59,792 nt of DNA, from NCBI GenBank assembly GCA_903929355.1, contig CAIYUN010000040.1, positions 1-59,792 on the forward strand. The letters run 5' to 3'. Shown piece by piece: positions 1 to 59,792 of the stretch. The notes beneath the pieces are model-generated. The model searched no databases, was not told the origin of the DNA, and worked only from the letters and a program-made list of their open reading frames with translations. Position numbers and translations under genes: made by a program. Source of the stretch: an uncultured Opitutaceae bacterium. GTDB lineage: Bacteria; Verrucomicrobiota; Verrucomicrobiia; Opitutales; Opitutaceae. Numbering within the stretch: position 1 is the first letter of the stretch; each line of letters begins with the position of its first letter.

Positions 1-185
1 ACCCGGGTGAGGACGTCACGCTCGGTGAAGATGCCGACGAGGCGTTCGACGTAGGTGACCAGCACACAGCCAAGCTTGTGCTGATTCATCAGCTTCACGG
101 CTTCGGCCACGGTCGCAGAGGGCGGAAGGGTCTGGACCGACAACGAGGACTTGCTGGCCAACAAGACAGAGATGGGGGTTTTCAC
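1..185 (-). CDS. CBS-domain protein, partial (runs off the left edge)
   Basis: Read on the minus strand this gives a protein opening VKTPISVLLASK and ending at the window edge in LVGIFTERDVLTR, the classic end of a CBS motif. CBS pairs bind adenine nucleotides and regulate attached enzymes or channels, but here the rest of the protein is missing, so its role is unknown. I chose the GTG at 185 because the CBS fold normally starts about there. An in-frame ATG at 272 would add 29 residues of low-complexity sequence. The gene diverges from the M48 peptidase. The frame is open throughout and the motif is specific, so the family call is firm and the start is not. Confidence 0.72.
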   Translation of the reverse strand, partial: MKTPISVLLASKSSLSVQTLPPSATVAEAVKLMNQHKLGCVLVTYVERLVGIFTERDVLTR

Positions 186-339
186 GTGGAGAGGGGCTTC
201 GGGGGGAAGAATGGCCAGCAATCGCGGCCGGAGACAAGAACGGAACTTGAGAAAACACCCCAAGGGAAGCATCTCAGCCGTGTCGACCTTGCATTACGAT
301 GGACTTGCGACGGCGGGCCCCCAACCTAAATTCCACCCC

Positions 340-2442
340 ATGGATTTCTTCGAGGCCCAGGCCCGTGCCAGGAAACGAACCACGCGACTTGTCGGGCTGT
401 TCGCGCTGGCCGTCGTCGGCACCATCCTGGCCGGTTACTTCGCCGCCGTGTTCGGTCTGAGCCATGGGTACGCCCGCCGCCTGCCCCTGGGCGGCTTTCG
501 CGCCAGGGTGGTCGACGACTCCATCTGGCAGCCGCAGCTTTTTGTGATGGTGACCCTGGGCACGCTGGTGGTGGTCGGGTTGGGCTCGCTCTACAAATGG
601 CATGAGTTTTCCGACGGCGGCTCCGCCGTCGCCGAAGGCGTCGGCGCCCGGCTGATTCAGCCCGGCTCGGCCGTCCCGCAGGAACGCCAGTTGCTCAATG
701 TCGTCGAGGAGATGGCCATTGCCGCCGGCCTCCCGGCACCGGCGGTCTATGTCCTCGATGACGAGCCTGGCATCAATGCGTTCGCCGCCGGTCTCACCAC
801 CGGCGACGCCGTGGTGACGGTCACCCGGGGCACGCTCGACAAGCTGACGCGCGACGAGTTGCAGGGCGTCATCGGCCATGAATTCAGCCATATCCTCAAT
901 GGCGACATGCGGCTGAATCTGCGTCTGACCGCCATCATCTTTGGCATCCTGGTCATCGGGCTGGCCGGGCGGGGCATCCTCTGGTCGCTGCGCGGGGTGC
1001 GGGTCAGCTCCCGCGACAGCAAGAATGGCGGGGGCGCGGTCATCATGATCGCGCTCCTGGGGGTGGCCTTGCTGATCCTGGGCTATGTCGGATATTTTTT
1101 TGGCCGCCTGATCCAGGCTGCCATCTCGCGGCAGCGTGAGTTTCTCGCCGACGCCTCCAGCGTGCAGTTCACGCGCAATCCGGCGGGTGTCACCGGGGCG
1201 TTGAAGAAGATCGGCGGGTATGCACTGGGCTCGACGGTGTCCGGTCATGACACCGCCCAGATCAACCACTTTTTCTTTGCGCAAAGCTTTCAGTCAAACT
1301 TCGGCGGGTTCTGGGCGACGCACCCGCCGGTGGCCGAACGCATCCAGGCGGTGGACCCGCAATGGGACGGCAAAATGTTTGACCCGCCCCAGGTGCTCAA
1401 TCCCGCCCTCGATTCGTTTCGCGCCATGCCGACAATGCAAAAGGGGGTAAGGACCGGCCCGGCGGCGGCCGGACTGGTTGGGGCAGCGTCCGGCGCTGGC
1501 GCCGCCGGACAATCCGCATTCCGCACTCCGCACTCCGCCATCGGCCCGACCCCCTACCGACCCGCCGCGGTCATGGCCAACGCCGGCGCGCTCACGGCGG
1601 CGCATTTCCGCCACGCGCAGCAGCTGCTCCACGCGCTGCCACCGGGGCTGCGGGAGGCCGCGCGCGAACCGGGCCGCGCACCGGCGCTCGTCTGCGGGCT
1701 TCTGCTGGCGGCGGATCCGGCCATCCGCAGCCGCCAGCTCACCCTCGTCGCGGAGCACGCCGGCGCGGACACCGCGGCCGCGCTCAACGCGCTGCTTGTC
1801 GCGCCGCAGCCTGGCGAAGGCGGACTCGTCGCGCCGCAGCCCGGCGAAGGCGGACTGGTCGCCGGTCTCGCCGCCGAGGAGGCCCGCCTGCCGCTGTTGC
1901 AGCTCGCCATGCCCGCGCTCCGCCAGCTGGACGCTGACGCCCTGGCGGCCTTGCTGAAGACCTTGGATGAGCTGGTCCGGGCCGACGGGGAGGTTACGCC
2001 GTTCGAGTTCGCGCTGCAGAAGATGCTCGCCCGTCAACTCAGCCTCGCCACGGAACCGAACCACCGGGTGGATTTTTATTCGTTCGACGCCCTGGCCCGC
2101 GACATCGCCGTGGTGCTCTCGGTTTTTGCCCGGGTGGGCAGCAACGACGAGGCGGCCGCCGCGACCGCCTGCGCCGCCGGCGCCGCGCAGCTCCGGCAGA
2201 TCGAAAGCCAACTGGCCCTGATCCCTGCCGACGCCTGCGGGCTGGCCGCGCTGGACACCGCATTCGACCGCCTGGCCGCCGCGTCGCCCTTCATCAAGCA
2301 GCGCACCCTGCTGGCGGCCGCGCAGGTCATTGGCGCGGACGGCGTCGTGACCGTGCAGGAAGGCGAGCTGCACCGCGCGCTCGCCGCCGCCTTGGACGTG
2401 CCCCTGCCGCTGGCAAGGCTTGAACCAGTGGCAGCAGATTGA
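340..2442 (+). CDS. M48 family (HtpX/Ste24-like) membrane metallopeptidase with TerB-like C-terminal extension
   Basis: A 700-aa protein. Membrane segments lie near residues 20-42 and 70-90, with two more around 205-260. The zinc motif HEFSH (H180, E181, H184) and the third ligand in REFLADAS (E267) mark an M48 peptidase, a family that degrades misfolded membrane proteins. After about residue 330 the protein runs on for some 370 residues: a Pro/Ala linker, then acidic helical segments (ADGEVTPFEF, GADGVVTVQEGE) resembling TerB-like domains. HtpX itself is only about 290 aa. The linker holds a run of four 7-bp repeats (1513-1540) and a 30-bp tandem duplication (1798-1857). The start at 340 fits the usual N-terminus; upstream in-frame starts give no conserved sequence. 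Confidence 0.88.
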   Translation: MDFFEAQARARKRTTRLVGLFALAVVGTILAGYFAAVFGLSHGYARRLPLGGFRARVVDDSIWQPQLFVMVTLGTLVVVGLGSLYKWHEFSDGGSAVAEGVGARLIQPGSAVPQERQLLNVVEEMAIAAGLPAPAVYVLDDEPGINAFAAGLTTGDAVVTVTRGTLDKLTRDELQGVIGHEFSHILNGDMRLNLRLTAIIFGILVIGLAGRGILWSLRGVRVSSRDSKNGGGAVIMIALLGVALLILGYVGYFFGRLIQAAISRQREFLADASSVQFTRNPAGVTGALKKIGGYALGSTVSGHDTAQINHFFFAQSFQSNFGGFWATHPPVAERIQAVDPQWDGKMFDPPQVLNPALDSFRAMPTMQKGVRTGPAAAGLVGAASGAGAAGQSAFRTPHSAIGPTPYRPAAVMANAGALTAAHFRHAQQLLHALPPGLREAAREPGRAPALVCGLLLAADPAIRSRQLTLVAEHAGADTAAALNALLVAPQPGEGGLVAPQPGEGGLVAGLAAEEARLPLLQLAMPALRQLDADALAALLKTLDELVRADGEVTPFEFALQKMLARQLSLATEPNHRVDFYSFDALARDIAVVLSVFARVGSNDEAAAATACAAGAAQLRQIESQLALIPADACGLAALDTAFDRLAAASPFIKQRTLLAAAQVIGADGVVTVQEGELHRALAAALDVPLPLARLEPVAAD
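1513..1540. repeat. Heptanucleotide tandem repeat (TCCGCAY x4) inside the M48 gene
   Basis: Four consecutive 7-bp units, TCCGCAT, TCCGCAC, TCCGCAC and a degenerate TCCGCCA, fall in the low-complexity linker of the M48 peptidase. Because 7 is not a multiple of 3, a change of one unit would shift the frame; three units are neutral. Confidence 0.85.
1798..1857. repeat. 30-bp tandem duplication in the M48 linker
   Basis: Two adjacent 30-bp copies encode VAPQPGEGGL twice. They differ at two positions only, so the duplication is in frame and probably recent. Confidence 0.85.
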
Positions 2443-2758
2443 CTAACCTGAAAAAATTCAAAAGCTCAGCATTGGAATCCTTCTACCCTTGGCCTATCTG
2501 GCCCTGTTTTTGTCGCTTTGGGGAAAGCTCTATGCCCCTGATGTCTTCGGAGGCGCCGTGCTGCAATTCAGTTCGGCTGCGTTTGTGGCGGTCGCCTGCC
2601 CGACGTGCCTGCTCGTCTCTTTGTCGCTGGCCCGGAATGGTCGCCGGTTCATGGCTCTGTTGCGGGCGGCTTTGTCGGCTTTACCGCAAGCCCTGTCACC
2701 GGGCTGCGTTTCCCGCCCCGTCTTGACAAATGGCCCGACCCCAGGGCATCGTCCCGCC
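2443..2758. other. Gap with a possible short membrane-protein ORF
   Basis: No gene can be assigned securely in this 316-bp stretch. From a TTG at 2489 the frame encodes two hydrophobic stretches (LALFLSLW and AVACPTCLLVSLSLA) and stays open into the DUF433 gene downstream. It could be a small membrane protein, a remnant, or an N-terminal extension of the antitoxin. A TTGACA hexamer at 2722-2727 could be the -35 of a promoter for the DUF433 gene, but I see no good -10. Confidence 0.3.
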
Positions 2759-3073
2759 ATGAAGAACGGCAAAATCCACGCCCCCTCGCGCGCCGCGGAG
2801 CGCGTTGAGCTTGGCCGGCACATCGTCGCCGACCCGGCGATCTGCCACGGCAAGCCCACCTTCAAGGGCACGCGCATCATGGTCTGGCAGGTGCTCGACG
2901 ACGTGGCCGATGGTCGCTCGTGGGACTTCATCTGTCGCACCCGCTGGGGTGGGCTCATCCCGCAGGCCGCGATTGGCGAGGCGGTCCGGCTCGCGCAAGA
3001 CGTGCTGCTCGAACGATATGTCCCCGCCTCGCGGCGGCCGGCGCGAAAAAGCCCCGAGCCGGCCTTCGCTTGA
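2759..3073 (+). CDS. DUF433 domain antitoxin
   Basis: A 104-aa protein. The core GRHIVADPAICHGKPTFKGT followed by RIMVWQVLDDVADG is the DUF433 signature, a winged-helix fold that acts as the antitoxin beside DUF5615 PIN-like toxins (VapBC-type pairs). Its last bases overlap the TTG start of the downstream gene, so the two are translated together. The start at 2759 is the first ATG with no SD-like sequence; an alternative TTG at 2489 would add a hydrophobic N-terminus. The pairing is known family behaviour; toxicity here is inferred. Confidence 0.85.
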   Translation: MKNGKIHAPSRAAERVELGRHIVADPAICHGKPTFKGTRIMVWQVLDDVADGRSWDFICRTRWGGLIPQAAIGEAVRLAQDVLLERYVPASRRPARKSPEPAFA

Positions 3074-3456
3074 ACCTGCTGGACGAGAATTTCCCGAAAG
3101 ACCAGCTGCCGCGGTTGAAAGACTGGCGCATTCCGTTCCGGCAAATCGGCCCGGACATCGCCAGGGCCGGGACGAAAGATTCCGACATCGTGCCGCTGTT
3201 GCACCGGCATCACGGGGTGACGTTCTTCACGCTGGATCAGGATTTTTTCGTCCCGGGGTTGTGTCATCCGACCTATTGTCTGGCTTGGCTGGATGCGCGC
3301 GCGGATGACGCCGCGCATTTCCTGCGGTGCTTTTTGAAGCACCCGGACTTTGCCACCCAAGCCCGGCGGATGGGCGTCGTCGCCCGCGCACATCACGATG
3401 GCGTGGACTTCTGGCTGCGGAACCGCATCGGCCTGCAGCGAGCACGCTGGCGGTGA
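3070..3456 (+). CDS. DUF5615 PIN-like toxin (putative RNase)
   Basis: A 128-aa protein starting LNLLDENFP, with an acidic Asp-Glu pair as in the DUF5615 N-terminus, then SDIVPLLHRHHGVTFFTLDQDFF holding further conserved aspartates. These acidic residues form the metal site of PIN nucleases. The TTG start at 3070 overlaps the TGA of the DUF433 antitoxin, a typical coupled toxin-antitoxin layout. It ends 8 bp from the stop of convergent murJ. It is likely the ribonuclease toxin of the pair, held inactive by DUF433. Confidence 0.8.
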   Translation: MNLLDENFPKDQLPRLKDWRIPFRQIGPDIARAGTKDSDIVPLLHRHHGVTFFTLDQDFFVPGLCHPTYCLAWLDARADDAAHFLRCFLKHPDFATQARRMGVVARAHHDGVDFWLRNRIGLQRARWR

Positions 3457-3464
3457 ACGGCTGC

Positions 3465-5015
3465 TCACCCGCCGCGTCTTTTCCGCAACCAGGCAGCGAT
3501 CTCCTCACGGCCCTCGGTCCGCAGCTCCCAGAGGAGCCAGCCATACCACAGGACGGCGAGCGGGATCAGCCCGCCGACCGCGAGCGCGTCGGCCAGCCGG
3601 GACCGGGGCAGGGCCTCGGTGATGATCTGCCAGCCGGCCCACACCATCGCCCCCATGCTCAGGGTCGCCACGCCGACCTTGGCGACCGTTGGCCAGAGGG
3701 GCGCGAAGGTCATGTCGGGGAGCCGGCGCACCAGTGCGCGCTGCAGCAGGAGGGTTTGCACGATGATGGCCGCCGTGCTGGCCAGCACCAGTCCGGCGGT
3801 GCCAAGCCAGCGCATGAGCGCGAGGCTCAGCCCGAGGTTCACCAGGAAATCAACCGCCGCGATTTTGACGGGCGTGCCGGTGTCCTTCAGTGCGTAAAAA
3901 GCACGCACCGTCAGGTTGGTGATCGAGAAAAAGGGCAGGCCGATGGCAAACAGCGCCACGAGCGGGGTCATGGCGCCCGCGGCGGCGGCGTCAAAGTGAC
4001 CGTGCTGAAACAACAGTCGGACGATCGGTCCGCTCAACACCGCCAGTCCGGCGGCGGCGGGCGCATTGATGATGAGGATGAGCCGCACGCCATGCCGGTA
4101 ATCCTCCGCCAGGGCGGAGAATTTCCGCTCGGCGGCATGCCGCGCGATCAGCGGGTAGACCACGGTGGAAACGGCGATGGCGAACACCCCGATCGGCAGC
4201 TCCATGAGCCGGTTGGAGTAGAACATGAGCGTGCCCGCCGAGTCGTTGAGGGCGTAGGCGAGGAGGCTGCCCACGTAGATGTTGATCTGGTAGATCGCCG
4301 TGCCGAAGAACCCCGGGGTCATCAGGCGGGCGATCTCGCGCACGGGTTCCGGCCGGGCGAAGTCCGGCCGCGGCCGCCAGCCCTCCCGCATCAGGACCGC
4401 GGCGGGCACCGCCATCTGCAGGAAACCGCCGACCAGGACGCCGGCGCACAACCAGTGCACGGCCTCGACCGGCGTCCGGGCGAAATGGAGCCCCGCGCCG
4501 CCGAGGGAGAGAATCATGGCGAGATTGAGCCAGATCGGCGACAGCGCCGGCTCGGTGAAATGGTCGAGGACGTTGAGCGTCGCATTGAACGCCGCCGCAA
4601 CGCAGACGAGGGCGAGGTAGGGGAACAAGACCACGGTGAGGTCGGCCACAAGATACCATTTGTCCGCATGGCCGGTGAGGAGCCGGGACTGGCTGAAGAG
4701 CAGCATCGCCACCCCGACCACGCCGCCGGTCACGACCGCGAGCCAGCTCACGACCTGGTTGAGCAGCGCGAACGCCCCCGGCCGGCCGCGCGTGTGCAGC
4801 TCCTCCTGCAAGGTGGGCAGGAACGCCGCCGTAAGCGCCCCCTCACCCAACAGCCGCCGGAACAGGTTCGGCAGCCGAAAGGCGGTCAGAAAGGCCGAGT
4901 TGAGCACGCTGTCGCCGAAGACCGCGGCGCCGACCTGGTCGCGCACCAGACCGAGGACGCGCGACACCACCGTGAGCAGCGAGACGACGCCGATGTTTTT
5001 AAGGTGCTTCGACAC
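3465..5015 (-). CDS. murJ: Lipid II flippase MurJ
   Basis: A 516-aa polytopic membrane protein. The N-terminus VSKHLKNIGVVSLLTVVSRVLG and the segment SAFLTAFRLPNLFRRLLGEGALTAAFLPT are diagnostic of MurJ/MviN, and about 14 membrane helices follow. MurJ flips lipid-linked peptidoglycan precursors across the inner membrane. I used the GTG at 5015; the longer frame to 5258 adds 81 residues of unrelated Arg/Pro-rich sequence. Convergent with the DUF5615 gene. No SD sequence precedes the start. Confidence 0.93.
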   Translation of the reverse strand: MSKHLKNIGVVSLLTVVSRVLGLVRDQVGAAVFGDSVLNSAFLTAFRLPNLFRRLLGEGALTAAFLPTLQEELHTRGRPGAFALLNQVVSWLAVVTGGVVGVAMLLFSQSRLLTGHADKWYLVADLTVVLFPYLALVCVAAAFNATLNVLDHFTEPALSPIWLNLAMILSLGGAGLHFARTPVEAVHWLCAGVLVGGFLQMAVPAAVLMREGWRPRPDFARPEPVREIARLMTPGFFGTAIYQINIYVGSLLAYALNDSAGTLMFYSNRLMELPIGVFAIAVSTVVYPLIARHAAERKFSALAEDYRHGVRLILIINAPAAAGLAVLSGPIVRLLFQHGHFDAAAAGAMTPLVALFAIGLPFFSITNLTVRAFYALKDTGTPVKIAAVDFLVNLGLSLALMRWLGTAGLVLASTAAIIVQTLLLQRALVRRLPDMTFAPLWPTVAKVGVATLSMGAMVWAGWQIITEALPRSRLADALAVGGLIPLAVLWYGWLLWELRTEGREEIAAWLRKRRGG

Positions 5016-5216
5016 GCGTCGTTTTCCGCCGCACGGGGGAGGTTGGCAAGCCGATTGGCGACAGCGCGTGGGCGGCTGGATTGAAGTAGCAAACCGGGGC
5101 GTGACCGCCGGGCGCGCCGTCCGGAATATGCCTTTTAATGGAATGCGCCCGTCCCGGGCAGGCCGGCGCGTCGGGCATTGACGCTGGCAATCCGGCCCCC
5201 CAGCGTGCCGACAGCC

Positions 5217-6248
5217 ATGTCGCTCATCCCCAAACTCGTCGCGCGCCTCCAGCGCCACCCCAAGCGCGTCGTCTTCCCCGAAGGCGGCGACCCCCGCATT
5301 TTACAGGCCGCCCGCCAGTGGGTCACCCGCAAAATGGGCGTGCCCCTCCTCCTCGGCAATCGCGCGGCCATCAAGGCCGCCGCCGCCAAGCTCGACCTCA
5401 AACTGGACGGCATCCGCATCGTCGAACCGGAGCGCAGCGAGGAGTTTGAAGGCTTCGTGACTTCGTTCGAACGCCTGCGCCACAGCAAGGGGCTCCAGCC
5501 CGCCGAGGCCCGCGAGGCCATGCGTGAGACCAACTATTTCGCCACCATGATGCTCGCCACCGGCCAGGCCGATGCCCTCGTCTCCGGCGCGACCGTCACG
5601 GCCGCCAGCGGGCTGCGCCCGATTTTCCAGATCATCCCGCGCCTCGAAAATGTGCGCAACGCCTCCTCGCTCATGGTGCTCGACTTCGACGAGAAGAAGG
5701 TGGGGAGCGACGGCTCCCTGTTTTTCGCCGATTGCGGCGTCATCCCGGACCCGACGGCCGAGCAACTGTGCGACATCGCCCTCTCGACCGCCATGATCGC
5801 CCGCCATCTCACGGGCGAAACGCCGCGCGTGGCGATGCTGAGCTACGCCTCGAAGAGCACGTCCAACCAGGCCGGGCTGGTGAAGGTCCGCAACGCCACG
5901 GAGCTGGCTCGCGCCAAGGCCAAGGCCGCGCTGCTGCCGATGGAGATCGACGGCGAACTCCAGGCCGACGCGGCGCTCGACCTCCTGGTGGCGACCACCA
6001 AGGGGATTGCCAGCTCCGTCGCCGGCCGGGCCAACGTGCTCATCTTTCCCGACCTGAACAGCGGCAACATCGCCTACAAGCTCGTGCAGCAGCTCGCCGG
6101 GGCCAACACCTTCGGGCAGATTCTCACGGGCCTGTCGAAACCCGCGGCTGAGATCAGCCGCGGGGCGAGCGCACACGACGTGTTCGGCGCGGCGGCCATT
6201 GTCGGCTGCCAGGCGATCGACCCCCGCCTGCTCCACGGCGCCGCCTGA
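5217..6248 (+). CDS. pta: Phosphate acetyltransferase, short catalytic form
   Basis: A 343-aa PTA_PTB-domain enzyme that interconverts acetyl-CoA plus phosphate with acetyl phosphate plus CoA. Diagnostic segments are RVVFPEGGDPRIL at the N-terminus, ADALVSGATVTAASGLRPIFQIIP, MLSYASKSTSNQ and NVLIFPDLNSGNIAYKLVQ. It lacks the N-terminal regulatory domains of the long Enterobacteria-type Pta; those are encoded separately by the next gene, 40 bp downstream. Start ATG at 5217; the 13-codon longer frame is not conserved-looking. No acetate kinase gene is in the window. Confidence 0.93.
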   Translation: MSLIPKLVARLQRHPKRVVFPEGGDPRILQAARQWVTRKMGVPLLLGNRAAIKAAAAKLDLKLDGIRIVEPERSEEFEGFVTSFERLRHSKGLQPAEAREAMRETNYFATMMLATGQADALVSGATVTAASGLRPIFQIIPRLENVRNASSLMVLDFDEKKVGSDGSLFFADCGVIPDPTAEQLCDIALSTAMIARHLTGETPRVAMLSYASKSTSNQAGLVKVRNATELARAKAKAALLPMEIDGELQADAALDLLVATTKGIASSVAGRANVLIFPDLNSGNIAYKLVQQLAGANTFGQILTGLSKPAAEISRGASAHDVFGAAAIVGCQAIDPRLLHGAA

Positions 6249-6288
6249 GCGGGGCCCGCCACTGCCCGGGTCCCGCCTTTCCCGCGCC

Positions 6289-7455
6289 ATGCCTGACCTG
6301 CCGACCACCAACCCGTTTCTCCAGCCCGCGCTGCCACTGCTCGCGGGCCCGACGAACAAGGTCACGCGCCGCCTCTTCGTCGCCGCCACGCGCATGAACG
6401 ACGGCAAGACCACGGTCTGCCTGGGCCTTTTCGCCGCCCTCCAGTCGCTTTACCCGCGGATCGGCTTCATCAAGCCGGTGGGCCAGCGCTTTATCGAGGT
6501 GCAGGGACAGCATGTGGACGAGGACTCCCATCTCCTCGACACAATCTTCAATGTGCGCGTGCCGATCGAGAGCATGAGCCCGGTCACGGTGGACAGCGGT
6601 TTCACGCGCCGTTATTTGAAAGATCCCGGCCCGATGCTCGCGGAACTGAAGGACAAGATCTGCCGGGCCTTCGACCGGGTTTCATGGGAAAAGGACTTCA
6701 CCCTGATCGAGGGGACCGGCCACGCCGGCGTGGGCAGTGTGTTTGACCTCTCCAACGCCAGCGTCGCGCGTCTCCTCAACGCCAAGGTGATCCTCGTCTG
6801 TCCCGGGGGCATCGGCCGGCCCATCGACGAGATCGCGCTGAACAAGGCGCTCTTCGACCAGGCCGGGGTGGAGGTCGTCGGCGCGATTCTCAACAAGGTC
6901 GCGCCGGACAAGATCGCGACCGTGGCCGAGTACGCCGGCCTCGGGCTGGGGCGGCTGGGGGTGCCGCTGCTCGGCGTGCTGCCCATCCAGCCGATGCTCT
7001 CCGAGCCCAACCTCCCGCAGATTGCGGACGAAATCGACGGCCGGTGGCTCAACGGCCGGAAGGCCGCCGCCAAGCAGCGCGTCTCGCGCGTGGTGGTCGG
7101 GGCGATGGCCGCCAACGGCATCGTGGACTATCTCCAGCCCGGCACGCTCATCATCACGCCGGGCGACCGCGACGACATCATTCTCGCCGCCACCGCGACG
7201 GCCCGTCTGGCCGGCGGCAGCGCCATCGCCGGCCTCGTGCTCACGAATGACGCGCCACCGCACGCCAAGATCGCCGAACTCCTGGCGCAGACCGACATCC
7301 CGGTCATCGCCACCAAGGAGGAGAGCTACACCATCGCCTCAAAAATTTTCGGCATGACCGTGAAGACCCAGCCGCAGGACACCGACAAGATCCCGATCAT
7401 CAAAAAGCTCATCACCGAGCACGTGGACCTCAAGGCGCTGCTGGCACGCGTGTGA
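6289..7455 (+). CDS. P-loop/DRTGG-domain protein (Pta N-terminal-like regulatory partner)
   Basis: A 388-aa protein with a dethiobiotin-synthetase-like P-loop near residues 33-48 (AATRMNDGKTTVCLGL) and a DRTGG domain in the C-terminal third (VGAMAANGIVDYLQPGTLIITPGDR split by a short loop). This is the architecture of the first two thirds of long-form Pta, where it carries allosteric regulation. As a stand-alone gene right after pta it probably forms the regulatory subunit or modulates acetate overflow. The gene order is reversed relative to the domain order of the fused protein. Start ATG at 6289. Confidence 0.85.
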   Translation: MPDLPTTNPFLQPALPLLAGPTNKVTRRLFVAATRMNDGKTTVCLGLFAALQSLYPRIGFIKPVGQRFIEVQGQHVDEDSHLLDTIFNVRVPIESMSPVTVDSGFTRRYLKDPGPMLAELKDKICRAFDRVSWEKDFTLIEGTGHAGVGSVFDLSNASVARLLNAKVILVCPGGIGRPIDEIALNKALFDQAGVEVVGAILNKVAPDKIATVAEYAGLGLGRLGVPLLGVLPIQPMLSEPNLPQIADEIDGRWLNGRKAAAKQRVSRVVVGAMAANGIVDYLQPGTLIITPGDRDDIILAATATARLAGGSAIAGLVLTNDAPPHAKIAELLAQTDIPVIATKEESYTIASKIFGMTVKTQPQDTDKIPIIKKLITEHVDLKALLARV

Positions 7456-7498
7456 AGCCGACAGCAGGTGAAACGGGAGATTCAACCCCGCCCCGCCG

Positions 7499-7597
7499 TT
7501 AGATTCGTGCGACCCTAAAAAGGTACCAGGCAAACCCGATGACCCCAACGGCATAGAGCACGATTACGATCAGGATCACTTTCTTTTTCGTGCTCAT
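7499..7597 (-). CDS. 32-aa single-span membrane peptide
   Basis: The reading frame opens MSTKKKVILIVIVLYAV and continues GVIGFAWYLFRVARI to a TAA. That is three lysines, one hydrophobic span of about 21 residues, then basic residues, a textbook N-in single-pass peptide. Its ATG overlaps the TGA of the upstream exported-protein gene (ATGA), suggesting translational coupling. It is the last gene of a three-gene minus-strand unit and converges with the DRTGG gene. No homology is recognisable at this size; the topology and coupling are the evidence. Confidence 0.65.
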   Translation of the reverse strand: MSTKKKVILIVIVLYAVGVIGFAWYLFRVARI

Positions 7598-9006
7598 GGC
7601 GACGCGGCGGGCGAGGTGACTTCTCCGTCTGACTTCTGACCTCTGACCTCTGACTTCTGACTTCTGACCTCTGACGTCTGGCTCCCAGTCTCCTCCAGCT
7701 GATCCAACGCTGCGTCCGCCGCGTTCTCGAGCTCGAGCCCATCGGCATAGTCGCGTTCCGCGTCGGCCTCGGCGATCGCAAATACCCCCGGATTGCCCAT
7801 TCGGGCCGCCTCGTAGGCGCGTCCGAGTGAGACTGCGGCGTTACGGTAAAACGGATGCAGGGAGTTTGATCCGAGCTCGCCCTTGAGTTGCCCGATCCGC
7901 TGCTGGAGCTCGGCCGCGATCCACGGCTGCTGCCGCGCGGCAAAAACCTCGTCAAGGCTGAGCAGGAGATCGGCCTCCCCGCGGCGGGCGACCCAGCGGG
8001 CACGGCCGGCCACCCAGACCCGCGAGTCGGCGGCGGAACTGACCGCCGAGGCCGACAGCCGGCGCTGGGCATGCCAGCCAACTTGCCACCACAGCTCGCG
8101 CGAGGGGTCGTTGTTGAAATAGCCGCCATAAATCCGCCCGACCGCGGTCAGAGGATCCTCCCCGCCCAACATCGCGCGCAGGAGCGCCGGCCACCGGCGC
8201 TCCGGACCCGACTCGGCCTGCAAGTGCGCGAGCAGCCAGAGGGTGCCCAGTTCCTCCGGGCGTGGAGCCGGCGCCTCTCGTTTCAAGCCGAGGACCTGCT
8301 CCAGAGTGGGCGGAGCGGTGCGGGCCGAGTCCTGCTGCCATTCATCCAGCAAAGCCGGATGGGTGTGCGTGAGGCTCCAGGCGAGGCAACCTTGTTCCAG
8401 CCAAAAGGGAACCCGAAGCGCCGGCCCCAGACCGTGCCAGGCGATCGCGACACGCATGAGCAGGGCCTGCACCAGTGCGTGACGAAGCGCCGCCGTCCCC
8501 ACCGGATCGGGCGACCAACGGACCCGCACCGATACCCGCCCCCCCAGCTCGGCGGCGGCCTGGAAAGGCATGGTCGCCGTCCACTGTGTGGACGGCAACA
8601 GCCGGACGGTGATGGGCATGGGGAAGCCATGCGGGGGCAGGTCGAGTGGCCGCTCCAACGACTGCCAGACCTCCTCGGCAACAGTCAGCCCTGATCCGGC
8701 CGCTGCGAGGTCAAACGAGCTGATTTCAAACTGTCCGGGAGCGGTCTCAAAAGTGTGGGGCGCCGGCGGCAGCGGCGGGATCAGGTCGGGAGCAGCGTCG
8801 GTCCCGGGTGCGGCGGGCGGGGCGGACATGCCGGCCGCCAATGCGGCGGCAATCGCCGCCTGACGCCCGGCCAAGGGATCCGATGTCGCGGGCGTGGTGG
8901 CGGAGACGGTTGGGGGCGGATTATCCGCCGCAGTCAGCGTGGGCGCCAGCCCGATAGCCAGCGCCAGCGCCCAGCAGGGGCGAAACCGGCCGCCACTCAT
9001 CCGCAT
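7594..9006 (-). CDS. Exported protein of unknown function (possible inactive peptidase-MA-like fold)
   Basis: A 470-aa protein with a signal peptide (about residues 1-27, ending ALAIGLAPTLTAAD), a Pro/Ala-rich linker, and a globular part. In that part ALRHALVQALLMRVA followed by VPFWLEQGCLAWS has the layout of a gluzincin (peptidase_MA-like) domain without a HExxH site. The C-terminus is encoded by seven 7-bp tandem repeats and reads SEVRSQKSEVRGQK. Start ATG at 9006 overlaps the upstream stop by one base (TGATG); an ATG at 9000 is also possible. Function unknown. Confidence 0.7.
   Translation of the reverse strand: MRMSGGRFRPCWALALAIGLAPTLTAADNPPPTVSATTPATSDPLAGRQAAIAAALAAGMSAPPAAPGTDAAPDLIPPLPPAPHTFETAPGQFEISSFDLAAAGSGLTVAEEVWQSLERPLDLPPHGFPMPITVRLLPSTQWTATMPFQAAAELGGRVSVRVRWSPDPVGTAALRHALVQALLMRVAIAWHGLGPALRVPFWLEQGCLAWSLTHTHPALLDEWQQDSARTAPPTLEQVLGLKREAPAPRPEELGTLWLLAHLQAESGPERRWPALLRAMLGGEDPLTAVGRIYGGYFNNDPSRELWWQVGWHAQRRLSASAVSSAADSRVWVAGRARWVARRGEADLLLSLDEVFAARQQPWIAAELQQRIGQLKGELGSNSLHPFYRNAAVSLGRAYEAARMGNPGVFAIAEADAERDYADGLELENAADAALDQLEETGSQTSEVRSQKSEVRGQKSDGEVTSPAASP
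7628..7683. repeat. Heptanucleotide tandem repeat (TCTGACN x7 plus one degenerate unit)
   Basis: Seven exact-period TCTGAC[TCG] units and an eighth degenerate unit lie at the 3' end of the exported-protein gene. Read on the coding strand they produce a 7-residue protein periodicity (SEVRSQK, SEVRGQK). Loss or gain of a unit would change the C-terminus and the coupling to the downstream 32-aa peptide. Confidence 0.92.
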
Positions 9007-9746
9007 CACGGCGAGAGCTTGAGCGTATCGCCTTCGACGGCGACATTGCCGAGCTTGTGCCACGCATCCTGCAGCTCCACCGGCACACCGGTTTGCGCGG
9101 TCAGCATCCGATTGAGCAACCAGCCGGCCAGACCGGGGAGACGGTGCAGCGGAAGCGAGCCGAGATAAAACTCCGCTGGTTGCAGCTGAAAACCGGCCGC
9201 ACCCCGCACGAAACCCCCGCGCACCTGCACCAGTGGAGCCAGCCCGAAACCGAGCGCGCTGAAGTTGCCCGCCATGGCCGCCTGCAGCATGCCATCGTGC
9301 AGGCGAAAATTGATCACCCCTGGGTCCAAGGTGGCCGCAGTGAAGGTCGGGGCGGCCGGCTTGGATTTGTCGGCCGGGGCGGCCGGTGGGGGAGCGGCGG
9401 GCGGCGTGGGTGGCTTGGGCGGTGGGGGGGCGGCAGCGGCAATAAAAGCATTCAGCTCCTGCTCCGACAGGGTGAGTCCGCCTGCGGCACCGCCAACAAA
9501 GGCAATTTGCTTCGATTTCCAAGCGCCGCCCCCGCCGCCGGTGGCGCCCGCGATAAAATAAACCGGGGGATAGAGCGCGGACGACGTAGCCTCCTTGGGT
9601 AGCTCCTTTACCAATTCCACCGGCTTGAAGACCAAATGGGCCGCGCCCAGCAACACTCCGAGAACGAGGCTCAACCCCGCGCCGAAAATAATCTCAAGCC
9701 AGCCGGGGCCTTGGCTCTCGCGGTTAAGTTTTGATTGGTGGGACAT
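9006..9746 (-). CDS. Membrane-anchored hypothetical protein
   Basis: A 246-aa protein. A hydrophobic segment near residues 16-40 (WLEIIFGAGLSLVLGVLLGAA in part) anchors the N-terminus, a Pro/Ala-rich stretch (around 115-145) follows, and the C-terminal half (FRLHDGMLQAAMAG, GGFVRGAAGFQLQPAEFYLGSLPLH) looks like a beta-rich periplasmic domain. I do not recognise the family. It heads the three-gene minus-strand unit and overlaps the next gene by one base. Start ATG at 9746; the upstream 56 codons look non-coding. No SD sequence. Confidence 0.68.
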   Translation of the reverse strand: MSHQSKLNRESQGPGWLEIIFGAGLSLVLGVLLGAAHLVFKPVELVKELPKEATSSALYPPVYFIAGATGGGGGAWKSKQIAFVGGAAGGLTLSEQELNAFIAAAAPPPPKPPTPPAAPPPAAPADKSKPAAPTFTAATLDPGVINFRLHDGMLQAAMAGNFSALGFGLAPLVQVRGGFVRGAAGFQLQPAEFYLGSLPLHRLPGLAGWLLNRMLTAQTGVPVELQDAWHKLGNVAVEGDTLKLSP

Positions 9747-10120
9747 GGGAGGTGGAAGGTGGGTGCAGGAGGGAGAGTCCCGGTGCCGTCCGATGCCAGG
9801 CAGCGTGGGTGGAGGAACCGCCCTTGGCGAGCCTCTTTCGCGCTGGACCGAAAAGATGGGGCGAAGGCAAGGCAGCGGAAAGCCCCGGCGGGCGGTGCAT
9901 GACGCCGGACGCAAAGGGGGAGCAAACCTAAATGGCCCGCATCATCCAGACCCCTGCCGATCGCACAGGCAATTTTTGCCGCCACCGCCGGACGGCGATA
10001 TTTGAATCAACGGATTCCGCCCAGGAAAATATAATGCATTTGTAAAACACGGAAGCAAAAAGCGATACAACTTCATGCAACGGCTTGGCAGCGGGCGTGC
10101 TAATTAGCGCTGCGCAACCC
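9747..10120. other. Divergent promoter region between the unknown operon and flhB
   Basis: No gene in these 374 bp. The left half is GC-rich. From about 9985 to 10080 the sequence turns AT-rich (ATATTTGAATC, AAAATATAATGCATTTG), suitable for activator binding or DNA bending before the sigma-54-type promoter at 10084-10103. The minus-strand gene's promoter should lie in the left part but no clear hexamers are visible. Confidence 0.5.
10084..10103 (+). promoter_or_regulatory. Sigma-54-type promoter upstream of flhB
   Basis: CTTGGCAGCGGGCGTGCTAA has the GG-N10-GC core (GG 10087-10088, GC 10099-10100) of RpoN promoters. It matches the promoter before flgF at 12 fixed positions (TTGGCA and TGCTA with a leading C). 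The predicted start site is near 10112, only about 9 bases before the flhB ATG. Confidence 0.68.
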
Positions 10121-11233
10121 ATGGCTGACTCGGACCAAGACCAAAAAACTGAAGGACCGTCGGAGAAAAGACTCAACGACGCGCACGATCGTGGCCAGTT
10201 TGCACGTTCGGCCGAGCTGGGGGTGGTGTTTGCGCTGGCCGCCGCCTTGGGCGCGCTGTCACTGAGCGCGTCCAGCGGGGCCAGCGCACTGACGGAGTAC
10301 ACCATGCGGGTGCTTTCCCAACTCCACAACGTCCGTTTCGATCCGGGGGTCCTGCCCCCACCGGTGGTGATGGCAGGACAGGTCTTCGCGGTGGTGGTCC
10401 TGCCCATGCTCGCCGCGACGGTGCTGGCGGCGCTGCTGTCCGGCGGGATCCAAAGCGGTTTTCAGCTCACGACGGATGCGGTGGGTTTCAAACCCGAGCG
10501 GTTCGATGTGATGGCGGGGTTTGGCCGGCTGTTCTCGCAGCGCACCCTGATCCATGCGGCCGTCGACACCGTCAAACTGCTGGTCATCGGCGCCTGCCTG
10601 TGGGAGGTGGCGCAAAACTTGTTCAGCGACCCGCTGTTCTCCACCCCGGTGGAGGCGTCCTATCTGGGCCGGTTCCTCCAGCAAAGCGCGCAGCTCCTGC
10701 TGGGCCGGCTGATCCTGTCGCTGGGGGTGATCGCCGCGATCAGCTACGCCTACGAGAAATTCAAAACCCACCGCGAATTGATGATGACACGCGAGGAGGT
10801 GAAGGACGAGCGCAAACATGTCGAGGGCAACATCAAGGTGAAGCTCGCCATGCGGCGCATGGCCCGGCGGTTCGCCCAGCGGCAGATGCTCAAGGCCGTG
10901 GCCACGGCGGACGTGGTCGTGACCAATCCAACCCACTACGCGGTGGCCCTGAAATATGAACGGCGGGTGGACCAGGCCCCGGTGGTCCTGGCCAAGGGGG
11001 ATGGCGCGCTGGCCCGGCGCATCAAGGCCATCGCGGCTGAACACGAGGTGCCCATGGTGGAGAACAAGCCGGTCGCCCGGGCATTGTTCGCGATGGGTCG
11101 GGTGGGGGAACCGATTCCCTCGGATCTCTATCATGCCGTGGCGGGTATCCTCGCCTTCGTTTACCGCACGCACCGGTATTATTTCTTCCGCCTGCCCTCG
11201 CGGCGGTCCGAGGAGGCGGCCGCTGAATCATGA
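10121..11233 (+). CDS. flhB: Flagellar export apparatus protein FlhB
   Basis: A 370-aa protein, the substrate-specificity switch of the flagellar type III secretion system. N-terminal EGPSEKRLNDAHDRGQFARS is typical, four membrane segments follow (about 30-210), and the cytoplasmic domain carries the self-cleavage motif NPTH at N269-H272, the same numbering as in Salmonella. VALKYE follows as expected. First gene of the flagellar block, behind a sigma-54-type promoter. The ATG at 10121 was chosen because the export-domain N-terminus begins there. Its stop overlaps the flhA start (ATGA). Confidence 0.95.
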   Translation: MADSDQDQKTEGPSEKRLNDAHDRGQFARSAELGVVFALAAALGALSLSASSGASALTEYTMRVLSQLHNVRFDPGVLPPPVVMAGQVFAVVVLPMLAATVLAALLSGGIQSGFQLTTDAVGFKPERFDVMAGFGRLFSQRTLIHAAVDTVKLLVIGACLWEVAQNLFSDPLFSTPVEASYLGRFLQQSAQLLLGRLILSLGVIAAISYAYEKFKTHRELMMTREEVKDERKHVEGNIKVKLAMRRMARRFAQRQMLKAVATADVVVTNPTHYAVALKYERRVDQAPVVLAKGDGALARRIKAIAAEHEVPMVENKPVARALFAMGRVGEPIPSDLYHAVAGILAFVYRTHRYYFFRLPSRRSEEAAAES

Positions 11234-13398
11234 GCGCCACCGCCCATCCCCCCGCGCTGCCGCTGCCCCTCGCCGGCCTTTCCCAGGTCTTCCAGCGTCG
11301 GGCCGACCTGATCTTCACGGCCGCGCTGTTCGGCACCGTCCTGCTCCTGATCGTGCCGGTGCCCTCGCTGCTGCTCGACCTGCTGCTCGCCCTCAGCCTG
11401 GCCATCTCGCTGCTCGTTCTGATGGTCATCGTTTACGTGAAGGATCCGCCCGAGTTCTCGGCCTTTCCCACGATTCTGCTCGGTTTCACGCTCTACCGGC
11501 TGGCGCTCAACATCTGCTCGACCCGGCTGATTCTCACCAAGGGCTTTGCCGGTGGCGTGATCGATTCGTTCGGGCATTTTGTCATCCAGGGTAACTACAT
11601 CGTCGGTTTCGTGGTTTTCATCATCCTGGTGCTGATCAATTTCGTGGTCATCACGAAGGGTGCCGGCCGCATTGCGGAGGTGAGCGCGCGGTTCACCCTG
11701 GACGCCCTGCCGGGCAAGCAGATGGCGATCGACGCCGAGTTGAACGCCGGGGTCATTGACGAGCCCACCGCGACCGCCCGCCGGCTCAAGGTGCAAAAGG
11801 AGGCCGATTTCTACGGGGCGATGGACGGCGCCTCCAAGTTCGTGCGGGGCGACGCGATCGCCGGCATCCTGATCACTTTGGTCAACATCCTCGGGGGTTT
11901 TGCCATTGGGGTCTTTCAGATGGGGCTGTCGCTGTCCGAATCACTGCAGAAATTCACCCTGCTCTCGATCGGGGACGGCCTGATCTCGCAAATCCCGGCG
12001 CTCATCGTCTCGGTCGCGGCGGGTGTGCTGGTCACGCGCGCGTCGGAGAACAGCAACCTCGGCGCCCAGATCGGCCGGCAGCTTTTCCGGTATCCCCGGG
12101 CGCTAAAAATGGTCGGGGTGATGCTCGGGGTCTTTGGCGTCATGCCGGGCATGCCGATGCTGCCATTCTTTCTGCTCGGCGGCGTGATCTTCTATGCCGG
12201 CCGTCGGATGCAGGAAATCTATCCGGAAACCACTGTGCCCGCCCCGACCGCGCCGGCCCCGACCGGCCGGGCGGCGGCCCGCGCGGCCGCCGCAGCCGGG
12301 AAGGCGGGGGAGACGCACACCGCCATCCCGGATGACTTCCGCCGCGCCATCGAGCAGGAGACCTTTGCCATCGAAGTGGGCTTCGGTCTGCTGCCGCTGG
12401 CGGACGCGAAGCGCGGGGGGGACCTGCTGGCCCGCATCACCGGCGTGCGCAAATCGCTCGCGCGCGAGCGCGGCCTGATCGTGCCGCCCATCTCCGTGCG
12501 GGACAACCTCGAGCTCGAGTCCAACGACTATCGTTTCCTGCTGCGCGGCCGGGTCCTGGGCCGCGCCAGCGTGGTGGCGGGCCGCTGGATGGCGATGAAT
12601 GTGAGCGGCAGCCGGGTGACCCTCCGCGGCACCCCGTGCAAGGAGCCCGTGTTCGGGCTCGATGCGGTCTGGATCGAGGACGGGGAGCGCAAGGCGGCGG
12701 AACTCAACGGCTACACGGTCGTGGACGCCGCCTCGGTCATCATCACCCATCTGGCGGAGGTGCTCAAAACCTCCGCCCACCTGCTCCTGGGCCGGCAGGA
12801 TGTGCAGACCCTGGTGGACCACGTGAAGGCGGCGCACCCCGCGTTGATCGCCGAGCTGCTGCCCGACCTCGTGAATCTGGGGGTGATCCAGCGCGTGTTG
12901 CAGAACCTGCTGCGGGAGGGCGTGCCGGTGCTGAGCCTGCCGCTGATTCTGGAGGGGGTCGCCGATTTTGCCCCCGTGACGAAGAACCCGGACGATTTGA
13001 GCGAACTCGTGCGCCGCCGGCTGGGGATCTATTTTGTCGGTGAATATGAGACCCGGTCCGGGCTGGTGCGCGCCCTCACGATGGACCCGCGGCTGGAACA
13101 AGTGCTTGCGACCAAGGTGCACCGCAGTCCCGGTGAGATCAGCCTCGCCCTGGATCCGATCCTGGCCCGCCATTTGCACGAACAGGTGGCGCGGGGCCTG
13201 CCCAAGCTGACCGAGGGCGGCGGCCACGCGGTGCTGGTCGTGGGGACCGAAGTCCGCCTGGCCCTGCGTCGCTTTCTTGAACCGACGTTTCCCCGCCTCG
13301 CGGTCCTGGCCTACCAGGAACTCCCGTCCGCCACCGAGGTGGAAAATGTGGGCATCATCACCGGCTTGACCGCCATCCCCGCCCAGCGGGCCGCCTGA
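11230..13398 (+). CDS. flhA: Flagellar export gate protein FlhA
   Basis: A 722-aa protein. About eight membrane helices occupy residues 25-330, including the conserved FHIPEP-type region (VYVKDPPEFSAFPTILLGFTLYRLALN) and the cytoplasmic loop AEVSARFTLDALPGKQMAID. The large C-terminal domain docks substrates and chaperones (RDNLELESNDYRFLLRG, ITHLAEVLKTSAHLLLGRQ). It forms the nonameric gate of the export apparatus. Four-base overlap with flhB; 17 bp before the FlhF-like gene. Confidence 0.96.
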   Translation: MSATAHPPALPLPLAGLSQVFQRRADLIFTAALFGTVLLLIVPVPSLLLDLLLALSLAISLLVLMVIVYVKDPPEFSAFPTILLGFTLYRLALNICSTRLILTKGFAGGVIDSFGHFVIQGNYIVGFVVFIILVLINFVVITKGAGRIAEVSARFTLDALPGKQMAIDAELNAGVIDEPTATARRLKVQKEADFYGAMDGASKFVRGDAIAGILITLVNILGGFAIGVFQMGLSLSESLQKFTLLSIGDGLISQIPALIVSVAAGVLVTRASENSNLGAQIGRQLFRYPRALKMVGVMLGVFGVMPGMPMLPFFLLGGVIFYAGRRMQEIYPETTVPAPTAPAPTGRAAARAAAAAGKAGETHTAIPDDFRRAIEQETFAIEVGFGLLPLADAKRGGDLLARITGVRKSLARERGLIVPPISVRDNLELESNDYRFLLRGRVLGRASVVAGRWMAMNVSGSRVTLRGTPCKEPVFGLDAVWIEDGERKAAELNGYTVVDAASVIITHLAEVLKTSAHLLLGRQDVQTLVDHVKAAHPALIAELLPDLVNLGVIQRVLQNLLREGVPVLSLPLILEGVADFAPVTKNPDDLSELVRRRLGIYFVGEYETRSGLVRALTMDPRLEQVLATKVHRSPGEISLALDPILARHLHEQVARGLPKLTEGGGHAVLVVGTEVRLALRRFLEPTFPRLAVLAYQELPSATEVENVGIITGLTAIPAQRAA

Positions 13399-13415
13399 TG
13401 TCCTAACCGGCCACG

Positions 13416-14420
13416 ATGAACGCACCCGCTCAACCCTCACCCCCGCCCGGCACCTACCGTTTTGTCGTGGGCTCCGCGGCCGAGGCGGTCACGACGATTC
13501 AGCGGCGGCTGGGATCGACCGCCCGCGTGCTCTCGGTGCAGGCCGAGCCCCGGCCCGGTCTGGCACGCTGGTGGCGCGCGCCACGCTTTGTGGTGGTCGC
13601 CGAACTGCCCGCGCCTCCGCTGCGGGCCGTCCCCCCGGATCGTACGCTCCTGCCCAAGCCTACCCCCGAGAACCCACTCGGCGAGCCGAGGCTCGCCGTG
13701 ATGCTGCGGCGGGCCGGGTTTTCCGACCGGCTGCTGGGGCGGCTGGAGGCGTTGCCCGGCTGGCGTTCGGCCACGGAGCAGCCCTTGCAACAGGCCCTGG
13801 TTGAGATGGGCCGGGAAATCCACACGACGGTGGGGGTTCGCCCGCCGCGGCCGCTGCCGGCCCGCGCGGCGTTCTTTGGTCCGCCGGGGGCCGGTTGCAC
13901 CACCGCGTTGTGCAAATGGCTCTCGCGCGAGGTTTTCACCCGGGCCGCCACCGGGCAGGTTTGGAAGGTTGAGTTTGACCGGCCCAATCCCGCGCCCGCG
14001 CTGGGCGTCTTCTGCGAGGCGTTGGGCGTGCCGCTCGAGCATTACACGCCCGGATCGTCAGTCGTGGATCGCGGCTTCCTGCTGGTGGATCTCCCCGGCC
14101 TGCCGCCGTCGGGCTCCCCGGCTGCGGCCGCACTGGCGGGCTTTTTTGAGCGGGAACAGATCGACGGGCGGGTCCTCGTCCTCAACGCCGCCTACGACGC
14201 GGGCAGCCTGCGGGCCGCCTGTGCGCGCGGGCGCGAGTTCGGCGCCACCCATCTCGTGCTCTCCCATCTTGATGAAGTGCCCCATTGGGGACGCCTGTGG
14301 GAGTTTCTGCTCGAGGGGGAGTTGTCTCCGCTCTTCCTCAGTTCCGGTCCCGCGCTCACGGGGGAGATTGAAACCGAAGTCATCGGCGCGGTCCTCCGCC
14401 GGACACTCCCCGGATCCTAA
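13416..14420 (+). CDS. FlhF-like protein with a degenerate GTPase site
   Basis: A 334-aa protein in the position and with the outline of FlhF, the SRP-type GTPase that places the flagellum at the pole. An N-terminal Tyr/Phe-rich stretch (TYRFVVGSAAEAVTTIQRRLG) matches the FlhF start. The G1 loop reads GPPGAGCTT (residues 155-163): Cys161 replaces the invariant Walker A lysine. G3 is DLPG instead of DTAG, and the TKLDE motif is SHLDE. The C-terminal FLSSGPALTGEIE still follows FlhF (FLTTGQ...). It is therefore probably a pseudo-GTPase that keeps the scaffold role. No FlhG gene follows. Confidence 0.8.
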   Translation: MNAPAQPSPPPGTYRFVVGSAAEAVTTIQRRLGSTARVLSVQAEPRPGLARWWRAPRFVVVAELPAPPLRAVPPDRTLLPKPTPENPLGEPRLAVMLRRAGFSDRLLGRLEALPGWRSATEQPLQQALVEMGREIHTTVGVRPPRPLPARAAFFGPPGAGCTTALCKWLSREVFTRAATGQVWKVEFDRPNPAPALGVFCEALGVPLEHYTPGSSVVDRGFLLVDLPGLPPSGSPAAAALAGFFEREQIDGRVLVLNAAYDAGSLRAACARGREFGATHLVLSHLDEVPHWGRLWEFLLEGELSPLFLSSGPALTGEIETEVIGAVLRRTLPGS

Positions 14421-14431
14421 CCCCACCCAAC

Positions 14432-14800
14432 ATGCAATTCATCGTCCTGCTCTTTGGCGCCCTGGGATTCTCACTGGTCATGGTGACCGGGTTCTCGGCC
14501 GGCCGCCAGCCCGACCTTGTGCTGCGCGACGCCGCCCTGGGCTGTCTCGCCGCCGCGATCGTGGGCAAGTGGTTTGGCCACGTGATCGACCAGGCTTTTG
14601 CGCAAACCCTCGCGGCCGCTCGCGCCGAACAGCAGGCCGTTGCGGAAAAAAAGGAATCCGCCCGCCCCCCGGCCGCCCCCGCTCCAGCCCCGGGTCGCGC
14701 CCGGCCGGCGTCGGCCATGCCGCCCCCGCCGCCCGTCACCCCCCTGTCCGGCACCCCTGAATCTCGTCTCGTCAACAAAACCAAAACCACCACGCCATGA
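14432..14800 (+). CDS. Small membrane protein of the flagellar operon, unknown function
   Basis: A 122-aa protein with two hydrophobic segments (about residues 3-22 and 32-50), then a charged helix (AQTLAAARAEQQAVAEKKES) and a Pro-rich tail. It occupies the place where flhG often stands, between the flhF-like gene and fliA, and overlaps fliA by four bases. I do not recognise the family. Position and coupling suggest a flagellar role, which is inference. Confidence 0.7.
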   Translation: MQFIVLLFGALGFSLVMVTGFSAGRQPDLVLRDAALGCLAAAIVGKWFGHVIDQAFAQTLAAARAEQQAVAEKKESARPPAAPAPAPGRARPASAMPPPPPVTPLSGTPESRLVNKTKTTTP

Positions 14801-15594
14801 ACTCGGAACCCACTGTCCTGACTGTCGCCGATCCCGCCCCCACTGTCTCCGCAGTCTGGCGCGCGTATGAATCCGCCGGGGGGGCGCTCGACGAGCATTC
14901 GCTCATCGAGCGTTATCTCCCGCTTGTGCGCAACGTCGTGGACCGGATCAAGCTCAACCTCCCCGCGCATGTCGATGCGGACGACCTCCACAGTGTCGGG
15001 GTCACCGGCCTCATCGCCGCCGTGCGACGCTACAACCCCGAGCAGCACCAGACGTTTGCCGCGTACGCCACCATGCGCATCCGCGGGGCGGTCCTGGACG
15101 AGCTGCGCCGTCTCGACTGGTTTCCCCGCCGTGCGCGGGCCAAGGCGCGCAAGATCAAGGCGGCCATCGGCGTGCTGGAGCAGCGGCTCGGCCGGGCGCC
15201 GACGGATGTGGAGACCCGGGATGAGCTCGGGCTGTCGCCCAAGGACTACACCCACTGGCTGGCCGAGGTCCGCCCGATCACCTTTGTGGCCATTGATGAC
15301 ACCACGGGCGGCGACGAGGGGGGAGGGGGGTCGCTGCACGAATTGATCGCCGATGAACAGGCGGTGCCGGTGCAGGCGCAAATGGAGCAGGAGGAACTGG
15401 GCAAACTTGTCGCTCAACGAATCGCGGAACTGCCCGATATACAGCGTCGTATCCTTGCCATGTATTACCACGAAAACATGCGGCTGGCGGAGATCGCGGA
15501 GGTCTTCCACCTCACCGAGTCGCGCATCAGCCAAATCCATTCCCAAGCCATCATCGGTTTGCGCGCCTACATCCAGGTCGCCCGCAACCGCTGA
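14797..15594 (+). CDS. fliA: Flagellar sigma factor FliA (sigma-28)
   Basis: A 265-aa sigma-70 family factor. Region 2 is seen in ERYLPLVRNVVDRIKLNLP, DADDLHSVGVTGLIAAVRRY and TFAAYATMRIRGAVLDELRRLDW (the last two typical of FliA/WhiG), region 3 in RAPTDVETRDELGLS, and region 4 in LPDIQRRILAMYYHENMRLAEIAEVFHLTESRISQIHSQAI. It should direct late flagellar genes, including flagellin, which is not in this window. No flgM anti-sigma gene is visible here. ATGA overlap with the gene upstream. Confidence 0.95.
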   Translation: MNSEPTVLTVADPAPTVSAVWRAYESAGGALDEHSLIERYLPLVRNVVDRIKLNLPAHVDADDLHSVGVTGLIAAVRRYNPEQHQTFAAYATMRIRGAVLDELRRLDWFPRRARAKARKIKAAIGVLEQRLGRAPTDVETRDELGLSPKDYTHWLAEVRPITFVAIDDTTGGDEGGGGSLHELIADEQAVPVQAQMEQEELGKLVAQRIAELPDIQRRILAMYYHENMRLAEIAEVFHLTESRISQIHSQAIIGLRAYIQVARNR

Positions 15595-15628
15595 CCCACC
15601 CATCCCGCCGCCCGGTCCGAATTGATCC

Positions 15629-16504
15629 ATGCTCATCATCATCGGAGGAATCATCGTCATGCTTTCAACCCTCGGCGGCTTCATGCTGGCCGGGGGGAAC
15701 CCCTTGGTGTTGATCCATGTCTCGGAGTTTGTCATCATCCTGGGCGTGGCGCTGGGCGTCCTGATCATCGCGAGCCCGGGCCATGTCCTGAAGGAGATCG
15801 CCCACAAGATCCAGGCCGCCGTCACCGGCAAGGGCGGGGTGGGGAAGGCGGAATACATCGGGTTGATGGAACTGCTCTACGAGCTCTTTCTCGTCGGACG
15901 CCGAAACGGACTGATCGCGCTGGAGGAGCACATCTCCAACCCCGGCACGAGCGCCATTTTTGCGAAACACCCCGGCTTTCTGGCCCATCACGAGCGCCGG
16001 GATTTTCTGGTCAACGCCCTCAAACCCGTGATCGACGGCCGCATCAAACCCGACCAGCTCGAGGACCTCATGACGGCGGAGCTTGACGCCAAGGAAGGGG
16101 AGGCCGAGCACCCGGTCCATCTGCTCCAACTGGTCGGCGACTCGCTGCCGGGGATCGGCATCGTCGCCGCCGTGCTCGGCATCATCAACACGATGTCGGC
16201 GATCTCCGACGGACCCGAGGTGGTGGGCGAACGCGTTGCCGCCGCGCTCACCGGCACCCTGCTGGGCATTTTCTTCGCCTACGGCTTCATCAACCCACTG
16301 GCCAACCGGATCAAGTTCAACAACGCGTCCGACATCCAGTACCTCCGCTGCATCATGGCCTCGGTGACCGGCTTCGCCAAAGGCCTCGCCCCCATCACCT
16401 CGGTGGAAATCGCCCGGCGATCCCTCGACCGGGCCGTGCAGCCGGGCGCCGAGGAGCTGGAAAACATCCTCAAGGCCCTGCCGCCGGTCGGCAAGGCGGC
16501 CTGA
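15629..16504 (+). CDS. motA: Flagellar stator protein MotA
   Basis: A 291-aa membrane protein with four helices (two at residues 1-50, two at about 170-225). MLIIIGGIIVMLSTLGGFMLAGGN, the cytoplasmic loop with YELFLVGRRNGLIALEEHI, and LPGIGIVAAVLGIINTM followed by ALTGTLLGIFFAYGFINPLAN are diagnostic of the proton-type MotA. With MotB it forms the torque-generating ion channel. Lies 34 bp after fliA and 11 bp before motB, in one operon. Confidence 0.95.
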   Translation: MLIIIGGIIVMLSTLGGFMLAGGNPLVLIHVSEFVIILGVALGVLIIASPGHVLKEIAHKIQAAVTGKGGVGKAEYIGLMELLYELFLVGRRNGLIALEEHISNPGTSAIFAKHPGFLAHHERRDFLVNALKPVIDGRIKPDQLEDLMTAELDAKEGEAEHPVHLLQLVGDSLPGIGIVAAVLGIINTMSAISDGPEVVGERVAAALTGTLLGIFFAYGFINPLANRIKFNNASDIQYLRCIMASVTGFAKGLAPITSVEIARRSLDRAVQPGAEELENILKALPPVGKAA

Positions 16505-16515
16505 GCCCCCGCGCC

Positions 16516-17343
16516 ATGGCCCGCAAAAAATCAGCCGCCCACCACGGCGGGGCTTGGAAAGTGGCCTACGCCGATTTCGTCACGGCCATGATGGCACTGT
16601 TCATGGTGCTGTGGATCTGCTCGCAGGACAAGGAGATCCTGATCTCGACCTCGCGCTACTTCCAATCGCCGTTCAAATCCCCGCTCGATGCCAAGTCTGG
16701 CCTGCTCCAGTTTGACTCCAACAAGCCGGCCAACTCCACGGGCAGCAGTGACAAGAGTGGTGGCTCGGCCTCGGCCAGCACGGATGCCAAAAGCATCGAC
16801 CTGCAATACCTCAATTCCGTCGCCAAAGATGTCTTCCGCATGCTCAATCTGGACGAGAGCCTGTCCGACAAACCGGTGGATGTGCAGGTGACCAGCGACG
16901 GGCTGCGCGTCACGCTCTTCGACCGTGCCACCAAGCCATTTTTTGAGGGCAATGGGACCCATTTCACCCCCTGGGGAAATTTTGTGCTGCAAAGCATGGC
17001 CTGGCTCATCGACCGCAACGGGTTCAATGTCGTGATCGAGGGTCACACCAAGCACGGCCAGGATTTCGGACGGGACGATTACAACGGCTGGGATCTTTCC
17101 GCCGACCGGGCCAACGCCGCCCGCCGGACCCTGACCCACTACGCCGTGGCCGACCGGTTGATCGAGCGGGTCACCGGCTATGCCGACACCCATCCCCTGC
17201 CGATGACGCCGCCCGAGGACGACTCCAACCAGCGCATCACCCTCAGCCTGCGGGTTGGCCAGCACAACCCGGCGCCCAAAGCAGCGGGGCCGGCCGGGCC
17301 CGTGCCCGGCGCATCACCCCACCCGGCGGCCCCCTCTCCATGA
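16516..17343 (+). CDS. motB: Flagellar stator protein MotB
   Basis: A 275-aa protein: a short basic N-terminus, one membrane helix holding the ion-carrying aspartate (WKVAYADFVTAMMALFMVLW), a Ser-rich plug/linker, and an OmpA-like peptidoglycan-binding domain (VVIEGHTKHG, LSADRANAARRTL). It anchors the stator to the cell wall. A Pro/Ala-rich tail ends the protein and its stop overlaps the next start (ATGA). Confidence 0.95.
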   Translation: MARKKSAAHHGGAWKVAYADFVTAMMALFMVLWICSQDKEILISTSRYFQSPFKSPLDAKSGLLQFDSNKPANSTGSSDKSGGSASASTDAKSIDLQYLNSVAKDVFRMLNLDESLSDKPVDVQVTSDGLRVTLFDRATKPFFEGNGTHFTPWGNFVLQSMAWLIDRNGFNVVIEGHTKHGQDFGRDDYNGWDLSADRANAARRTLTHYAVADRLIERVTGYADTHPLPMTPPEDDSNQRITLSLRVGQHNPAPKAAGPAGPVPGASPHPAAPSP

Positions 17344-17594
17344 AATCATTCCTTTCCGACCGCCCCAGAATTGCGACACCGGTGTTGATCCACGAGCATC
17401 CGGCCGGCTCCGCCAAACTCGATGTCATGCTCCGCGGATCGAAGTCCCCTGTTCCGGGTGCAAGTGGCGGGGCGGGGGCGGGAAACGCCTCGCAGGTCGA
17501 GTGCGTCCGTCAGGGGGACAAAATCACCCGGCTCATTGTCACTTGCGGCTGCGGGGAGAGGATAGAAATTGACTGCCTTTACGCCGTCACCTGA
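17340..17594 (+). CDS. Small cysteine-containing protein coupled to motB
   Basis: An 84-aa protein with a C-terminal beta-strand pattern KITRLIVTCGCGERIEIDCLY containing Cys69, Cys71 and Cys79, which could bind a metal. The start overlaps the motB stop (ATGA), so it is translated with the stator genes. I do not recognise the family, but the compact Cys motif argues for a real protein. A c-di-GMP or motor accessory role is possible but unsupported. Confidence 0.65.
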   Translation: MKSFLSDRPRIATPVLIHEHPAGSAKLDVMLRGSKSPVPGASGGAGAGNASQVECVRQGDKITRLIVTCGCGERIEIDCLYAVT

Positions 17595-17842
17595 TCGGCT
17601 CCCGACAGAAAACGGGACCGCCTGAGCATGGGTTGCAAGGCCAGCGGGGTGGAGCTGTGCGCCGACGGGGGGTTGTCGCGCCAGGTGCCTTTCCGCCAGC
17701 ACACCGCTGGGGCGGTGACACCGGTCGGACCCGGGAGGACCAGGCTGGCGATTCCCTTGGGCAAATCCTGCCGCTGGTGGTCGGCTAACATGAGCATCGG
17801 ATTCAAGAAATCGTATAGACAAGGAGTACAACGACATACGAT

Positions 17843-17863
17843 TCTTGGCATATCTGATGCTAG
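17843..17863 (+). promoter_or_regulatory. Sigma-54-type promoter upstream of flgF
   Basis: CTTGGCATATCTGATGCTAG has GG at 17847-17848 and GC at 17859-17860 with exact N10 spacing. It repeats the TTGGCA-N7-TGCTA pattern of the flhB promoter. The predicted start site is at about 17872, one base before the GTG of flgF, so the transcript would be essentially leaderless. The 250 bp upstream (17595-17842) hold no gene and could carry enhancer sites. Confidence 0.72.
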
Positions 17864-17872
17864 ATTTGAGGT

Positions 17873-18625
17873 GTGAACATCGGTCTCTATCAAAACGCCT
17901 CCTCGCTCAATGCCCTTGAGCGTTGGCAGGATGCGGTGTCGCAAAACATCACCTCAAGCCAGGTCACCGGTTACAAGCGCCGCACCGTTCAGGTCAGCGG
18001 GGTCAATGCGGGGGAGATGCTCTACGATCCCACCATGCGGGCCAATCAGGGCGAAGGTCTGCCGGCGGTTTCGCCGCAGACGCGTTTTGGCATCTCCTTT
18101 ATCTCCGGGGAGAATCAGCCGACGGGTCGCGAGCTCGATTTCGCGATCTCCGGGGATGGTTTCTTTGCCTTTCGCACGCCCGACGGCCAGACTGCCTACA
18201 CCCGGGCCGGGCAGTTCGACGTGCAGGCCGACCATACGCTCGTCACGGCGGGCGGCATGCCGGTGTTGAGTGACAGCGGCAATCCGATCCAACTCCAGGC
18301 GGCGCAAGGCCGCAGTCTGGTGGTCAACGGGGACGGCACGATCCGCCAGGGTGACGCGGTGGTGGGCCACATCGGGGTGTTCAAGGCCGGGCAGCTTTCC
18401 CAGCTTTCGTCCCTCTCCGCCGGCACCTTCAGCGCCGGACCGGCGGCGGACATGAAACCCGTCGATTCCCCCGCGATCCAGCAGGGCTACCTCGAGGCCA
18501 GCAACATCGCCCCGCTCCGCGAGATGGTGGATTTGGTCAACATCTCCCGGGCCTATGAGGCCAACCAAAAATTGATCCAAAGCCGCGACGACGCGATGCA
18601 GAAAACCCTGGACGCGCTGTCCTGA
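17873..18625 (+). CDS. flgF: Flagellar proximal rod protein FlgF
   Basis: A 250-aa rod protein of the FlgE/F/G family. N-terminal NIGLYQNASSLNALERWQDAVSQNITSSQVTGYKRR and C-terminal REMVDLVNISRAYEANQKLIQS are the paired helices that build the rod's coiled-coil core. It is shorter than and precedes flgG, which identifies it as flgF rather than the hook protein. GTG start at 17873, directly at the predicted sigma-54 transcription start. Confidence 0.88.
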   Translation: MNIGLYQNASSLNALERWQDAVSQNITSSQVTGYKRRTVQVSGVNAGEMLYDPTMRANQGEGLPAVSPQTRFGISFISGENQPTGRELDFAISGDGFFAFRTPDGQTAYTRAGQFDVQADHTLVTAGGMPVLSDSGNPIQLQAAQGRSLVVNGDGTIRQGDAVVGHIGVFKAGQLSQLSSLSAGTFSAGPAADMKPVDSPAIQQGYLEASNIAPLREMVDLVNISRAYEANQKLIQSRDDAMQKTLDALS

Positions 18626-18640
18626 CCCACTCCTCCCACC

Positions 18641-19423
18641 ATGAATCTTTCCCTATATTCCGCCGCCACCGGCATGGAGGCGCAGCAGCTCAACCTGAAC
18701 AACATTGCGAACAACCTCGCGAATGTGAACACCGTCGGGTTCAAACGCAGCAAGATCGAGTTTCAGGATCTGCTTTATCAGAAGCCCAAAAACGCCGGCT
18801 CCGAGTCCGGCGGGGGCAACCTGGTTCCCACCGGCATCGAAATTGGCAACGGTTCCCGCGTCGCCGCCACCTCGAAGGATTTCACCCAGGGCCAGCTCAC
18901 CAACACCGGGGCGCAACTGGACCTGGCCGTCCAGGGTGAGGGTTTTTTCGAGGTGCAGCGGCCCGACGGCACGACCGCCTACACGCGCGATGGCTCCTTC
19001 AAGGTGAACGCCAGCGGGCAGGTGGTCACGACCGACGGCCAGCCCGTGCTCAGCGGCTTCCAGGCGGTGCCGGCCGGCACCACCAACATCAGCATCTCCC
19101 AGGGCGGGCAGGTGACCTATCAGACGACCTCGGGGAACACCACCTTCCAACTGACCCTGGCCCGTTTTGCCAATCCCAGCGGCCTGGGCAGCCTCGGCGG
19201 CAATCTCTATTCCGAAAACGCCGCCAGCGGCCCACCCGAAACCGGCCAGCCCAATGCCCAAGGCTTCGGCAGCGTCATGCAGGGCTACACGGAGACCTCC
19301 AACGTCAATATCGTGGAGGAGATGGTCAACCTCATCGTGGCCCAGCGGGCCTACGAGGTGAACAGCAAGGCCATCCAAGCCTCCGATGAGATGCTCCAAA
19401 ACATCAACCAGTTGAAGCGCTGA
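18641..19423 (+). CDS. flgG: Flagellar distal rod protein FlgG
   Basis: A 260-aa protein. MNLSLYSAATGMEAQQLNLNNIANNLANVNTVGFKRSKIEFQDLLYQ (only partly quoted here as NNIANNLANVNT and FQDLLYQ) and the C-terminal TSNVNIVEEMVNLIVAQRAY are hallmarks of FlgG. It forms the distal rod that crosses the peptidoglycan and P/L rings. Fifteen bp after flgF. Confidence 0.95.
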   Translation: MNLSLYSAATGMEAQQLNLNNIANNLANVNTVGFKRSKIEFQDLLYQKPKNAGSESGGGNLVPTGIEIGNGSRVAATSKDFTQGQLTNTGAQLDLAVQGEGFFEVQRPDGTTAYTRDGSFKVNASGQVVTTDGQPVLSGFQAVPAGTTNISISQGGQVTYQTTSGNTTFQLTLARFANPSGLGSLGGNLYSENAASGPPETGQPNAQGFGSVMQGYTETSNVNIVEEMVNLIVAQRAYEVNSKAIQASDEMLQNINQLKR

Positions 19424-19427
19424 AGCC

Positions 19428-20225
19428 ATGTCACATCTTAAACTCTTGCTGGTGGGGATGCTGCTTGCCGTCCGCGCAATGCCGGCGGCGGACAATTTGG
19501 CCCCGGTCCCGCCCGCGCCCGTGGCCGCGCCCCCGGTGATCGTGGTGGCGGAGACCGCAACCCCGACCCCGACGCCGCCGGTCAGGGCTGGCAGCGCGCC
19601 GGGCAATCCGGCGGCGGACGATTCCTGGCTGGCCGCGCTGACGGCCTTGCTCATGGAGCACTACCAGCCGGCGGGTGAGCTCGTGCTCTCCTTTGCCCGG
19701 CCCCGCCCGGCGGCGGCCCCCGCCGATGCGACGCTGGCGCTGGCCAGCTGCCCGACCGAACTGGCCCCGCAGATTCTGGTCAACGTCCGGGCTTCGGACG
19801 CCACGGGCCGCGTCACGGAATGTCTCCTGGTCGTGCACGCGGAGCTTTGGCGCAACGGGTGGACTTTGCGGGAGCCGGCCGCCAACGGCGATCCGGTCCG
19901 CGTCGGCGGTCTCGACCTCCGTCGTTACGACGCGTTGCGCGATCACGATGCGCTCGCGGTCGACCCCTCGCTGGACCTCGACTTTGCCCGCAACGTCCCG
20001 GCCGGACGCCTGCTCACCTGGCACGACGTCGTCCGTCGGCCGCTCGTGCACCGTGGACAGCCGGTGGAGGTGCTGGCCATGGACGGCGCGCTGACCGTGA
20101 CCCTGCGCGCGCTTTCACTCCAGGACGCCGCCCGCGGCGAGCCGGTGCGCGTGCGCAATCTGGACACCAATAAAGAATTTACGGCGGTCGTCACCGCCGA
20201 TGCCAAGGCTGTCGTCAGCTTTTAA
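19428..20225 (+). CDS. flgA: Flagellar P-ring assembly chaperone FlgA
   Basis: A 265-aa exported protein with a signal peptide (about residues 1-21), a Pro-rich linker and a C-terminal SAF/FlgA domain: PAGRLLTWHDVVRRPLVHRGQ followed by RGEPVRVRNLDTNKEFTAVV. FlgA assists P-ring (FlgI) polymerisation in the periplasm. It lies just before flgH and flgI, as expected for its substrate. Confidence 0.9.
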   Translation: MSHLKLLLVGMLLAVRAMPAADNLAPVPPAPVAAPPVIVVAETATPTPTPPVRAGSAPGNPAADDSWLAALTALLMEHYQPAGELVLSFARPRPAAAPADATLALASCPTELAPQILVNVRASDATGRVTECLLVVHAELWRNGWTLREPAANGDPVRVGGLDLRRYDALRDHDALAVDPSLDLDFARNVPAGRLLTWHDVVRRPLVHRGQPVEVLAMDGALTVTLRALSLQDAARGEPVRVRNLDTNKEFTAVVTADAKAVVSF

Positions 20226-20240
20226 GGATCCGCCCACACC

Positions 20241-20861
20241 ATGAAATCCAACCTGCTCCTCCCTTCCTTCCTCGTCGCGGCCCTCGCGTTGCCGCTGGCC
20301 GCCGACTCGCTCTGGACCAGCGCCGGCGCGCGTGAACAAAGTCTGGCCAGCGACATCAAAGCCTCGCGGGTCGGGGACATCCTGACCATCGTCGTCTCGG
20401 AAAACGCGGCCCAGACTTCCTCCCAGTCCAAAAGCACCAACAATGCCTCGTCCGTGAACGCCTCGGTCAGCCAGTTCCTTTTTCCCGCTTCCGCGAGTCC
20501 GCTCGGGACCATCCGGGGACAGCTGCCCGGCACCAACTTTGGGAATACCAGCACCTTTTCCGGCGGAGGGGCTGTCAACAACACCCAGTCCGTCACCGCC
20601 AGCGCCGCCGTGCTGGTCACGGATGTGCTCCCCAATGGCAATCTGGTCATCGCCGGCGTGCGCCGCCTGACGTTTGCGGGTGAGACGCAGACGGTCGTGC
20701 TGCACGGGCTGGTCCGCCCGGCTGACATTGTCAGCGGCAACTCGGTCATCTCCTCCAACGTCGCGGACGCGCGCATCGAGTTCCTGTCCGACGGGAATAT
20801 CACCGAGGCTGAAAAACGCGGGTGGCTGACGAACCTTTACGACAAGCTGCGTCCCTTTTGA
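20241..20861 (+). CDS. flgH: Flagellar L-ring protein FlgH, without a lipobox cysteine
   Basis: A 206-aa protein. SLWTSAGAREQSLASDIKASRVGDILTIVVSE and the C-terminal DARIEFLSDGNITEAEKRGWL are conserved in FlgH, which forms the outer-membrane ring. FlgH is normally a lipoprotein. Here the leader ends ALALPLAADSLW with no cysteine, so cleavage by signal peptidase I is expected. Confidence 0.92.
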   Translation: MKSNLLLPSFLVAALALPLAADSLWTSAGAREQSLASDIKASRVGDILTIVVSENAAQTSSQSKSTNNASSVNASVSQFLFPASASPLGTIRGQLPGTNFGNTSTFSGGGAVNNTQSVTASAAVLVTDVLPNGNLVIAGVRRLTFAGETQTVVLHGLVRPADIVSGNSVISSNVADARIEFLSDGNITEAEKRGWLTNLYDKLRPF

Positions 20862-20895
20862 GGCGGCCGCAGGAATTTCCCTCCAGACTATTTCC

Positions 20896-22014
20896 ATGCA
20901 TTTTGGCCTAAAACCGTTTCGGCTGCTCCTGGCTTTCAGCCTTCAGCTTTCAGCCTTCAGCCTTTTGTTGCCGGCCGCCCGGGTCAAGGACCTCGCGCAG
21001 GTCGAGGGCAGCCGGGACAATCAGCTGGTGGGCTATGGCATTGTCGTCGGTTTGGCCGGTGATGGCGACTCCAACGCCCAGACCACGCTCCAATCCGTTG
21101 CCAACATTCTCCAGCGCAATGGCCTCACCATCGATCCCACCCAGATCAAGTCGAAGAATGTCGCCGCCGTGATGCTGACCGCCGACATCGCCGCCTTCAT
21201 CAAGTCGGGGAGCCGCATCGATGTCACGGTCTCCTCCATGGGTGACGCCAAATCGCTCCAGGGCGGCATTCTCCTGCAAACCCCACTGTTGGGTGCCGAC
21301 AACCGGGTCTATGCGGTCGCGCAAGGGGCCATCGCCGTGGGCGGATTTCTGGGCGGCACCGGGGGCGGAGGCGGCGCCACGGTCCAAAAAAACCACCCGA
21401 CGGTGGGCATTATCAGCAACGGGGCCATCGTCGAGCGCGAGATTCACGCGTCGTTTTTTCAGGACGGGCGCATCGCCCTGTCATTGCACAACCCGGACTT
21501 CACCTCGTCCGCCCGGATGGCCCTGGCCATCAACAAGGCCTATCCGCTGGCCGTGGCCGCCGCCCGCGATGCCGCGACGGTTGACCTCAAAATCCCGCCA
21601 AGCTACGCCGGCCGTGAGGTGGATTTCCTCGCCGATCTCGGCACGGTCAGCGTCACGCCGGACACCATGGCCCGGATCGTGATCAACGAGCGCACCGGGA
21701 CCATCGTCGCGACGGCGCCCGTCAGCCTTTCGCAGGTGGCGATCAGCCACGGTTCGCTGACCATCACCATCGCCAACACCCTCACGGCCTCCCAGCCCAA
21801 CCCGGTGAGCGGGGGGCAGACGGCGATCGTCCCCAGCACCCAGACGGACATCAAGGAGTCAAAGGGCAGCTTCACGATCATCAACGAGGCCTCCTCGGTG
21901 GAACGCCTGGCCGCCGCGCTGAACGCCCTTGGTGTGAGCACGCGCGACATGATGTCCATCTTCCAAACCCTGAAGAGTTCCGGCGCGCTCCAGGCCGAGC
22001 TGATCATCAACTGA
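20896..22014 (+). CDS. flgI: Flagellar P-ring protein FlgI
   Basis: A 372-aa periplasmic ring protein. VKDLAQVEGSRDNQLVGYGIVVGL and GDAKSLQGGILLQTPLLGADN are diagnostic, and the C-terminal VERLAAALNALGVSTRDMM closes the family. Its signal peptide (about residues 1-28) contains AFSLQLSAFSL, encoded by four 7-bp tandem repeats at 20935-20962. Thirty-four bp after flgH. Confidence 0.95.
   Translation: MHFGLKPFRLLLAFSLQLSAFSLLLPAARVKDLAQVEGSRDNQLVGYGIVVGLAGDGDSNAQTTLQSVANILQRNGLTIDPTQIKSKNVAAVMLTADIAAFIKSGSRIDVTVSSMGDAKSLQGGILLQTPLLGADNRVYAVAQGAIAVGGFLGGTGGGGGATVQKNHPTVGIISNGAIVEREIHASFFQDGRIALSLHNPDFTSSARMALAINKAYPLAVAAARDAATVDLKIPPSYAGREVDFLADLGTVSVTPDTMARIVINERTGTIVATAPVSLSQVAISHGSLTITIANTLTASQPNPVSGGQTAIVPSTQTDIKESKGSFTIINEASSVERLAAALNALGVSTRDMMSIFQTLKSSGALQAELIIN
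20935..20962. repeat. Heptanucleotide tandem repeat (TTCAGCY x4) in the flgI signal peptide
   Basis: Four units, TTCAGCC, TTCAGCT, TTCAGCC, TTCAGCC, encode the hydrophobic core of the FlgI signal peptide. The count of four units leaves the frame correct; a gain or loss of one would kill flgI expression. Confidence 0.9.
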
Positions 22015-22021
22015 TCCCCCC

Positions 22022-22453
22022 ATGACGAGTTCACCCATCAGTGCCATCGGCGGAGTGCCACCCCCGTCCCTGCGACCGCTGCAGGCTCTGGCCGGCGGGG
22101 CCGCGGTCAAACCGGCGGCCACGGACGAAGCCGGTCGCGCCGCCCAGCAATTTGAGGCCATCCTGCTGCGTCAATTCCTGGCTCCCGCCATTCAACCCAT
22201 GATGGGGGGAAATTCCGTGGACGGCAGCGACGGCGGCAAGGGCGGCTCCGGCGGGGCGGCCGGGGGGGTGTACAGCTTCCTGCTCACCGATGTGCTCGCC
22301 AACGCCATGAGCAAGGGCGGGGGACTGGGCCTTGCGGGAGTCCTCAAGCGGCAGTTTTCGAAAAACATTGTGGCGGCGCCGGCAGCCGGTTCGGCGGCCG
22401 GCCCCCACCCCCCCACGACCAAGCTCACCCTGCCCCCGGGCCTGCTCCCATGA
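22022..22453 (+). CDS. flgJ: Rod-binding protein FlgJ (N-terminal domain only)
   Basis: A 143-aa protein with the rod-binding segment AAQQFEAILLRQFLAPAIQPMM and VYSFLLTDVLANAMSKGGGLGLA. The muramidase domain of the long FlgJ is absent, as in many phyla, so another enzyme must open the peptidoglycan for the rod. Follows flgI by 7 bp and overlaps the flgN-like gene. Confidence 0.85.
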   Translation: MTSSPISAIGGVPPPSLRPLQALAGGAAVKPAATDEAGRAAQQFEAILLRQFLAPAIQPMMGGNSVDGSDGGKGGSGGAAGGVYSFLLTDVLANAMSKGGGLGLAGVLKRQFSKNIVAAPAAGSAAGPHPPTTKLTLPPGLLP

Positions 22454-22950
22454 ACGCCTCCCCTGCTTTTATCCCCTTGGTGGATCTGCTCCGGACCGAA
22501 CTGGCCGGCTATGGCGGGCTCCTGGCGCTTTTCGATCAGCAACAGGACCAGCTCTGGCGCCGGGAACTCCAGCCGATGGTGGATACCTCGACCGTGTTGG
22601 AAACCCTCGCGGCCGAGGTTGCCCGGCACCGGGCGGACCGTGAAGCCTGGCTGGCCGCCTTTGCGCAGGAGCACGCGCGGCCGCCGGACAGCACTTTTCA
22701 AGAGCTGCTGCCCCTTTTTCCCCCTGACCAGCAATCCCTGCTCGTCGCGCTGGTGAAGGAGATCAACCATCTGCTGCACCGCGTCCGCCGCCGGGCGCGG
22801 CAGAACCATACCATCCTGGCGCGCACCGTGCAGCTTCATCGCGATGCCCTCGCGATCCTGATGCCCGGTCGTCGCCCCCGCACTTATGCGGCCAACGGCC
22901 GGGTGGGCTCGGTCGTCGCCCCCGCCTTGAGCCTCCGCGTTGCCGGCTGA
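22450..22950 (+). CDS. flgN: FlgN-like export chaperone
   Basis: A 166-aa, mostly helical protein placed between flgJ and flgK, where flgN belongs. LRTELAGYGGLLALFDQQQDQLWRREL and LVALVKEINHLLHRVRRRARQNHTILARTV fit the FlgN pattern of long helices with a conserved Asn near the C-terminus. FlgN guards the hook-filament junction proteins FlgK and FlgL, both encoded next. ATGA overlap with flgJ. Confidence 0.78.
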   Translation: MNASPAFIPLVDLLRTELAGYGGLLALFDQQQDQLWRRELQPMVDTSTVLETLAAEVARHRADREAWLAAFAQEHARPPDSTFQELLPLFPPDQQSLLVALVKEINHLLHRVRRRARQNHTILARTVQLHRDALAILMPGRRPRTYAANGRVGSVVAPALSLRVAG

Positions 22951-22993
22951 ATGTGGTCCCGCCTCGCCGACTCCCACGCTTCCTCTCCCTTTC

Positions 22994-24394
22994 ATGTCCG
23001 GTCTCTACTCCATCCTCCGTACGGCCACCACCGCCCTTAACGCGGAGTCGCTGGGCTTGCAGGTTTCCGGCAACAATCTGGCGAACGTCAACAGCCCGGG
23101 TTATGCGGAGGAGACCGTGGCGACCAGCGACCATGGCACCGGAAATCCGGGGGACTCCACGGCGTCGGTGCAGCAGCAGCGCGACGCCCTCCTCGACCAG
23201 CAGGTGGTGACCGAGACCGCGCTCACCGCCAGTCTCACCGCCCAGACCAACCTCAACGCCCAGGTCCAGGCCGCGCTGGGTGAGAACATCGGCTCGACCG
23301 CGGCGAGCTCGTCCAGCGCCACGGCGACCGGCAGCGGCCTGGGCAATGACCTCAGCGCTTTCTTCAATGGCTTCCAGGCGCTCGCCGCCGCGCCCACCGA
23401 TTCCGGGGCGCGCCAGGCCGCACTGCAGGGGGCCGACACCCTCGCCCGGGATTTCAACAGCACCGACCGCCAACTGGGCCAGATCCAGGCCAACCTCGGC
23501 ACGCAGCTCACCGGCGACACGGGTGACATCAACACCCTCCTCACCGATGTCGCCAACCTCAACACGCAGATCAGCCGCGCCGAATTTGGCGCCCCCGGCA
23601 CGGCCGTCAGCCTCCGCGACCAGCGGCAGGCGGATCTGGAGCAGCTCGCCGGCAAGATCAGTGTGCAAACCAGTCCCTCCGGCGGGGCGGCCGGGCAGAT
23701 TGATGTCACCGTGACCGGTGCCGGCGGTTCGCCGGTCACGCTGGTCAGCGGGGGCCAAGTCACCAATCCGGTGACGTTTGGCGTCGCCGGGCTGACCGCT
23801 GGCGTGTCGGCCACCCTTCTCGCGCCCGCCGGTGGGGAGGTGGCGGGCTTGCTCACGGCCAATGGCACGGTGCAGTCGCTGCGCGACCAGCTGACCCATC
23901 TCGCCGCCCAGGTGGTGACTTCGGTGAACACCACCTATAATCCGACCGGGACCACCGGCGATTTGTTTCAGGCCACGGCGGGCAGCGAGGCCGCCACCAT
24001 GGCGGTGACACCCGGCCTGACCGCCGCGGGGCTCACCGTCTCCGGCACCGCCAACCCGGGGGACAACACCATCGCGATCGCGGTGGCCGCCCTGGGATCG
24101 CAAGCCTTCGCCACGGCGGGCGGCGATCAGATTGACGGCACCTTCGCCTCCAATTATGCGGGGGTGGTGGAGCACCTCGGCAACATTGTCGCCACGGCCA
24201 ACCACGAGCTCGATGACCAGACCAAATTCCAGTCCCTCGTGACCCAGCAGCGCGCCAGCGTCAGCGGGGTGTCCCTCGATCAGGAGCTCACCAGCGTCAT
24301 GGCCTATGAGCGCGCCTACCAAGCTTCCTCGCAGGTTGTCTCCATTGTGGATAGCCTGCTTAACACCGTCATTACCGGCATGCTGGGTAACTGA
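22994..24394 (+). CDS. flgK: Hook-filament junction protein FlgK (HAP1)
   Basis: A 466-aa protein. The N-terminus MSGLYSILRTATTALNAESLGLQVSGNNLANVNSPGYAEE (seen as SGNNLANVNSPGYAEE) and the C-terminus SGVSLDQELTSVMAYERAYQASSQVVSIVDSLL are typical of FlgK. It joins hook and filament. Start at 22994; the longer frame from 22940 lacks the family start. No SD sequence precedes it. Confidence 0.93.
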   Translation: MSGLYSILRTATTALNAESLGLQVSGNNLANVNSPGYAEETVATSDHGTGNPGDSTASVQQQRDALLDQQVVTETALTASLTAQTNLNAQVQAALGENIGSTAASSSSATATGSGLGNDLSAFFNGFQALAAAPTDSGARQAALQGADTLARDFNSTDRQLGQIQANLGTQLTGDTGDINTLLTDVANLNTQISRAEFGAPGTAVSLRDQRQADLEQLAGKISVQTSPSGGAAGQIDVTVTGAGGSPVTLVSGGQVTNPVTFGVAGLTAGVSATLLAPAGGEVAGLLTANGTVQSLRDQLTHLAAQVVTSVNTTYNPTGTTGDLFQATAGSEAATMAVTPGLTAAGLTVSGTANPGDNTIAIAVAALGSQAFATAGGDQIDGTFASNYAGVVEHLGNIVATANHELDDQTKFQSLVTQQRASVSGVSLDQELTSVMAYERAYQASSQVVSIVDSLLNTVITGMLGN

Positions 24395-24423
24395 TGCCGC
24401 CTGATTTCAAATCCTGACCTCCC

Positions 24424-25323
24424 ATGCGCATCACCACCGCCGGAATGAACACCGACCTGATTGGGCAGCTGCAATCGCTCGAAACCCAGCAGAACACCTT
24501 GCAGACGCAGGTTTCGACCGGCCAGCGCGTCTCCCAACCCGGCGACGATCCCCGGGCGGTCAGCCAGGTGGTCGCCGCCCAGATGGAACAGAGCGCCCTC
24601 ACGCAGGACGGGCTCAACGCCAACGTTGCCCTGACGGACTCGCAAAACACCTCCGCCGGACTGGCGCAGTTCAAATCGCTTGCCGACAGCGCGAGCCAGC
24701 TGGCCGTCACGGCCACCGGACCCAACGGGGCCCAGGCAATGAAGGCCGTCGCGTTGCAGGTGAACCAGCTGCTCGAGCAGGCGGTGAACGCGGGCAACGC
24801 CACCAGCGGGGGGAACTATCTTTTTGCCGGCACCGCCGTCACCACTCAGCCTTTTTCCGTCATCCGTGATCCCACCACCGGCCAGATCACGTCGGTGGCT
24901 TACATCGGCTCCTCCGCCAACGCCAGTGTCCCCTTGGGTGATGGGACCGCGGTTCAGCCCTCCACTGACGCAGCCACCAATGCCGGCCTCGCCACCTTCA
25001 TGGGCCAGCTGGTGACGCTCCGCAACAGCCTGCAGGCTGGCGACGCGACCACCGCCCAGGCGACCGCCGCGCCGCTGGCGGATTCGGACGATGTGATCGT
25101 GGGCGCCATCGGCGACCAGGCCGCAGTCCAGTCGCGGATCCAGATTGTGCAGACCAAGGAACAGGCCCAATTGACCAATCTCGGCCAGCAGATCTCCAAT
25201 GAGACCGCCGTGGACATGCCCACCGCCATCACCAAGCTCAACCTGACGAGCGAGGCCTACCAGGCCGCCCTCGAGTCGGCCGCCAAGTTTATGAACGTTT
25301 CCCTTCTCAACTACATCCACTGA
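24424..25323 (+). CDS. flgL: Hook-filament junction protein FlgL (HAP3)
   Basis: A 299-aa flagellin-like protein. MRITTAGMNTDLIGQLQSLETQQNTLQTQVSTGQRVSQPGDDP is the FlgL N-terminus (key parts STGQRVSQPGDDP), and TKLNLTSEAYQAALESAAKFMNVSLLNYI the C-terminus. It completes the hook-filament junction after FlgK. Lies 29 bp after flgK. Confidence 0.92.
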   Translation: MRITTAGMNTDLIGQLQSLETQQNTLQTQVSTGQRVSQPGDDPRAVSQVVAAQMEQSALTQDGLNANVALTDSQNTSAGLAQFKSLADSASQLAVTATGPNGAQAMKAVALQVNQLLEQAVNAGNATSGGNYLFAGTAVTTQPFSVIRDPTTGQITSVAYIGSSANASVPLGDGTAVQPSTDAATNAGLATFMGQLVTLRNSLQAGDATTAQATAAPLADSDDVIVGAIGDQAAVQSRIQIVQTKEQAQLTNLGQQISNETAVDMPTAITKLNLTSEAYQAALESAAKFMNVSLLNYIH

Positions 25324-25354
25324 TCGTCGCACTTTTCTCCAACCCATCACACCC

Positions 25355-25798
25355 GTGAAAGTCCTCGCCGAAAACTCACCCGAACTCGCGCCCTCCGGGC
25401 CGCCTGCGCTCACCCTTGCCTTTGCCCACGGGATCGTCGGCTTCCCCGACCACCGCCGGGGGGAGGTGTTCCACCTGCCGGGGCAGCTCCCGTTCCAGTG
25501 GCTCCGGCTCCATGGACCGGCGGCCCCGATGTATTTTGTGCTCATCGAACCGGCCGGGCTGGTGCCCGATTACAGCCCGGAGCTGTTCGACGACGATGCC
25601 TCCGCCCTGGGGATTGAAACCGCGGCCGACGCCCTGGTGTTCAATGTCGTCACGGTGCGCAACCCGGGGCCGGGCTGCACCACCGTCAACCTCGTCGGTC
25701 CGATCATCGTGAATCGTCACACCGGCGCCGCCCGCCAGGTGGTCATCGCCAACCACCCGCAATACAACGCGCGCCACCCGCTCATCACCGCCGGTTGA
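25355..25798 (+). CDS. fliW: Flagellar assembly factor FliW
   Basis: A 147-aa protein. ALTLAFAHGIVGFPDHRR, FVLIEPAGLVPDYSPEL and NLVGPIIVNRHTGAARQVVI are FliW signatures. FliW binds both flagellin and CsrA and so couples filament assembly to CsrA-controlled translation. The partner csrA lies 12 bp downstream. GTG start at 25355. Confidence 0.93.
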   Translation: MKVLAENSPELAPSGPPALTLAFAHGIVGFPDHRRGEVFHLPGQLPFQWLRLHGPAAPMYFVLIEPAGLVPDYSPELFDDDASALGIETAADALVFNVVTVRNPGPGCTTVNLVGPIIVNRHTGAARQVVIANHPQYNARHPLITAG

Positions 25799-25810
25799 AC
25801 CTTTTTCCCC

Positions 25811-26059
25811 ATGCTCGTCCTCACCCGCAAGGTCAATGACGCGATCGTCATCGGTGACAACATCGAGATCCGCATCACGCGCATCGAAGGCGACTTCGTG
25901 AAAATCGGCATCTCCGCCCCGCGCGAGATTCCCATTGTGCGCAAGGAAGTCATCACGGCCATCGCGGCCAACAACCAAGGCGCGGCCGTGGCCCCGCCCC
26001 CCACCGGCAGCCCGTCGGCCCTGCCCAGCCTGCCCCGCCTCATCCCCGCCAACACCTGA
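25811..26059 (+). CDS. csrA: Carbon storage regulator CsrA
   Basis: An 82-aa RNA-binding regulator. [20 protein letters not shown] and the RNA-contact stretch [24 protein letters not shown] are unambiguous. The usual core is about 60 residues; here a Pro-rich tail adds about 20. Next to fliW, it forms the known FliW-CsrA switch controlling flagellin translation by binding GGA motifs in mRNA leaders. Confidence 0.95.
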
Positions 26060-26065
26060 GCCCTT

Positions 26066-26404
26066 ATGTCCACCATCACCACCTCCTCCAACTTGCCGGA
26101 TCTGGCCTCGCGGCTGGCCAGCCTGCAACCCGCCCTGGCCGGCAACACCCGCGCCGAGGCCGCTCTGACCAGCCTGATGGCCCAGACCAGCGGCAAGCCG
26201 TCGGGTTCGTCCCTCGCGGGCGATTTAACCTCGATCGCCCAGGCCAACCAGGAGGCCGCACTCAACCTGATCACCGACCCGGCCGTGGCCGCCGCCACCA
26301 CCGCGCAGGTCAGCCTCCAGTTTCTCGCCCAGGGTGCGTCGGCGTTGGCCGCGCAAACCCCCACGGCCTCTGCGGGTCTGCTGGCCCTGCTTGGGCAGGC
26401 CTGA
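26066..26404 (+). CDS. Small Ala-rich protein at the end of the flagellar operon
   Basis: A 112-aa protein rich in Ala, Ser, Thr and Leu, with a helical pattern (LTSLMAQTSGK, ANQEAALNLITDPAVAAATTAQVSLQFLAQ) and no signal peptide. Only 6 bp after csrA, hence co-transcribed. The composition resembles exported flagellar axial or chaperone proteins, but I do not recognise the family. Confidence 0.6.
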   Translation: MSTITTSSNLPDLASRLASLQPALAGNTRAEAALTSLMAQTSGKPSGSSLAGDLTSIAQANQEAALNLITDPAVAAATTAQVSLQFLAQGASALAAQTPTASAGLLALLGQA

Positions 26405-26736
26405 GTTTGCGGGAAACTTTCGTGCGGCGCGCTGCGGAGGTTTGACGGCTGAGCCGGTGCGAAGCGCACTCCCCGGATGCCAGCTGGGGGCGCGAATATC
26501 TCCTCACCCCGGTGTCACGCCTGCGTCCCGCGCCTTGGCGACGGATCGGCGAAGACGGATGGGCGCGCCGTTCCGGGGTGAAGCGGATGGCCCGGCGATC
26601 TGTGCCAGCCGCGCTACTGCGTCACTCGTCCAGAAATCACGCGACGTTGGCCTCCCCATCCTTGGCGGGTTTTCGCAGCCATGAGTTTTCCCTTGCCAAG
26701 TCCCCTGGGAGTCTCTGTGGTCTCACCCTTCCCTCC
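26405..26736. other. 332-bp leader region before rpmI
   Basis: No convincing gene. The stretch must hold the end of the flagellar transcript and the promoter/leader of rpmI-rplT. Inverted GC-rich segments occur between 26440 and 26600 (for example CCGGTGCGAAGCGCACTCC). A leader autoregulated by ribosomal protein L20 would be expected in some bacteria, but I cannot match one here. I see no T-tract terminator. Confidence 0.4.
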
Positions 26737-26931
26737 ATGCAAAAGACCAAAAAATCCGTCGCCAAGCGCTTCAAACTTTCCGGCACTGGCAAGCTCATGC
26801 GCCGCACGCCGGGCTTCCGGCACCTGCTGGCCGCCAAGAGCACCAAGTCCAAGCGTCGCGCGTCGCGCGACAAACAGGTGCCCGCCGGCCATGCCGCGCC
26901 GCTCCTGCGCGCGCTTCCGTTCGGGCTCTGA
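26737..26931 (+). CDS. rpmI: 50S ribosomal protein L35
   Basis: A 64-aa basic protein. MQKTKKSVAKRFKLSGTGKLMRR and the central FRHLLAAKSTKSKRRASRDK match bL35. Located just upstream of rplT as in most bacteria; infC is not in the window. The start at 26737 is preceded by a pyrimidine-rich stretch and no SD sequence. Confidence 0.93.
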   Translation: MQKTKKSVAKRFKLSGTGKLMRRTPGFRHLLAAKSTKSKRRASRDKQVPAGHAAPLLRALPFGL

Positions 26932-27021
26932 GCCCGTCCGGCCTGTTCTTTCCCATTTTTGCCCGGCGGGTGAATCCTAACGAGACGACCTGCCGGCGCC
27001 CAACCCAAACACCATACCAAC

Positions 27022-27408
27022 ATGCCTCGTGTCACCAACTCCCCCGCTTCCCGCAAGCGGCACAAGAAAGTGCTGAAATACGCCAAGGGCTATTTCGGCA
27101 ACAAATCCAAGCTCTTCCGCTACGCGAAAGAAGCCGTCCAGCACGCCTGGCAATACGCCTACATTGACCGCAAGAAAAAGAAGGCCAACATCCGCGGCCT
27201 CTGGATCGTGCGCCTCAATGCAGCCTGCCGCAATGCGGGCATCAGCTACAGCCGTTTCATCGAGGGCCTCCATGCCGCGAAGATCGGTCTCGACCGCAAG
27301 GTGCTGAGCGACATGGCGATCCGTGACGAGGTGGCCTTTGCCGCCATCGTCGAGCAGGTCCGTGCCGCCCTGAAGGCCAAGACGGCCGCCGCCAAAGCCA
27401 AGGCCTGA
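27022..27408 (+). CDS. rplT: 50S ribosomal protein L20
   Basis: A 128-aa protein. MPRVTNSPASRKRHKKVLKYAKGYFGNKSKLFRYAKEAV, WQYAYIDRKKKKANIRGLWIVRLNAACR and YSRFIEGLHAAKIGLDRKVLSDMAI are conserved bL20 blocks (only key parts listed). L20 nucleates 50S assembly on 23S rRNA. The C-terminus carries an Ala/Lys-rich tail. A strong terminator follows. Confidence 0.96.
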   Translation: MPRVTNSPASRKRHKKVLKYAKGYFGNKSKLFRYAKEAVQHAWQYAYIDRKKKKANIRGLWIVRLNAACRNAGISYSRFIEGLHAAKIGLDRKVLSDMAIRDEVAFAAIVEQVRAALKAKTAAAKAKA

Positions 27409-27433
27409 GCCCCTCCCTCACCGCTCATTTCCC

Positions 27434-27469
27434 GGACGGGGTCCCGCCAAACGGGTCCCCGTCCTTTTT
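27434..27469 (+). terminator. Rho-independent terminator of rpmI-rplT
   Basis: GGACGGGG and CCCCGTCC pair, a T/T mismatch follows, then CCCG pairs with CGGG around the loop CCAAA. The hairpin is followed directly by TTTTT (27465-27469). Confidence 0.93.
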
Positions 27470-27472
27470 GTT

Positions 27473-27506
27473 TTTGAACAGCAGGCAACGAAGGAATCAA
27501 AGAGGC
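27473..27506 (+). repeat. Cassette-end repeat, copy A (forward)
   Basis: Begins TTTGAACAGCAGG and ends AAAGAGGC. It matches the reverse complement of copy B at 26 of 33 positions. With copy B it frames 191 bp that contain no gene, directly upstream of pheS. Confidence 0.82.
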
Positions 27507-27697
27507 TTTTCTGGTTCTGAGCCTGGGTTCCAAGTTGTCCATCCACACTGAGGATCGGACAGATGGGTTATTTTTTTGGGCCAATTTGTCCAGTTCCCCG
27601 CCCTCGGTGACCATAAGTGTGCATCAGTGGTTGATCCCTCCGAATATTCGTCCTTGGTGGGCGTCCAATCGGACCTCCGCCCCTCACCAACCAAAAA

Positions 27698-27733
27698 TAT
27701 CTTCGTTTCCTTCGTTATCTTCTGTTCAAATCC
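27698..27733 (-). repeat. Cassette-end repeat, copy B (reverse)
   Basis: The reverse complement begins GGATTTGAACAGAAG and continues with two 9-bp units ending AACGAAG. It lies 10 bp before the pheS ATG and is almost identical to copy C (30 of 34 positions) on the far side of pheS. Confidence 0.85.
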
Positions 27734-27743
27734 GATTTCACCC

Positions 27744-28787
27744 ATGCAAGACCAGCTCACCGCCCTTCTCGCCCAGGCCTCCGCCGAGTTCCCCTCCCTG
27801 GCGTCCCGGCCCGCCTTCGAGGCCGCCAAGGCCCGTTATGTGGGCCCCCACGGCGCGCTCACCACGCTGATGAAGCAGATGGGCGGTGTGCCCAAGGAAC
27901 AGCGGCCGGCGATGGGCAAGCTGATCAACGAGGCCAAGACCCAACTGCAGGGACAGCTCGATGCCGCTTTGACCCGGATCGCGGCGGCCGAACTGGCCGC
28001 GCGGCTCGGCCCGGCGGTGGACGCCACCCTCCCGTCACCTGATCCCGCACCCGGCACCCGTCACCCGCTCACCTTGGTGCGCGACGAGCTGGCCTCCATC
28101 CTGCGCAAGGCCGGGTTCGTCATTGCCGACGGCCCCGAGGTCGAGACCGAGTATTTCTGCTTCGACGCGCTCAACACCCCGGCCGACCATCCCGCCCGCG
28201 ACGCTCAGGACACCTTCTATCTCCCCGCCGATGCGCGCTTCGGCAACGTGGCGAAAAAGACGCCGGGCGAGAAACATCTGCTCCGCACCCACACCTCCTC
28301 GGTGCAGATCCGCACGATGCTGTCGGGCTCCCCGCCCATCCGCATCATCGCCCCCGGCCGCGTCTACCGGCGCGACACGGTGGATGCCACCCACTCGGCC
28401 AACTTCCACCAGTTGGAGGGCCTGTATGTGGACAAGAACGTGACGGTGCGCGACCTCAAGGCGCTCCTCGATTACATCTTCACCTCTCTCCTCGGCGCGG
28501 ACACCAAGGTGCGGTTTCGCCCGCATTATTTCGGCTACACCGAGCCGAGCTTTGAGGTGGACCTCTCGGCGCGCCACCTCCCCAAGGTCAACAAGGAGTG
28601 GGTTGAAATCTGCGGCTGCGGCATGGTGGATCCGCTGGTGTTCTCCGGCGTCGGCTATGATCCCGAGGTCTGGTCGGGGTACGCCTTCGGCCTGGGCCTG
28701 GAGCGCCTCGCCATGATGCTTTACGGCATCGATGACATCCGCTATTTCTACCAGAACGACCTGCGCTTCCTGAAGCAGTTCGCCTGA
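27744..28787 (+). CDS. pheS: Phenylalanyl-tRNA synthetase alpha subunit
   Basis: A 347-aa class II synthetase subunit. The N-terminal coiled coil is followed by motif 2 and 3 regions: FVIADGPEVETEYFCFDALNTPADHPARD, LLRTHTSSVQIRTM, RVYRRDTVDATHSANFHQLEG and GFGLGLERLAMMLYGIDDIR-like YAFGLGLERLAMMLYGIDD. It charges tRNA-Phe together with PheT. The ATG at 27744 is chosen because upstream frame sequence belongs to the repeat. pheT follows only after an inserted GxxExxY cassette of about 560 bp. Confidence 0.96.
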   Translation: MQDQLTALLAQASAEFPSLASRPAFEAAKARYVGPHGALTTLMKQMGGVPKEQRPAMGKLINEAKTQLQGQLDAALTRIAAAELAARLGPAVDATLPSPDPAPGTRHPLTLVRDELASILRKAGFVIADGPEVETEYFCFDALNTPADHPARDAQDTFYLPADARFGNVAKKTPGEKHLLRTHTSSVQIRTMLSGSPPIRIIAPGRVYRRDTVDATHSANFHQLEGLYVDKNVTVRDLKALLDYIFTSLLGADTKVRFRPHYFGYTEPSFEVDLSARHLPKVNKEWVEICGCGMVDPLVFSGVGYDPEVWSGYAFGLGLERLAMMLYGIDDIRYFYQNDLRFLKQFA

Positions 28788-28790
28788 GGG

Positions 28791-28824
28791 ATTTGAACAG
28801 AAGCTAACGAAGGGAACGAAGAGG
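28791..28824 (+). repeat. Cassette-end repeat, copy C (forward)
   Basis: Begins ATTTGAACAGAAGC, 3 bp after the pheS stop, and ends AACGAAGAGG. The AGAGG end serves as the only SD-like sequence before the GxxExxY start at 28832. Inverted partner of copy D. Confidence 0.87.
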
Positions 28825-28831
28825 TTTTTGT

Positions 28832-29236
28832 ATGCATCCGCTCTATGCCAAAGCTGACGCCCTGAGTGGCGAGGTGATCGGGGCTGCCATCGAAGTCCAT
28901 CGCGACAAGGGTCCGGGGCTGCTTGAGTCCATTTACGAACGCTGCTTCCTGCACGAGCTGGCGCTGCGGCGGTTGTCTTCCACCAACCAGCAACAGATCC
29001 GAATCCACTACAAAGACCTCGTTTTCGACGAGACGCTGCGCTTCGATGTGCTGGTTGACGACTGCCTCCTGATCGAGGCCAAGTCAGTTGAGCGCATCCT
29101 CCCCATCCACAAGGCGCAGCTCTTGAGCTACATGAAGCTACTGAATGTTCCCATCGGTCTTCTCATCAACTTCCACGAGGTCGTCCTCAAGAACGGCCTC
29201 ACCCGCCTGATCCTCCCCGGCTCCAACCTCCCCTGA
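28832..29236 (+). CDS. GxxExxY family protein (PDDEXK-like)
   Basis: A 134-aa protein with the name-giving motif GPGLLESIYERCF (G-x-x-E-x-x-Y, about residues 29-35), then VFDETLRFDVLVDDCLLIEAKSVERILPIHKAQLLSYMKLL (D...EAK core). The E-x-K pair resembles a PDDEXK nuclease fold, the usual assignment of this family (TIGR04256). The biological role is unknown. It sits between pheS and pheT in the same direction, inside an inverted-repeat pair (28791-28824 and 29292-29319). It is not part of any pheST operon I know, so it looks inserted. SD-like AGAGG comes from the left repeat. Confidence 0.88.
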   Translation: MHPLYAKADALSGEVIGAAIEVHRDKGPGLLESIYERCFLHELALRRLSSTNQQQIRIHYKDLVFDETLRFDVLVDDCLLIEAKSVERILPIHKAQLLSYMKLLNVPIGLLINFHEVVLKNGLTRLILPGSNLP

Positions 29237-29291
29237 CCCAGGATCCGGCCTGTCATCGCCTTCGCCGTATCCCGTGACCATCGGACACCCC

Positions 29292-29319
29292 AATCTCTTC
29301 GTTTCCTTCTGTTCAAACC
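29292..29319 (-). repeat. Cassette-end repeat, copy D (reverse, one unit shorter)
   Basis: The reverse complement begins GGTTTGAACAGAAGG and ends AACGAAGAGATT. It equals copy C minus one 9-bp unit. It closes the GxxExxY cassette 31 bp before pheT. Confidence 0.85.
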
Positions 29320-29350
29320 TTCTGTAAGTTTTATCTGTGCATAATCTCCC

Positions 29351-31816
29351 GTGAAAATCTCCCGCACCTGGCTCCAGTCGTATGTTGACCTCGCCGGCCT
29401 CACGGCCGATGAGATCGCCCGGGCCATCACGTTCCTCGGTTTCGAGGTCGAGGGCATCCGGGTCACCGGCGCGCCCGCCCTCGCGCAGGTGGTCGTCGGG
29501 GAGGTGCTCACCCGGAATCCGCATCCCAACGCCGACAAGCTCTCCGTCTGCACGGTGGACGTCGGCCCCGCCGGTGGCGTCAAGACCATCGTCTGCGGCG
29601 CGCAGAACTACCAGGTGGGCGACCGCGTGCCCGTCGCACTCCCCGGCGCGGTTTTGCCCGGCAACTTCGAGATCAAGCAGTCCAAAATTCGCGGCCAGTC
29701 CTCCGATGGCATGATGTGCTCGGCGAAGGAGCTGGGGATCTCGGAGGATGCAGCGGGGCTGCTCCTCCTCACCGGCCGCCCGGAACTGGGTGCGCCCATC
29801 AACTCGGTGCTGCCGCCGGGCGACACCGTGTTCGATCTCGAGATCACCCCGAACCGTCCCGACTGTCTCGGCCACCTCGGGGTCGCGCGCGAACTGGCGG
29901 CATGGTTTAAGAAAGATCTGGTCTATCCCACGGTTAATTTCACCCCCGCGCAGGCCGATCCCCAGCCCCGCCCCGACCTGCTGCATTCCGTCCGTGTGGA
30001 CGCGCCGGCGGACTGCCCGCTCTACACGGCCACCGTTGTCACCGGGGTGAAAATCGGTCCCAGCCCCGGCTGGCTCCAGCAACGCCTGACCGCCGTCGGG
30101 CTCCGGCCGGTCAACAATGTCGTGGATGTGGGCAATTTCGTCATGCTGGAATACAACCAGCCCGTCCATGCGTTCGACGCGCGGAAGCTTGCCGGCCGGG
30201 CCCTCGTCGTCCGCCATGCCCGCGAGGGTGAAAAAATCACCACGCTGGACAAGGCGGAGCGCACGCTCACCGCCGGCACGTTGGTCATCGCCGACGCGGA
30301 AAAGCCCGTGGTCATCGCCGGGATCATGGGCGGCCTCGACTCCGGGGTCGGCGCCGACACCACCGACCTCGTCCTGGAAGTGGCGTGTTTTCGCCGTCAG
30401 TCGGTCCGGGCCACCTCCAAGCGCCTCGGGCTGGCCTCCGACTCGTCCTATCGCTATGAGCGAGGAGTGGACCCTCACTCGCTGGAGGAGGCGAGGCATC
30501 GCTGTCTTGACCTGCTTCTGGCCACCGCCGGGGGCGAGGTGGCCGGCCCCACGTTGAAGGTGGGCGGCGACGTGCCGTGGCAGCGGGAGATCACGGTCAC
30601 CCCCGCCTACATCAATCAGCGGCTCGGTTTCACCATTCCCGCCGACGAGATGCAGGCCGCGCTCGAACGTCTGGAGTTGGCGACCGTCCGGACCGATGCC
30701 ACGTCCGACCGCGGACCGGCGTGGACGTTTTCGATCCCGAGCTGGCGTGATGATCTCGACCGCCCCATCGACCTCGTCGAGGAGGTGCTCCGGCTGCATG
30801 GCTCCGACCACATCCCCGCGACCCAGGTCATCGCCCCCGCGCTTTTGGCCGACGACGCTCCCATCGTCGGCTTCAACCGCCGTGTGACCGACACGCTGGT
30901 GGGGCAGGGGTTCAACGAGTGCATCACCTACACCCTCCGTCCGGCGCCCGAGGCCGGCCTTTGGGCGCCCGCCGCCACCGTGGGCGGGCTCGCGCTGGCT
31001 AATCCGTTCATTGCCGACCAGTCCCATCTGCGCCCGACCCTTGTCGCCGGCTTGCTCGAGACACTCAAGCTCAACCAGGCCCGCGGCACTTCCGCCGCCC
31101 GCCTCTTCGAGACCGGCCGGGTCTTTCTTGAACACGACGGCCGGATGTGGGAGTGTGCCGCGGCGGCGTTCCTGATCTGTGACCGGGAGAAGGACCGCGC
31201 CTGGCGCCGCCGGGCGCCCGCCGATTTCTACACCGTCAAAGGACTCACCGAGTCGCTGGCCGGCGCGGCCGGCGTGGAACTGACCCGCCAGGTGCTCGCA
31301 TCGGTGGTCCCACCGACCCACGGCTGGCAGGCCGGCCACGCCGCCATGGCGGGCGAGTTGCAGCACCGCGGCTGGATCGCTCAATTCGGACTGGTGGACC
31401 TGGCCCTGGTCCAGTCTCTCGGGATCGAGGGGACCGTCCACGCCGGACTTTTTGCCATTCTTCCGGAGAAACTGGCGGCCGAGGCGAGCCGCCGCCGTTA
31501 CGCCGATTTCAGCCTCATGCCCGCCGCGCTGCGCGATCTGGCGCTGGTGGTTGACACCGCCGCGCCAGCGGCCGACGTGCAGAAAATCCTCGCCAAAATC
31601 GCCCGCACCGCCACCGGCCATGCCTTTGCCCTCGAGAGCGTGGCGGTCTTTGATGTGTACCAGGGGGAGGGTCTGCCGGCCGGCAAGAAGAGCCTCGCGT
31701 TCAGCCTCGTGTTCCGGACCGCCGACCGGACGCTGACCGATGACGAGGTCAACACCGCCCTATCCAAGATCCAAGCCGCCATCACCGCCGACGGGACGAT
31801 CGCGCTGCGGGCTTGA
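29351..31816 (+). CDS. pheT: Phenylalanyl-tRNA synthetase beta subunit
   Basis: An 821-aa protein with the N-terminal tRNA-binding OB fold (VVVGEVLTRNPHPNADKLSVC), the B3/B4 editing region (ITPNRPDCLGHLGVARELA, VVDVGNFVMLEYNQPVHAFDA), B5 (ITVTPAYINQRLGFTIPADEM), the catalytic-like core, and the C-terminal FDX-ACB anticodon-binding domain (FSLMPAALRDLALVVD, KKSLAFSLVFRTADRTLTDDEVN). GTG start at 29351. Convergent with the response regulator gene. Confidence 0.96.
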   Translation: MKISRTWLQSYVDLAGLTADEIARAITFLGFEVEGIRVTGAPALAQVVVGEVLTRNPHPNADKLSVCTVDVGPAGGVKTIVCGAQNYQVGDRVPVALPGAVLPGNFEIKQSKIRGQSSDGMMCSAKELGISEDAAGLLLLTGRPELGAPINSVLPPGDTVFDLEITPNRPDCLGHLGVARELAAWFKKDLVYPTVNFTPAQADPQPRPDLLHSVRVDAPADCPLYTATVVTGVKIGPSPGWLQQRLTAVGLRPVNNVVDVGNFVMLEYNQPVHAFDARKLAGRALVVRHAREGEKITTLDKAERTLTAGTLVIADAEKPVVIAGIMGGLDSGVGADTTDLVLEVACFRRQSVRATSKRLGLASDSSYRYERGVDPHSLEEARHRCLDLLLATAGGEVAGPTLKVGGDVPWQREITVTPAYINQRLGFTIPADEMQAALERLELATVRTDATSDRGPAWTFSIPSWRDDLDRPIDLVEEVLRLHGSDHIPATQVIAPALLADDAPIVGFNRRVTDTLVGQGFNECITYTLRPAPEAGLWAPAATVGGLALANPFIADQSHLRPTLVAGLLETLKLNQARGTSAARLFETGRVFLEHDGRMWECAAAAFLICDREKDRAWRRRAPADFYTVKGLTESLAGAAGVELTRQVLASVVPPTHGWQAGHAAMAGELQHRGWIAQFGLVDLALVQSLGIEGTVHAGLFAILPEKLAAEASRRRYADFSLMPAALRDLALVVDTAAPAADVQKILAKIARTATGHAFALESVAVFDVYQGEGLPAGKKSLAFSLVFRTADRTLTDDEVNTALSKIQAAITADGTIALRA

Positions 31817-31843
31817 GCTGGAGCCGGATCGGAGACTTTGCTC

Positions 31844-32611
31844 TCAGACACCCCTTCGGCCCGCCGGTTCCGGACTGGCGGTGCCGTCGGGATCGTAGAG
31901 GTACCCAACTCCGTGCAGGGTGGTGAAGGCGGCCATTTCCAGCCCGTGGTGCCGGTAGAGCTCGCGCACTTTCACGATATACTGGTCGAGCGAGCGGCTG
32001 GTCACGTCGGCGTGGCGACCCCAGACCGCATGGATCAGTGTCTTGCGGGTGATGACTGTCCCCCGGTTGGCATGCAGGCAGGAGAGGATGCCCAAAGCCT
32101 TCCGACCGATCCTTTCGACCTGTTCGCCGTCAAAGACGACCTCCATCCGACGCGGCACAATATGCGCGCCGCAAAAAGCAAAGGCCCGGTCGCCGACCCG
32201 GACGTTTTCCGCCACCTTGAGGTCGGTGCGCCCTTCGGCCCGACGCAGGACCGTCTGAATGCGGGCGACCAGCTCGGCGTAGCTGAATGGTTTGGTGATG
32301 TAATCGTCCCCGCCCAACTGCAGACCCTGAATTTTGCTCAGCTCGTGCGTGTTGCCCGTCACGAAAATTGCCGGAAAATGCCGGCCCTCGCGCTGCAGCG
32401 CCGCGAGCAGCTCAAAGCCCGACTGGTCCGGCAGATTCACATCGAGCAGGAGCAGGTTGGAAAAATTCCGCCGCAGGAACTGCCGGGCGGGGGCGGCGCT
32501 ATGGTAGGCCTGCACCCGCATCCCCGCCTCCTCCAGGTGGATCGAGATGAGCTTGCAGAGGTGTTCCTCGTCCTCGACGAGCACAATGAAAGGTTGGGGG
32601 GCAGCAGGCAT
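31844..32611 (-). CDS. OmpR-type response regulator
   Basis: A 255-aa protein. The receiver domain has the acidic pair (VLVEDEEHL), the phospho-acceptor Asp in LLLLDVNLPDQSGFELL, the Thr in FVTGN and the Lys in DDYITKPFSY. The winged-helix DNA-binding domain ends in SLDQYIVKVRELYRHHGLEMAAFTTLHGVGYLYD. No sensor kinase gene is adjacent, so its signal is unknown. Divergent from hisG. Confidence 0.92.
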   Translation of the reverse strand: MPAAPQPFIVLVEDEEHLCKLISIHLEEAGMRVQAYHSAAPARQFLRRNFSNLLLLDVNLPDQSGFELLAALQREGRHFPAIFVTGNTHELSKIQGLQLGGDDYITKPFSYAELVARIQTVLRRAEGRTDLKVAENVRVGDRAFAFCGAHIVPRRMEVVFDGEQVERIGRKALGILSCLHANRGTVITRKTLIHAVWGRHADVTSRSLDQYIVKVRELYRHHGLEMAAFTTLHGVGYLYDPDGTASPEPAGRRGV

Positions 32612-32770
32612 GCTGGAAGGCCGGGAGAGACGAAGGTGATCGGCTGGTGGGCGGAATTTTCACCGGTGGTTCGCTCCTGTCAAAGAAAAGCATCTAGGGA
32701 AAAACCCACATCTTACGCCCGGGGGCGAATTTGGCTTGAAGGCTCAAGCCGGGCCGTGTGCCTTGGCTTC

Positions 32771-33658
32771 GTGTCCGCCGAGAAAAAACCACTCCTGATG
32801 CTCGGGCTGCCCAAGGGCAGCCTCGAGGAATCCACCAAGAATCTTTTTGCCAAAGCCGGCTGGAAGATCACGACCAGCTCGCGTTCCTACAAACTGGCGA
32901 TTGACGACCCCGAGCTCGAAGGCCGCCTGGTCCGGGCGCAGGAGATCAGCCGCTATGTCGAGCATGGCTTCTTTGACTGTGGCCTGACTGGTCTCGACTG
33001 GATCCAGGAAAACGAGTCCGACGTGGTCGAGGTCTGCGATCTCATCTACAGCAAGGCGTCGGCCTTGAAGTCGCGTTGGGTGCTGTGTGTGCCCGAGGCG
33101 TCCCCCCTCACCCGGCCGGAAGACCTCGCCGGCAAGCGGGTGGCCACCGAACTGGTCGGCACGGTGCGGCGCTATTTCGCCGCCCGGAACATCCCGGTCA
33201 CGGTCGAGTTTTCGTGGGGCGCGACGGAGATGAAGGTGCCCGACCTCGTGGACGCCATCGTGGACATCACCGAGACCGGTTCCTCGCTCCGGGCCAATCA
33301 GCTCCGAATCGTGGACACGTTGCTGGAGACCAACACCAAGCTGATCGCCAACCGCACGAGCTGGGAGAACCCCGCCAAGCGCCGCAAAATCGAGACCATC
33401 GCGCTGCTGCTGCGCGGGGCGCTGGAGGCCGAACGCAAGGTCGGGCTGAAAATGAACGTGCCGGTCAAGGCCTTGGACGCGGTCCTGCAGGCCATCCCGG
33501 CATTGCGCAACCCGACCATCTCGCCCCTCAGCAATTCCGCGTGGATCGCGCTGGAGACGATCATCGACGAAAGCGTCGCCCGGGAGATCATCCCGCAGCT
33601 CAAGGAACTGGGGGCGGAGGGCATTGTCGAGTATCCGCTCAACAAAGTGGTGTATTAG
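32771..33658 (+). CDS. hisG: ATP phosphoribosyltransferase, long form
   Basis: A 295-aa enzyme that performs the first step of histidine synthesis (ATP + PRPP). LLMLGLPKGSLEESTKNLFAKAGW, GLTGLDWIQEN, VPDLVDAIVDITETGSSLRAN (PRPP-binding loop) and a C-terminal ACT-like domain (VPVKALDAVLQAIPALRNPTISPL) mark the long, HisZ-independent, histidine-inhibited form. The GTG at 32771 gives VSAEKKPLLMLG; the frame extends further upstream but that part is antisense to the response regulator. No other his genes are in the window. Confidence 0.92.
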   Translation: MSAEKKPLLMLGLPKGSLEESTKNLFAKAGWKITTSSRSYKLAIDDPELEGRLVRAQEISRYVEHGFFDCGLTGLDWIQENESDVVEVCDLIYSKASALKSRWVLCVPEASPLTRPEDLAGKRVATELVGTVRRYFAARNIPVTVEFSWGATEMKVPDLVDAIVDITETGSSLRANQLRIVDTLLETNTKLIANRTSWENPAKRRKIETIALLLRGALEAERKVGLKMNVPVKALDAVLQAIPALRNPTISPLSNSAWIALETIIDESVAREIIPQLKELGAEGIVEYPLNKVVY

Positions 33659-33740
33659 GCGGACCACGTGGCGCATGGGCCTCCCCGCCCGTCGTCCGTA
33701 GTCCGGTCCAATCTCGAAATTCCAAAATCGGAAATCGCAA

Positions 33741-34619
33741 ATGGGCACCATCACCCTCGGCCTGCTCCAGCACGCCTGCTCGGCGGATCCGGCGGCGAAC
33801 CTGGCCAAAACCTTGGCGCTGGCCCGGACTGCGGCCCAGGGTGGGGCCAACATCATCTGCACCCAGGAGCTGTTTCAAACCCAGTATTTCTGCCAGAGCG
33901 AGGACTACGCCCATTTTGCCCTGGCGGAAAAGATTCCTGGCCCGACCACCGGGGTGTTCCAGCAGTTTGCGCGGGAGCACGGCGTGGTGGTCGTTGCCTC
34001 CCTGTTCGAGCAACGGGCGGCCGGGCTCTACCACAACACCGCCGTCATCATTGATGCGGACGGCTCGCTGGTCGGGCGCTACCGCAAGATGCACATCCCG
34101 GATGATCCGCTTTACTATGAAAAGTTTTACTTTACCCCGGGTGACACGGGTTTTCGCGCCTGGCCAACCAAGTTCGGCAAGATCGGCGTGCTCATTTGCT
34201 GGGACCAATGGTATCCCGAGGCGGCGCGGTTGACCGCGCTGCAGGGGGCGGAAATCCTGCTCTATCCGACGGCGATCGGCTGGCACCCGAAGGAGCAGAC
34301 CGCCCTAGGCCCCACGCAGCACGCGGCCTGGGAAACCATCCAGCGCGCTCATGCCGTGGCCAACGGATGCTATGTCGCTGCCGTCAATCGGGTCGGCCAT
34401 GAGTGTCCCGCAGGGGGTGACGGGCTCGAGTTCTGGGGGCAAAGTTTTGTGGCGGGCACCAGCGGCGAGATCCTCGCCAAAGCCGGCGGACAGCACGAGG
34501 AAGTCCTGCTGGCGGCGGTGGACCTGGCCCGGGTGGATGACACCCGCACCCACTGGCCGTTTTTGCGCGACCGGCGCGTTGACGCCTACGGGGGCTTGGT
34601 CCAACGTTTCATCGACTAG
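33741..34619 (+). CDS. aguB: N-carbamoylputrescine amidase
   Basis: A 292-aa nitrilase-superfamily enzyme. The triad is visible as Glu in CTQELFQTQYFCQ, Lys in GRYRKMHIPDDP and Cys in GVLICWDQWYPEAAR. It hydrolyses N-carbamoylputrescine to putrescine, CO2 and ammonia. With aguA 65 bp downstream it completes the agmatine-to-putrescine route. The ATG at 33741 is preceded by a degenerate 7-bp repeat run instead of an SD sequence. Confidence 0.94.
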   Translation: MGTITLGLLQHACSADPAANLAKTLALARTAAQGGANIICTQELFQTQYFCQSEDYAHFALAEKIPGPTTGVFQQFAREHGVVVVASLFEQRAAGLYHNTAVIIDADGSLVGRYRKMHIPDDPLYYEKFYFTPGDTGFRAWPTKFGKIGVLICWDQWYPEAARLTALQGAEILLYPTAIGWHPKEQTALGPTQHAAWETIQRAHAVANGCYVAAVNRVGHECPAGGDGLEFWGQSFVAGTSGEILAKAGGQHEEVLLAAVDLARVDDTRTHWPFLRDRRVDAYGGLVQRFID

Positions 34620-34684
34620 GGCACGGGGCGGCGCGGGAACCCCGTTTCTCCGTCTTCGCGCCCCAGGTTGCGTCCAATCAAGCC

Positions 34685-35770
34685 ATGTCCCTGAACCCAC
34701 CCACCCCCCGAACCCCGGCTGCCCTCGGCTTCCGGATGCCCGCCGAATGGGAGCAGCAGGCGGCCGTGTGGTTGTCCTGGCCGCACCGGCTGGCCACCTG
34801 GCCGGGCCACTTCCGGCCCATCCCAGCGAAATTCGCCGAAATTGCCGCCCGGATTTCTCACTTTGAGGATGTCCATATCAACTGCGAGGGTTCCCGTCAG
34901 GCGCGGGCCCGGGCCCTTTTGAACCGGGCCGGTGCCGATCTGGCCCGCATCACCCTCCATGATCACCCGACTGATGACGCCTGGTGCCGCGATCACGGAC
35001 CCATCTTCGTTAAAAATGACCGGACGGGCGAGGTGGCGCTGACCGACTGGGAGTTCAACGCCTGGGGTGGGAAGTACCCCCGATTCGCTCGGGACAACGC
35101 GATTCCCCGGAAAATCGCCCGGACTCTCGGCCTGCGTCGCTTTGGCCGGAACATGGTGCTCGAAGGCGGCTCGATTGAGGTCGATGGTGCCGGCCTGCTC
35201 CTGACGACCGAGGCCTGCCTGCTCAACCCCAACCGCAACCCAGCCCTGACCCGCATGGACCTCGAACGCGCCTTGGGCGAATTTCTCGGCATCCAGACGG
35301 TTTACTGGCTGGGCCGCGGCATCGCGGGGGACGACACGGACGGCCATGTGGACGACCTCAGCCGATTTTTCCGTCCCGGCGGGATTGTGACCGCCATGGA
35401 GACCAACTGCCGCGACACCAACCACCGCGCCCTGAAGGAAAACTTCGAGCGCCTGCGCGCCATGCGCACCCCGGCGGGAAAAAAATTCGAAATTGTCGGT
35501 CTGCCGATGCCGCGCCCCGTTTCCTGCGACGGCCGGCGGCTGCCGGCCAGCTACGCAAATTTTCTGGTGATCAACGGGGCCGTGCTCATCCCCTCCTTCC
35601 GCCAGCCCAGACGGGACGCCGTCGCCGCCGCGGTGCTCGCGGGATGTTTCCCGGGGCGCGAAATCATTCCGATCGACTGCGTTGATCTCGTGCTGGGCCT
35701 GGGGACATTGCACTGCATTTCCCAGCAGCAGCCTGCCGCCCTCCGGCGTGCGGCCGGCCCCTCGGCATGA
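34685..35770 (+). CDS. aguA: Agmatine deiminase
   Basis: A 361-aa enzyme of the guanidino-modifying superfamily. FRMPAEWEQQAAVWLSWPH, DDAWCRDHGPIFV, NMVLEGGSIEVDG, DDTDGHVDDLSRFF and the catalytic Cys in LGTLHCISQQQPA are all present. It converts agmatine to N-carbamoylputrescine, the substrate of AguB encoded upstream. Confidence 0.95.
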   Translation: MSLNPPTPRTPAALGFRMPAEWEQQAAVWLSWPHRLATWPGHFRPIPAKFAEIAARISHFEDVHINCEGSRQARARALLNRAGADLARITLHDHPTDDAWCRDHGPIFVKNDRTGEVALTDWEFNAWGGKYPRFARDNAIPRKIARTLGLRRFGRNMVLEGGSIEVDGAGLLLTTEACLLNPNRNPALTRMDLERALGEFLGIQTVYWLGRGIAGDDTDGHVDDLSRFFRPGGIVTAMETNCRDTNHRALKENFERLRAMRTPAGKKFEIVGLPMPRPVSCDGRRLPASYANFLVINGAVLIPSFRQPRRDAVAAAVLAGCFPGREIIPIDCVDLVLGLGTLHCISQQQPAALRRAAGPSA

Positions 35771-35834
35771 TCTGACGCGGTTAGGGCGGCTTGGGCGCGC
35801 TCCCCGGGGTCAGACCGGCCAGTTCATTTCCACC

Positions 35835-38234
35835 TCAGCGGGTGGTGGAGGCCGGACCGTTGAGGGAGGTGCCCTGGCTGGTTGACCGGGTGTCGAGCAC
35901 CCATTGCGGCGGCTCGGGATTCAGGTGAATGGCATCCTGCACCACTCGCAGAGACTCCCGGAGATCGATGTCCATCTTGGCGTAGCGCTCGTCGGAATTG
36001 TCGTCATCCGCGTTGTCGGGAGTGACGGATGGGTCGGACGGTGCCGCCTTGATCCGTGCCGGCGGGGGTGGGGCGAGCATGACCTCCGTGAAAGCGTAGC
36101 TGCTGCTTTTCTCCAGGGTCTTGAGCTCGGCATCGGTGGTCTTCTTGTACGCGGCATCGGTGTCCATCTGTTGCTGGCGCGATTTAAGATTGAGCGAGAG
36201 GTCCTTCTGGTCCTGCCGGGCCTTGAACCAGGCGATCGAACGCTGGAGAAAGGAGAACTCGGGCAGCTTGGCCTGACGGGCGGTGCTGGCGGCGCGCAGG
36301 GACGTGAGCGCGGCGGGATCAAGCGCGTGACCGTTAAACTTGCTCGCGGGGATCTCATCCCAGCCCAAGGCATGGGGCAGGCTGGACTCGCCAATCGGCA
36401 GGTAGTCATCGACCGAGGGCAGGATGATGTCGGGCACGACCCCCCGCAGTTGGGTGGAGGAGCCGTTCGGAAGATAAAACTTCTGGATCGTGAGCTTGGT
36501 GGCACCGGTCTTCTGGTCGGCGAAGAGGGCGGCCAGCTGCGGTGGAAAAGCCCGGCTCATCTCGACAATGGTCTGCACGGTGCCCTTGCCGTGGGTGGAG
36601 CTGTCCCCGACGATGATCGCCCGACCATAGTTTTGCAGGGCGCCGGCCACGATTTCCGAGGCCGAGGCGCTGAAGCGGGAAACAAGCACCGCGAGTGGAC
36701 CGGACCAGGCGAGGGCGGGGTCGTCGGCACTGTCCACCTTGACCTCGCCGTCGTGTCCGCGCACCTGAACCACGGGACCTGACTTGATAAAAAGCCCCGT
36801 GAGCTCAACCGCCTCGGAAAGCAGACCGCCACCGTTCCGGCGCAGGTCAAGCACGATGCCTTGGATATGGTCGGCCTGCAGGCGCTTGATCAGCTCCGCC
36901 ACATCCTTGGAAGCCGTGGCCGGATCCGACCCCTCGGTCGCGGAATCGGGTCCATAAAAGCCGGGGAGGGTGATGACGCCGATCGGGACCGTGGACTTGC
37001 CGTCGACGCCGGGAACACTGAAGACGGCCGCGTGGGCGCGGGCGGAGTCAAGGTTGACGATATTGCGCCCGAGCACCACCACCTTGCGGGTGACGCTGGC
37101 CCCTTCGCCCGACTCGATGGTGAGGCGGACGTTGGTGCCTTTGGCCCCGCGGATCATCTGGACGATATTGCGCAGTTTCATCCCGATGACGTCAACCGCC
37201 TCGCCGGTATCCTGGGCGATGGCGGTGATCTTGTCGTTGGGCTTGATCTGCTTGCTCAGGTCGGCCGGGCCACCGGGTATGAGCTCCTTCACCACACAGT
37301 AATTTTCCTCCACGCTGAGAAGCGCCCCGATGCCCACGAGCTGGAGGCGCATCTGAATGCCAAAATCCTCATAGGTGGAGGCGGAGAAATAGGTGGAGTG
37401 GGGATCGTAGAGCTGGGTTATGGCCGTGAGAAATGACTCGGCGAGATCGGAGGCGTCGATGTCGGCCACGTTCTTGGGCAAGAGACCATAACGCTTGCGG
37501 AGGGCATCCTTGGCCTCCGCCAAAGATTTGGTGGGGGCCGGGGCGGCGGTGACGGCCGGCGGGGTCTTGCCCGGTTTGGCCGGCGGGGGTGTCGCGACGT
37601 CGGCGACCGCCTTGGCGCTGAGCATCTCCTGGATCAGGTCGAACTTGAGGCGTCGACGCCAGAGGTCGTCGGCTGCGGCGGCATCGGCCGGCCATTCAGA
37701 CTTGGAGCGGTCCGGGGCATAGGTATCGTTGCCGGTAAGATCGAAGTCCTTGTCCAGTTCCGCCAGAATCCAAGCCACGCGCGCGTGCACGCGGGACTCG
37801 TAAACGGAGAAGATTTCGTAGGCAGGATCGATGTGACCGAGCGAGGAGATGTTCCAGTAAAGATTGTCCGCCGGGTGCCGGGTCAGGAAGTCTTGCTTGT
37901 CGGACCCAAGAAAAAAGAGCCGCTGGCCGTCGAGGCTTCCCATGAAATCCGGGATCAGCTCACCGTAGTTCGCGGGTTTAATGGCGTCGCGGTTGTAGTG
38001 GGCGGCCTCAAGGAGCTGGATCAGGGCACGAATCTCAAGACCGAGGCCGGTGGGAACCTCCATTTTGCGCGCGGGAGCAACTGCACCCGATGCCGCCGGC
38101 GTAGCCGGTGTATTCTGGGCGGGCAAAGCCGGGATGGCGGCCAAGGCCATGAGGGCGGCAAGGAAAAACCCAGCGGTACGAGACAAGCTGGGGCGGAAGC
38201 GGGCGGGTAGGTTCATCAGGGTGTTAGAGGGCAC
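35835..38234 (-). CDS. prc: Tail-specific protease Prc/Tsp (C-terminal processing peptidase)
   Basis: A 799-aa periplasmic S41 protease with a signal peptide (to about residue 40, ALPAQ), a helical N-terminal domain, a PDZ domain (GIGALLSVEENYCVVKELIPGGPADLSKQIKPNDKI) and the catalytic core. The serine sits in SRFSASASEIVAGAL and the lysine in GDSSTHGKGTVQTIVE. It trims the C-termini of periplasmic and membrane proteins. An alternative start is the Met at 38216. An insertion of low-complexity Pro/Ala sequence lies near residues 215-240. Confidence 0.93.
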   Translation of the reverse strand: MPSNTLMNLPARFRPSLSRTAGFFLAALMALAAIPALPAQNTPATPAASGAVAPARKMEVPTGLGLEIRALIQLLEAAHYNRDAIKPANYGELIPDFMGSLDGQRLFFLGSDKQDFLTRHPADNLYWNISSLGHIDPAYEIFSVYESRVHARVAWILAELDKDFDLTGNDTYAPDRSKSEWPADAAAADDLWRRRLKFDLIQEMLSAKAVADVATPPPAKPGKTPPAVTAAPAPTKSLAEAKDALRKRYGLLPKNVADIDASDLAESFLTAITQLYDPHSTYFSASTYEDFGIQMRLQLVGIGALLSVEENYCVVKELIPGGPADLSKQIKPNDKITAIAQDTGEAVDVIGMKLRNIVQMIRGAKGTNVRLTIESGEGASVTRKVVVLGRNIVNLDSARAHAAVFSVPGVDGKSTVPIGVITLPGFYGPDSATEGSDPATASKDVAELIKRLQADHIQGIVLDLRRNGGGLLSEAVELTGLFIKSGPVVQVRGHDGEVKVDSADDPALAWSGPLAVLVSRFSASASEIVAGALQNYGRAIIVGDSSTHGKGTVQTIVEMSRAFPPQLAALFADQKTGATKLTIQKFYLPNGSSTQLRGVVPDIILPSVDDYLPIGESSLPHALGWDEIPASKFNGHALDPAALTSLRAASTARQAKLPEFSFLQRSIAWFKARQDQKDLSLNLKSRQQQMDTDAAYKKTTDAELKTLEKSSSYAFTEVMLAPPPPARIKAAPSDPSVTPDNADDDNSDERYAKMDIDLRESLRVVQDAIHLNPEPPQWVLDTRSTSQGTSLNGPASTTR

Positions 38235-38332
38235 GGAACGCGGAAGGTTGCATGTTAATGCAAATTAATTACTGCTGAAGTACCCGGGCAAGGATACTCC
38301 GGTGGGCTGGAACCCAGCATCGTGGAGAACTA

Positions 38333-38354
38333 TAAAAAAAGCAAGGCATCGCTT
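38333..38354 (-). terminator. Weak Rho-independent terminator after the rhomboid gene
   Basis: On the minus strand AGCGA-TGCC-TTGCT (one G/T pair) forms a short stem followed by a run of seven T. It overlaps the end of the rhomboid gene at its last base. Confidence 0.5.
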
Positions 38355-39250
38355 CATCGGCGACTGAGGAGATTCTTGGCCTCGTCCAAGACCCGCCGCT
38401 CTCCGGCGGTGAGGGCGCCGAAGCCATCGCTGTTGATCTTGTCGAGGATGCGATCCACCTCGGCGCGAAGGTCCTCCTGGCGGGTGGTAGTTTCGGGGAA
38501 ATCAGCCGGCGGCGTGGCGGCACGGGGCCGCCGGCGTAGCCAGCGGGGCAGGGAGAAGGCCGCATGGCCTTCATGATGCCCAAGCGTGCGGTCGTGCAAG
38601 TGCCGGAAGTAAACCCAAGCCACCAACGCACCCCCCAAATGGGCCGAATGAGCAAACCCAAATGGCGAAGCATGACGCGGCAGGTCGTAAAAAAGAAAGC
38701 CGACGCCATCGAGGGCCACGGTAAACCACGCGAGATATTTCGGCCGGACCGTGACGGGCAGGATAAAGAAGAGCAGAAAGGTGATGGGCTCCTCGGGATT
38801 AAAGCAGGCGAACAGAACCAGCAAGGCGACCGACACGGCCGAGGCCCCGCTCAATGAGGCCAGGGGCGACCACCAGTTGGTCGCCACCCAGGCGAGACCA
38901 CCCACCACCACGACGGAGATGCAAAACCAGGCAAAACGACGGGAACCGAGCAGGGGCAGGACCGCCCGGCCAAAGAAGAAGATGCAGAGCAGATTGCCGA
39001 GCAGGGCAAGGAGACCCCTGGGATCCTGGAGCAGCGCGTAAGTGAACAGCGTCCACACATGGCCGACGCGCATGGCTTCAGGTGAGAGCTCCAGCTGGTT
39101 CACGAGCTGGCTCGCCGCGACCGTGCCGGCCCAATTAAGGCAGACGAGTTCAAATACAAAGCCCGCGATGATCAGCACGATCACCCAGGTGAGCATGGAG
39201 ACAGGATCGCGGGGTTCGCGGTCCCGCATGTAATGCCGGTCGGAAAGCAT
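38354..39250 (-). CDS. Rhomboid family intramembrane protease
   Basis: A 298-aa protein with about six membrane helices. The catalytic serine is in [18 protein letters not shown] (GASA instead of the usual GxSG) and the histidine in [16 protein letters not shown] soluble C-terminal helix pair ([36 protein letters not shown]) matches the tail often found on rhomboids of this group. Start taken at [10 protein letters not shown]; the frame is open 16 codons further. Divergent from the SDR gene. Confidence 0.88.
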
Positions 39251-39364
39251 GCATCCAGAGTGCAACAGCCGCCCGGCAAAGACAAGCGCGGCCTGCAAAC
39301 CGCTGAGGCTCGGGCTTTGGGGTTGCCGCAGGCGGTCCCGTTGTGCGTGGATGACCGCTTTCCC

Positions 39365-40150
39365 ATGACCTCACCCGAATACCTCTCCTCCCTTTTCTCC
39401 CTCACCGGCCAGGTGGCTGTCATCATCGGCGGCACCGGCGAGCTCTGTGGCGCCATGGCCCAGGGTCTCGCGGGCGCGGGCGCGGAGGTGATCTTGGCCG
39501 GCCGCAACGCGGACAAGGCGGCGGCCCGCCTGGCCAAGATTCATGCGGCCGGCGGCACGGGCTACTTTGTTTCCGCCGACGCCGGGAGCAAGGCCGAGGT
39601 GGAGCAGTTGCTCGCCGCGGTGCTGGCCAAATCGGGCCGGGTGGATATCGTGATCAACGGCGCGGGCGTGAACTCCGCGACCCCGTTCCTCGAGATTGGC
39701 GAGGAGGAGTACGAGCGAATCATGCGCGTGAACGTGAAGTCGGTTTTTCTGGGCTGCCAGGTGTTCGGGCGCTATCTCGTCGAACGCGGACAGGGCGGCT
39801 CGATCATCAACCTGGGCTCCATGTCCGGCCTGGTGCCGCTCTCCCGCGTTTTCACCTATTCGGCCAGCAAGGCGGCGGTGCACAACCTTTCCAAAAACCT
39901 GGCCCGTGAGTGGGCGCCGAAAAATGTGCGGGTCAATGTGATCGTGCCGGGGTTTTTTCCGGCCGAGCAAAACCGCAAGGTGCTCACCCCCGAGCGCGTG
40001 CAAAACATCATGGGACACACGCCGATGAAGCGTTTCGGCGAGCCCCGGGAGCTGATCGGCGCCACCCTGCTGCTCGCCTCGGGCGCGGGCAGCTTTGTGA
40101 CCGGGGCCGAGCTCGTCGTGGACGGTGGCTATCACGCCATGACAATTTGA
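39365..40150 (+). CDS. Short-chain dehydrogenase/reductase
   Basis: A 261-aa SDR. Cofactor loop [24 protein letters not shown] (a GxxGxxC variant), [15 protein letters not shown], the catalytic Ser in [34 protein letters not shown] (Tyr and Lys) and a C-terminal [16 protein letters not shown]-type end are all seen. The overall pattern resembles sugar-acid oxidoreductases (KduD or fructuronate type), but the substrate is unknown. Eight bp before the aminotransferase gene. Confidence 0.88.
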
Positions 40151-40158
40151 ATCCGGGA

Positions 40159-41073
40159 ATGTCCGCCCCCTTCATCCAGGCCTGCACCAACGGGCGTCTC
40201 CACCCCGCGCACGAGCCGTCCATCGCGCCGCTCAACCGCGGCTATCTATACGGCGACGCCATCTATGAGGTGTGGCGGACTTATCACGGGGTGATTTTCG
40301 CCTGGGAGGAACATTGGGCCCGGCTGGAGCGCTCGGCCCGGGCGTTGCACCTCACCCTGCCGCTCGCCCCCGCGGCAATGCTGGCGGAAATCAAGCGGAC
40401 CGCCACGGCCTGGCGCAACACGACCGGGGTGCGGGACGAGCTCTATATCCGCCTGCAAATCACGCGCGGTGGCGGCCCCATCGGGCTGGATCCGGCGCTG
40501 GCGGACCAGTCAGACTTTGTGATTCTGGTGCAAAAGCTCGCACAGCCGACGACGGAAACGATCCGCACGGGTCTGCGTCTCGCGCAGGCGCGGGAACTGC
40601 ACCGCAACTCCCCGGCCACGCTTGATCCGGCCTGGAAGACCGGAAACTACCTTAACAACCTCCTTTGCCTGCGCGAGGCCAAGGCGCGCGGCGCCGACGA
40701 GGTCGTGATGACCAATCTCGCTGGCGAGATCACCGAGGCGGCGGTGTGCAACCTGGCCTTCGTGCGGGCCGGCGAGATGGTGACCCCACCGCTCGACGCT
40801 GGCATACTTGGCGGCATCACCCGGCAGTTGCTGCTGGGCCCAGTCGCCGCGGCCGCGGGGGTGGTCGCACGCGAGGCAACGCTGCGCCCGGCCGACCTCG
40901 CCGCGTGCGCGGAGTGCTTTCTCACCTCGACCACGCGGGACGTGCAACCCGTGCGGGCCATCGACGATCTGGCGTTTCAGGTCGGGGAGGGCACCGTCGC
41001 AATGCGACTGAAGCAGGCTTTCGCCGCCTATGCCGCGGTGTACGCCCGGTCTCATCCGGAGCTGGCGGTTTGA
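40159..41073 (+). CDS. Class IV aminotransferase (D-amino acid or branched-chain type)
   Basis: A 304-aa PLP enzyme. PLNRGYLYGDAIYEVWRTYHG, YIRLQITRGGGPIG, the Lys in LDPAWKTGNYLNNLLCLREAKARGADE and MVTPPLDAGILGGITRQLLL are the fold type IV blocks. The family includes BCAT, D-alanine aminotransferase and aminodeoxychorismate lyase, and the motifs seen do not decide among them. Co-directional with the SDR gene upstream. Confidence 0.87.
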   Translation: MSAPFIQACTNGRLHPAHEPSIAPLNRGYLYGDAIYEVWRTYHGVIFAWEEHWARLERSARALHLTLPLAPAAMLAEIKRTATAWRNTTGVRDELYIRLQITRGGGPIGLDPALADQSDFVILVQKLAQPTTETIRTGLRLAQARELHRNSPATLDPAWKTGNYLNNLLCLREAKARGADEVVMTNLAGEITEAAVCNLAFVRAGEMVTPPLDAGILGGITRQLLLGPVAAAAGVVAREATLRPADLAACAECFLTSTTRDVQPVRAIDDLAFQVGEGTVAMRLKQAFAAYAAVYARSHPELAV

Positions 41074-41230
41074 GGCGAGGGAGCGAAGCCGGATCGTATA
41101 GGGGGAACGCAGGAATCCCCGAAAGGACTGAAGGCCCCGCCAAGTGTTAAAAACTGAAGGTGAATTGCCAAATCATATGCCGCTCCTGGTTTCCTGGCTT
41201 CCTCCTTCTCCCCTGCTTGGGGTTTTCGCT

Positions 41231-42217
41231 TTACCGCTTGGTCCACAGCCGCAGCGACGCGAGGAGGAAATCCTCCAACGCGGCGGCCGCGTTCAGGTTG
41301 AGGCGGAGGAGCCCGATGTTGTGCTCCAGCCTGGTGATGGCCCCGGTGAACGCGCGTCGCGCGGTTTCGTCGCCGGCCGCGAGGCGGGGCAAGGCGAAGG
41401 CCCGTGTCGCGGCCTCGATCTCGATGCAGAGGCGGGTGCGGATGCCGTTGGTGATGCCGGTCTGGATGGCCTCCTCCTCGGCGTCGTCGAGGTCGGCGGG
41501 GAGCTTTTCCTTCTGCTGCTTCCAGGTCTCGTCGGTGGCAAACTCCAGCACGGCCGCAAAGCGCGCCACGAGGCCGTAGAGCGCCATGATGTGGTCGGTG
41601 GCGGCACGTTTGTCGGGAGCCCCGGAGTCGGCGAGGCGACCGAGCCAGGCGCGGTAATCGTCGAGCCACGCGGGCCAGCCGTCGGTCGCCACCGGGGCGG
41701 CGGCCGAGGGGAAACGGAAGTGCAGGGTGCGGCTGAGGATGGTCGGCAGCAGCGCGTAAGGGCGCGTGGTGACGAGCAGCAGCATGGTGTGGGCGGGCGG
41801 TTCTTCCAGGGTTTTCAGGAAGGCGTTGGCCGACGGCGCCTCCATCCGGTCGGCCTCGTAGAGGATGGCGACCTTGCGCGGCGCGACGGACGGGCTGACG
41901 TAGAGCTTGGGCAGGAACTCGCGCATGGTGCCCGGCTCGGGCGAGTCGGCCTTGCCGATCGGGATGATGCGGCTCTTGCCCTTCGGGCGGAGCGCAAAGT
42001 AATCCGGGTGATCTTTGACCGGGAACCGGGCGGCCGCACCGGGCGGATTGAGCAGACGATCAGCGATGGCGTGGGCGACCCCGACGAGCGTGCCGAGGTC
42101 GCCGCCGTGCAGGAGCAGACTGTGCGAGAGACGCTGGCGCTCAATCGCGCGCTCGATCACGGCGACTGCGGGGGTGCCGACAAGGGCGGCGGGCCAGGGT
42201 TGGGCGAGGGCGGACAT
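41231..42217 (-). CDS. holB: DNA polymerase III delta-prime subunit
   Basis: A 328-aa clamp-loader subunit. RQRLSHSLLLHGGDLGTLVGVAHAIADRLL is the AAA+ start without a functional P-loop, as usual for delta-prime, and ILYEADRMEAPSANAFLKTLEEPPAHTMLLLVTTRPYALLPTILSRTLHFRF is the diagnostic core. Start ATG at 42217 overlaps the upstream stop by one base (TGATG). It shares an operon with tmk, a common arrangement. Confidence 0.9.
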   Translation of the reverse strand: MSALAQPWPAALVGTPAVAVIERAIERQRLSHSLLLHGGDLGTLVGVAHAIADRLLNPPGAAARFPVKDHPDYFALRPKGKSRIIPIGKADSPEPGTMREFLPKLYVSPSVAPRKVAILYEADRMEAPSANAFLKTLEEPPAHTMLLLVTTRPYALLPTILSRTLHFRFPSAAAPVATDGWPAWLDDYRAWLGRLADSGAPDKRAATDHIMALYGLVARFAAVLEFATDETWKQQKEKLPADLDDAEEEAIQTGITNGIRTRLCIEIEAATRAFALPRLAAGDETARRAFTGAITRLEHNIGLLRLNLNAAAALEDFLLASLRLWTKR

Positions 42218-42621
42218 CAGTGGCTTGAGCTGGAAAGTCCGCTGATGGGCATGAAAATTCCTGCATACATCACTACTCCTGTTTCGATGATTAGGAATAG
42301 CAAGAGTGCGCCCAAGAGGTTGGTGGCGTGCGCGCCGCTCCTTTTTCGTACGACCCAAATTGCGACAAGCGCAGTAATTAGATACAAGAACTTGAAGGCA
42401 GCACGGAAGGCATAGAGCAAATGAGGGAGCGATGGACCACTTTGAACGACATGGAGCGCGGCAAACAACACTTCGATGCGGGGGAATAGGTAAAAGCACA
42501 TGAACCAAACCCACAGCAGGATCGTCCCGACCGTGGCCACACGAACCAGGCTCGAGGACAAGGACTCGTGGCCCGGCTTTCGGGTGGACGGCATGGCGGC
42601 GGTTCGGTTGGTGGCGGGCAT
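42217..42621 (-). CDS. Small membrane protein between tmk and holB
   Basis: A 134-aa protein with three hydrophobic spans (VATVGTILLWVWFMCFYLF; FKFLYLITALVAIWVV; LLGALLLFLIIETGVVMYAGIF). I do not recognise the family. Its stretch is clearly richer in A and T than its neighbours (for example around 42265-42400), which hints at recent acquisition. It overlaps holB by one base. Start taken as MPATNRTAAMPSTRK at 42621; a second Met lies 9 codons in. Confidence 0.65.
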   Translation of the reverse strand: MPATNRTAAMPSTRKPGHESLSSSLVRVATVGTILLWVWFMCFYLFPRIEVLFAALHVVQSGPSLPHLLYAFRAAFKFLYLITALVAIWVVRKRSGAHATNLLGALLLFLIIETGVVMYAGIFMPISGLSSSSH

Positions 42622-42648
42622 GGACTTGAAATTGGAATGCTGCCTTGG

Positions 42649-42687
42649 TTCACCCTGGCTTCGCCAGCCAACGCGGGACCAGGGTGA
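42649..42687. repeat. Inverted repeat between tmk and the small membrane gene
   Basis: TTCACCCTGG (42649-42658) and CCAGGGTGAA (42678-42687) form a perfect 10-bp inverted repeat around a 19-bp loop, which itself holds CTGGCTTCGCCAG. No T-tract follows, so a partial terminator or RNA-processing site is possible. Confidence 0.6.
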
Positions 42688-42722
42688 AAGACGCCCGGCG
42701 GTGGTCGCCGTTTCCGGCAGGA

Positions 42723-43373
42723 TCACTCTTTCAACACCTTCTGCGCCTCGGTCCAGATCTTCTTGGCCACCGCGTCCTCGGACTGCGTGCCGTCAATCAC
42801 GCTGAAGCGACCCGGCATGCTGCGCGCGAGGAGCAGGTAGCCTTCGCGGACCTTCTCGTAGAACTCGATGTTCTCGCGCTCCATCCGGTCGGGCAGGTCG
42901 GAGGCGCGCTGCTTGATGCGGGCCAGGCTCACCTCGGTCGGCACGTCGAGGATGATCGTGAGGTCGGGCATCACATTGCCCACCGCGAACTGGTTGATCT
43001 GGTTGACCGGGTCGAGCGCGAGGTTGCGCGCAACGCCCTGATAGACCGTGCTGGAGTCGAGAAAGCGGTCACACAGGACAATGACCCCCTTGGCGAGATT
43101 GGGCGCGATGAGCTCGCGGACATGCTGCGCGCGCGAGGCGGCAAAGAGCAGCAGCTCGGTTTCCGGAGTCATCTCATCGCCCTTAAGATTGTGGACGATG
43201 ATGTTGCGGATCTGTTCGCCGATCTCGGTGCCACCCGGCTCCCGGGTGGTGAGCACCTCGCGGCCCGTGGTCTGGAGGTGCTTGGCGAGGCGGGCCATCT
43301 GCGTGGACTTCCCGCTGCCTTCGGAACCTTCGAAGGAGATGAGCTTGCCGGTGTGATGGTTTTTCAAGGGCAT
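42723..43373 (-). CDS. tmk: Thymidylate kinase
   Basis: A 216-aa P-loop kinase that phosphorylates dTMP to dTDP. ISFEGSEGSGKSTQ (Walker A), TREPGGTEIGEQIR, CDRFLDSSTVYQGVAR and LDVPTEVSLARI are typical. First of the tmk, membrane gene, holB series. Eighteen bp downstream of the PfkB gene, which runs the same way. Confidence 0.94.
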   Translation of the reverse strand: MPLKNHHTGKLISFEGSEGSGKSTQMARLAKHLQTTGREVLTTREPGGTEIGEQIRNIIVHNLKGDEMTPETELLLFAASRAQHVRELIAPNLAKGVIVLCDRFLDSSTVYQGVARNLALDPVNQINQFAVGNVMPDLTIILDVPTEVSLARIKQRASDLPDRMERENIEFYEKVREGYLLLARSMPGRFSVIDGTQSEDAVAKKIWTEAQKVLKE

Positions 43374-43391
43374 GGCGGCAGGGTGGGGCGT

Positions 43392-44504
43392 TTAGCGCCA
43401 GTTGGCGAGAAAGGTTTCGAGGTCCGCCAGCGCCGGGCTTTGCCCGGTGCGGACGTAATGGCCGCTGGTGGAGACGCCGAGCGCAAGGCATGACTCGGGC
43501 GGGAGGCCGAGCAACTGACCGGTGGTGAAGCCGGCGTTGAAATGGTCTCCCGCCCCCGTGGTGATGAGCGGGTGTTCGGCCACGGGTCCGGGCACCCACC
43601 AGGTGCCGTCGGCGGTCGCGCACGCGGCGCATTCGCGGGGGTGGACCACGACGGTGGCGACCGCGAGCTTCGCGCGGATGGCGGCCGTCATTTCCCGCAG
43701 GCCGGCCTCGGTGTCGGGCGCGGGCGGCAGGCCCAGCGCGGCAGCCACCTGCCGGGCCTCCTTGAGATTGAGGCCCAGCGTGACGCGCCCAAACCGGCCA
43801 AAGCTCGCCATGGTCGCCAACGCGGTGCGGAGATCGTCGGCGGAGCGTTTCTCCGGGTCGGCCAGATCGAAGAAAAAAATCCGACCGGCCAGGGCCGGTA
43901 CGCGCGGCAGGACGTTCGTGGCGAACTCGGCCAGGATCGCCGTCATGTGCGGGAGCATGGTCCAGTTGACCAGGGCGACCAGGTCGGTGGCGGCGAGGGC
44001 GTCGCGGCAGGCGTCGGGGCCGCCGAGACCGGCAATGATGGCGGCGGGCGTCACCTCGTCGAGGCTGCGCATCATCCCGAGCATGCATTTGCCGTCGTCG
44101 CACTCGACGGCGATGGTGTGGGCGGCATCCGCGACCGAAACCACCCGGGCGCGCCGGGCCAGTTCGGCAAACACCGGGTGCACCGTGCCGCGCCCCAGCG
44201 CGCCGACATAGGTGACGCTCGCGCCTTGGGCGAGGAGGGCGTTGGCGAGGATGGGACCGTTGCCCCCCAGCTTGTCGAGGCGCGGATAAAGCTCGATGTT
44301 GGTGCTGTGCCCCGCGGCGCCGACGATGCGGCGGCCGAAGTCGGCCAGGCTGGCAAAGGGCTTGAACTGGTCGCCCTGGCCCGAGCGTTGCGCGACGGGT
44401 GCGACAATGGTGTCCACAAAGCCGTCGAAGCCGACGAAGGCGCGGCGGGCGGCGGGATGGGCGAGGGCGGATCGGAGGTCCTGGAGGGCGCGGGAGCGGA
44501 ACAT
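43392..44504 (-). CDS. PfkB family carbohydrate/nucleoside kinase
   Basis: A 370-aa ribokinase-like protein. FVGFDGFVDTIVAPV near the start, YPRLDKLGGNGPILANALLAQGASVTYVGALG and the catalytic HPLITTGAGDHFNAGFTTGQL (Asp base in GAGDHF) define the family. The substrate is unclear; the long N-terminal part and KLGGNG suggest a sugar rather than a nucleoside. Start ATG at 44504. Confidence 0.88.
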   Translation of the reverse strand: MFRSRALQDLRSALAHPAARRAFVGFDGFVDTIVAPVAQRSGQGDQFKPFASLADFGRRIVGAAGHSTNIELYPRLDKLGGNGPILANALLAQGASVTYVGALGRGTVHPVFAELARRARVVSVADAAHTIAVECDDGKCMLGMMRSLDEVTPAAIIAGLGGPDACRDALAATDLVALVNWTMLPHMTAILAEFATNVLPRVPALAGRIFFFDLADPEKRSADDLRTALATMASFGRFGRVTLGLNLKEARQVAAALGLPPAPDTEAGLREMTAAIRAKLAVATVVVHPRECAACATADGTWWVPGPVAEHPLITTGAGDHFNAGFTTGQLLGLPPESCLALGVSTSGHYVRTGQSPALADLETFLANWR

Positions 44505-44634
44505 GAGGGGAGGCGCAACCGATAAAGTGTCGGCGCGGAGTGGCAAACAGAATTCCTCCGGCCCGGGCGGTGTTTTCCGTTGAACGCGCGCGCGAAACCG
44601 GCCAACCCTTTCAGCGCACCGTCCGTGCGCCACC

Positions 44635-45318
44635 ATGCCGCCCATTCTCGCCGTCAATGTCATCCATCTTTACTCCATCACCGACATCGTCGGCCAGGTG
44701 ATTGTCGCCGGCCTCGGGATTGTCAGCCTGGTCGCGTGGACGATCATGTTCGGGAAATTTTTTGAGCTGCGCCGGCTGCGCGAGCTGAACCACGCCTATG
44801 AACGGAGCCTGCGCGGGGAAAGCGGGCTGCTCAACCTGGGGGAGTCCTACCGCAGTCGCCGCACGATCCCCTACGGGGACCTCTTTGCGGACGCGGTCGA
44901 GGCCTACTGGCGCGCGGCCTCCATCGGCAAGGAGCGGGGCAGCGACACTTCGCGCTTTCGCCTGGAGCACACGGAGAACGCGCTCCAGCGCGCGCTCGCC
45001 CGCCAGATCCTGCGCTACGAATCGAGCATGATTTTCCTGGCCAGCATCGTGTCGGGCGCGCCCTTTCTCGGGCTGCTCGGCACGGTGTGGGGGGTGCTGG
45101 TGGCCTTTGATGGGGTCGCGGGGGAAACCTCGACCAACATCCAGACGCTCGCACCCGGGGTGTCGGCCGCCTTGATGACGACCACCGCGGGCCTGCTGGT
45201 GGCGATCCCGTCGGTGTTCGGTTACAACATCCTGCTCGCGAGCACCAAGCAGCTGATCACGGAGCTGGAGAACTACGCCAGCTCGCTCGCCGACCGGATC
45301 GAGCTGGAATCGGAATAG
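44635..45318 (+). CDS. exbB: ExbB/TolQ-type proton channel protein
   Basis: A 227-aa protein with three membrane helices (about 15-40, 130-160, 175-200). APFLGLLGTVWGVLVAFDGVAG and LAPGVSAALMTTTAGLLVAIPSVFGYN are diagnostic. With ExbD and TonB downstream it energises outer-membrane transport; a TolQ role is the alternative. The operon is interrupted after this gene by a four-helix-bundle cassette. Confidence 0.92.
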   Translation: MPPILAVNVIHLYSITDIVGQVIVAGLGIVSLVAWTIMFGKFFELRRLRELNHAYERSLRGESGLLNLGESYRSRRTIPYGDLFADAVEAYWRAASIGKERGSDTSRFRLEHTENALQRALARQILRYESSMIFLASIVSGAPFLGLLGTVWGVLVAFDGVAGETSTNIQTLAPGVSAALMTTTAGLLVAIPSVFGYNILLASTKQLITELENYASSLADRIELESE

Positions 45319-45331
45319 AGCGGAGGATTTC

Positions 45332-45359
45332 TTAATGGTTATTGCTTAATGCTTATTGG
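45332..45359 (+). repeat. Left inverted repeat of the four-helix-bundle cassette
   Basis: Four 7-bp units (TTAATGG, TTATTGC, TTAATGC, TTATTGG) begin 13 bp after the exbB stop and end 3 bp before the cassette gene. About 24 of 28 positions match the reverse complement of 45748-45775. Confidence 0.88.
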
Positions 45360-45362
45360 GCC

Positions 45363-45746
45363 ATGTCAGAAAAAGAGAAACCCAAACTGACTCCGGAGGC
45401 GCTGGAGGAGCGATTGATTGATTTCGCCGTGCGGATTATCGCGCTGGCGAACCGCCTGAGCGTGACCATGGCTGGCAAGCACATAGCCGGGCAGATCGTG
45501 CGCTCAGGGACTTCACCCGCCCCCAATTATTCCGAATCACGTTCCGCCGAGAGCCGCGCGGATTTCATTCATAAACTTAGGGTCGCGCTTAAGGAACTCA
45601 ACGAAACCCATGTCTGGCTGCGTATCATTGCGAAGGCCGGCTTGTTGAAGCCGGTTTTGCTCACGGGCCTCGTGAACGAATGTGACGAACTGAAGCGTAT
45701 CATTGGCGCATCGCTCCAAACCGCCCGCTTGCGCTCCGGCAAATAA
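45363..45746 (+). CDS. Four-helix-bundle protein (S23 / 23S rRNA intervening-sequence protein family)
   Basis: A 127-aa helical protein. LIDFAVRIIALANRLSVTMAGKHIAGQIVRSGTSPAPNYSE and RAESRADFIHKLRVALKELNETHVWLRIIAKAGL are the family hallmarks (key parts QIVRSGTS and ALKELNET). The family is found inside 23S rRNA intervening sequences and as scattered free genes; its function is unknown, and a related protein (Avd) assists a diversity-generating retroelement. Here it is inserted between exbB and exbD, bounded by inverted repeats of 7-bp units. No reverse transcriptase is nearby. Confidence 0.87.
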   Translation: MSEKEKPKLTPEALEERLIDFAVRIIALANRLSVTMAGKHIAGQIVRSGTSPAPNYSESRSAESRADFIHKLRVALKELNETHVWLRIIAKAGLLKPVLLTGLVNECDELKRIIGASLQTARLRSGK

Positions 45747-45747
45747 T

Positions 45748-45775
45748 CAAATAAGCGTTAACCAATAACCCTTAA
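45748..45775 (-). repeat. Right inverted repeat of the four-helix-bundle cassette
   Basis: On the minus strand it reads TTAAGGGTTATTGG then TTAACGCTTATT, inverted to the left copy and again built of 7-bp units. It begins 1 bp after the stop of the cassette gene; the unit pattern runs on to 45780, 17 bp before exbD. Confidence 0.88.
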
Positions 45776-45796
45776 CCAATTCCCCCCCCCCCTCCT

Positions 45797-46237
45797 GTGG
45801 CCCGAAACTTCCGCCGTTCCCGCCAGTTGCATCCCATTGCGGAGCTGAACGTGACCAACCTCATCGACCTGGGGTTCACGCTGTTGATCATCTTCATGAT
45901 CGCCACACCGCTCATCAACCATGAGCAATCCATCCCCATCAATTTGCCGAACGAGTCGAAAAGCCCGCAGACCCAGCCCGATCCCAAGACCACTTTCCAG
46001 ACCGTTGCGATCGACAAACAGGGCCGCTACTATTTCGGCGATGGGAGCACGGCTGTCACCTTCGCCCAACTGCAATCCCAGTTGCACACCCTGGCCGCGC
46101 TGCCGGAGACGAAGCGGCCCGTGGTCCGTATCCGTGCAGACCTCTCACTGCAATGGCAGCAGGTGGTGAAACTCATGGATGAGCTGAAGAAAAATCAGCT
46201 TTCCAAAATCACCTTTGACACTCAGACTTCGGGCTAG
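45797..46237 (+). CDS. exbD: ExbD/TolR-type protein
   Basis: A 146-aa protein with one N-terminal membrane helix. ELNVTNLIDLGFTLLIIFMIATP contains the conserved Asp that carries protons, and the periplasmic domain holds VAIDKQGRYYFGD and VRIRADLSLQWQQVVKLMDEL. GTG start at 45797 directly after a C-rich stretch. Forms a complex with ExbB and TonB. Confidence 0.92.
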   Translation: MARNFRRSRQLHPIAELNVTNLIDLGFTLLIIFMIATPLINHEQSIPINLPNESKSPQTQPDPKTTFQTVAIDKQGRYYFGDGSTAVTFAQLQSQLHTLAALPETKRPVVRIRADLSLQWQQVVKLMDELKKNQLSKITFDTQTSG

Positions 46238-46274
46238 GCGGCATGGCTCCGCCAAACTTGAACATCCCATCGCC

Positions 46275-47081
46275 ATGACCGCCCGATCACCCGGCGCCCT
46301 TTTCCTCTCGACCCTCCTCCATGGGGCGGCTGCGACCTTGATCTTGGCGTTCACCTGGTTCGCGCAAAAGAGCGTCCGCGAGCGGCCGCAGATTTTCGAG
46401 CTCGTGGTCGGCCCGGGTAGTAATTACGCCGCGACCGTCGCCCCCGCCAGCCAGGCTTCGGCGGCTAATCCGCTCGTCAAGTCCCTCGACCGGGCCGAAA
46501 CCAGAACCGAACAGCGTGTGCTGAAGCAAGCGGCGGTGGAGGCGGCCAACGAGCAGAAGCTCGCCGCCCAGGCGGCGGCAGCGGCCGCGAAAAACGCCCT
46601 TCCGGACAAAACGACTCCGGCTCCGGCCAAGACCAGGGTCACCGCGTCCACTGTCTCCAAGACGGGACCGGCCTCGCCGACCAAAACTTCGCCCCTCAAA
46701 TACCATCAGATTGACACCCAGGCCCTGGTTAATGGCGTCAACGCCCCCCCGTCGACCAACCACGGCGAAGGTGCGAACGGCACGGCGCTCAGCCGCGCTC
46801 TGGCCGACGAGGCGGAGGCCTATCTGGCCATGCTCCGCCAACGCGTGCGCGAGGCGTTTCAGGCACCCGACGGGGTGAGCGACAGCCTGCAGGCGGAAGT
46901 GGTGTTTATGCTCAACACCAGCGGGAGCGTGACCGGTGTCCGCATCAGCACGTCGTCGGGCAATCCGGCCTTTGACCGCGCGGTCCTGGCCGCCTTCCGC
47001 GCCATGCCCTCGCTCCCGCCCCCCCCTTCCGGCCATGCGGGAAGCTACTCTCTCGTCTTCAAAGTCCACGACGAGGCGTGA
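46275..47081 (+). CDS. tonB: TonB family energy-transducing protein
   Basis: A 268-aa protein: an N-terminal membrane anchor (LFLSTLLHGAAATLILAFTWFA), an Ala/Lys/Pro-rich periplasmic spacer (about residues 60-150) and a TonB C-terminal domain (VREAFQAPDGVSDSLQAEVVFMLNTSGSVTGVRISTSSGNPAFDRAVLAAF). It completes the exbB-exbD-tonB unit. TolA is the alternative, but the TonB_C fold with GxVxxVxIxxSSG fits better. Start ATG at 46275. Confidence 0.87.
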   Translation: MTARSPGALFLSTLLHGAAATLILAFTWFAQKSVRERPQIFELVVGPGSNYAATVAPASQASAANPLVKSLDRAETRTEQRVLKQAAVEAANEQKLAAQAAAAAAKNALPDKTTPAPAKTRVTASTVSKTGPASPTKTSPLKYHQIDTQALVNGVNAPPSTNHGEGANGTALSRALADEAEAYLAMLRQRVREAFQAPDGVSDSLQAEVVFMLNTSGSVTGVRISTSSGNPAFDRAVLAAFRAMPSLPPPPSGHAGSYSLVFKVHDEA

Positions 47082-47202
47082 GGATGGAGCAGGGATGACC
47101 CGGATGGTACCGGCGCCCACCGATCAATTTCCCGATCTGCCTAAAAAAACGGCTTGCCTTCGTGTCCGAAACCCCGATTTTTTGACCTTCTGGCTTGGTC
47201 AC

Positions 47203-47278
47203 GGGCTCTTAGCTCAGTTGGTAGAGCGCCTCAATGGCATTGAGGAGGTCAGCGGTTCGAACCCGCTAGGGTCCACCA
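47203..47278 (+). tRNA. tRNA-Ala (anticodon GGC)
   Basis: A 76-nt cloverleaf. Acceptor GGGCTCT pairs with AGGGTCC, the anticodon stem CCTCA/TGAGG encloses ATGGCAT (anticodon GGC), the T-arm reads AGCGG-TTCGAAC-CCGCT, and CCA is encoded. Confidence 0.96.
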
Positions 47279-47371
47279 AGCACCGGGCAAAACCCGGGTT
47301 AGAGGGTTGGGTCATCCGTGGTTTCCACTGGTATTTTGCACCAACGGGCATAGCTTCCGTCCACTGTCATC

Positions 47372-47944
47372 ATGCCCATTTACGAGTATTACTGTCAGGC
47401 GAACCACAGGATTTATCAGTTCTACGCGAAGACCCTGGCCCAGGGCCGCATCGTGCCGCGCTGTCCGGACAATCCCAAGTTTGCGCTGGAGAAAATGGTG
47501 TCCCGCTTTGCCGTCACCGGTCGGGGTGGGGAACAGCAGCCAGAAGCCGGCGGCCAGATGGCTGAGGGCGGCACGGGCGATGTCGCCGAAGACGTGCGGA
47601 TGGAGGCGGCCATGGGGGTGATGGAGCGGGAGTTTTCCCAGGTGGATGAAAACGACCCCCGGGCGATGGGCCGGATGATGCGCCGCATGACAGAGCTGAC
47701 GGGCGAGAAGATCCCCGCTGACATGGAGGAGGTCGTCCGTAAGCTCGAAGAAGGCGCTGATCCCGACTCTTTGGAAGATGAATTGGGTGGGGCCGATGGC
47801 GCTGAGGGGGGAGACCCGGACGATCCCTACGGCGGTGGCCCGGGCGGACCTCCGCCACGGCCAGACCCGAGGGAGCCACGCCAACGGCTCAAGGCGCGGC
47901 GGGGCCCGCCGATGCGCGACCCCAAACTTTACGATTACGAGTGA
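47372..47944 (+). CDS. FmdB-type zinc-ribbon protein
   Basis: A 190-aa protein starting MPIYEYYCQANHRIYQFYAKT, the FmdB family start, with a second cysteine in VPRCPDNPKF. Only two cysteines are evident, where canonical zinc ribbons have four. A Met/Glu-rich helical middle (MGRMMRRMTELTGEKIPADMEEVVRKLEEG) and a Gly/Pro tail follow. FmdB proteins were linked to regulation of amide use, but most members have unknown roles. Lies after tRNA-Ala. Confidence 0.8.
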   Translation: MPIYEYYCQANHRIYQFYAKTLAQGRIVPRCPDNPKFALEKMVSRFAVTGRGGEQQPEAGGQMAEGGTGDVAEDVRMEAAMGVMEREFSQVDENDPRAMGRMMRRMTELTGEKIPADMEEVVRKLEEGADPDSLEDELGGADGAEGGDPDDPYGGGPGGPPPRPDPREPRQRLKARRGPPMRDPKLYDYE

Positions 47945-48005
47945 GAGGGCGGTGGCTCATCCTTGCGTGTTCCGAACCACGTCGAGGGTTTGCCCGCCTC
48001 AAGCT

Positions 48006-48023
48006 GCAGGCTGGGAAGCCTGC
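48006..48023 (-). repeat. Palindromic hairpin at the 3' end of the protease gene
   Basis: GCAGGCT and AGCCTGC pair around GGGA, one base past the stop codon of the minus-strand protease gene. No T-tract follows, so it looks like a REP-type palindrome or an mRNA 3'-end stabiliser rather than a classic terminator. Confidence 0.6.
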
Positions 48024-48024
48024 C

Positions 48025-48945
48025 TTACTTGACCGTTCCCGGCACCAGTGCCGGGTCGTCGCAGAGCTTGAAGGAGAGACTGCACGCGGGGTCGTTGCGC
48101 GGGTTCGGTGGGAGAGGGGGTTCGGCCACTGCGGGCGGGCCTGATCCCCGCCGCAACTGGTCCTCCCAAATCGTGCGTGCAACCCAGGCAGGATCCGGCC
48201 GCACGCTGATCTGGATGCGAGCCTGCTCCCGGTCGAGGCCGACCCGGGAATTTACGCCCAACAACCTGCCTCCGGCCGTGACCAGCGGGCTGCCGCTGTC
48301 GCCCTTCCGGATCGGCAGGTCGCTCACAATGACTCGTGCACCGGTCGACATCGCAGCCAGGCGGCCGAGGTGGCCGGCCAGACAGGTGGCCTCGTAAGCG
48401 CGCTGCTGGAGCCCGAGATCGTAGGGGGCGGTGCAGCCCACGGAAAAAGCGGTCGCGCCGGGCCGGAACTCGCCGGGGCGGGCCCAGGCAAAGACCGCAG
48501 GCAGGCGGGCATCCACCTGCAGGATGGCAAAATCGAGCGCCTTCTCCGGGTCAAACTGCCGGGCGACCACCCGCGGCACCGCGATCCGGGCGGAGTGGCC
48601 GTCGAAATAGATGAGATAGTTGATGGTGTCGCTCACGCAGTGCGCGGCGGTGATAAAATAGCCGTCGGCCTCGATGGCGGCTGCGTGACCGTAATCACCG
48701 GCGGCGGTGGGGCGGAAAAAAACGGTGAGGGTCTGACCGTCCGAGCGGGCCGCCAGCGCGTAGGCCCCGCTGAGGATAACGGCGGTGCGGCTCTGGAGAT
48801 AAAACTCCGCGGGCTGGCCGGCGATGGTGCTGGTGGCGTAATTCTTAAACGACGCGGTGCGCTCTTCGTCGGTGCTGGCCACATAGCTCTCGCAGCCGGC
48901 CAGAAGCAGCACGGCGGCAAGGAGGGCCAGACGGATGGAGTTCAC
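48025..48945 (-). CDS. Trypsin-like serine protease lipoprotein
   Basis: A 306-aa protein. The N-terminus ends LLLAGCESY (lipobox, Cys18), so it should be lipid-anchored. The triad is His in FITAAHCVSD, Asp in EKALDFAILQV and Ser in RKGDSGSPLVTAGGRLLGVN. Possible role in cell-envelope quality control or degradation of external protein; the target is unknown. Ends in a palindromic hairpin. Confidence 0.88.
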   Translation of the reverse strand: MNSIRLALLAAVLLLAGCESYVASTDEERTASFKNYATSTIAGQPAEFYLQSRTAVILSGAYALAARSDGQTLTVFFRPTAAGDYGHAAAIEADGYFITAAHCVSDTINYLIYFDGHSARIAVPRVVARQFDPEKALDFAILQVDARLPAVFAWARPGEFRPGATAFSVGCTAPYDLGLQQRAYEATCLAGHLGRLAAMSTGARVIVSDLPIRKGDSGSPLVTAGGRLLGVNSRVGLDREQARIQISVRPDPAWVARTIWEDQLRRGSGPPAVAEPPLPPNPRNDPACSLSFKLCDDPALVPGTVK

Positions 48946-49031
48946 GGTCCGATCTTGCCACGGCCAACGCGGATGTCACGAATGGAGAAAATCCGGCGGG
49001 GATGCATTAGGTAACAGCATCGACCGGCTCT

Positions 49032-49070
49032 CCGATTCGTCCGCGGACGCCACGGAGTGGCGTCCCGATG
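49032..49070 (-). repeat. REP-like palindrome, left copy
   Basis: Contains a 9-bp stem (GGACGCCAC / GTGGCGTCC) around a 3-base loop and the short palindrome TCCGCGGA. Its reverse complement matches the copy at 52572-52610 in 36 of 39 positions. Confidence 0.85.
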
Positions 49071-49089
49071 CCAAGGCGTCCCGCGTACC

Positions 49090-52000
49090 CTAGACCGCCC
49101 GGAGGTCGAGCGTGAAGGGCTGCTCCGGGCTCTCCGGATCGGGTGGGGGGACGTTGATCAGGCCGGGGGTGTGACCATGCGCGATGAAACGTGCCAGGCG
49201 CCGACTTTCCGCCTCGTAGGAGTTTACCGGGAAGCTGTCGTGGCTGCGGCCACCGGGGTGGGCGACATGGTAGGTGCAACCGCCCAGCGAGCGGCGGTTC
49301 CAGGTGTCCACCAGGTCAAACACCACCGGCGCATGGACGCCGATCGTCGGCTGAAGGCAGTTGGGCGGCTGCCAGGCGCGGTAGCGCACCCCCGCCACGC
49401 CCTCGCCGTTGATTCCGGTCGGGTGCAGGGGAATACGGTGGCCGTTGGCGGTGAGCACAAAGCGGTCGCCCACGAGTCCCTTCGCCTTCACCTGCAAACG
49501 CTCCAGGGAGCTGTCCACGTATCGCACCGTGCCGCCCCCGCCGGCCTCCTCGCCGAGCACGTGCCAGGGCTCCAGCGCGGTGCGCAGCTCGACCTCGATG
49601 TCGCGCACCGCAAACTCCCCGACCCGCGGGTAACGGAACTCAAAATGCGGCGCGAACCACTCCGTCTCAAACGGATAGCCGGCGTCGCGCAGGTCACGGA
49701 CCACGTCGGCAAAATCGGTCTGGCAGAAATGCGGCAGCATCCAACGGTCGTGGATGTCGGCGCCCCAGCGGACGAGGCCGTTGGTGTAGGGCTCGCGCCA
49801 GAACTTGCTCACGAGGCCGCGCAGCAGCAGGTGCTGCGCGAGGCTCATGCGTGCATGCGGGGGCATCTCAAACGCGCGCATCTCGACGAGGCCGAGCCGG
49901 CCCGTGGGTCCGTCGGGGGAGTAGAGCTTGTCGATGCTGAACTCGGACCGGTGGGTGTTGCCGGTGGAGTCGGTGAGGAGGTTGCGGAACAGCCGGTCCA
50001 CGAGCCAGGGCGGGTTTGCGCCGCGCTGGAGCTGGCGGTCCATTTCCCTGAAGGCGATGCCCAGCTCGTAGAGACTGTCGTTGCGCGCCTCGTCGATGCG
50101 CGGGGCCTGCGAGGTTGGGCCGATGAAGAGGCCGGAGAACAGGTAGCTGAGCGACGGGTGGTTCTGCCAGTAGGTGAGCAGCGAGCGCAGCAGGTCGGGC
50201 CGGCGGAGCATCGGCGAGTCACCGGGGGTCTCGCCGCCAAGAATGATGTGGTTGCCGCCGCCGGTGCCGGTATGGCGGCCGTCCACCATGAACTTCTCCG
50301 TGCCGAGCCGTGTCTGCCGCGCCTCCTCGTAGAGCACGGTGGTGCGGGTGACGAGCTCGTCCCAGGACTTGCTCGGGTGCATGTTGACCTCGATGACGCC
50401 GGGGTCGGGGGTGACGGCGAGTTTGTTCAGGCGGGGATCCTTCGGGGGCGTCTCACCCTCGATGATGAGGGGCACGCCCATCCCCGCCGCGGCGGTCTCG
50501 ATGCCGGCGATCAGGTCGAGATAGTCCTCGGCTGCGGTGACCGGCGGCATGAAAACATGCAGGCGGCCCTCGCGGGGTTGCACACAAAGGGCGGTGCGGA
50601 TGACCCCCGGAGCACTCTGACCCGGCGCGGGCCGCTCGTCGGGCATCTCGCCGCGGGCCACCTGGCCGCGGACCTGGTTGCCCGGCTGCTGGCCGGCGAG
50701 CCCGGGCGGTCCGCCGCGCGAGGCCTCGGGCTGGCCCGCCAGGTAGCGTTGATGGGGGAAATCCACCGGCAGCGCGGGCAGTTTTTGCGACGGATCCTGC
50801 GGCCAGATCCACGGATAATCCTTGTCCGCGACCCACGGGATCGAGTCGAGCGGGAGGCGCACGCCCATGGGCGAGTCGCCCGGGAGCAGCCAGAGCGTGT
50901 CGTCGTCGCGCAGAAACCACGAGCCCGAGGCCCAGCCGGGTCGGCCGCCGATCATCGCCCGCTTCAGGGGCAGAGTGTAACCCACCGGCGAGCCGAGACC
51001 TTGCTGGAAAATCTGCGCCAGTCGCTCGCGTTCCAGCTTGTTCTTGAGCTGGGATTTCTCGGGGGTGACATTGGAGGGCAGGCGGCGCTCCTTCCATGTG
51101 TAATAGAAAACGTCCTCGTAGCCGGGCAGGAGGTGTGTCGGGTTGACCCCGATGACCTGCGCGATGCGGGTGGCCAGTTCCTTCGCCTCACGCGCGCCAT
51201 GGCCGTAGTTTTTCGACTCGTCGGCGATGAGCGAGTCGTCCTTCCAAACCGGCACGCCGTCCTTGCGCCAGTAGGCGGCCAGCGCCCAACGGGGCAGGGG
51301 CTCGCCCGGATACCATTTGCCCTGACCGTAGTGGAGCAGCGCCCCGGGTGCGAATTTGGCGCGCAGGCGCTTGATAAGCTCACCGGAAAGGGCGCGTTTT
51401 TTGGGGGAGACGGCGGTGAAGTTCCACTCGGGACCGTCGGGATCGTCCACCGAGATGAAGGTCGGTTCGCCCCCCATCGTGAGGCGCACGTCGTTCTTCA
51501 CCAGGTCGGCGTCAATCGCGTGGCCGAGGGTCTCAATCCTGCCCCACTGGTCGTCGGTGTAGGGCAGCGTGACGCGGGGCGACTCATACACCCGCTGGAC
51601 GGACATCTCGAACTCGAACTTGGTCTCGCACTCGTCGACCCCGCCGGTGATGGGGGCCGCGCTGGACGGCTCGGGCGAGCAGGCGAGGGGGATGTGCCCC
51701 TCGCCGGCGAACAAGCCCGAGGTCGGGTCGAGGCCGACCCAGCCGGCGCCGGGCAGATAGACCTCACACCAGGCGTGCAGGTCGGTGAAGTCCTCCGCCG
51801 CGCCTGACGGGCCGTCGAGCGCCTTCACGTCGGCCCGGAGCTGGATAAGGTAACCTGACACAAAGCGGGCGGCGAGTCCGGCGTGGCGGAGTGTCTGCAC
51901 CATCAGCCAGGCCGAGTCGCGGCAGGAGCCGCTGCCAAGAGTCAGGGTTTGCTCGGGGGTCTGCACCCCCGGCTCCAGTCGGATGACGTATTTGACCAGC

Positions 52001-52464
52001 TGGTTCAGCTGGCTGTTCAGGGCGACGAGGAAATCAATCGCGCGCTGGGGCTTGAGGTCGAGCGCGGCCACAAACGCGGCGAAGCGGGGTTTGCGCGGGC
52101 GTTTGCGCAGGTAGGGCGACAGCTCGGCCGCGAGCGAGCGGTCGTAGGTGAAGGGAAATTTCTCCGCGTAGGGCTCGAGAAAGAAATCGAAGGGGTTGTA
52201 AACGGCGAGCTCGGCGACCAGGTCCACCTCGACCGAGAACTCCGTCACTTTCTCGGGATAGACCACCCGGGCCAGGTAGTTGCTGAACGGATCCTGCTGC
52301 CAGTTCACGAAGTTGCCTTCCGCCGGCTTGAGTGTGAGCGAGTAGCTCAGAATGGGCGTCCGGCAGTGCGGGGCGGGCCGCAGGCGGATGACCTGCGGGC
52401 CGAGGGTGACCGGGCGGTCGTAGCGGTAGGTGGTGCGGTGGTGGAGGGCGGCGTGGATGGCCAT
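49090..52464 (-). CDS. Transglutaminase-like / DUF2126 fusion protein
   Basis: An 1124-aa cytoplasmic protein. The first ~90 residues form the bacterial transglutaminase N-terminal domain ([23 protein letters not shown]). The transglutaminase core follows with the catalytic Cys in [20 protein letters not shown] and His/Asp in [23 protein letters not shown]. From about residue 330 the large DUF2126 part contains [23 protein letters not shown] and many conserved His/Asp/Arg motifs ([27 protein letters not shown]). The family often lies with circularly permuted ATP-grasp and alpha-E proteins in a peptide-modifying locus, but none of those is in this window. Flanked on both sides by REP-like palindromes. 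Confidence 0.92.
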   Translation of the reverse strand: [1124 protein letters not shown]

Positions 52465-52772
52465 GGAGCTTGGGAAACAGAGGTTAAACTGCCTTAGCAG
52501 GACTTGGGCCGCAATGACGGAAAGGCGGATGATGAATAACTGAATGACCGAGGGTGGAACGCCATTCTGTTGGTCGGGACGCCACTCCGTGGCGTCCGCG
52601 GACGACTCGGCGATGCGTCCGACCCCGCTGCGGTCCGAACTTTGCCATTGCCGATTGCCGGAGGGGGCGCACTGTCCTCTGCGGTGTTTTCCTGCCGGAT
52701 CGCAGGGCAGGAGATCGTCGAAAGTGGCCCCAAATCGTCATCCGAGAAGGACTACTTTCTCAGGTTACAGCT
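52465..52772. other. Intergenic region between the DUF2126 gene and tRNA-Ser
   Basis: No gene in these 308 bp. It holds the right REP-like palindrome (52572-52610) and a TTAAACTGCCTTAGCAGG stretch at 52484-52501 that resembles the sequence flanking the att sites downstream. The tRNA-Ser promoter should lie in the last 60 bp; I see no clear hexamers. Confidence 0.5.
52572..52610 (+). repeat. REP-like palindrome, right copy
   Basis: Inverted partner of 49032-49070 with the same GGACGCCAC / GTGGCGTCC stem. The pair encloses the 3.4-kb DUF2126 gene. Confidence 0.85.
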
Positions 52773-52862
52773 GGAGAGGTGGCAGAGTGGTCTATTGCGG
52801 CGGTCTTGAAAACCGCTGAGCCCGCAAGGGTTCCGGGGGTTCGAATCCCTCCCTCTCCGCCA
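52773..52862 (+). tRNA. tRNA-Ser (anticodon TGA)
   Basis: A 90-nt class II tRNA. Acceptor GGAGAGG pairs with CCTCTCC, the anticodon loop is CTTGAAA, the long variable arm is typical of serine tRNAs, and the end is CCA. Its 3' 19 bases are part of the left att repeat of the integrative element, so the tRNA gene is kept intact after integration. Confidence 0.95.
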
Positions 52863-52867
52863 GTTAA
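52844..52867 (+). repeat. Left attachment site (attL) of the integrative element
   Basis: A 24-bp sequence starting in the T-arm of tRNA-Ser (AATCCCTCCCTC) and ending CAGTTAA. It recurs without change at 55034-55057. Confidence 0.9.
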
Positions 52868-52904
52868 GCTGCCTTAAATCAGCAACTTAACTTTTAGGGG
52901 CAGC

Positions 52905-52931
52905 TAGGTTGCCAGTTGACGTGGCAACCTA
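52905..52931. promoter_or_regulatory. Perfect hairpin/operator just before the integrase start
   Basis: TAGGTTGCCA and TGGCAACCTA form a perfect 10-bp inverted repeat around GTTGACG, ending 3 bp before the integrase ATG. It may be an operator for autoregulation, or an RNA hairpin that occludes the start. A TTGAC in the loop could be a -35 element. Confidence 0.7.
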
Positions 52932-52934
52932 AAC

Positions 52935-54158
52935 ATGAACCACACCACGTTTGCCCTGTCCGAGTTCGAGAACCGCAACGGCGCTTCCTCCTGGCGGGTG
53001 TCCGGCTTTTTGGCCGGCGTCCGCATCCGTCAAAACTTCAAATCCAAGGCCGAGGCGGCGGCGGCGAAGGCCACGCTGGAGATTCGGGCGCTCCAAGCTG
53101 CGGCTGGCGGCGTCCGCTCCGCCACCACGTTCCTGTCTGCCGAACAGCTCCGCGAGGCCGAGGCCACCTTCTGCCGGCTCAAGGATGGCCCGCACTCGCT
53201 CACGTCCCTCATTGACTACGCCCTCGCCAACTACCGCGAGCCCGAACGGCAGAAGTCCTTGGAGGAGGCGGCGACGGCCTACCTTGCGACCAAGCAGGCC
53301 GAGCACGACCGAAAGATTATCTGCCCCTCGCAGTTCACCACGATCCGCCGGCACTTGGAGGTGCTCAAGAGCCACTTTCCCCGAGGCATGGTGGCAGACC
53401 TCACCGCACCGCGCCTCACAGCGTATTTCCAGCGCGGAAATGTCGGCCTGAAAACCTACAACAACCGCCGGGGCGTGGTTTCGACGTTCCTCAAGTTCGC
53501 ATTCCAACAGGATTGGATCGCCGCAAATCCCATCGGCAAGGTCGCATATCATCGCATCGCGCACCGGCGCGGCTCGGCGCAGACCCTCACGGCCGCGCGG
53601 GCGCAGGAACTGATGACCCGCGTCGAGAACTACCGCGACGGCGCACTCGTCCCATTTTTCGCGCTCTGCCTTTTCGCCGGCATCCGCCCCTGTGTGCGCA
53701 CGGGCGAAATCCTCAAACTTCGCGCCGAGCAGGTCCGGCTCGAAACCGGAGTGATTCACATCGAGCCCGAGGTCTCCAAGGTCAGAATGAAACGCTCCGT
53801 GACGATCCAGCCCAACCTTGCGGCGTGGCTGACGGCCTACCCGTTGACCCAGTATCCGATCATCATCCCGGCCCTTCAAAAACACCGCTACCGCCTCGCC
53901 AAGGAGTTTGGCCTGTCGCACGATGTGCTCCGTCACACATTTATCAGCATGCACGTCGCGAAATTCCGCTCCATGGGCGAGGCGGCGTTGCAGGCCGGCA
54001 ACTCCGAGAGCATCATCCGCAAGCACTACCTCGATTTGAAGACGCCCGCCGAGGCCGAGGAGTTCTTCAGCATCATGCCGAAGGGCCACGCCGGCGCCGC
54101 CACGGGCCAAACGTTGCCCTTCCCGGCGCAGGGGGCGGCCATGGCAGCGACCGGCTGA
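52935..54158 (+). CDS. Tyrosine recombinase (integrase)
   Basis: A 407-aa site-specific recombinase. An N-terminal SAM-like core-binding domain lies near residues 95-190. The catalytic domain has the Arg in FAGIRPCVRTGEILKLRAEQV, the His-Arg box in LSHDVLRHTFISMHVAKF and the nucleophile Tyr in IRKHYLDLKTP. It lies directly behind tRNA-Ser and is the only clear gene of the element bounded by 24-bp att repeats. It should catalyse integration into and excision from the tRNA 3' end. No excisionase is recognisable. Confidence 0.93.
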   Translation: MNHTTFALSEFENRNGASSWRVSGFLAGVRIRQNFKSKAEAAAAKATLEIRALQAAAGGVRSATTFLSAEQLREAEATFCRLKDGPHSLTSLIDYALANYREPERQKSLEEAATAYLATKQAEHDRKIICPSQFTTIRRHLEVLKSHFPRGMVADLTAPRLTAYFQRGNVGLKTYNNRRGVVSTFLKFAFQQDWIAANPIGKVAYHRIAHRRGSAQTLTAARAQELMTRVENYRDGALVPFFALCLFAGIRPCVRTGEILKLRAEQVRLETGVIHIEPEVSKVRMKRSVTIQPNLAAWLTAYPLTQYPIIIPALQKHRYRLAKEFGLSHDVLRHTFISMHVAKFRSMGEAALQAGNSESIIRKHYLDLKTPAEAEEFFSIMPKGHAGAATGQTLPFPAQGAAMAATG

Positions 54159-54555
54159 CGAGCCCGTCAAATCGCCACCAACACGCCCGCGCCATCATCC
54201 GGCGCGGGCACCCGCAATCAAATTGACCGCCGAAACCGACGGGGTAAAACAAGCCATGGATACCCGCTACATTGCCCGCCTGATCGTCCGCCTCCAAGCA
54301 ACATCATTCTTGGTCTATGGGTTGGACGCTTCAAGCACACTAGGCCCTTAGGCTCCCCAAACCCGTCTTTCGCCCCGAATGGTCGGACTGAAAGCGATGT
54401 CGCCTCCTGGCGGCTGAGCGTCAGGCCGATGGTTCGGGGCGGGATTTTCAGAACCCGCGAATGCGGGTTCAACCCGTCCGATCTTTCCGTGATAGAATAA
54501 AGGACATCCCTGTCCTTTTTACCCGTCTAAACCCGTCCGTGGGTGAACCCGTGCA
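54159..54555. other. Non-coding part of the integrative element after the integrase
   Basis: No gene. A perfect 9-bp hairpin (GCCCGCGCC / GGCGCGGGC) lies about 30 bp after the integrase stop. A second (AACCCGC-GAAT-GCGGGTT) is near 54455-54475. The word ACCCGTC recurs several times (around 54350, 54475, 54525 and 54535). A T-tailed hairpin at 54499-54520 could end transcription. Confidence 0.55.
54499..54520 (+). terminator. Rho-independent terminator inside the integrative element
   Basis: AAAGGACA and TGTCCTTT pair around TCCC, followed by further T residues. It separates the integrase transcript from the stem-loop array downstream. Confidence 0.75.
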
Positions 54556-55021
54556 CGGCGCGTTAGCGCCGGATGAGGGAGGTTGGAGGCGAGCGCGGCA
54601 GGCACTAGCCGCGCGAGCCGGAAACCGACCGAAGTCGGGGATGCCGCAACGCGTCAGAAACGCGGGAAACCGTTGCGAACTAAGGACGTTTGGGAATCAG
54701 TGCCCCTCCCCATGTGGGGAGGGGGGTGGGGAGGGGTGAAAACGCACGGATTTTTGGACACTTGTCCTTGAAAAGGGAGGGCGTGCGGAGTCAAAGGGTC
54801 GCACCAGTCGGGGTGTTTCCTCCCACCCTGTCGGATGGGGTGGGAGGAGGAGTTACGCTGCGGGATTTTCAGCGAAGAAAGTTCGAACCTTGGACAACAA
54901 GCACCGCCAATTCGGCGTAGCCAAATTGGCGCGTCCGGCGCAGCCGGACAGTGTGCGCGAAGCGAACACGAGGGGGGATATGGGCAAACCGGCGCGGAGC
55001 GACGGTTTGGGGCGAAGCCCC
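54556..55021. repeat. Array of eleven stem-loops, the last five with C(GNA)G triloops
   Basis: Consecutive hairpins: 54556-54571 (CGGCGC, loop GTTA), 54593-54614, 54625-54638, 54650-54664, 54703-54724 (9 bp), 54819-54847 (10 bp), then 54906-54930 (loop GTA), 54933-54949 (GCA), 54951-54969 (GAA), 54985-55009 (GGA), 55009-55021 (GAA). The last five follow each other within 116 bp and all close with C-GNA-G. No supportable ORF overlaps the block. It ends 12 bp before the right att repeat. Confidence 0.85.
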
Positions 55022-55033
55022 GAGGAACGAGTC

Positions 55034-55057
55034 AATCCCTCCCTCTCCGCCAGTTAA
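55034..55057 (+). repeat. Right attachment site (attR) of the integrative element
   Basis: Exact direct repeat of 52844-52867. The next 16 bases (AGTGGCTTAAACCAGC) are also similar to those after the left copy (GCTGCCTTAAATCAGC), which suggests shared arm sites. The element between the repeats is 2.19 kb. Confidence 0.9.
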
Positions 55058-55063
55058 AGTGGC

Positions 55064-55261
55064 TTAAACCAGCCGGTTGCAGGCCCGGCACAGGGGATTC
55101 TGGGCCAAATAGGCGCGACTGGCGCGTCGCCAGCGGTGATCGAGGCCGGAGTGCTCAGGTGCGTGGTGTGCTTGCGCAAGCGGAGCCCAGAGTGGCAGGT
55201 AGGCCAACACTCCATATTCATCCGGGCTCGCTCCGTTTACGCTGAAAACAGCATGAAACAA
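55064..55261 (-). pseudogene. Possible HNH endonuclease remnant cut at the att site
   Basis: A 65-aa frame ends HRWRRASRAYLAQNPLCRACNRLV. The spacing R-x(5)-YL-x(3)-PLC-x2-C is that of the first half of phage-type HNH nucleases. It stops a few bases from attR, with the HNH core missing. It may be debris of an earlier insertion at the same tRNA. The 130 bp to the next gene (55262-55392) hold nothing recognisable. Confidence 0.4.
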
Positions 55262-55392
55262 CTTCCCCTCCGCCCGAAAGTCTCCGCCTGCGGCCGTCCC
55301 CTCACTGAATCAACATCTTCCGAACGATCGTCCGCGCTCCACGCGAATTACCGGCTGGAGATCCACCCGAAGCAGGCCGCTTACCCTATCCG

Positions 55393-56310
55393 ATGAAACA
55401 ATGGGCTAAAATATTTTTGAGCGCCGCAAAGAGCTGGAAGGCGGACAACGTGTTCAAGCATGCGGCCGCGGTCAGTTTCTACACCCTCTTCTCTCTCGCC
55501 CCGATCACCATTATAGCAATTACCGTGGCGGGGATGTTCTTCGGCAAGGAATCGGCCGCAAAGGAACTCGGTAAACAAATCACGGCATTGGTTGGGCCTG
55601 CGAGCGCCGAAATGGTCCAGGCGGTGGCGAAGGCGAGCGAGACCGCGGGCACGAGCGTAATGTCGACCGTCATTGGCGTCGCGCTGCTGCTTTTCGGCGC
55701 CACAACCGTGTTTGGGCAGCTGCAGGAATCGCTGAACGCTATCTGGAGTGTCAGGACGAAGCCGAGTAAATCAGGCTGGGGCTTGTTGGTGATCCAGCGA
55801 CTTGTGTCGTTCGCCATGGTGCTCACGATTGCGTTCCTGCTCCTTGTATCGCTCGTGATTACGACTGCGCTCACAACCGTGGTTGGACATATGGGCCACG
55901 CCATCGGCGGCTCGCCAGTGCTGCTGAAGGTCGCGGACATCGGCATAAGCCTTGTCATCATTACCTTTCTTTTTGCCCTGCTGTTCAAGGTGCTTCCGGA
56001 CGTGCGGATTCGGTGGCGGGATGTGTGGATGGGCGCGGGAATCGCCGCCGTCCTCTTCACGGTCGGTCGCTACATCATCGCGCTTTATCTTGGCCATTCC
56101 AGCGTTGCGTCAATCTACGGTGCGGCCGGCTCAATCGTTGCGCTGTTGATCTGGGTCTACTATTCGTGCGCGATCCTGTTTTTCGGGGTCGAGTTAACCC
56201 GAGCTTATCGCGCCATCCATCATCTTAAAGTTGAACCGAAAAAGACGGCCGTCGTCGTGCGTGAGGAAGTGGTGGAATCTCCGCGGCACGGTGCCGCGAC
56301 GGCCAAATAG
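55393..56310 (+). CDS. YihY/UPF0761 family membrane protein
   Basis: A 305-aa protein with about six membrane helices. AAAVSFYTLFSLAPITIIAI near residues 25-45, LFGATTVFGQLQESLNAIWSV, IRWRDVWMGAGIAAVLFTVGRYIIALYLGHSSVASIYGAAGSIVALLIWVYYSCAILFFGVELTRAY are hallmarks (formerly annotated RNase BN or BrkB; neither role is proven for the family). Less GC-rich than the flagellar block. The 250 bp after it hold no clear gene. Confidence 0.92.
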   Translation: MKQWAKIFLSAAKSWKADNVFKHAAAVSFYTLFSLAPITIIAITVAGMFFGKESAAKELGKQITALVGPASAEMVQAVAKASETAGTSVMSTVIGVALLLFGATTVFGQLQESLNAIWSVRTKPSKSGWGLLVIQRLVSFAMVLTIAFLLLVSLVITTALTTVVGHMGHAIGGSPVLLKVADIGISLVIITFLFALLFKVLPDVRIRWRDVWMGAGIAAVLFTVGRYIIALYLGHSSVASIYGAAGSIVALLIWVYYSCAILFFGVELTRAYRAIHHLKVEPKKTAVVVREEVVESPRHGAATAK

Positions 56311-56560
56311 TTTGCCGGAATGGATCGACTCAATCTTCTCCAATGACCAAATCAGGGCGTTGAGGATCCGGAATCCGATGTCCCGCTTAGGCGCATCAGG
56401 GGTTCCATCGGAGAGGCGTCCCGATATTGGGTAACGGTCCATAAGCCATGTCCGCCACCGCATGAAGCCATCCGCCGTGATGTCCCGCAACAGCTTACAG
56501 CCCTCCCGGTTTGGGGACCCCCGGCTTGACTCTACGCGTCCGCCGTGACCCTCTTGGTTC

Positions 56561-56794
56561 ATGTCATTCTGGCGCCACACCCTGTTGGCCCCCGCCACGC
56601 TGGCGCTCGGCGCGCTCTTGTCGGGCTGCGAACTAGCGGTGTACAAGGAGCAGCCCGTTGCGAACGATCCCAAAGCTGTCCCTTGGGATCACGAGCGTGT
56701 GGCCGATCCGCCCACCGTTGGCAACCCTATGTATTATTGGCCCGCCGGCAACGGCCTGCAATATCTCGATGGCCAAGGCAACGGCCTGCACTGA
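56561..56794 (+). CDS. Small lipoprotein of unknown function
   Basis: A 77-aa protein with a signal sequence ending ALGALLSGCEL (lipobox, Cys23), then a short Pro/Asp-rich mature part with PMYYWPAGNGLQYLDGQGNG. The lipobox and the start at 56561 support a real gene. No family recognised. Confidence 0.6.
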   Translation: MSFWRHTLLAPATLALGALLSGCELAVYKEQPVANDPKAVPWDHERVADPPTVGNPMYYWPAGNGLQYLDGQGNGLH

Positions 56795-56801
56795 CCCGGA
56801 G

Positions 56802-56825
56802 GGCCGTGGTCGCGGGGTCACGCGC
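56802..56825 (+). repeat. Direct repeat, left copy, before the polymerase/SRAP pair
   Basis: 24 bp starting GGCCGTGGTC and ending GTCACGCGC, matching 59132-59155 in 23 positions. The 265 bp after it up to the polymerase gene hold no gene. Confidence 0.75.
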
Positions 56826-57090
56826 GCCAAAAGGCTCCGTGGCTTCGCGTATTGGTTCTTTTTGTTTCCATGCCATTTTAGGTTTATTCCTTCTTCCTGC
56901 AGGAATCATCGTGCCGCCACTACCAGCGGAACGGGATGAGGCGGCATGATTCACCTCTGAAAAAACCGGCCGGACGACTGGGGAATTACTGGGGCCAAAA
57001 ATAACTTCCCCAAGCCACTGCCTGCTCGCCGGAAACGGGGGCGGGAAATTCCCTTTTTGACCGCACCGCGGTGAGGGCAACCCTGCGGGC

Positions 57091-58413
57091 ATGGCCTTGC
57101 GCACCCTCGCCGTCGATTTCAACTCCTACTTCGCCTCGTGCGAGCAGCAGGAGCGGCCGGAACTGCGCGGCAAACCCATCGGCATCGTGCCCGTGCTGGC
57201 CGAAACGACATGCTGCATCGCCGCCAGCTACGCCGCCAAGGCCCGGGGCGTCAAAATGGGCACGGGGATGGCCGAGGCCCGCGCCCTTTGCCCGGACATC
57301 GTGATCGTCCAGCAGCGGCCTGCCCTTTACATCAACTACCACCGGCGGTTGGTGGAGGCCATCGAATCGTGCATCCATGTCACGGTCACCAAGTCCATTG
57401 ACGAGGTGGAGTGCGACCTGACGGAGACTTTTGCCCCACGCGAAAGCGCCATGGCCGTGGCCCGGCAGATCAAGGACCGGGTCGCCCGGCAGGTCGGCCC
57501 CTGGCTCACCTGCTCCATCGGCATCGCCCCCAACTGGCTCCTCGCGAAGCTGGCCACCGACATGCAGAAGCCGGACGGCCTCGTCGTGCTGGATGACGTG
57601 GACATCCCGCAGAGGTTGCTGGCGCTCGAACTGACGGATTTTTGCGGCATCGGGCCGCGCATGGATCATCGGCTGCGGGCGCACGGGATTGACTCGGTCG
57701 GCAAGCTCTATGGCGCCACCAAGGCGGAGCTGCGCGGCATCTGGGGCGGAGTCGAGGGTGAACGCATGCACCGGCGACTGCGCGGGGAAAACATCCCGCT
57801 GCCGCAGACGCAGCATCAGACCGTGGGCCACTCCCATGTGCTGCCGCCGGCCCTACGGACCGAGGTCAAGTCACTGGCCGTCCTCCATCGCCTGCTGCAA
57901 AAGGCGGCGATGCGGCTCCGCTCCATCGGTCATTATGCCGGCGGGCTCGCGGCATTCGTCGGCTTCCGGGATGGCGCGCGGTGGAGCGAGGAACTGCGCT
58001 TCAACGAGACCCAGGACACCATGGCGCTCACGGGCGCGCTCAATCAGCTTTGGGCGCGGCGTCCGGACGGCGTGCGCCGGCGGACCCCGGTGCAGGTCGG
58101 CGTAGTCCTCAACCGGCTGCTCCCGATGCGCGGGCACACGCCCGACTTATTTGACCAGGAGCGGGACACCGCCCGTGAGCGGCTCCATCATGCGATGGAC
58201 ACCCTCAACCAGACCTTCGGGAACGGATCAGTTTTCTACGGCGGGGCGTTCGGGGTGACTGACAACGCGCCCATGCGGATTGCGTTCACGCGGATTCCGA
58301 CGCCTGAACTGGAACAAATTGATCCGGGGAGGGAGCGGCGTTTGCGCGGCGGAAAGCCGCTCCTTGCTCATCCCAACGCCAACTCGGGTGGTTCTTCCTC
58401 CGGCGGCGAATGA
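57091..58413 (+). CDS. Y-family (DinB/UmuC-like) DNA polymerase
   Basis: A 440-aa translesion polymerase. The first metal site is in LAVDFNSYFASCEQ (Asp9), the second in TKSIDEVECDLTETF (Asp104, Glu105), SIGIAPNWLLAKLATDMQKPDGLVVL and the helix-hairpin-helix DFCGIGPRMDHRLRAHGI follow, and a little-finger domain ends the protein. The C-terminus is Gly/Ser-rich with no clear beta-clamp peptide, though LFDQE near residue 352 is close. Its 3' end overlaps the convergent SRAP gene by 46 bp. Confidence 0.93.
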   Translation: MALRTLAVDFNSYFASCEQQERPELRGKPIGIVPVLAETTCCIAASYAAKARGVKMGTGMAEARALCPDIVIVQQRPALYINYHRRLVEAIESCIHVTVTKSIDEVECDLTETFAPRESAMAVARQIKDRVARQVGPWLTCSIGIAPNWLLAKLATDMQKPDGLVVLDDVDIPQRLLALELTDFCGIGPRMDHRLRAHGIDSVGKLYGATKAELRGIWGGVEGERMHRRLRGENIPLPQTQHQTVGHSHVLPPALRTEVKSLAVLHRLLQKAAMRLRSIGHYAGGLAAFVGFRDGARWSEELRFNETQDTMALTGALNQLWARRPDGVRRRTPVQVGVVLNRLLPMRGHTPDLFDQERDTARERLHHAMDTLNQTFGNGSVFYGGAFGVTDNAPMRIAFTRIPTPELEQIDPGRERRLRGGKPLLAHPNANSGGSSSGGE

Positions 58414-59069
58414 CACTGCGGTCCTTCATGCCGGCTGTTGCTGACATACCGGCTCACGCGGCGCTCCTGCATCAGCTCAGGGGCCAAGGGCAAAGTGAGT
58501 GTCCGGTATTCCTCCTCGGCCAACGGTGCGCGGCCCAACCACCGGGGCATGGTCTCACCCGTCAGGATCACGGGCATGCGGTTGTGGATGGGGGAGACGA
58601 GCGCATTTGGCGCGGTTGTCAGGATCCCAAACGTGCCAGGCGTGTCATCCTCCGGCGGCTCCCAGATTCCGGCGAAAGCAAACGGCTCCTCGTGCTTCAG
58701 GGTGAACAGGTGCGGCCATTTTACTTTCCCGACGGTCTGCCACTCATAAAACCCATTGGCCGGGACGAGGCATCGGCGGCGGGCCACCGCGCCCTTGAAC
58801 GCGGGGAGCGAGACGGCAGTCTCGGCCTTGGCGTTGGGAAGCATCCGTCGCTCTGGTCTGCCCCGCTCGTAGAACGGGACCAGTCCCCACCCAAGGCCCG
58901 CCACCTCCGGACCATCCACTCCGGCCACCACCACCGGCATGACGTGCGTAAGTGTGACATTAAACTTGGGCTTCGCCCAATCCGGCAACGGGGCGAGTTT
59001 TGCCGCCAGCGCCTTCGCGACGGTCGCCAACGCCTCGTCTGGCTGGTGGAAGGTGTAGCGGACGCACAT
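58368..59069 (-). CDS. SRAP domain protein (YedK/HMCES-like)
   Basis: A 233-aa protein starting MCVRYTF: Cys2, exposed after Met removal, forms the covalent link to abasic sites in single-stranded DNA. CLVPANGFYEWQTVG holds the conserved Asn and Glu and VSPIHNRMPVIL the His. It protects abasic lesions from error-prone bypass, so its tail-to-tail pairing with a translesion polymerase is functionally apt. Start set at MCVRY since the N-terminal cysteine is catalytic. Confidence 0.94.
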   Translation of the reverse strand: MCVRYTFHQPDEALATVAKALAAKLAPLPDWAKPKFNVTLTHVMPVVVAGVDGPEVAGLGWGLVPFYERGRPERRMLPNAKAETAVSLPAFKGAVARRRCLVPANGFYEWQTVGKVKWPHLFTLKHEEPFAFAGIWEPPEDDTPGTFGILTTAPNALVSPIHNRMPVILTGETMPRWLGRAPLAEEEYRTLTLPLAPELMQERRVSRYVSNSRHEGPQCHSPPEEEPPELALG

Positions 59070-59394
59070 GAGATTTCCGCCGGCCAACCAAATCCGGCGC
59101 TGGTGAATGGTCGAGGCAATTTCGGCGGTCTGGCCGTGGTCACGGGGTCACGCGCCGTCCGGGGCGTTTTTTGCCAAGTGCGGCGCACGCGGAACGGGCG
59201 GAAAAACGGCCACGGACTGCGGGAGGGGTCATCGGTCAGCGCGGCTCATTTCAGCCAGTGCGCGCTGGCTGGAAAAGAAACTCCTCCAGGGGGGAGGAAG
59301 GACGGTATCGTAGCGAGGGGCTCGCGTCATGACAGATGACAGGCGGGCGCCCGTGGATTTCCCCCATCCCGCCTGAAGCCGGAACTCCGAACGG
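59070..59394. other. Intergenic region between SRAP and the broken esterase
   Basis: No gene in these 325 bp. It contains the right copy of the 24-bp direct repeat (59132-59155) and the SRAP promoter region. A second GGCCACGGACTGCGG stretch near 59208 is a weak inverted relative of the repeat. Confidence 0.45.
59132..59155 (+). repeat. Direct repeat, right copy, after the polymerase/SRAP pair
   Basis: Same 24 bp as 56802-56825 with one substitution (GGTCACGG instead of GGTCGCGG). The pair brackets 2.3 kb with the polymerase and SRAP genes. Confidence 0.75.
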
Positions 59395-59658
59395 TCATTT
59401 CGCCTTGTAGGTTTTCCAGACCCATTCCACGGCTTCCAGCATGGTCTGCCTTTCCACGCCGCCTTCGACGTGTCCGGCCCCTTCGGACCAGAGGAACTGG
59501 TAAGAGTAGCCCCTGGCCTTGAGGGCATTGGCGAAGGTGTTGTTTTGAATGCGCCAGTCGCCGAACTGGTTGTTGAGGTCATTGGAGCCGACTTCCATCC
59601 AGATGCGGATGGCCTTTTTCTCGGTGTTGGGGATCAGGGAGTCCTGATATTCCTGTGG
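59395..59658 (-). pseudogene. Enterochelin-esterase-like hydrolase, C-terminal fragment
   Basis: The frame reads ...NTEKKAIRIWMEVGSNDLNN, NTFANALKARGYSYQFLWSEGAGHVEGG and ends WVWKTYKAK. This is the C-terminal third of an esterase-D/enterochelin-esterase-like alpha/beta hydrolase, with the catalytic His in GAGHVEGG. The frame is intact to about 59658, where unrelated insertion-sequence DNA begins. The rest of the gene, including the nucleophile Ser, must lie beyond the insertion, outside the window. Confidence 0.75.
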
Positions 59659-59792
59659 TACCTACCTAATGATGGACACATTTTTTAGGAAATTAGGGTG
59701 ACACTTTTTGGGTTGAGGAAACGGTGATCAGGCCTTGGCAGACGAGCCAAGCTTCCGCGGCGTGGCGCCAAGCGGCGTTGAGGCTGCGTTGA
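59659..59792 (-). mobile_element. Insertion sequence end, partial
   Basis: Starting at CCTACCTAATGATGGACAC the sequence changes to a short AT-rich terminal part (TTTTTTAGGAAATTAGG), then a minus-strand frame ending CQGLITVSSTQKVSP that could be a transposase C-terminus. It abruptly interrupts the esterase gene. The family cannot be named from 130 bp. Confidence 0.6.

Follow-up and report, generated by a model that had tools for sequence, protein, structure and literature searches.

The hairpin cluster described here is very probably a single tRNA-linked repeat (TLR) unit of about 140 bp (54911-55052), namely a variant rich in GNA hairpins of the class represented by tyrT/rttR and serX in E. 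coli. The comparison with related loci shows that it belongs downstream of the tRNA-Ser(TGA) gene of the window, i.e. the whole stretch of 59,792 nucleotides (59.8 kb) that was analyzed (Table 1). What accounts for the cluster is a type of element already known, though still little understood, here in a GNA-rich form and in a far relative: most knowledge of the class comes from E. coli and related species, and it is found here in a quite different bacterial group. TLRs were first described in 1978, and a paper of 2021 still states that they have no known function (passages of PMC8144298). Units from far relatives provide a comparative power beyond that of E. coli alone: changes in the tRNA are accompanied by changes in the copied tail and the inverted copy, covariation is seen in the terminal hairpin, and the units of one genus descend along with their tRNA. 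The original prediction, an array of eleven hairpins (54556-55021) next to an "attR", was mostly right in what it observed and misread the setting.

Table 1. Features of the tRNA-Ser locus, the integrase island and the TLR unit (positions in the window)
Feature	Position	Strand	Remarks
tRNA-Ser(TGA)	52773-52862	+	ARAGORN, Rfam; the unit is linked to this gene
Last 19 nt of tRNA-Ser	52844-52862	+	Identical to 55034-55052
Integrase island	52863-54910	+	2.05 kb; between tRNA and unit; left and right end homology
Integrase ORF	52935-54158	+	407 aa; Pfam PF00589 Phage_integrase, 19.6 bits, below the curated cut-off of 27.1
Non-coding right part of island	54159-54910	+	Contains the first six hairpins of the original prediction
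Right end of island	54880-54910	+	Diverged tRNA-end-like core; homology to L066 and L031 stops at 54912
TLR unit body	54911-55033	+	Match of model R1, 84.7 bits; the window unit is among the 15 sequences of R1
hp1	54905-54931	+	Loop GTA; 5' arm takes CGCCA, the tRNA end in intact loci
hp2	54933-54949	+	Loop GCA
hp3	54951-54969	+	Loop GAA; one G-A mismatch
Inverted copy of tRNA-end core	54970-54979	+	Pairs with the copied tail as helix P1 (fold; RtT consensus; co-tracking)
hp4	54985-55009	+	Loop GGA; one G-A mismatch
hp5	55009-55021	+	Loop GAA; 55007-55023 when delimited as a C-GNA-G hairpin
hp6	55021-55031	+	Short form of the terminal hairpin Y-GA-GC-GNA-GC-GA-R with tandem G-A
Copied tail	55034-55052	+	19 nt identical to the 3' end of tRNA-Ser (52844-52862)

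Organization of the locus

The tRNA-end region recurs as an exact 24-bp repeat (52844-52867 and 55034-55057) that brackets the segment 52863-55033. The right copy of this repeat had been taken for the attR of an integrase element; we read it instead as the copied tRNA 3' end that belongs to the unit, followed by 5 bp. The similarity past the repeat extends to 40 bp at 90%, which the island boundary alone does not explain, and 55053-55076, behind the copied tail, resembles the left end of the island and perhaps represents a decayed second island end.

The right end of the island has homologs in G004 (L066, 83.7% over 166 bp) and G029 (L031, 71.1% over 90 bp); both alignments stop at 54912, and no unit is present behind the island end in either locus (G004 is also without a match of our covariance model R1, see below). 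The sequence after 54912 in the window completes hp1, as it does behind intact tRNAs. Given that the right-end homology stops at this point and hp1 is then completed as at intact tRNAs, the comparison of the sequences locates the island between tRNA-Ser and its unit, and it appears to have arrived after the unit. The tRNA is not immediately upstream of the window unit due to the intervening island; it is found at a distance of 2048 nt. The same order, with the integrase on the tRNA side of the unit, is present in locus L299.

This layout divides the predicted array of eleven hairpins, as the first six are located in the non-coding right part of the island and the last five belong to the tRNA-linked unit. 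It is extremely unlikely that the hairpins belong to the integrase element and move with it as an array recognized by the recombinase. The bracketing by the exact 24-bp repeat would agree with such an array, but the island right end stops before the unit in both homologs, and integrase relatives, which occur in 115/189 related genomes (E <= 0.001), are found in no more than five of the 46 sources with units, two of which (L036 and L044) were chosen for their integrase. Moreover, E. coli K-12 harbors units of like design without an annotated integrase in the stretches examined. An att-like repeat beside a hairpin cluster does not require that the cluster is the integrase's own. It is also very unlikely that the copied tail acts as a decoy for attachment, capturing islands and thereby sparing the tRNA gene. 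An integrase starts about 100 bp behind the copied tail in L036 and L269, as a decoy would have it, but it is located on the tRNA side of the unit in the window and in L299, and the E. coli class is also found behind 5S rRNA genes (passages of PMC8144298), where no decoy is needed.

Further features of the island region were observed. The segment 54340-54560 contains a 21-bp inverted repeat (54371-54391 / 54421-54441) and, by eye, several AACCCG-type repeats, which are perhaps arm-type integrase sites. A segment of about 38 bp directly in front of the integrase start (52902-52940), which includes a GGTTGCCAGTTGACGTGGCAACC hairpin, is up to 100% conserved among the integrase relatives. Elsewhere in this genome, the 3' end of another tRNA-Ser recurs at a distance of about 7 kb (L225, G000:C53:31043-31061 / 38113-38131), which probably reflects another island.

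Hairpin composition and folding

The five hairpins with C-GNA-G triloops (GTA, GCA, GAA, GGA and GAA) are present at 54905-55023 as predicted, together with the G/A mismatches in the third and fourth of them. The inverted copy of the tRNA end (54970-54979) and the sixth small hairpin (55021-55031), which is reduced to CGA-G-GAA-C-GAG in the window, had escaped the original prediction. With a threshold of at least six pairs and at most one mismatch, the 59.8-kb window contains 11 C(GNA)G hairpins on the + strand and eight of the mirror class, and five of the 11 are packed into 120 bp.

The DNA fold of 54900-55022 has a z-score of -3.57 (0/200 shuffles as good) and the RNA fold of 54905-55052 one of -3.35 (1/200); helix P1 between the inverted copy and the copied tail is part of both the minimum-energy fold and the centroid of the latter. 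The RNA fold of the complete array (54556-55021) reaches a z-score of -6.02 (0/100 shuffles as good), and its part 54556-54904 is strongly structured as well (z -5.88, 0/100). Shuffling, which had been proposed as a test of the hairpins, rarely yields loops of this class: C(GNA)G loops are present in 27 of the 62 hairpins of 16 non-redundant family units versus 0/162 in five shuffles, and in 41 of the 205 hairpins of 53 other units versus 2/413 in three shuffles. A DNA-fold z-score below -2 was found for 8/16 family units and 50/53 other units. In the left part of the units, 15 of 24 C(GNA)G sites are flanked by at least four of five possible pairs, compared with 7/248 sites in positions 1-54000 of the window. 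A chance origin of the hairpins is rejected by the hairpin counts of the window, the DNA and RNA folds and the unit shuffles.

Distribution and covariation of the units

A search with the unit covered 252 genomes of the window's family, and most of the weak matches listed correspond to the tRNA end alone. The covariance model R1, built from 15 units including that of the window, matches 67 of the 252 genomes (E <= 0.001, strict filters). One of the six genomes in the window's genus has a match, thus indicating that the unit is dispensable. Of 54 R1 matches, 53 from 46 sources were examined; the omitted row is cut by a contig end. The match is located no further than 6 nt from the 3' end of a tRNA in 28 cases (27 Ser, 1 Gln). 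The other 25 are not directly at a detected tRNA; part of these follow a further unit or an isolated copy of a tRNA end, and some follow neither. The unit class as a whole is found behind Ser, Leu, Glu, Gln, Tyr and Pro tRNAs, and genome G111 harbors three tandem units at 159-bp steps behind tRNA-Leu.

The copies brought in by the search share the layout of the window unit. The tRNA 3' end with hp1, whose arm uses the CGCCA of the tRNA, is followed by two hairpins, the inverted tRNA-end core, hp4, hp5 and finally the 3' end of the same tRNA once more. The stems, whose absence from all homologs would have refuted the original prediction, are kept, and structure is conserved over sequence. In a set of 14 non-redundant units, from which two without a TGG anchor were dropped for hp1, hp1 is paired in 46/48 cells (12 units; mean of re-dealt arms 25.8) and hp4 in 68/70 (14 units; 48.0), and none of 1000 re-dealt sets was as good in either case.

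The copied tail follows the local tRNA. It agrees with the last 16 nt of this tRNA in 14.75 positions on average, with at least 14 matches in 98 of 116 pairs, 86 of which are Ser-GGA, many of them enteric and closely related; tRNAs of other isotypes agree in 9.7 positions, and those of the same isotype but with a different end in 12.9. The inverted copy tracks the tail in turn, with 6.63 of 8 pairs versus 6.28 after re-dealing (0/1000; 87 distinct rows), and a wider automatic count, which includes false rows, gave 6.19/9 versus 5.64.

The closing pair of the terminal hairpin Y-GA-GC-GNA-GC-GA-R is C-G in 108, T-A in 52, C-A in three, T-G in one and another combination in six of 170 distinct sites (P 7e-38, kinship ignored). 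The 75 non-redundant sites provide the same picture (44 C-G, 23 T-A, 3 C-A, 1 T-G, 4 other; P 2e-14). This covariation fits the tandem G-A of RtT, which was found by covariation analysis as reported in parts of PMC7657543 and PMC8250186. The role of a CsrA sponge, as proposed for RrB, was considered for the loop of hp6 and rejected: the variable loop base of hp6 is a G in 3/170 sites, hence GGA is rare in this loop.

Relationship to the E. coli repeats and the RtT RNAs

A scan of genome contigs with the right-end motif retrieved at least 118 stretches, many of them located beside tRNA-Ser in Enterobacteriaceae. Chromatiales, Thiodiazotropha, Alcanivorax, Chlorobiaceae, Bacteroidales and Verrucomicrobia are among the matches listed, for part of which the tRNA was checked. 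An enteric unit together with its flanks is matched in 5375 of 5426 E. coli genomes, with 80% or more of the length covered in 3321 of them, and the matching places are often annotated as RtT sRNA. The tyrT and serX units of K-12 share the plan of the unit. At serX, R1 matches three times in K-12 and five times in strain QDFD216, and RtT two and four times at its cut-off; the copy number in E. coli is variable according to these counts.

The hallmark of TLRs is a stretch of 18-19 bp identical to the end of the upstream tRNA or rRNA (passages of PMC8144298), and the window unit exhibits it over 19/19 nt (55034-55052 versus 52844-52862). Further features shared with the TLRs of E. coli (tyrT/rttR, serX, rrA/rrB/rrF; PMC8144298) are the location behind a stable-RNA gene whose 3' end is repeated in the last 18-19 bp, tandem copies, the inverted copy, the GNA hairpins and the terminal hairpin with tandem G-A. 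The window unit differs in three GNA hairpins at the place of the terminator-type left part of the enteric units, in its shortened hp6 and in the integrase island before it.

The Rfam model RtT (RF00391), which was built independently of our data, provides a second link. It matches 17 of 189 related genomes at E <= 0.01, three of them over the cut-off, and solely E. coli among 14 control genomes. Of the 12 RtT-type loci examined in the family, one proved to be a false match and the remaining 11 follow a tRNA gene (Ser in six, Tyr in three and Pro in two cases); the copy of the tRNA tail at the end is intact in eight and decayed in two of the ten units displayed. R1 and RtT coincide at G007, G037, G060 and G017, and R1 falls on the unit in three of the ten loci with displayed units. 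On the serX units of E. coli R1 scores weakly (E 0.024-0.034), and it has no match on the tyrT units of K-12. Helix P1 is also part of the Rfam RtT consensus, and sister units in the window's family pass the RtT cut-off, whereas the window unit stays below the gathering score (54959-55052, 16.4 versus 45 bits, E 4.2, whole model 1-130); at cut-off, the two tRNAs are the only Rfam RNAs in the window. Rfam matches of sX4 and Plastid-psbl-rps4 lie largely over tRNA and were set aside. Because the copied end is present, while the adjacency to the tRNA is interrupted by the island and the RtT score is too low, we assign the window unit to the TLRs, as a variant, rather than to the RtT RNAs.

The rrB type has been found in 31 species of 12 genera, all Enterobacteriales (passages of PMC8144298), members of Rfam RtT have been reported from Pasteurellaceae too (part of PMC4986893), and rtT-like sequences are described in BIMEs (part of PMC2965389). 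In the literature searched, whose coverage excludes most subscription journals, we recognized no description of TLRs in Verrucomicrobia.

A trailer RNA as proposed product

Among the three roles originally proposed, i.e. a structured RNA, a recognition array or a replication signal, the structured RNA is the best guess because the unit belongs with the tRNA-linked repeats and RtT RNAs; none of the observations suggests a replication signal. In intact loci, the tRNA transcript would extend through the unit as a 3' trailer; pairing of the inverted copy with the copied tail as P1 would enclose hp4 to hp6, and the copied tail would present the same 3' end once more to the tRNA-maturing RNases. As the tRNA 3' end is offered again by the copied tail, we propose that a structured RNA of about 120-140 nt is released. 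For E. coli, co-transcription and processing of RrA/B/F are in print, a trailer and its processing have been proposed for RrB, and RNase E was suggested to recognize the copied end of the latter (passages of PMC8144298). The identity of the unit and this mechanism taken together represent a likely account, and the chances of the mechanism itself are about even. In the window, the island probably separates the unit from the tRNA promoter, so that the window unit is likely a stranded copy.

Alternatively, the main function of the unit could be to stop transcription downstream of the tRNA or to act as an insulator there, in which case local duplication would have produced the copied tail incidentally. 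Enteric units indeed open with a hairpin and a T-run at 116/175 sites (the search required at least five pairs), and transcription of tyrT is terminated in a Rho-dependent manner. This role is nevertheless rather unlikely, as the displayed units of the window type are without a T-run and a terminator needs neither an inverted copy that tracks the tail nor a conserved tandem G-A hairpin.

Possible DNA-level constraint, inheritance and mobility

The base pairs of the stems provide a hint of constraint at the level of DNA. G-T pairs account for 1/231 paired cells of hp1, hp4 and the enteric hpB, compared with 13/230 in tRNA acceptor stems (P 0.0008), and for 2/28 versus 13/28 of the non-Watson-Crick cells if the closing pair of hp6 is included (P 0.0019); both tests are post hoc and take no account of relatedness. 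In these enteric loci, the terminator hairpins, whose selection counted G-T as a pair, contain 17 G-T in 146 paired cells. The unpooled sets are less clear, with G-T in 16/57 (hpC) and 4/35 (all C(GNA)G sites) of the non-Watson-Crick cells; hpC of the enteric units is poorly anchored and was left out of the pool. The scarcity of G-T could reflect selection on DNA or the mutational perfecting of inverted repeats.

Such a constraint would be expected if the unit were a mobile cassette at the DNA level, of which a recombinase recognizes the extruded or single-stranded hairpins and moves about 140 bp between the 3' ends of tRNAs. The tandem copies and the direct repeat formed by the copied tail point in the same direction, as does the variable presence at syntenic tRNAs: one such tRNA carries a degenerate unit in G048 and none within the first 190 nt in G078, and at another a unit in G048 stands against an integrase island in G100. 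The latter genome harbors two relatives of this G048 unit (91-92%) elsewhere, with differing downstream flanks. However, these two copies have about 140 bp upstream in common and may for this reason have moved with islands or by conversion. The higher G-T content of hpC and of all C(GNA)G sites weakens the case, and a fixed att core would not track each tRNA as the tail does.

The pattern of identity in genus g19 also argues against active mobility. The set comprises 18 units, including one doubtful short row that was kept, from 13 of 20 loci; the other seven are without a unit according to the pattern. Units at the same tRNA of different genomes share a mean identity of 67.5% (n=16), versus 59.1% for different tRNAs of one genome (n=19) and 57.5% if both differ (n=110), and the Glu and Leu-CAA units group across genomes. 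Since the g19 units group by tRNA and not by genome, descent with the tRNA and local duplication are favored, and active mobility of the unit is not. The mobile cassette is accordingly distinctly unlikely. We would grade in the same way the broader scenario that TLRs are ancient and cross-phylum, with hairpins (GNA loops, tandem G-A, very few G-T pairs) maintained at the DNA level, and spread by copying the 3' end of the stable-RNA gene behind which they land, which would be a hitherto unrecognized, target-copying insertion of folded DNA.

Carriage by phages was examined as well. The window unit has no match in the phage records, which argues against the mobile cassette, and an enteric unit has a single weak one among 50,697. 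Eight stretches of viral contigs (L200-L207) carry the terminal TLR motif; their surrounding sequence was read, and they may represent host flanks of proviruses at tRNA-Ser. Two of the stretches were scanned with Rfam, and L203 contains two RtT matches at cut-off.

Integron attC sites, REP/RAYT and IS200/IS605 elements resemble the unit in having DNA hairpins beside or with inverted core copies. By contrast, no cassette genes were seen with the unit, and its tail depends on the tRNA of the locus. No partner enzyme for the unit, such as a Y1 transposase or an integron integrase, was identified by a Pfam scan covering ten ORFs. Independent of the unit, two near-identical 21-bp palindromes with opposite loop strands (49045-49065 and 52577-52597) flank a DUF2126 gene (49090-52464) in the window. 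They have the form ggacgccac-GGA-gtggcgtcc and its mirror and look REP-like; another copy of the second form occurs in this genome at L033, and similar palindromes are present beside it and in L035.
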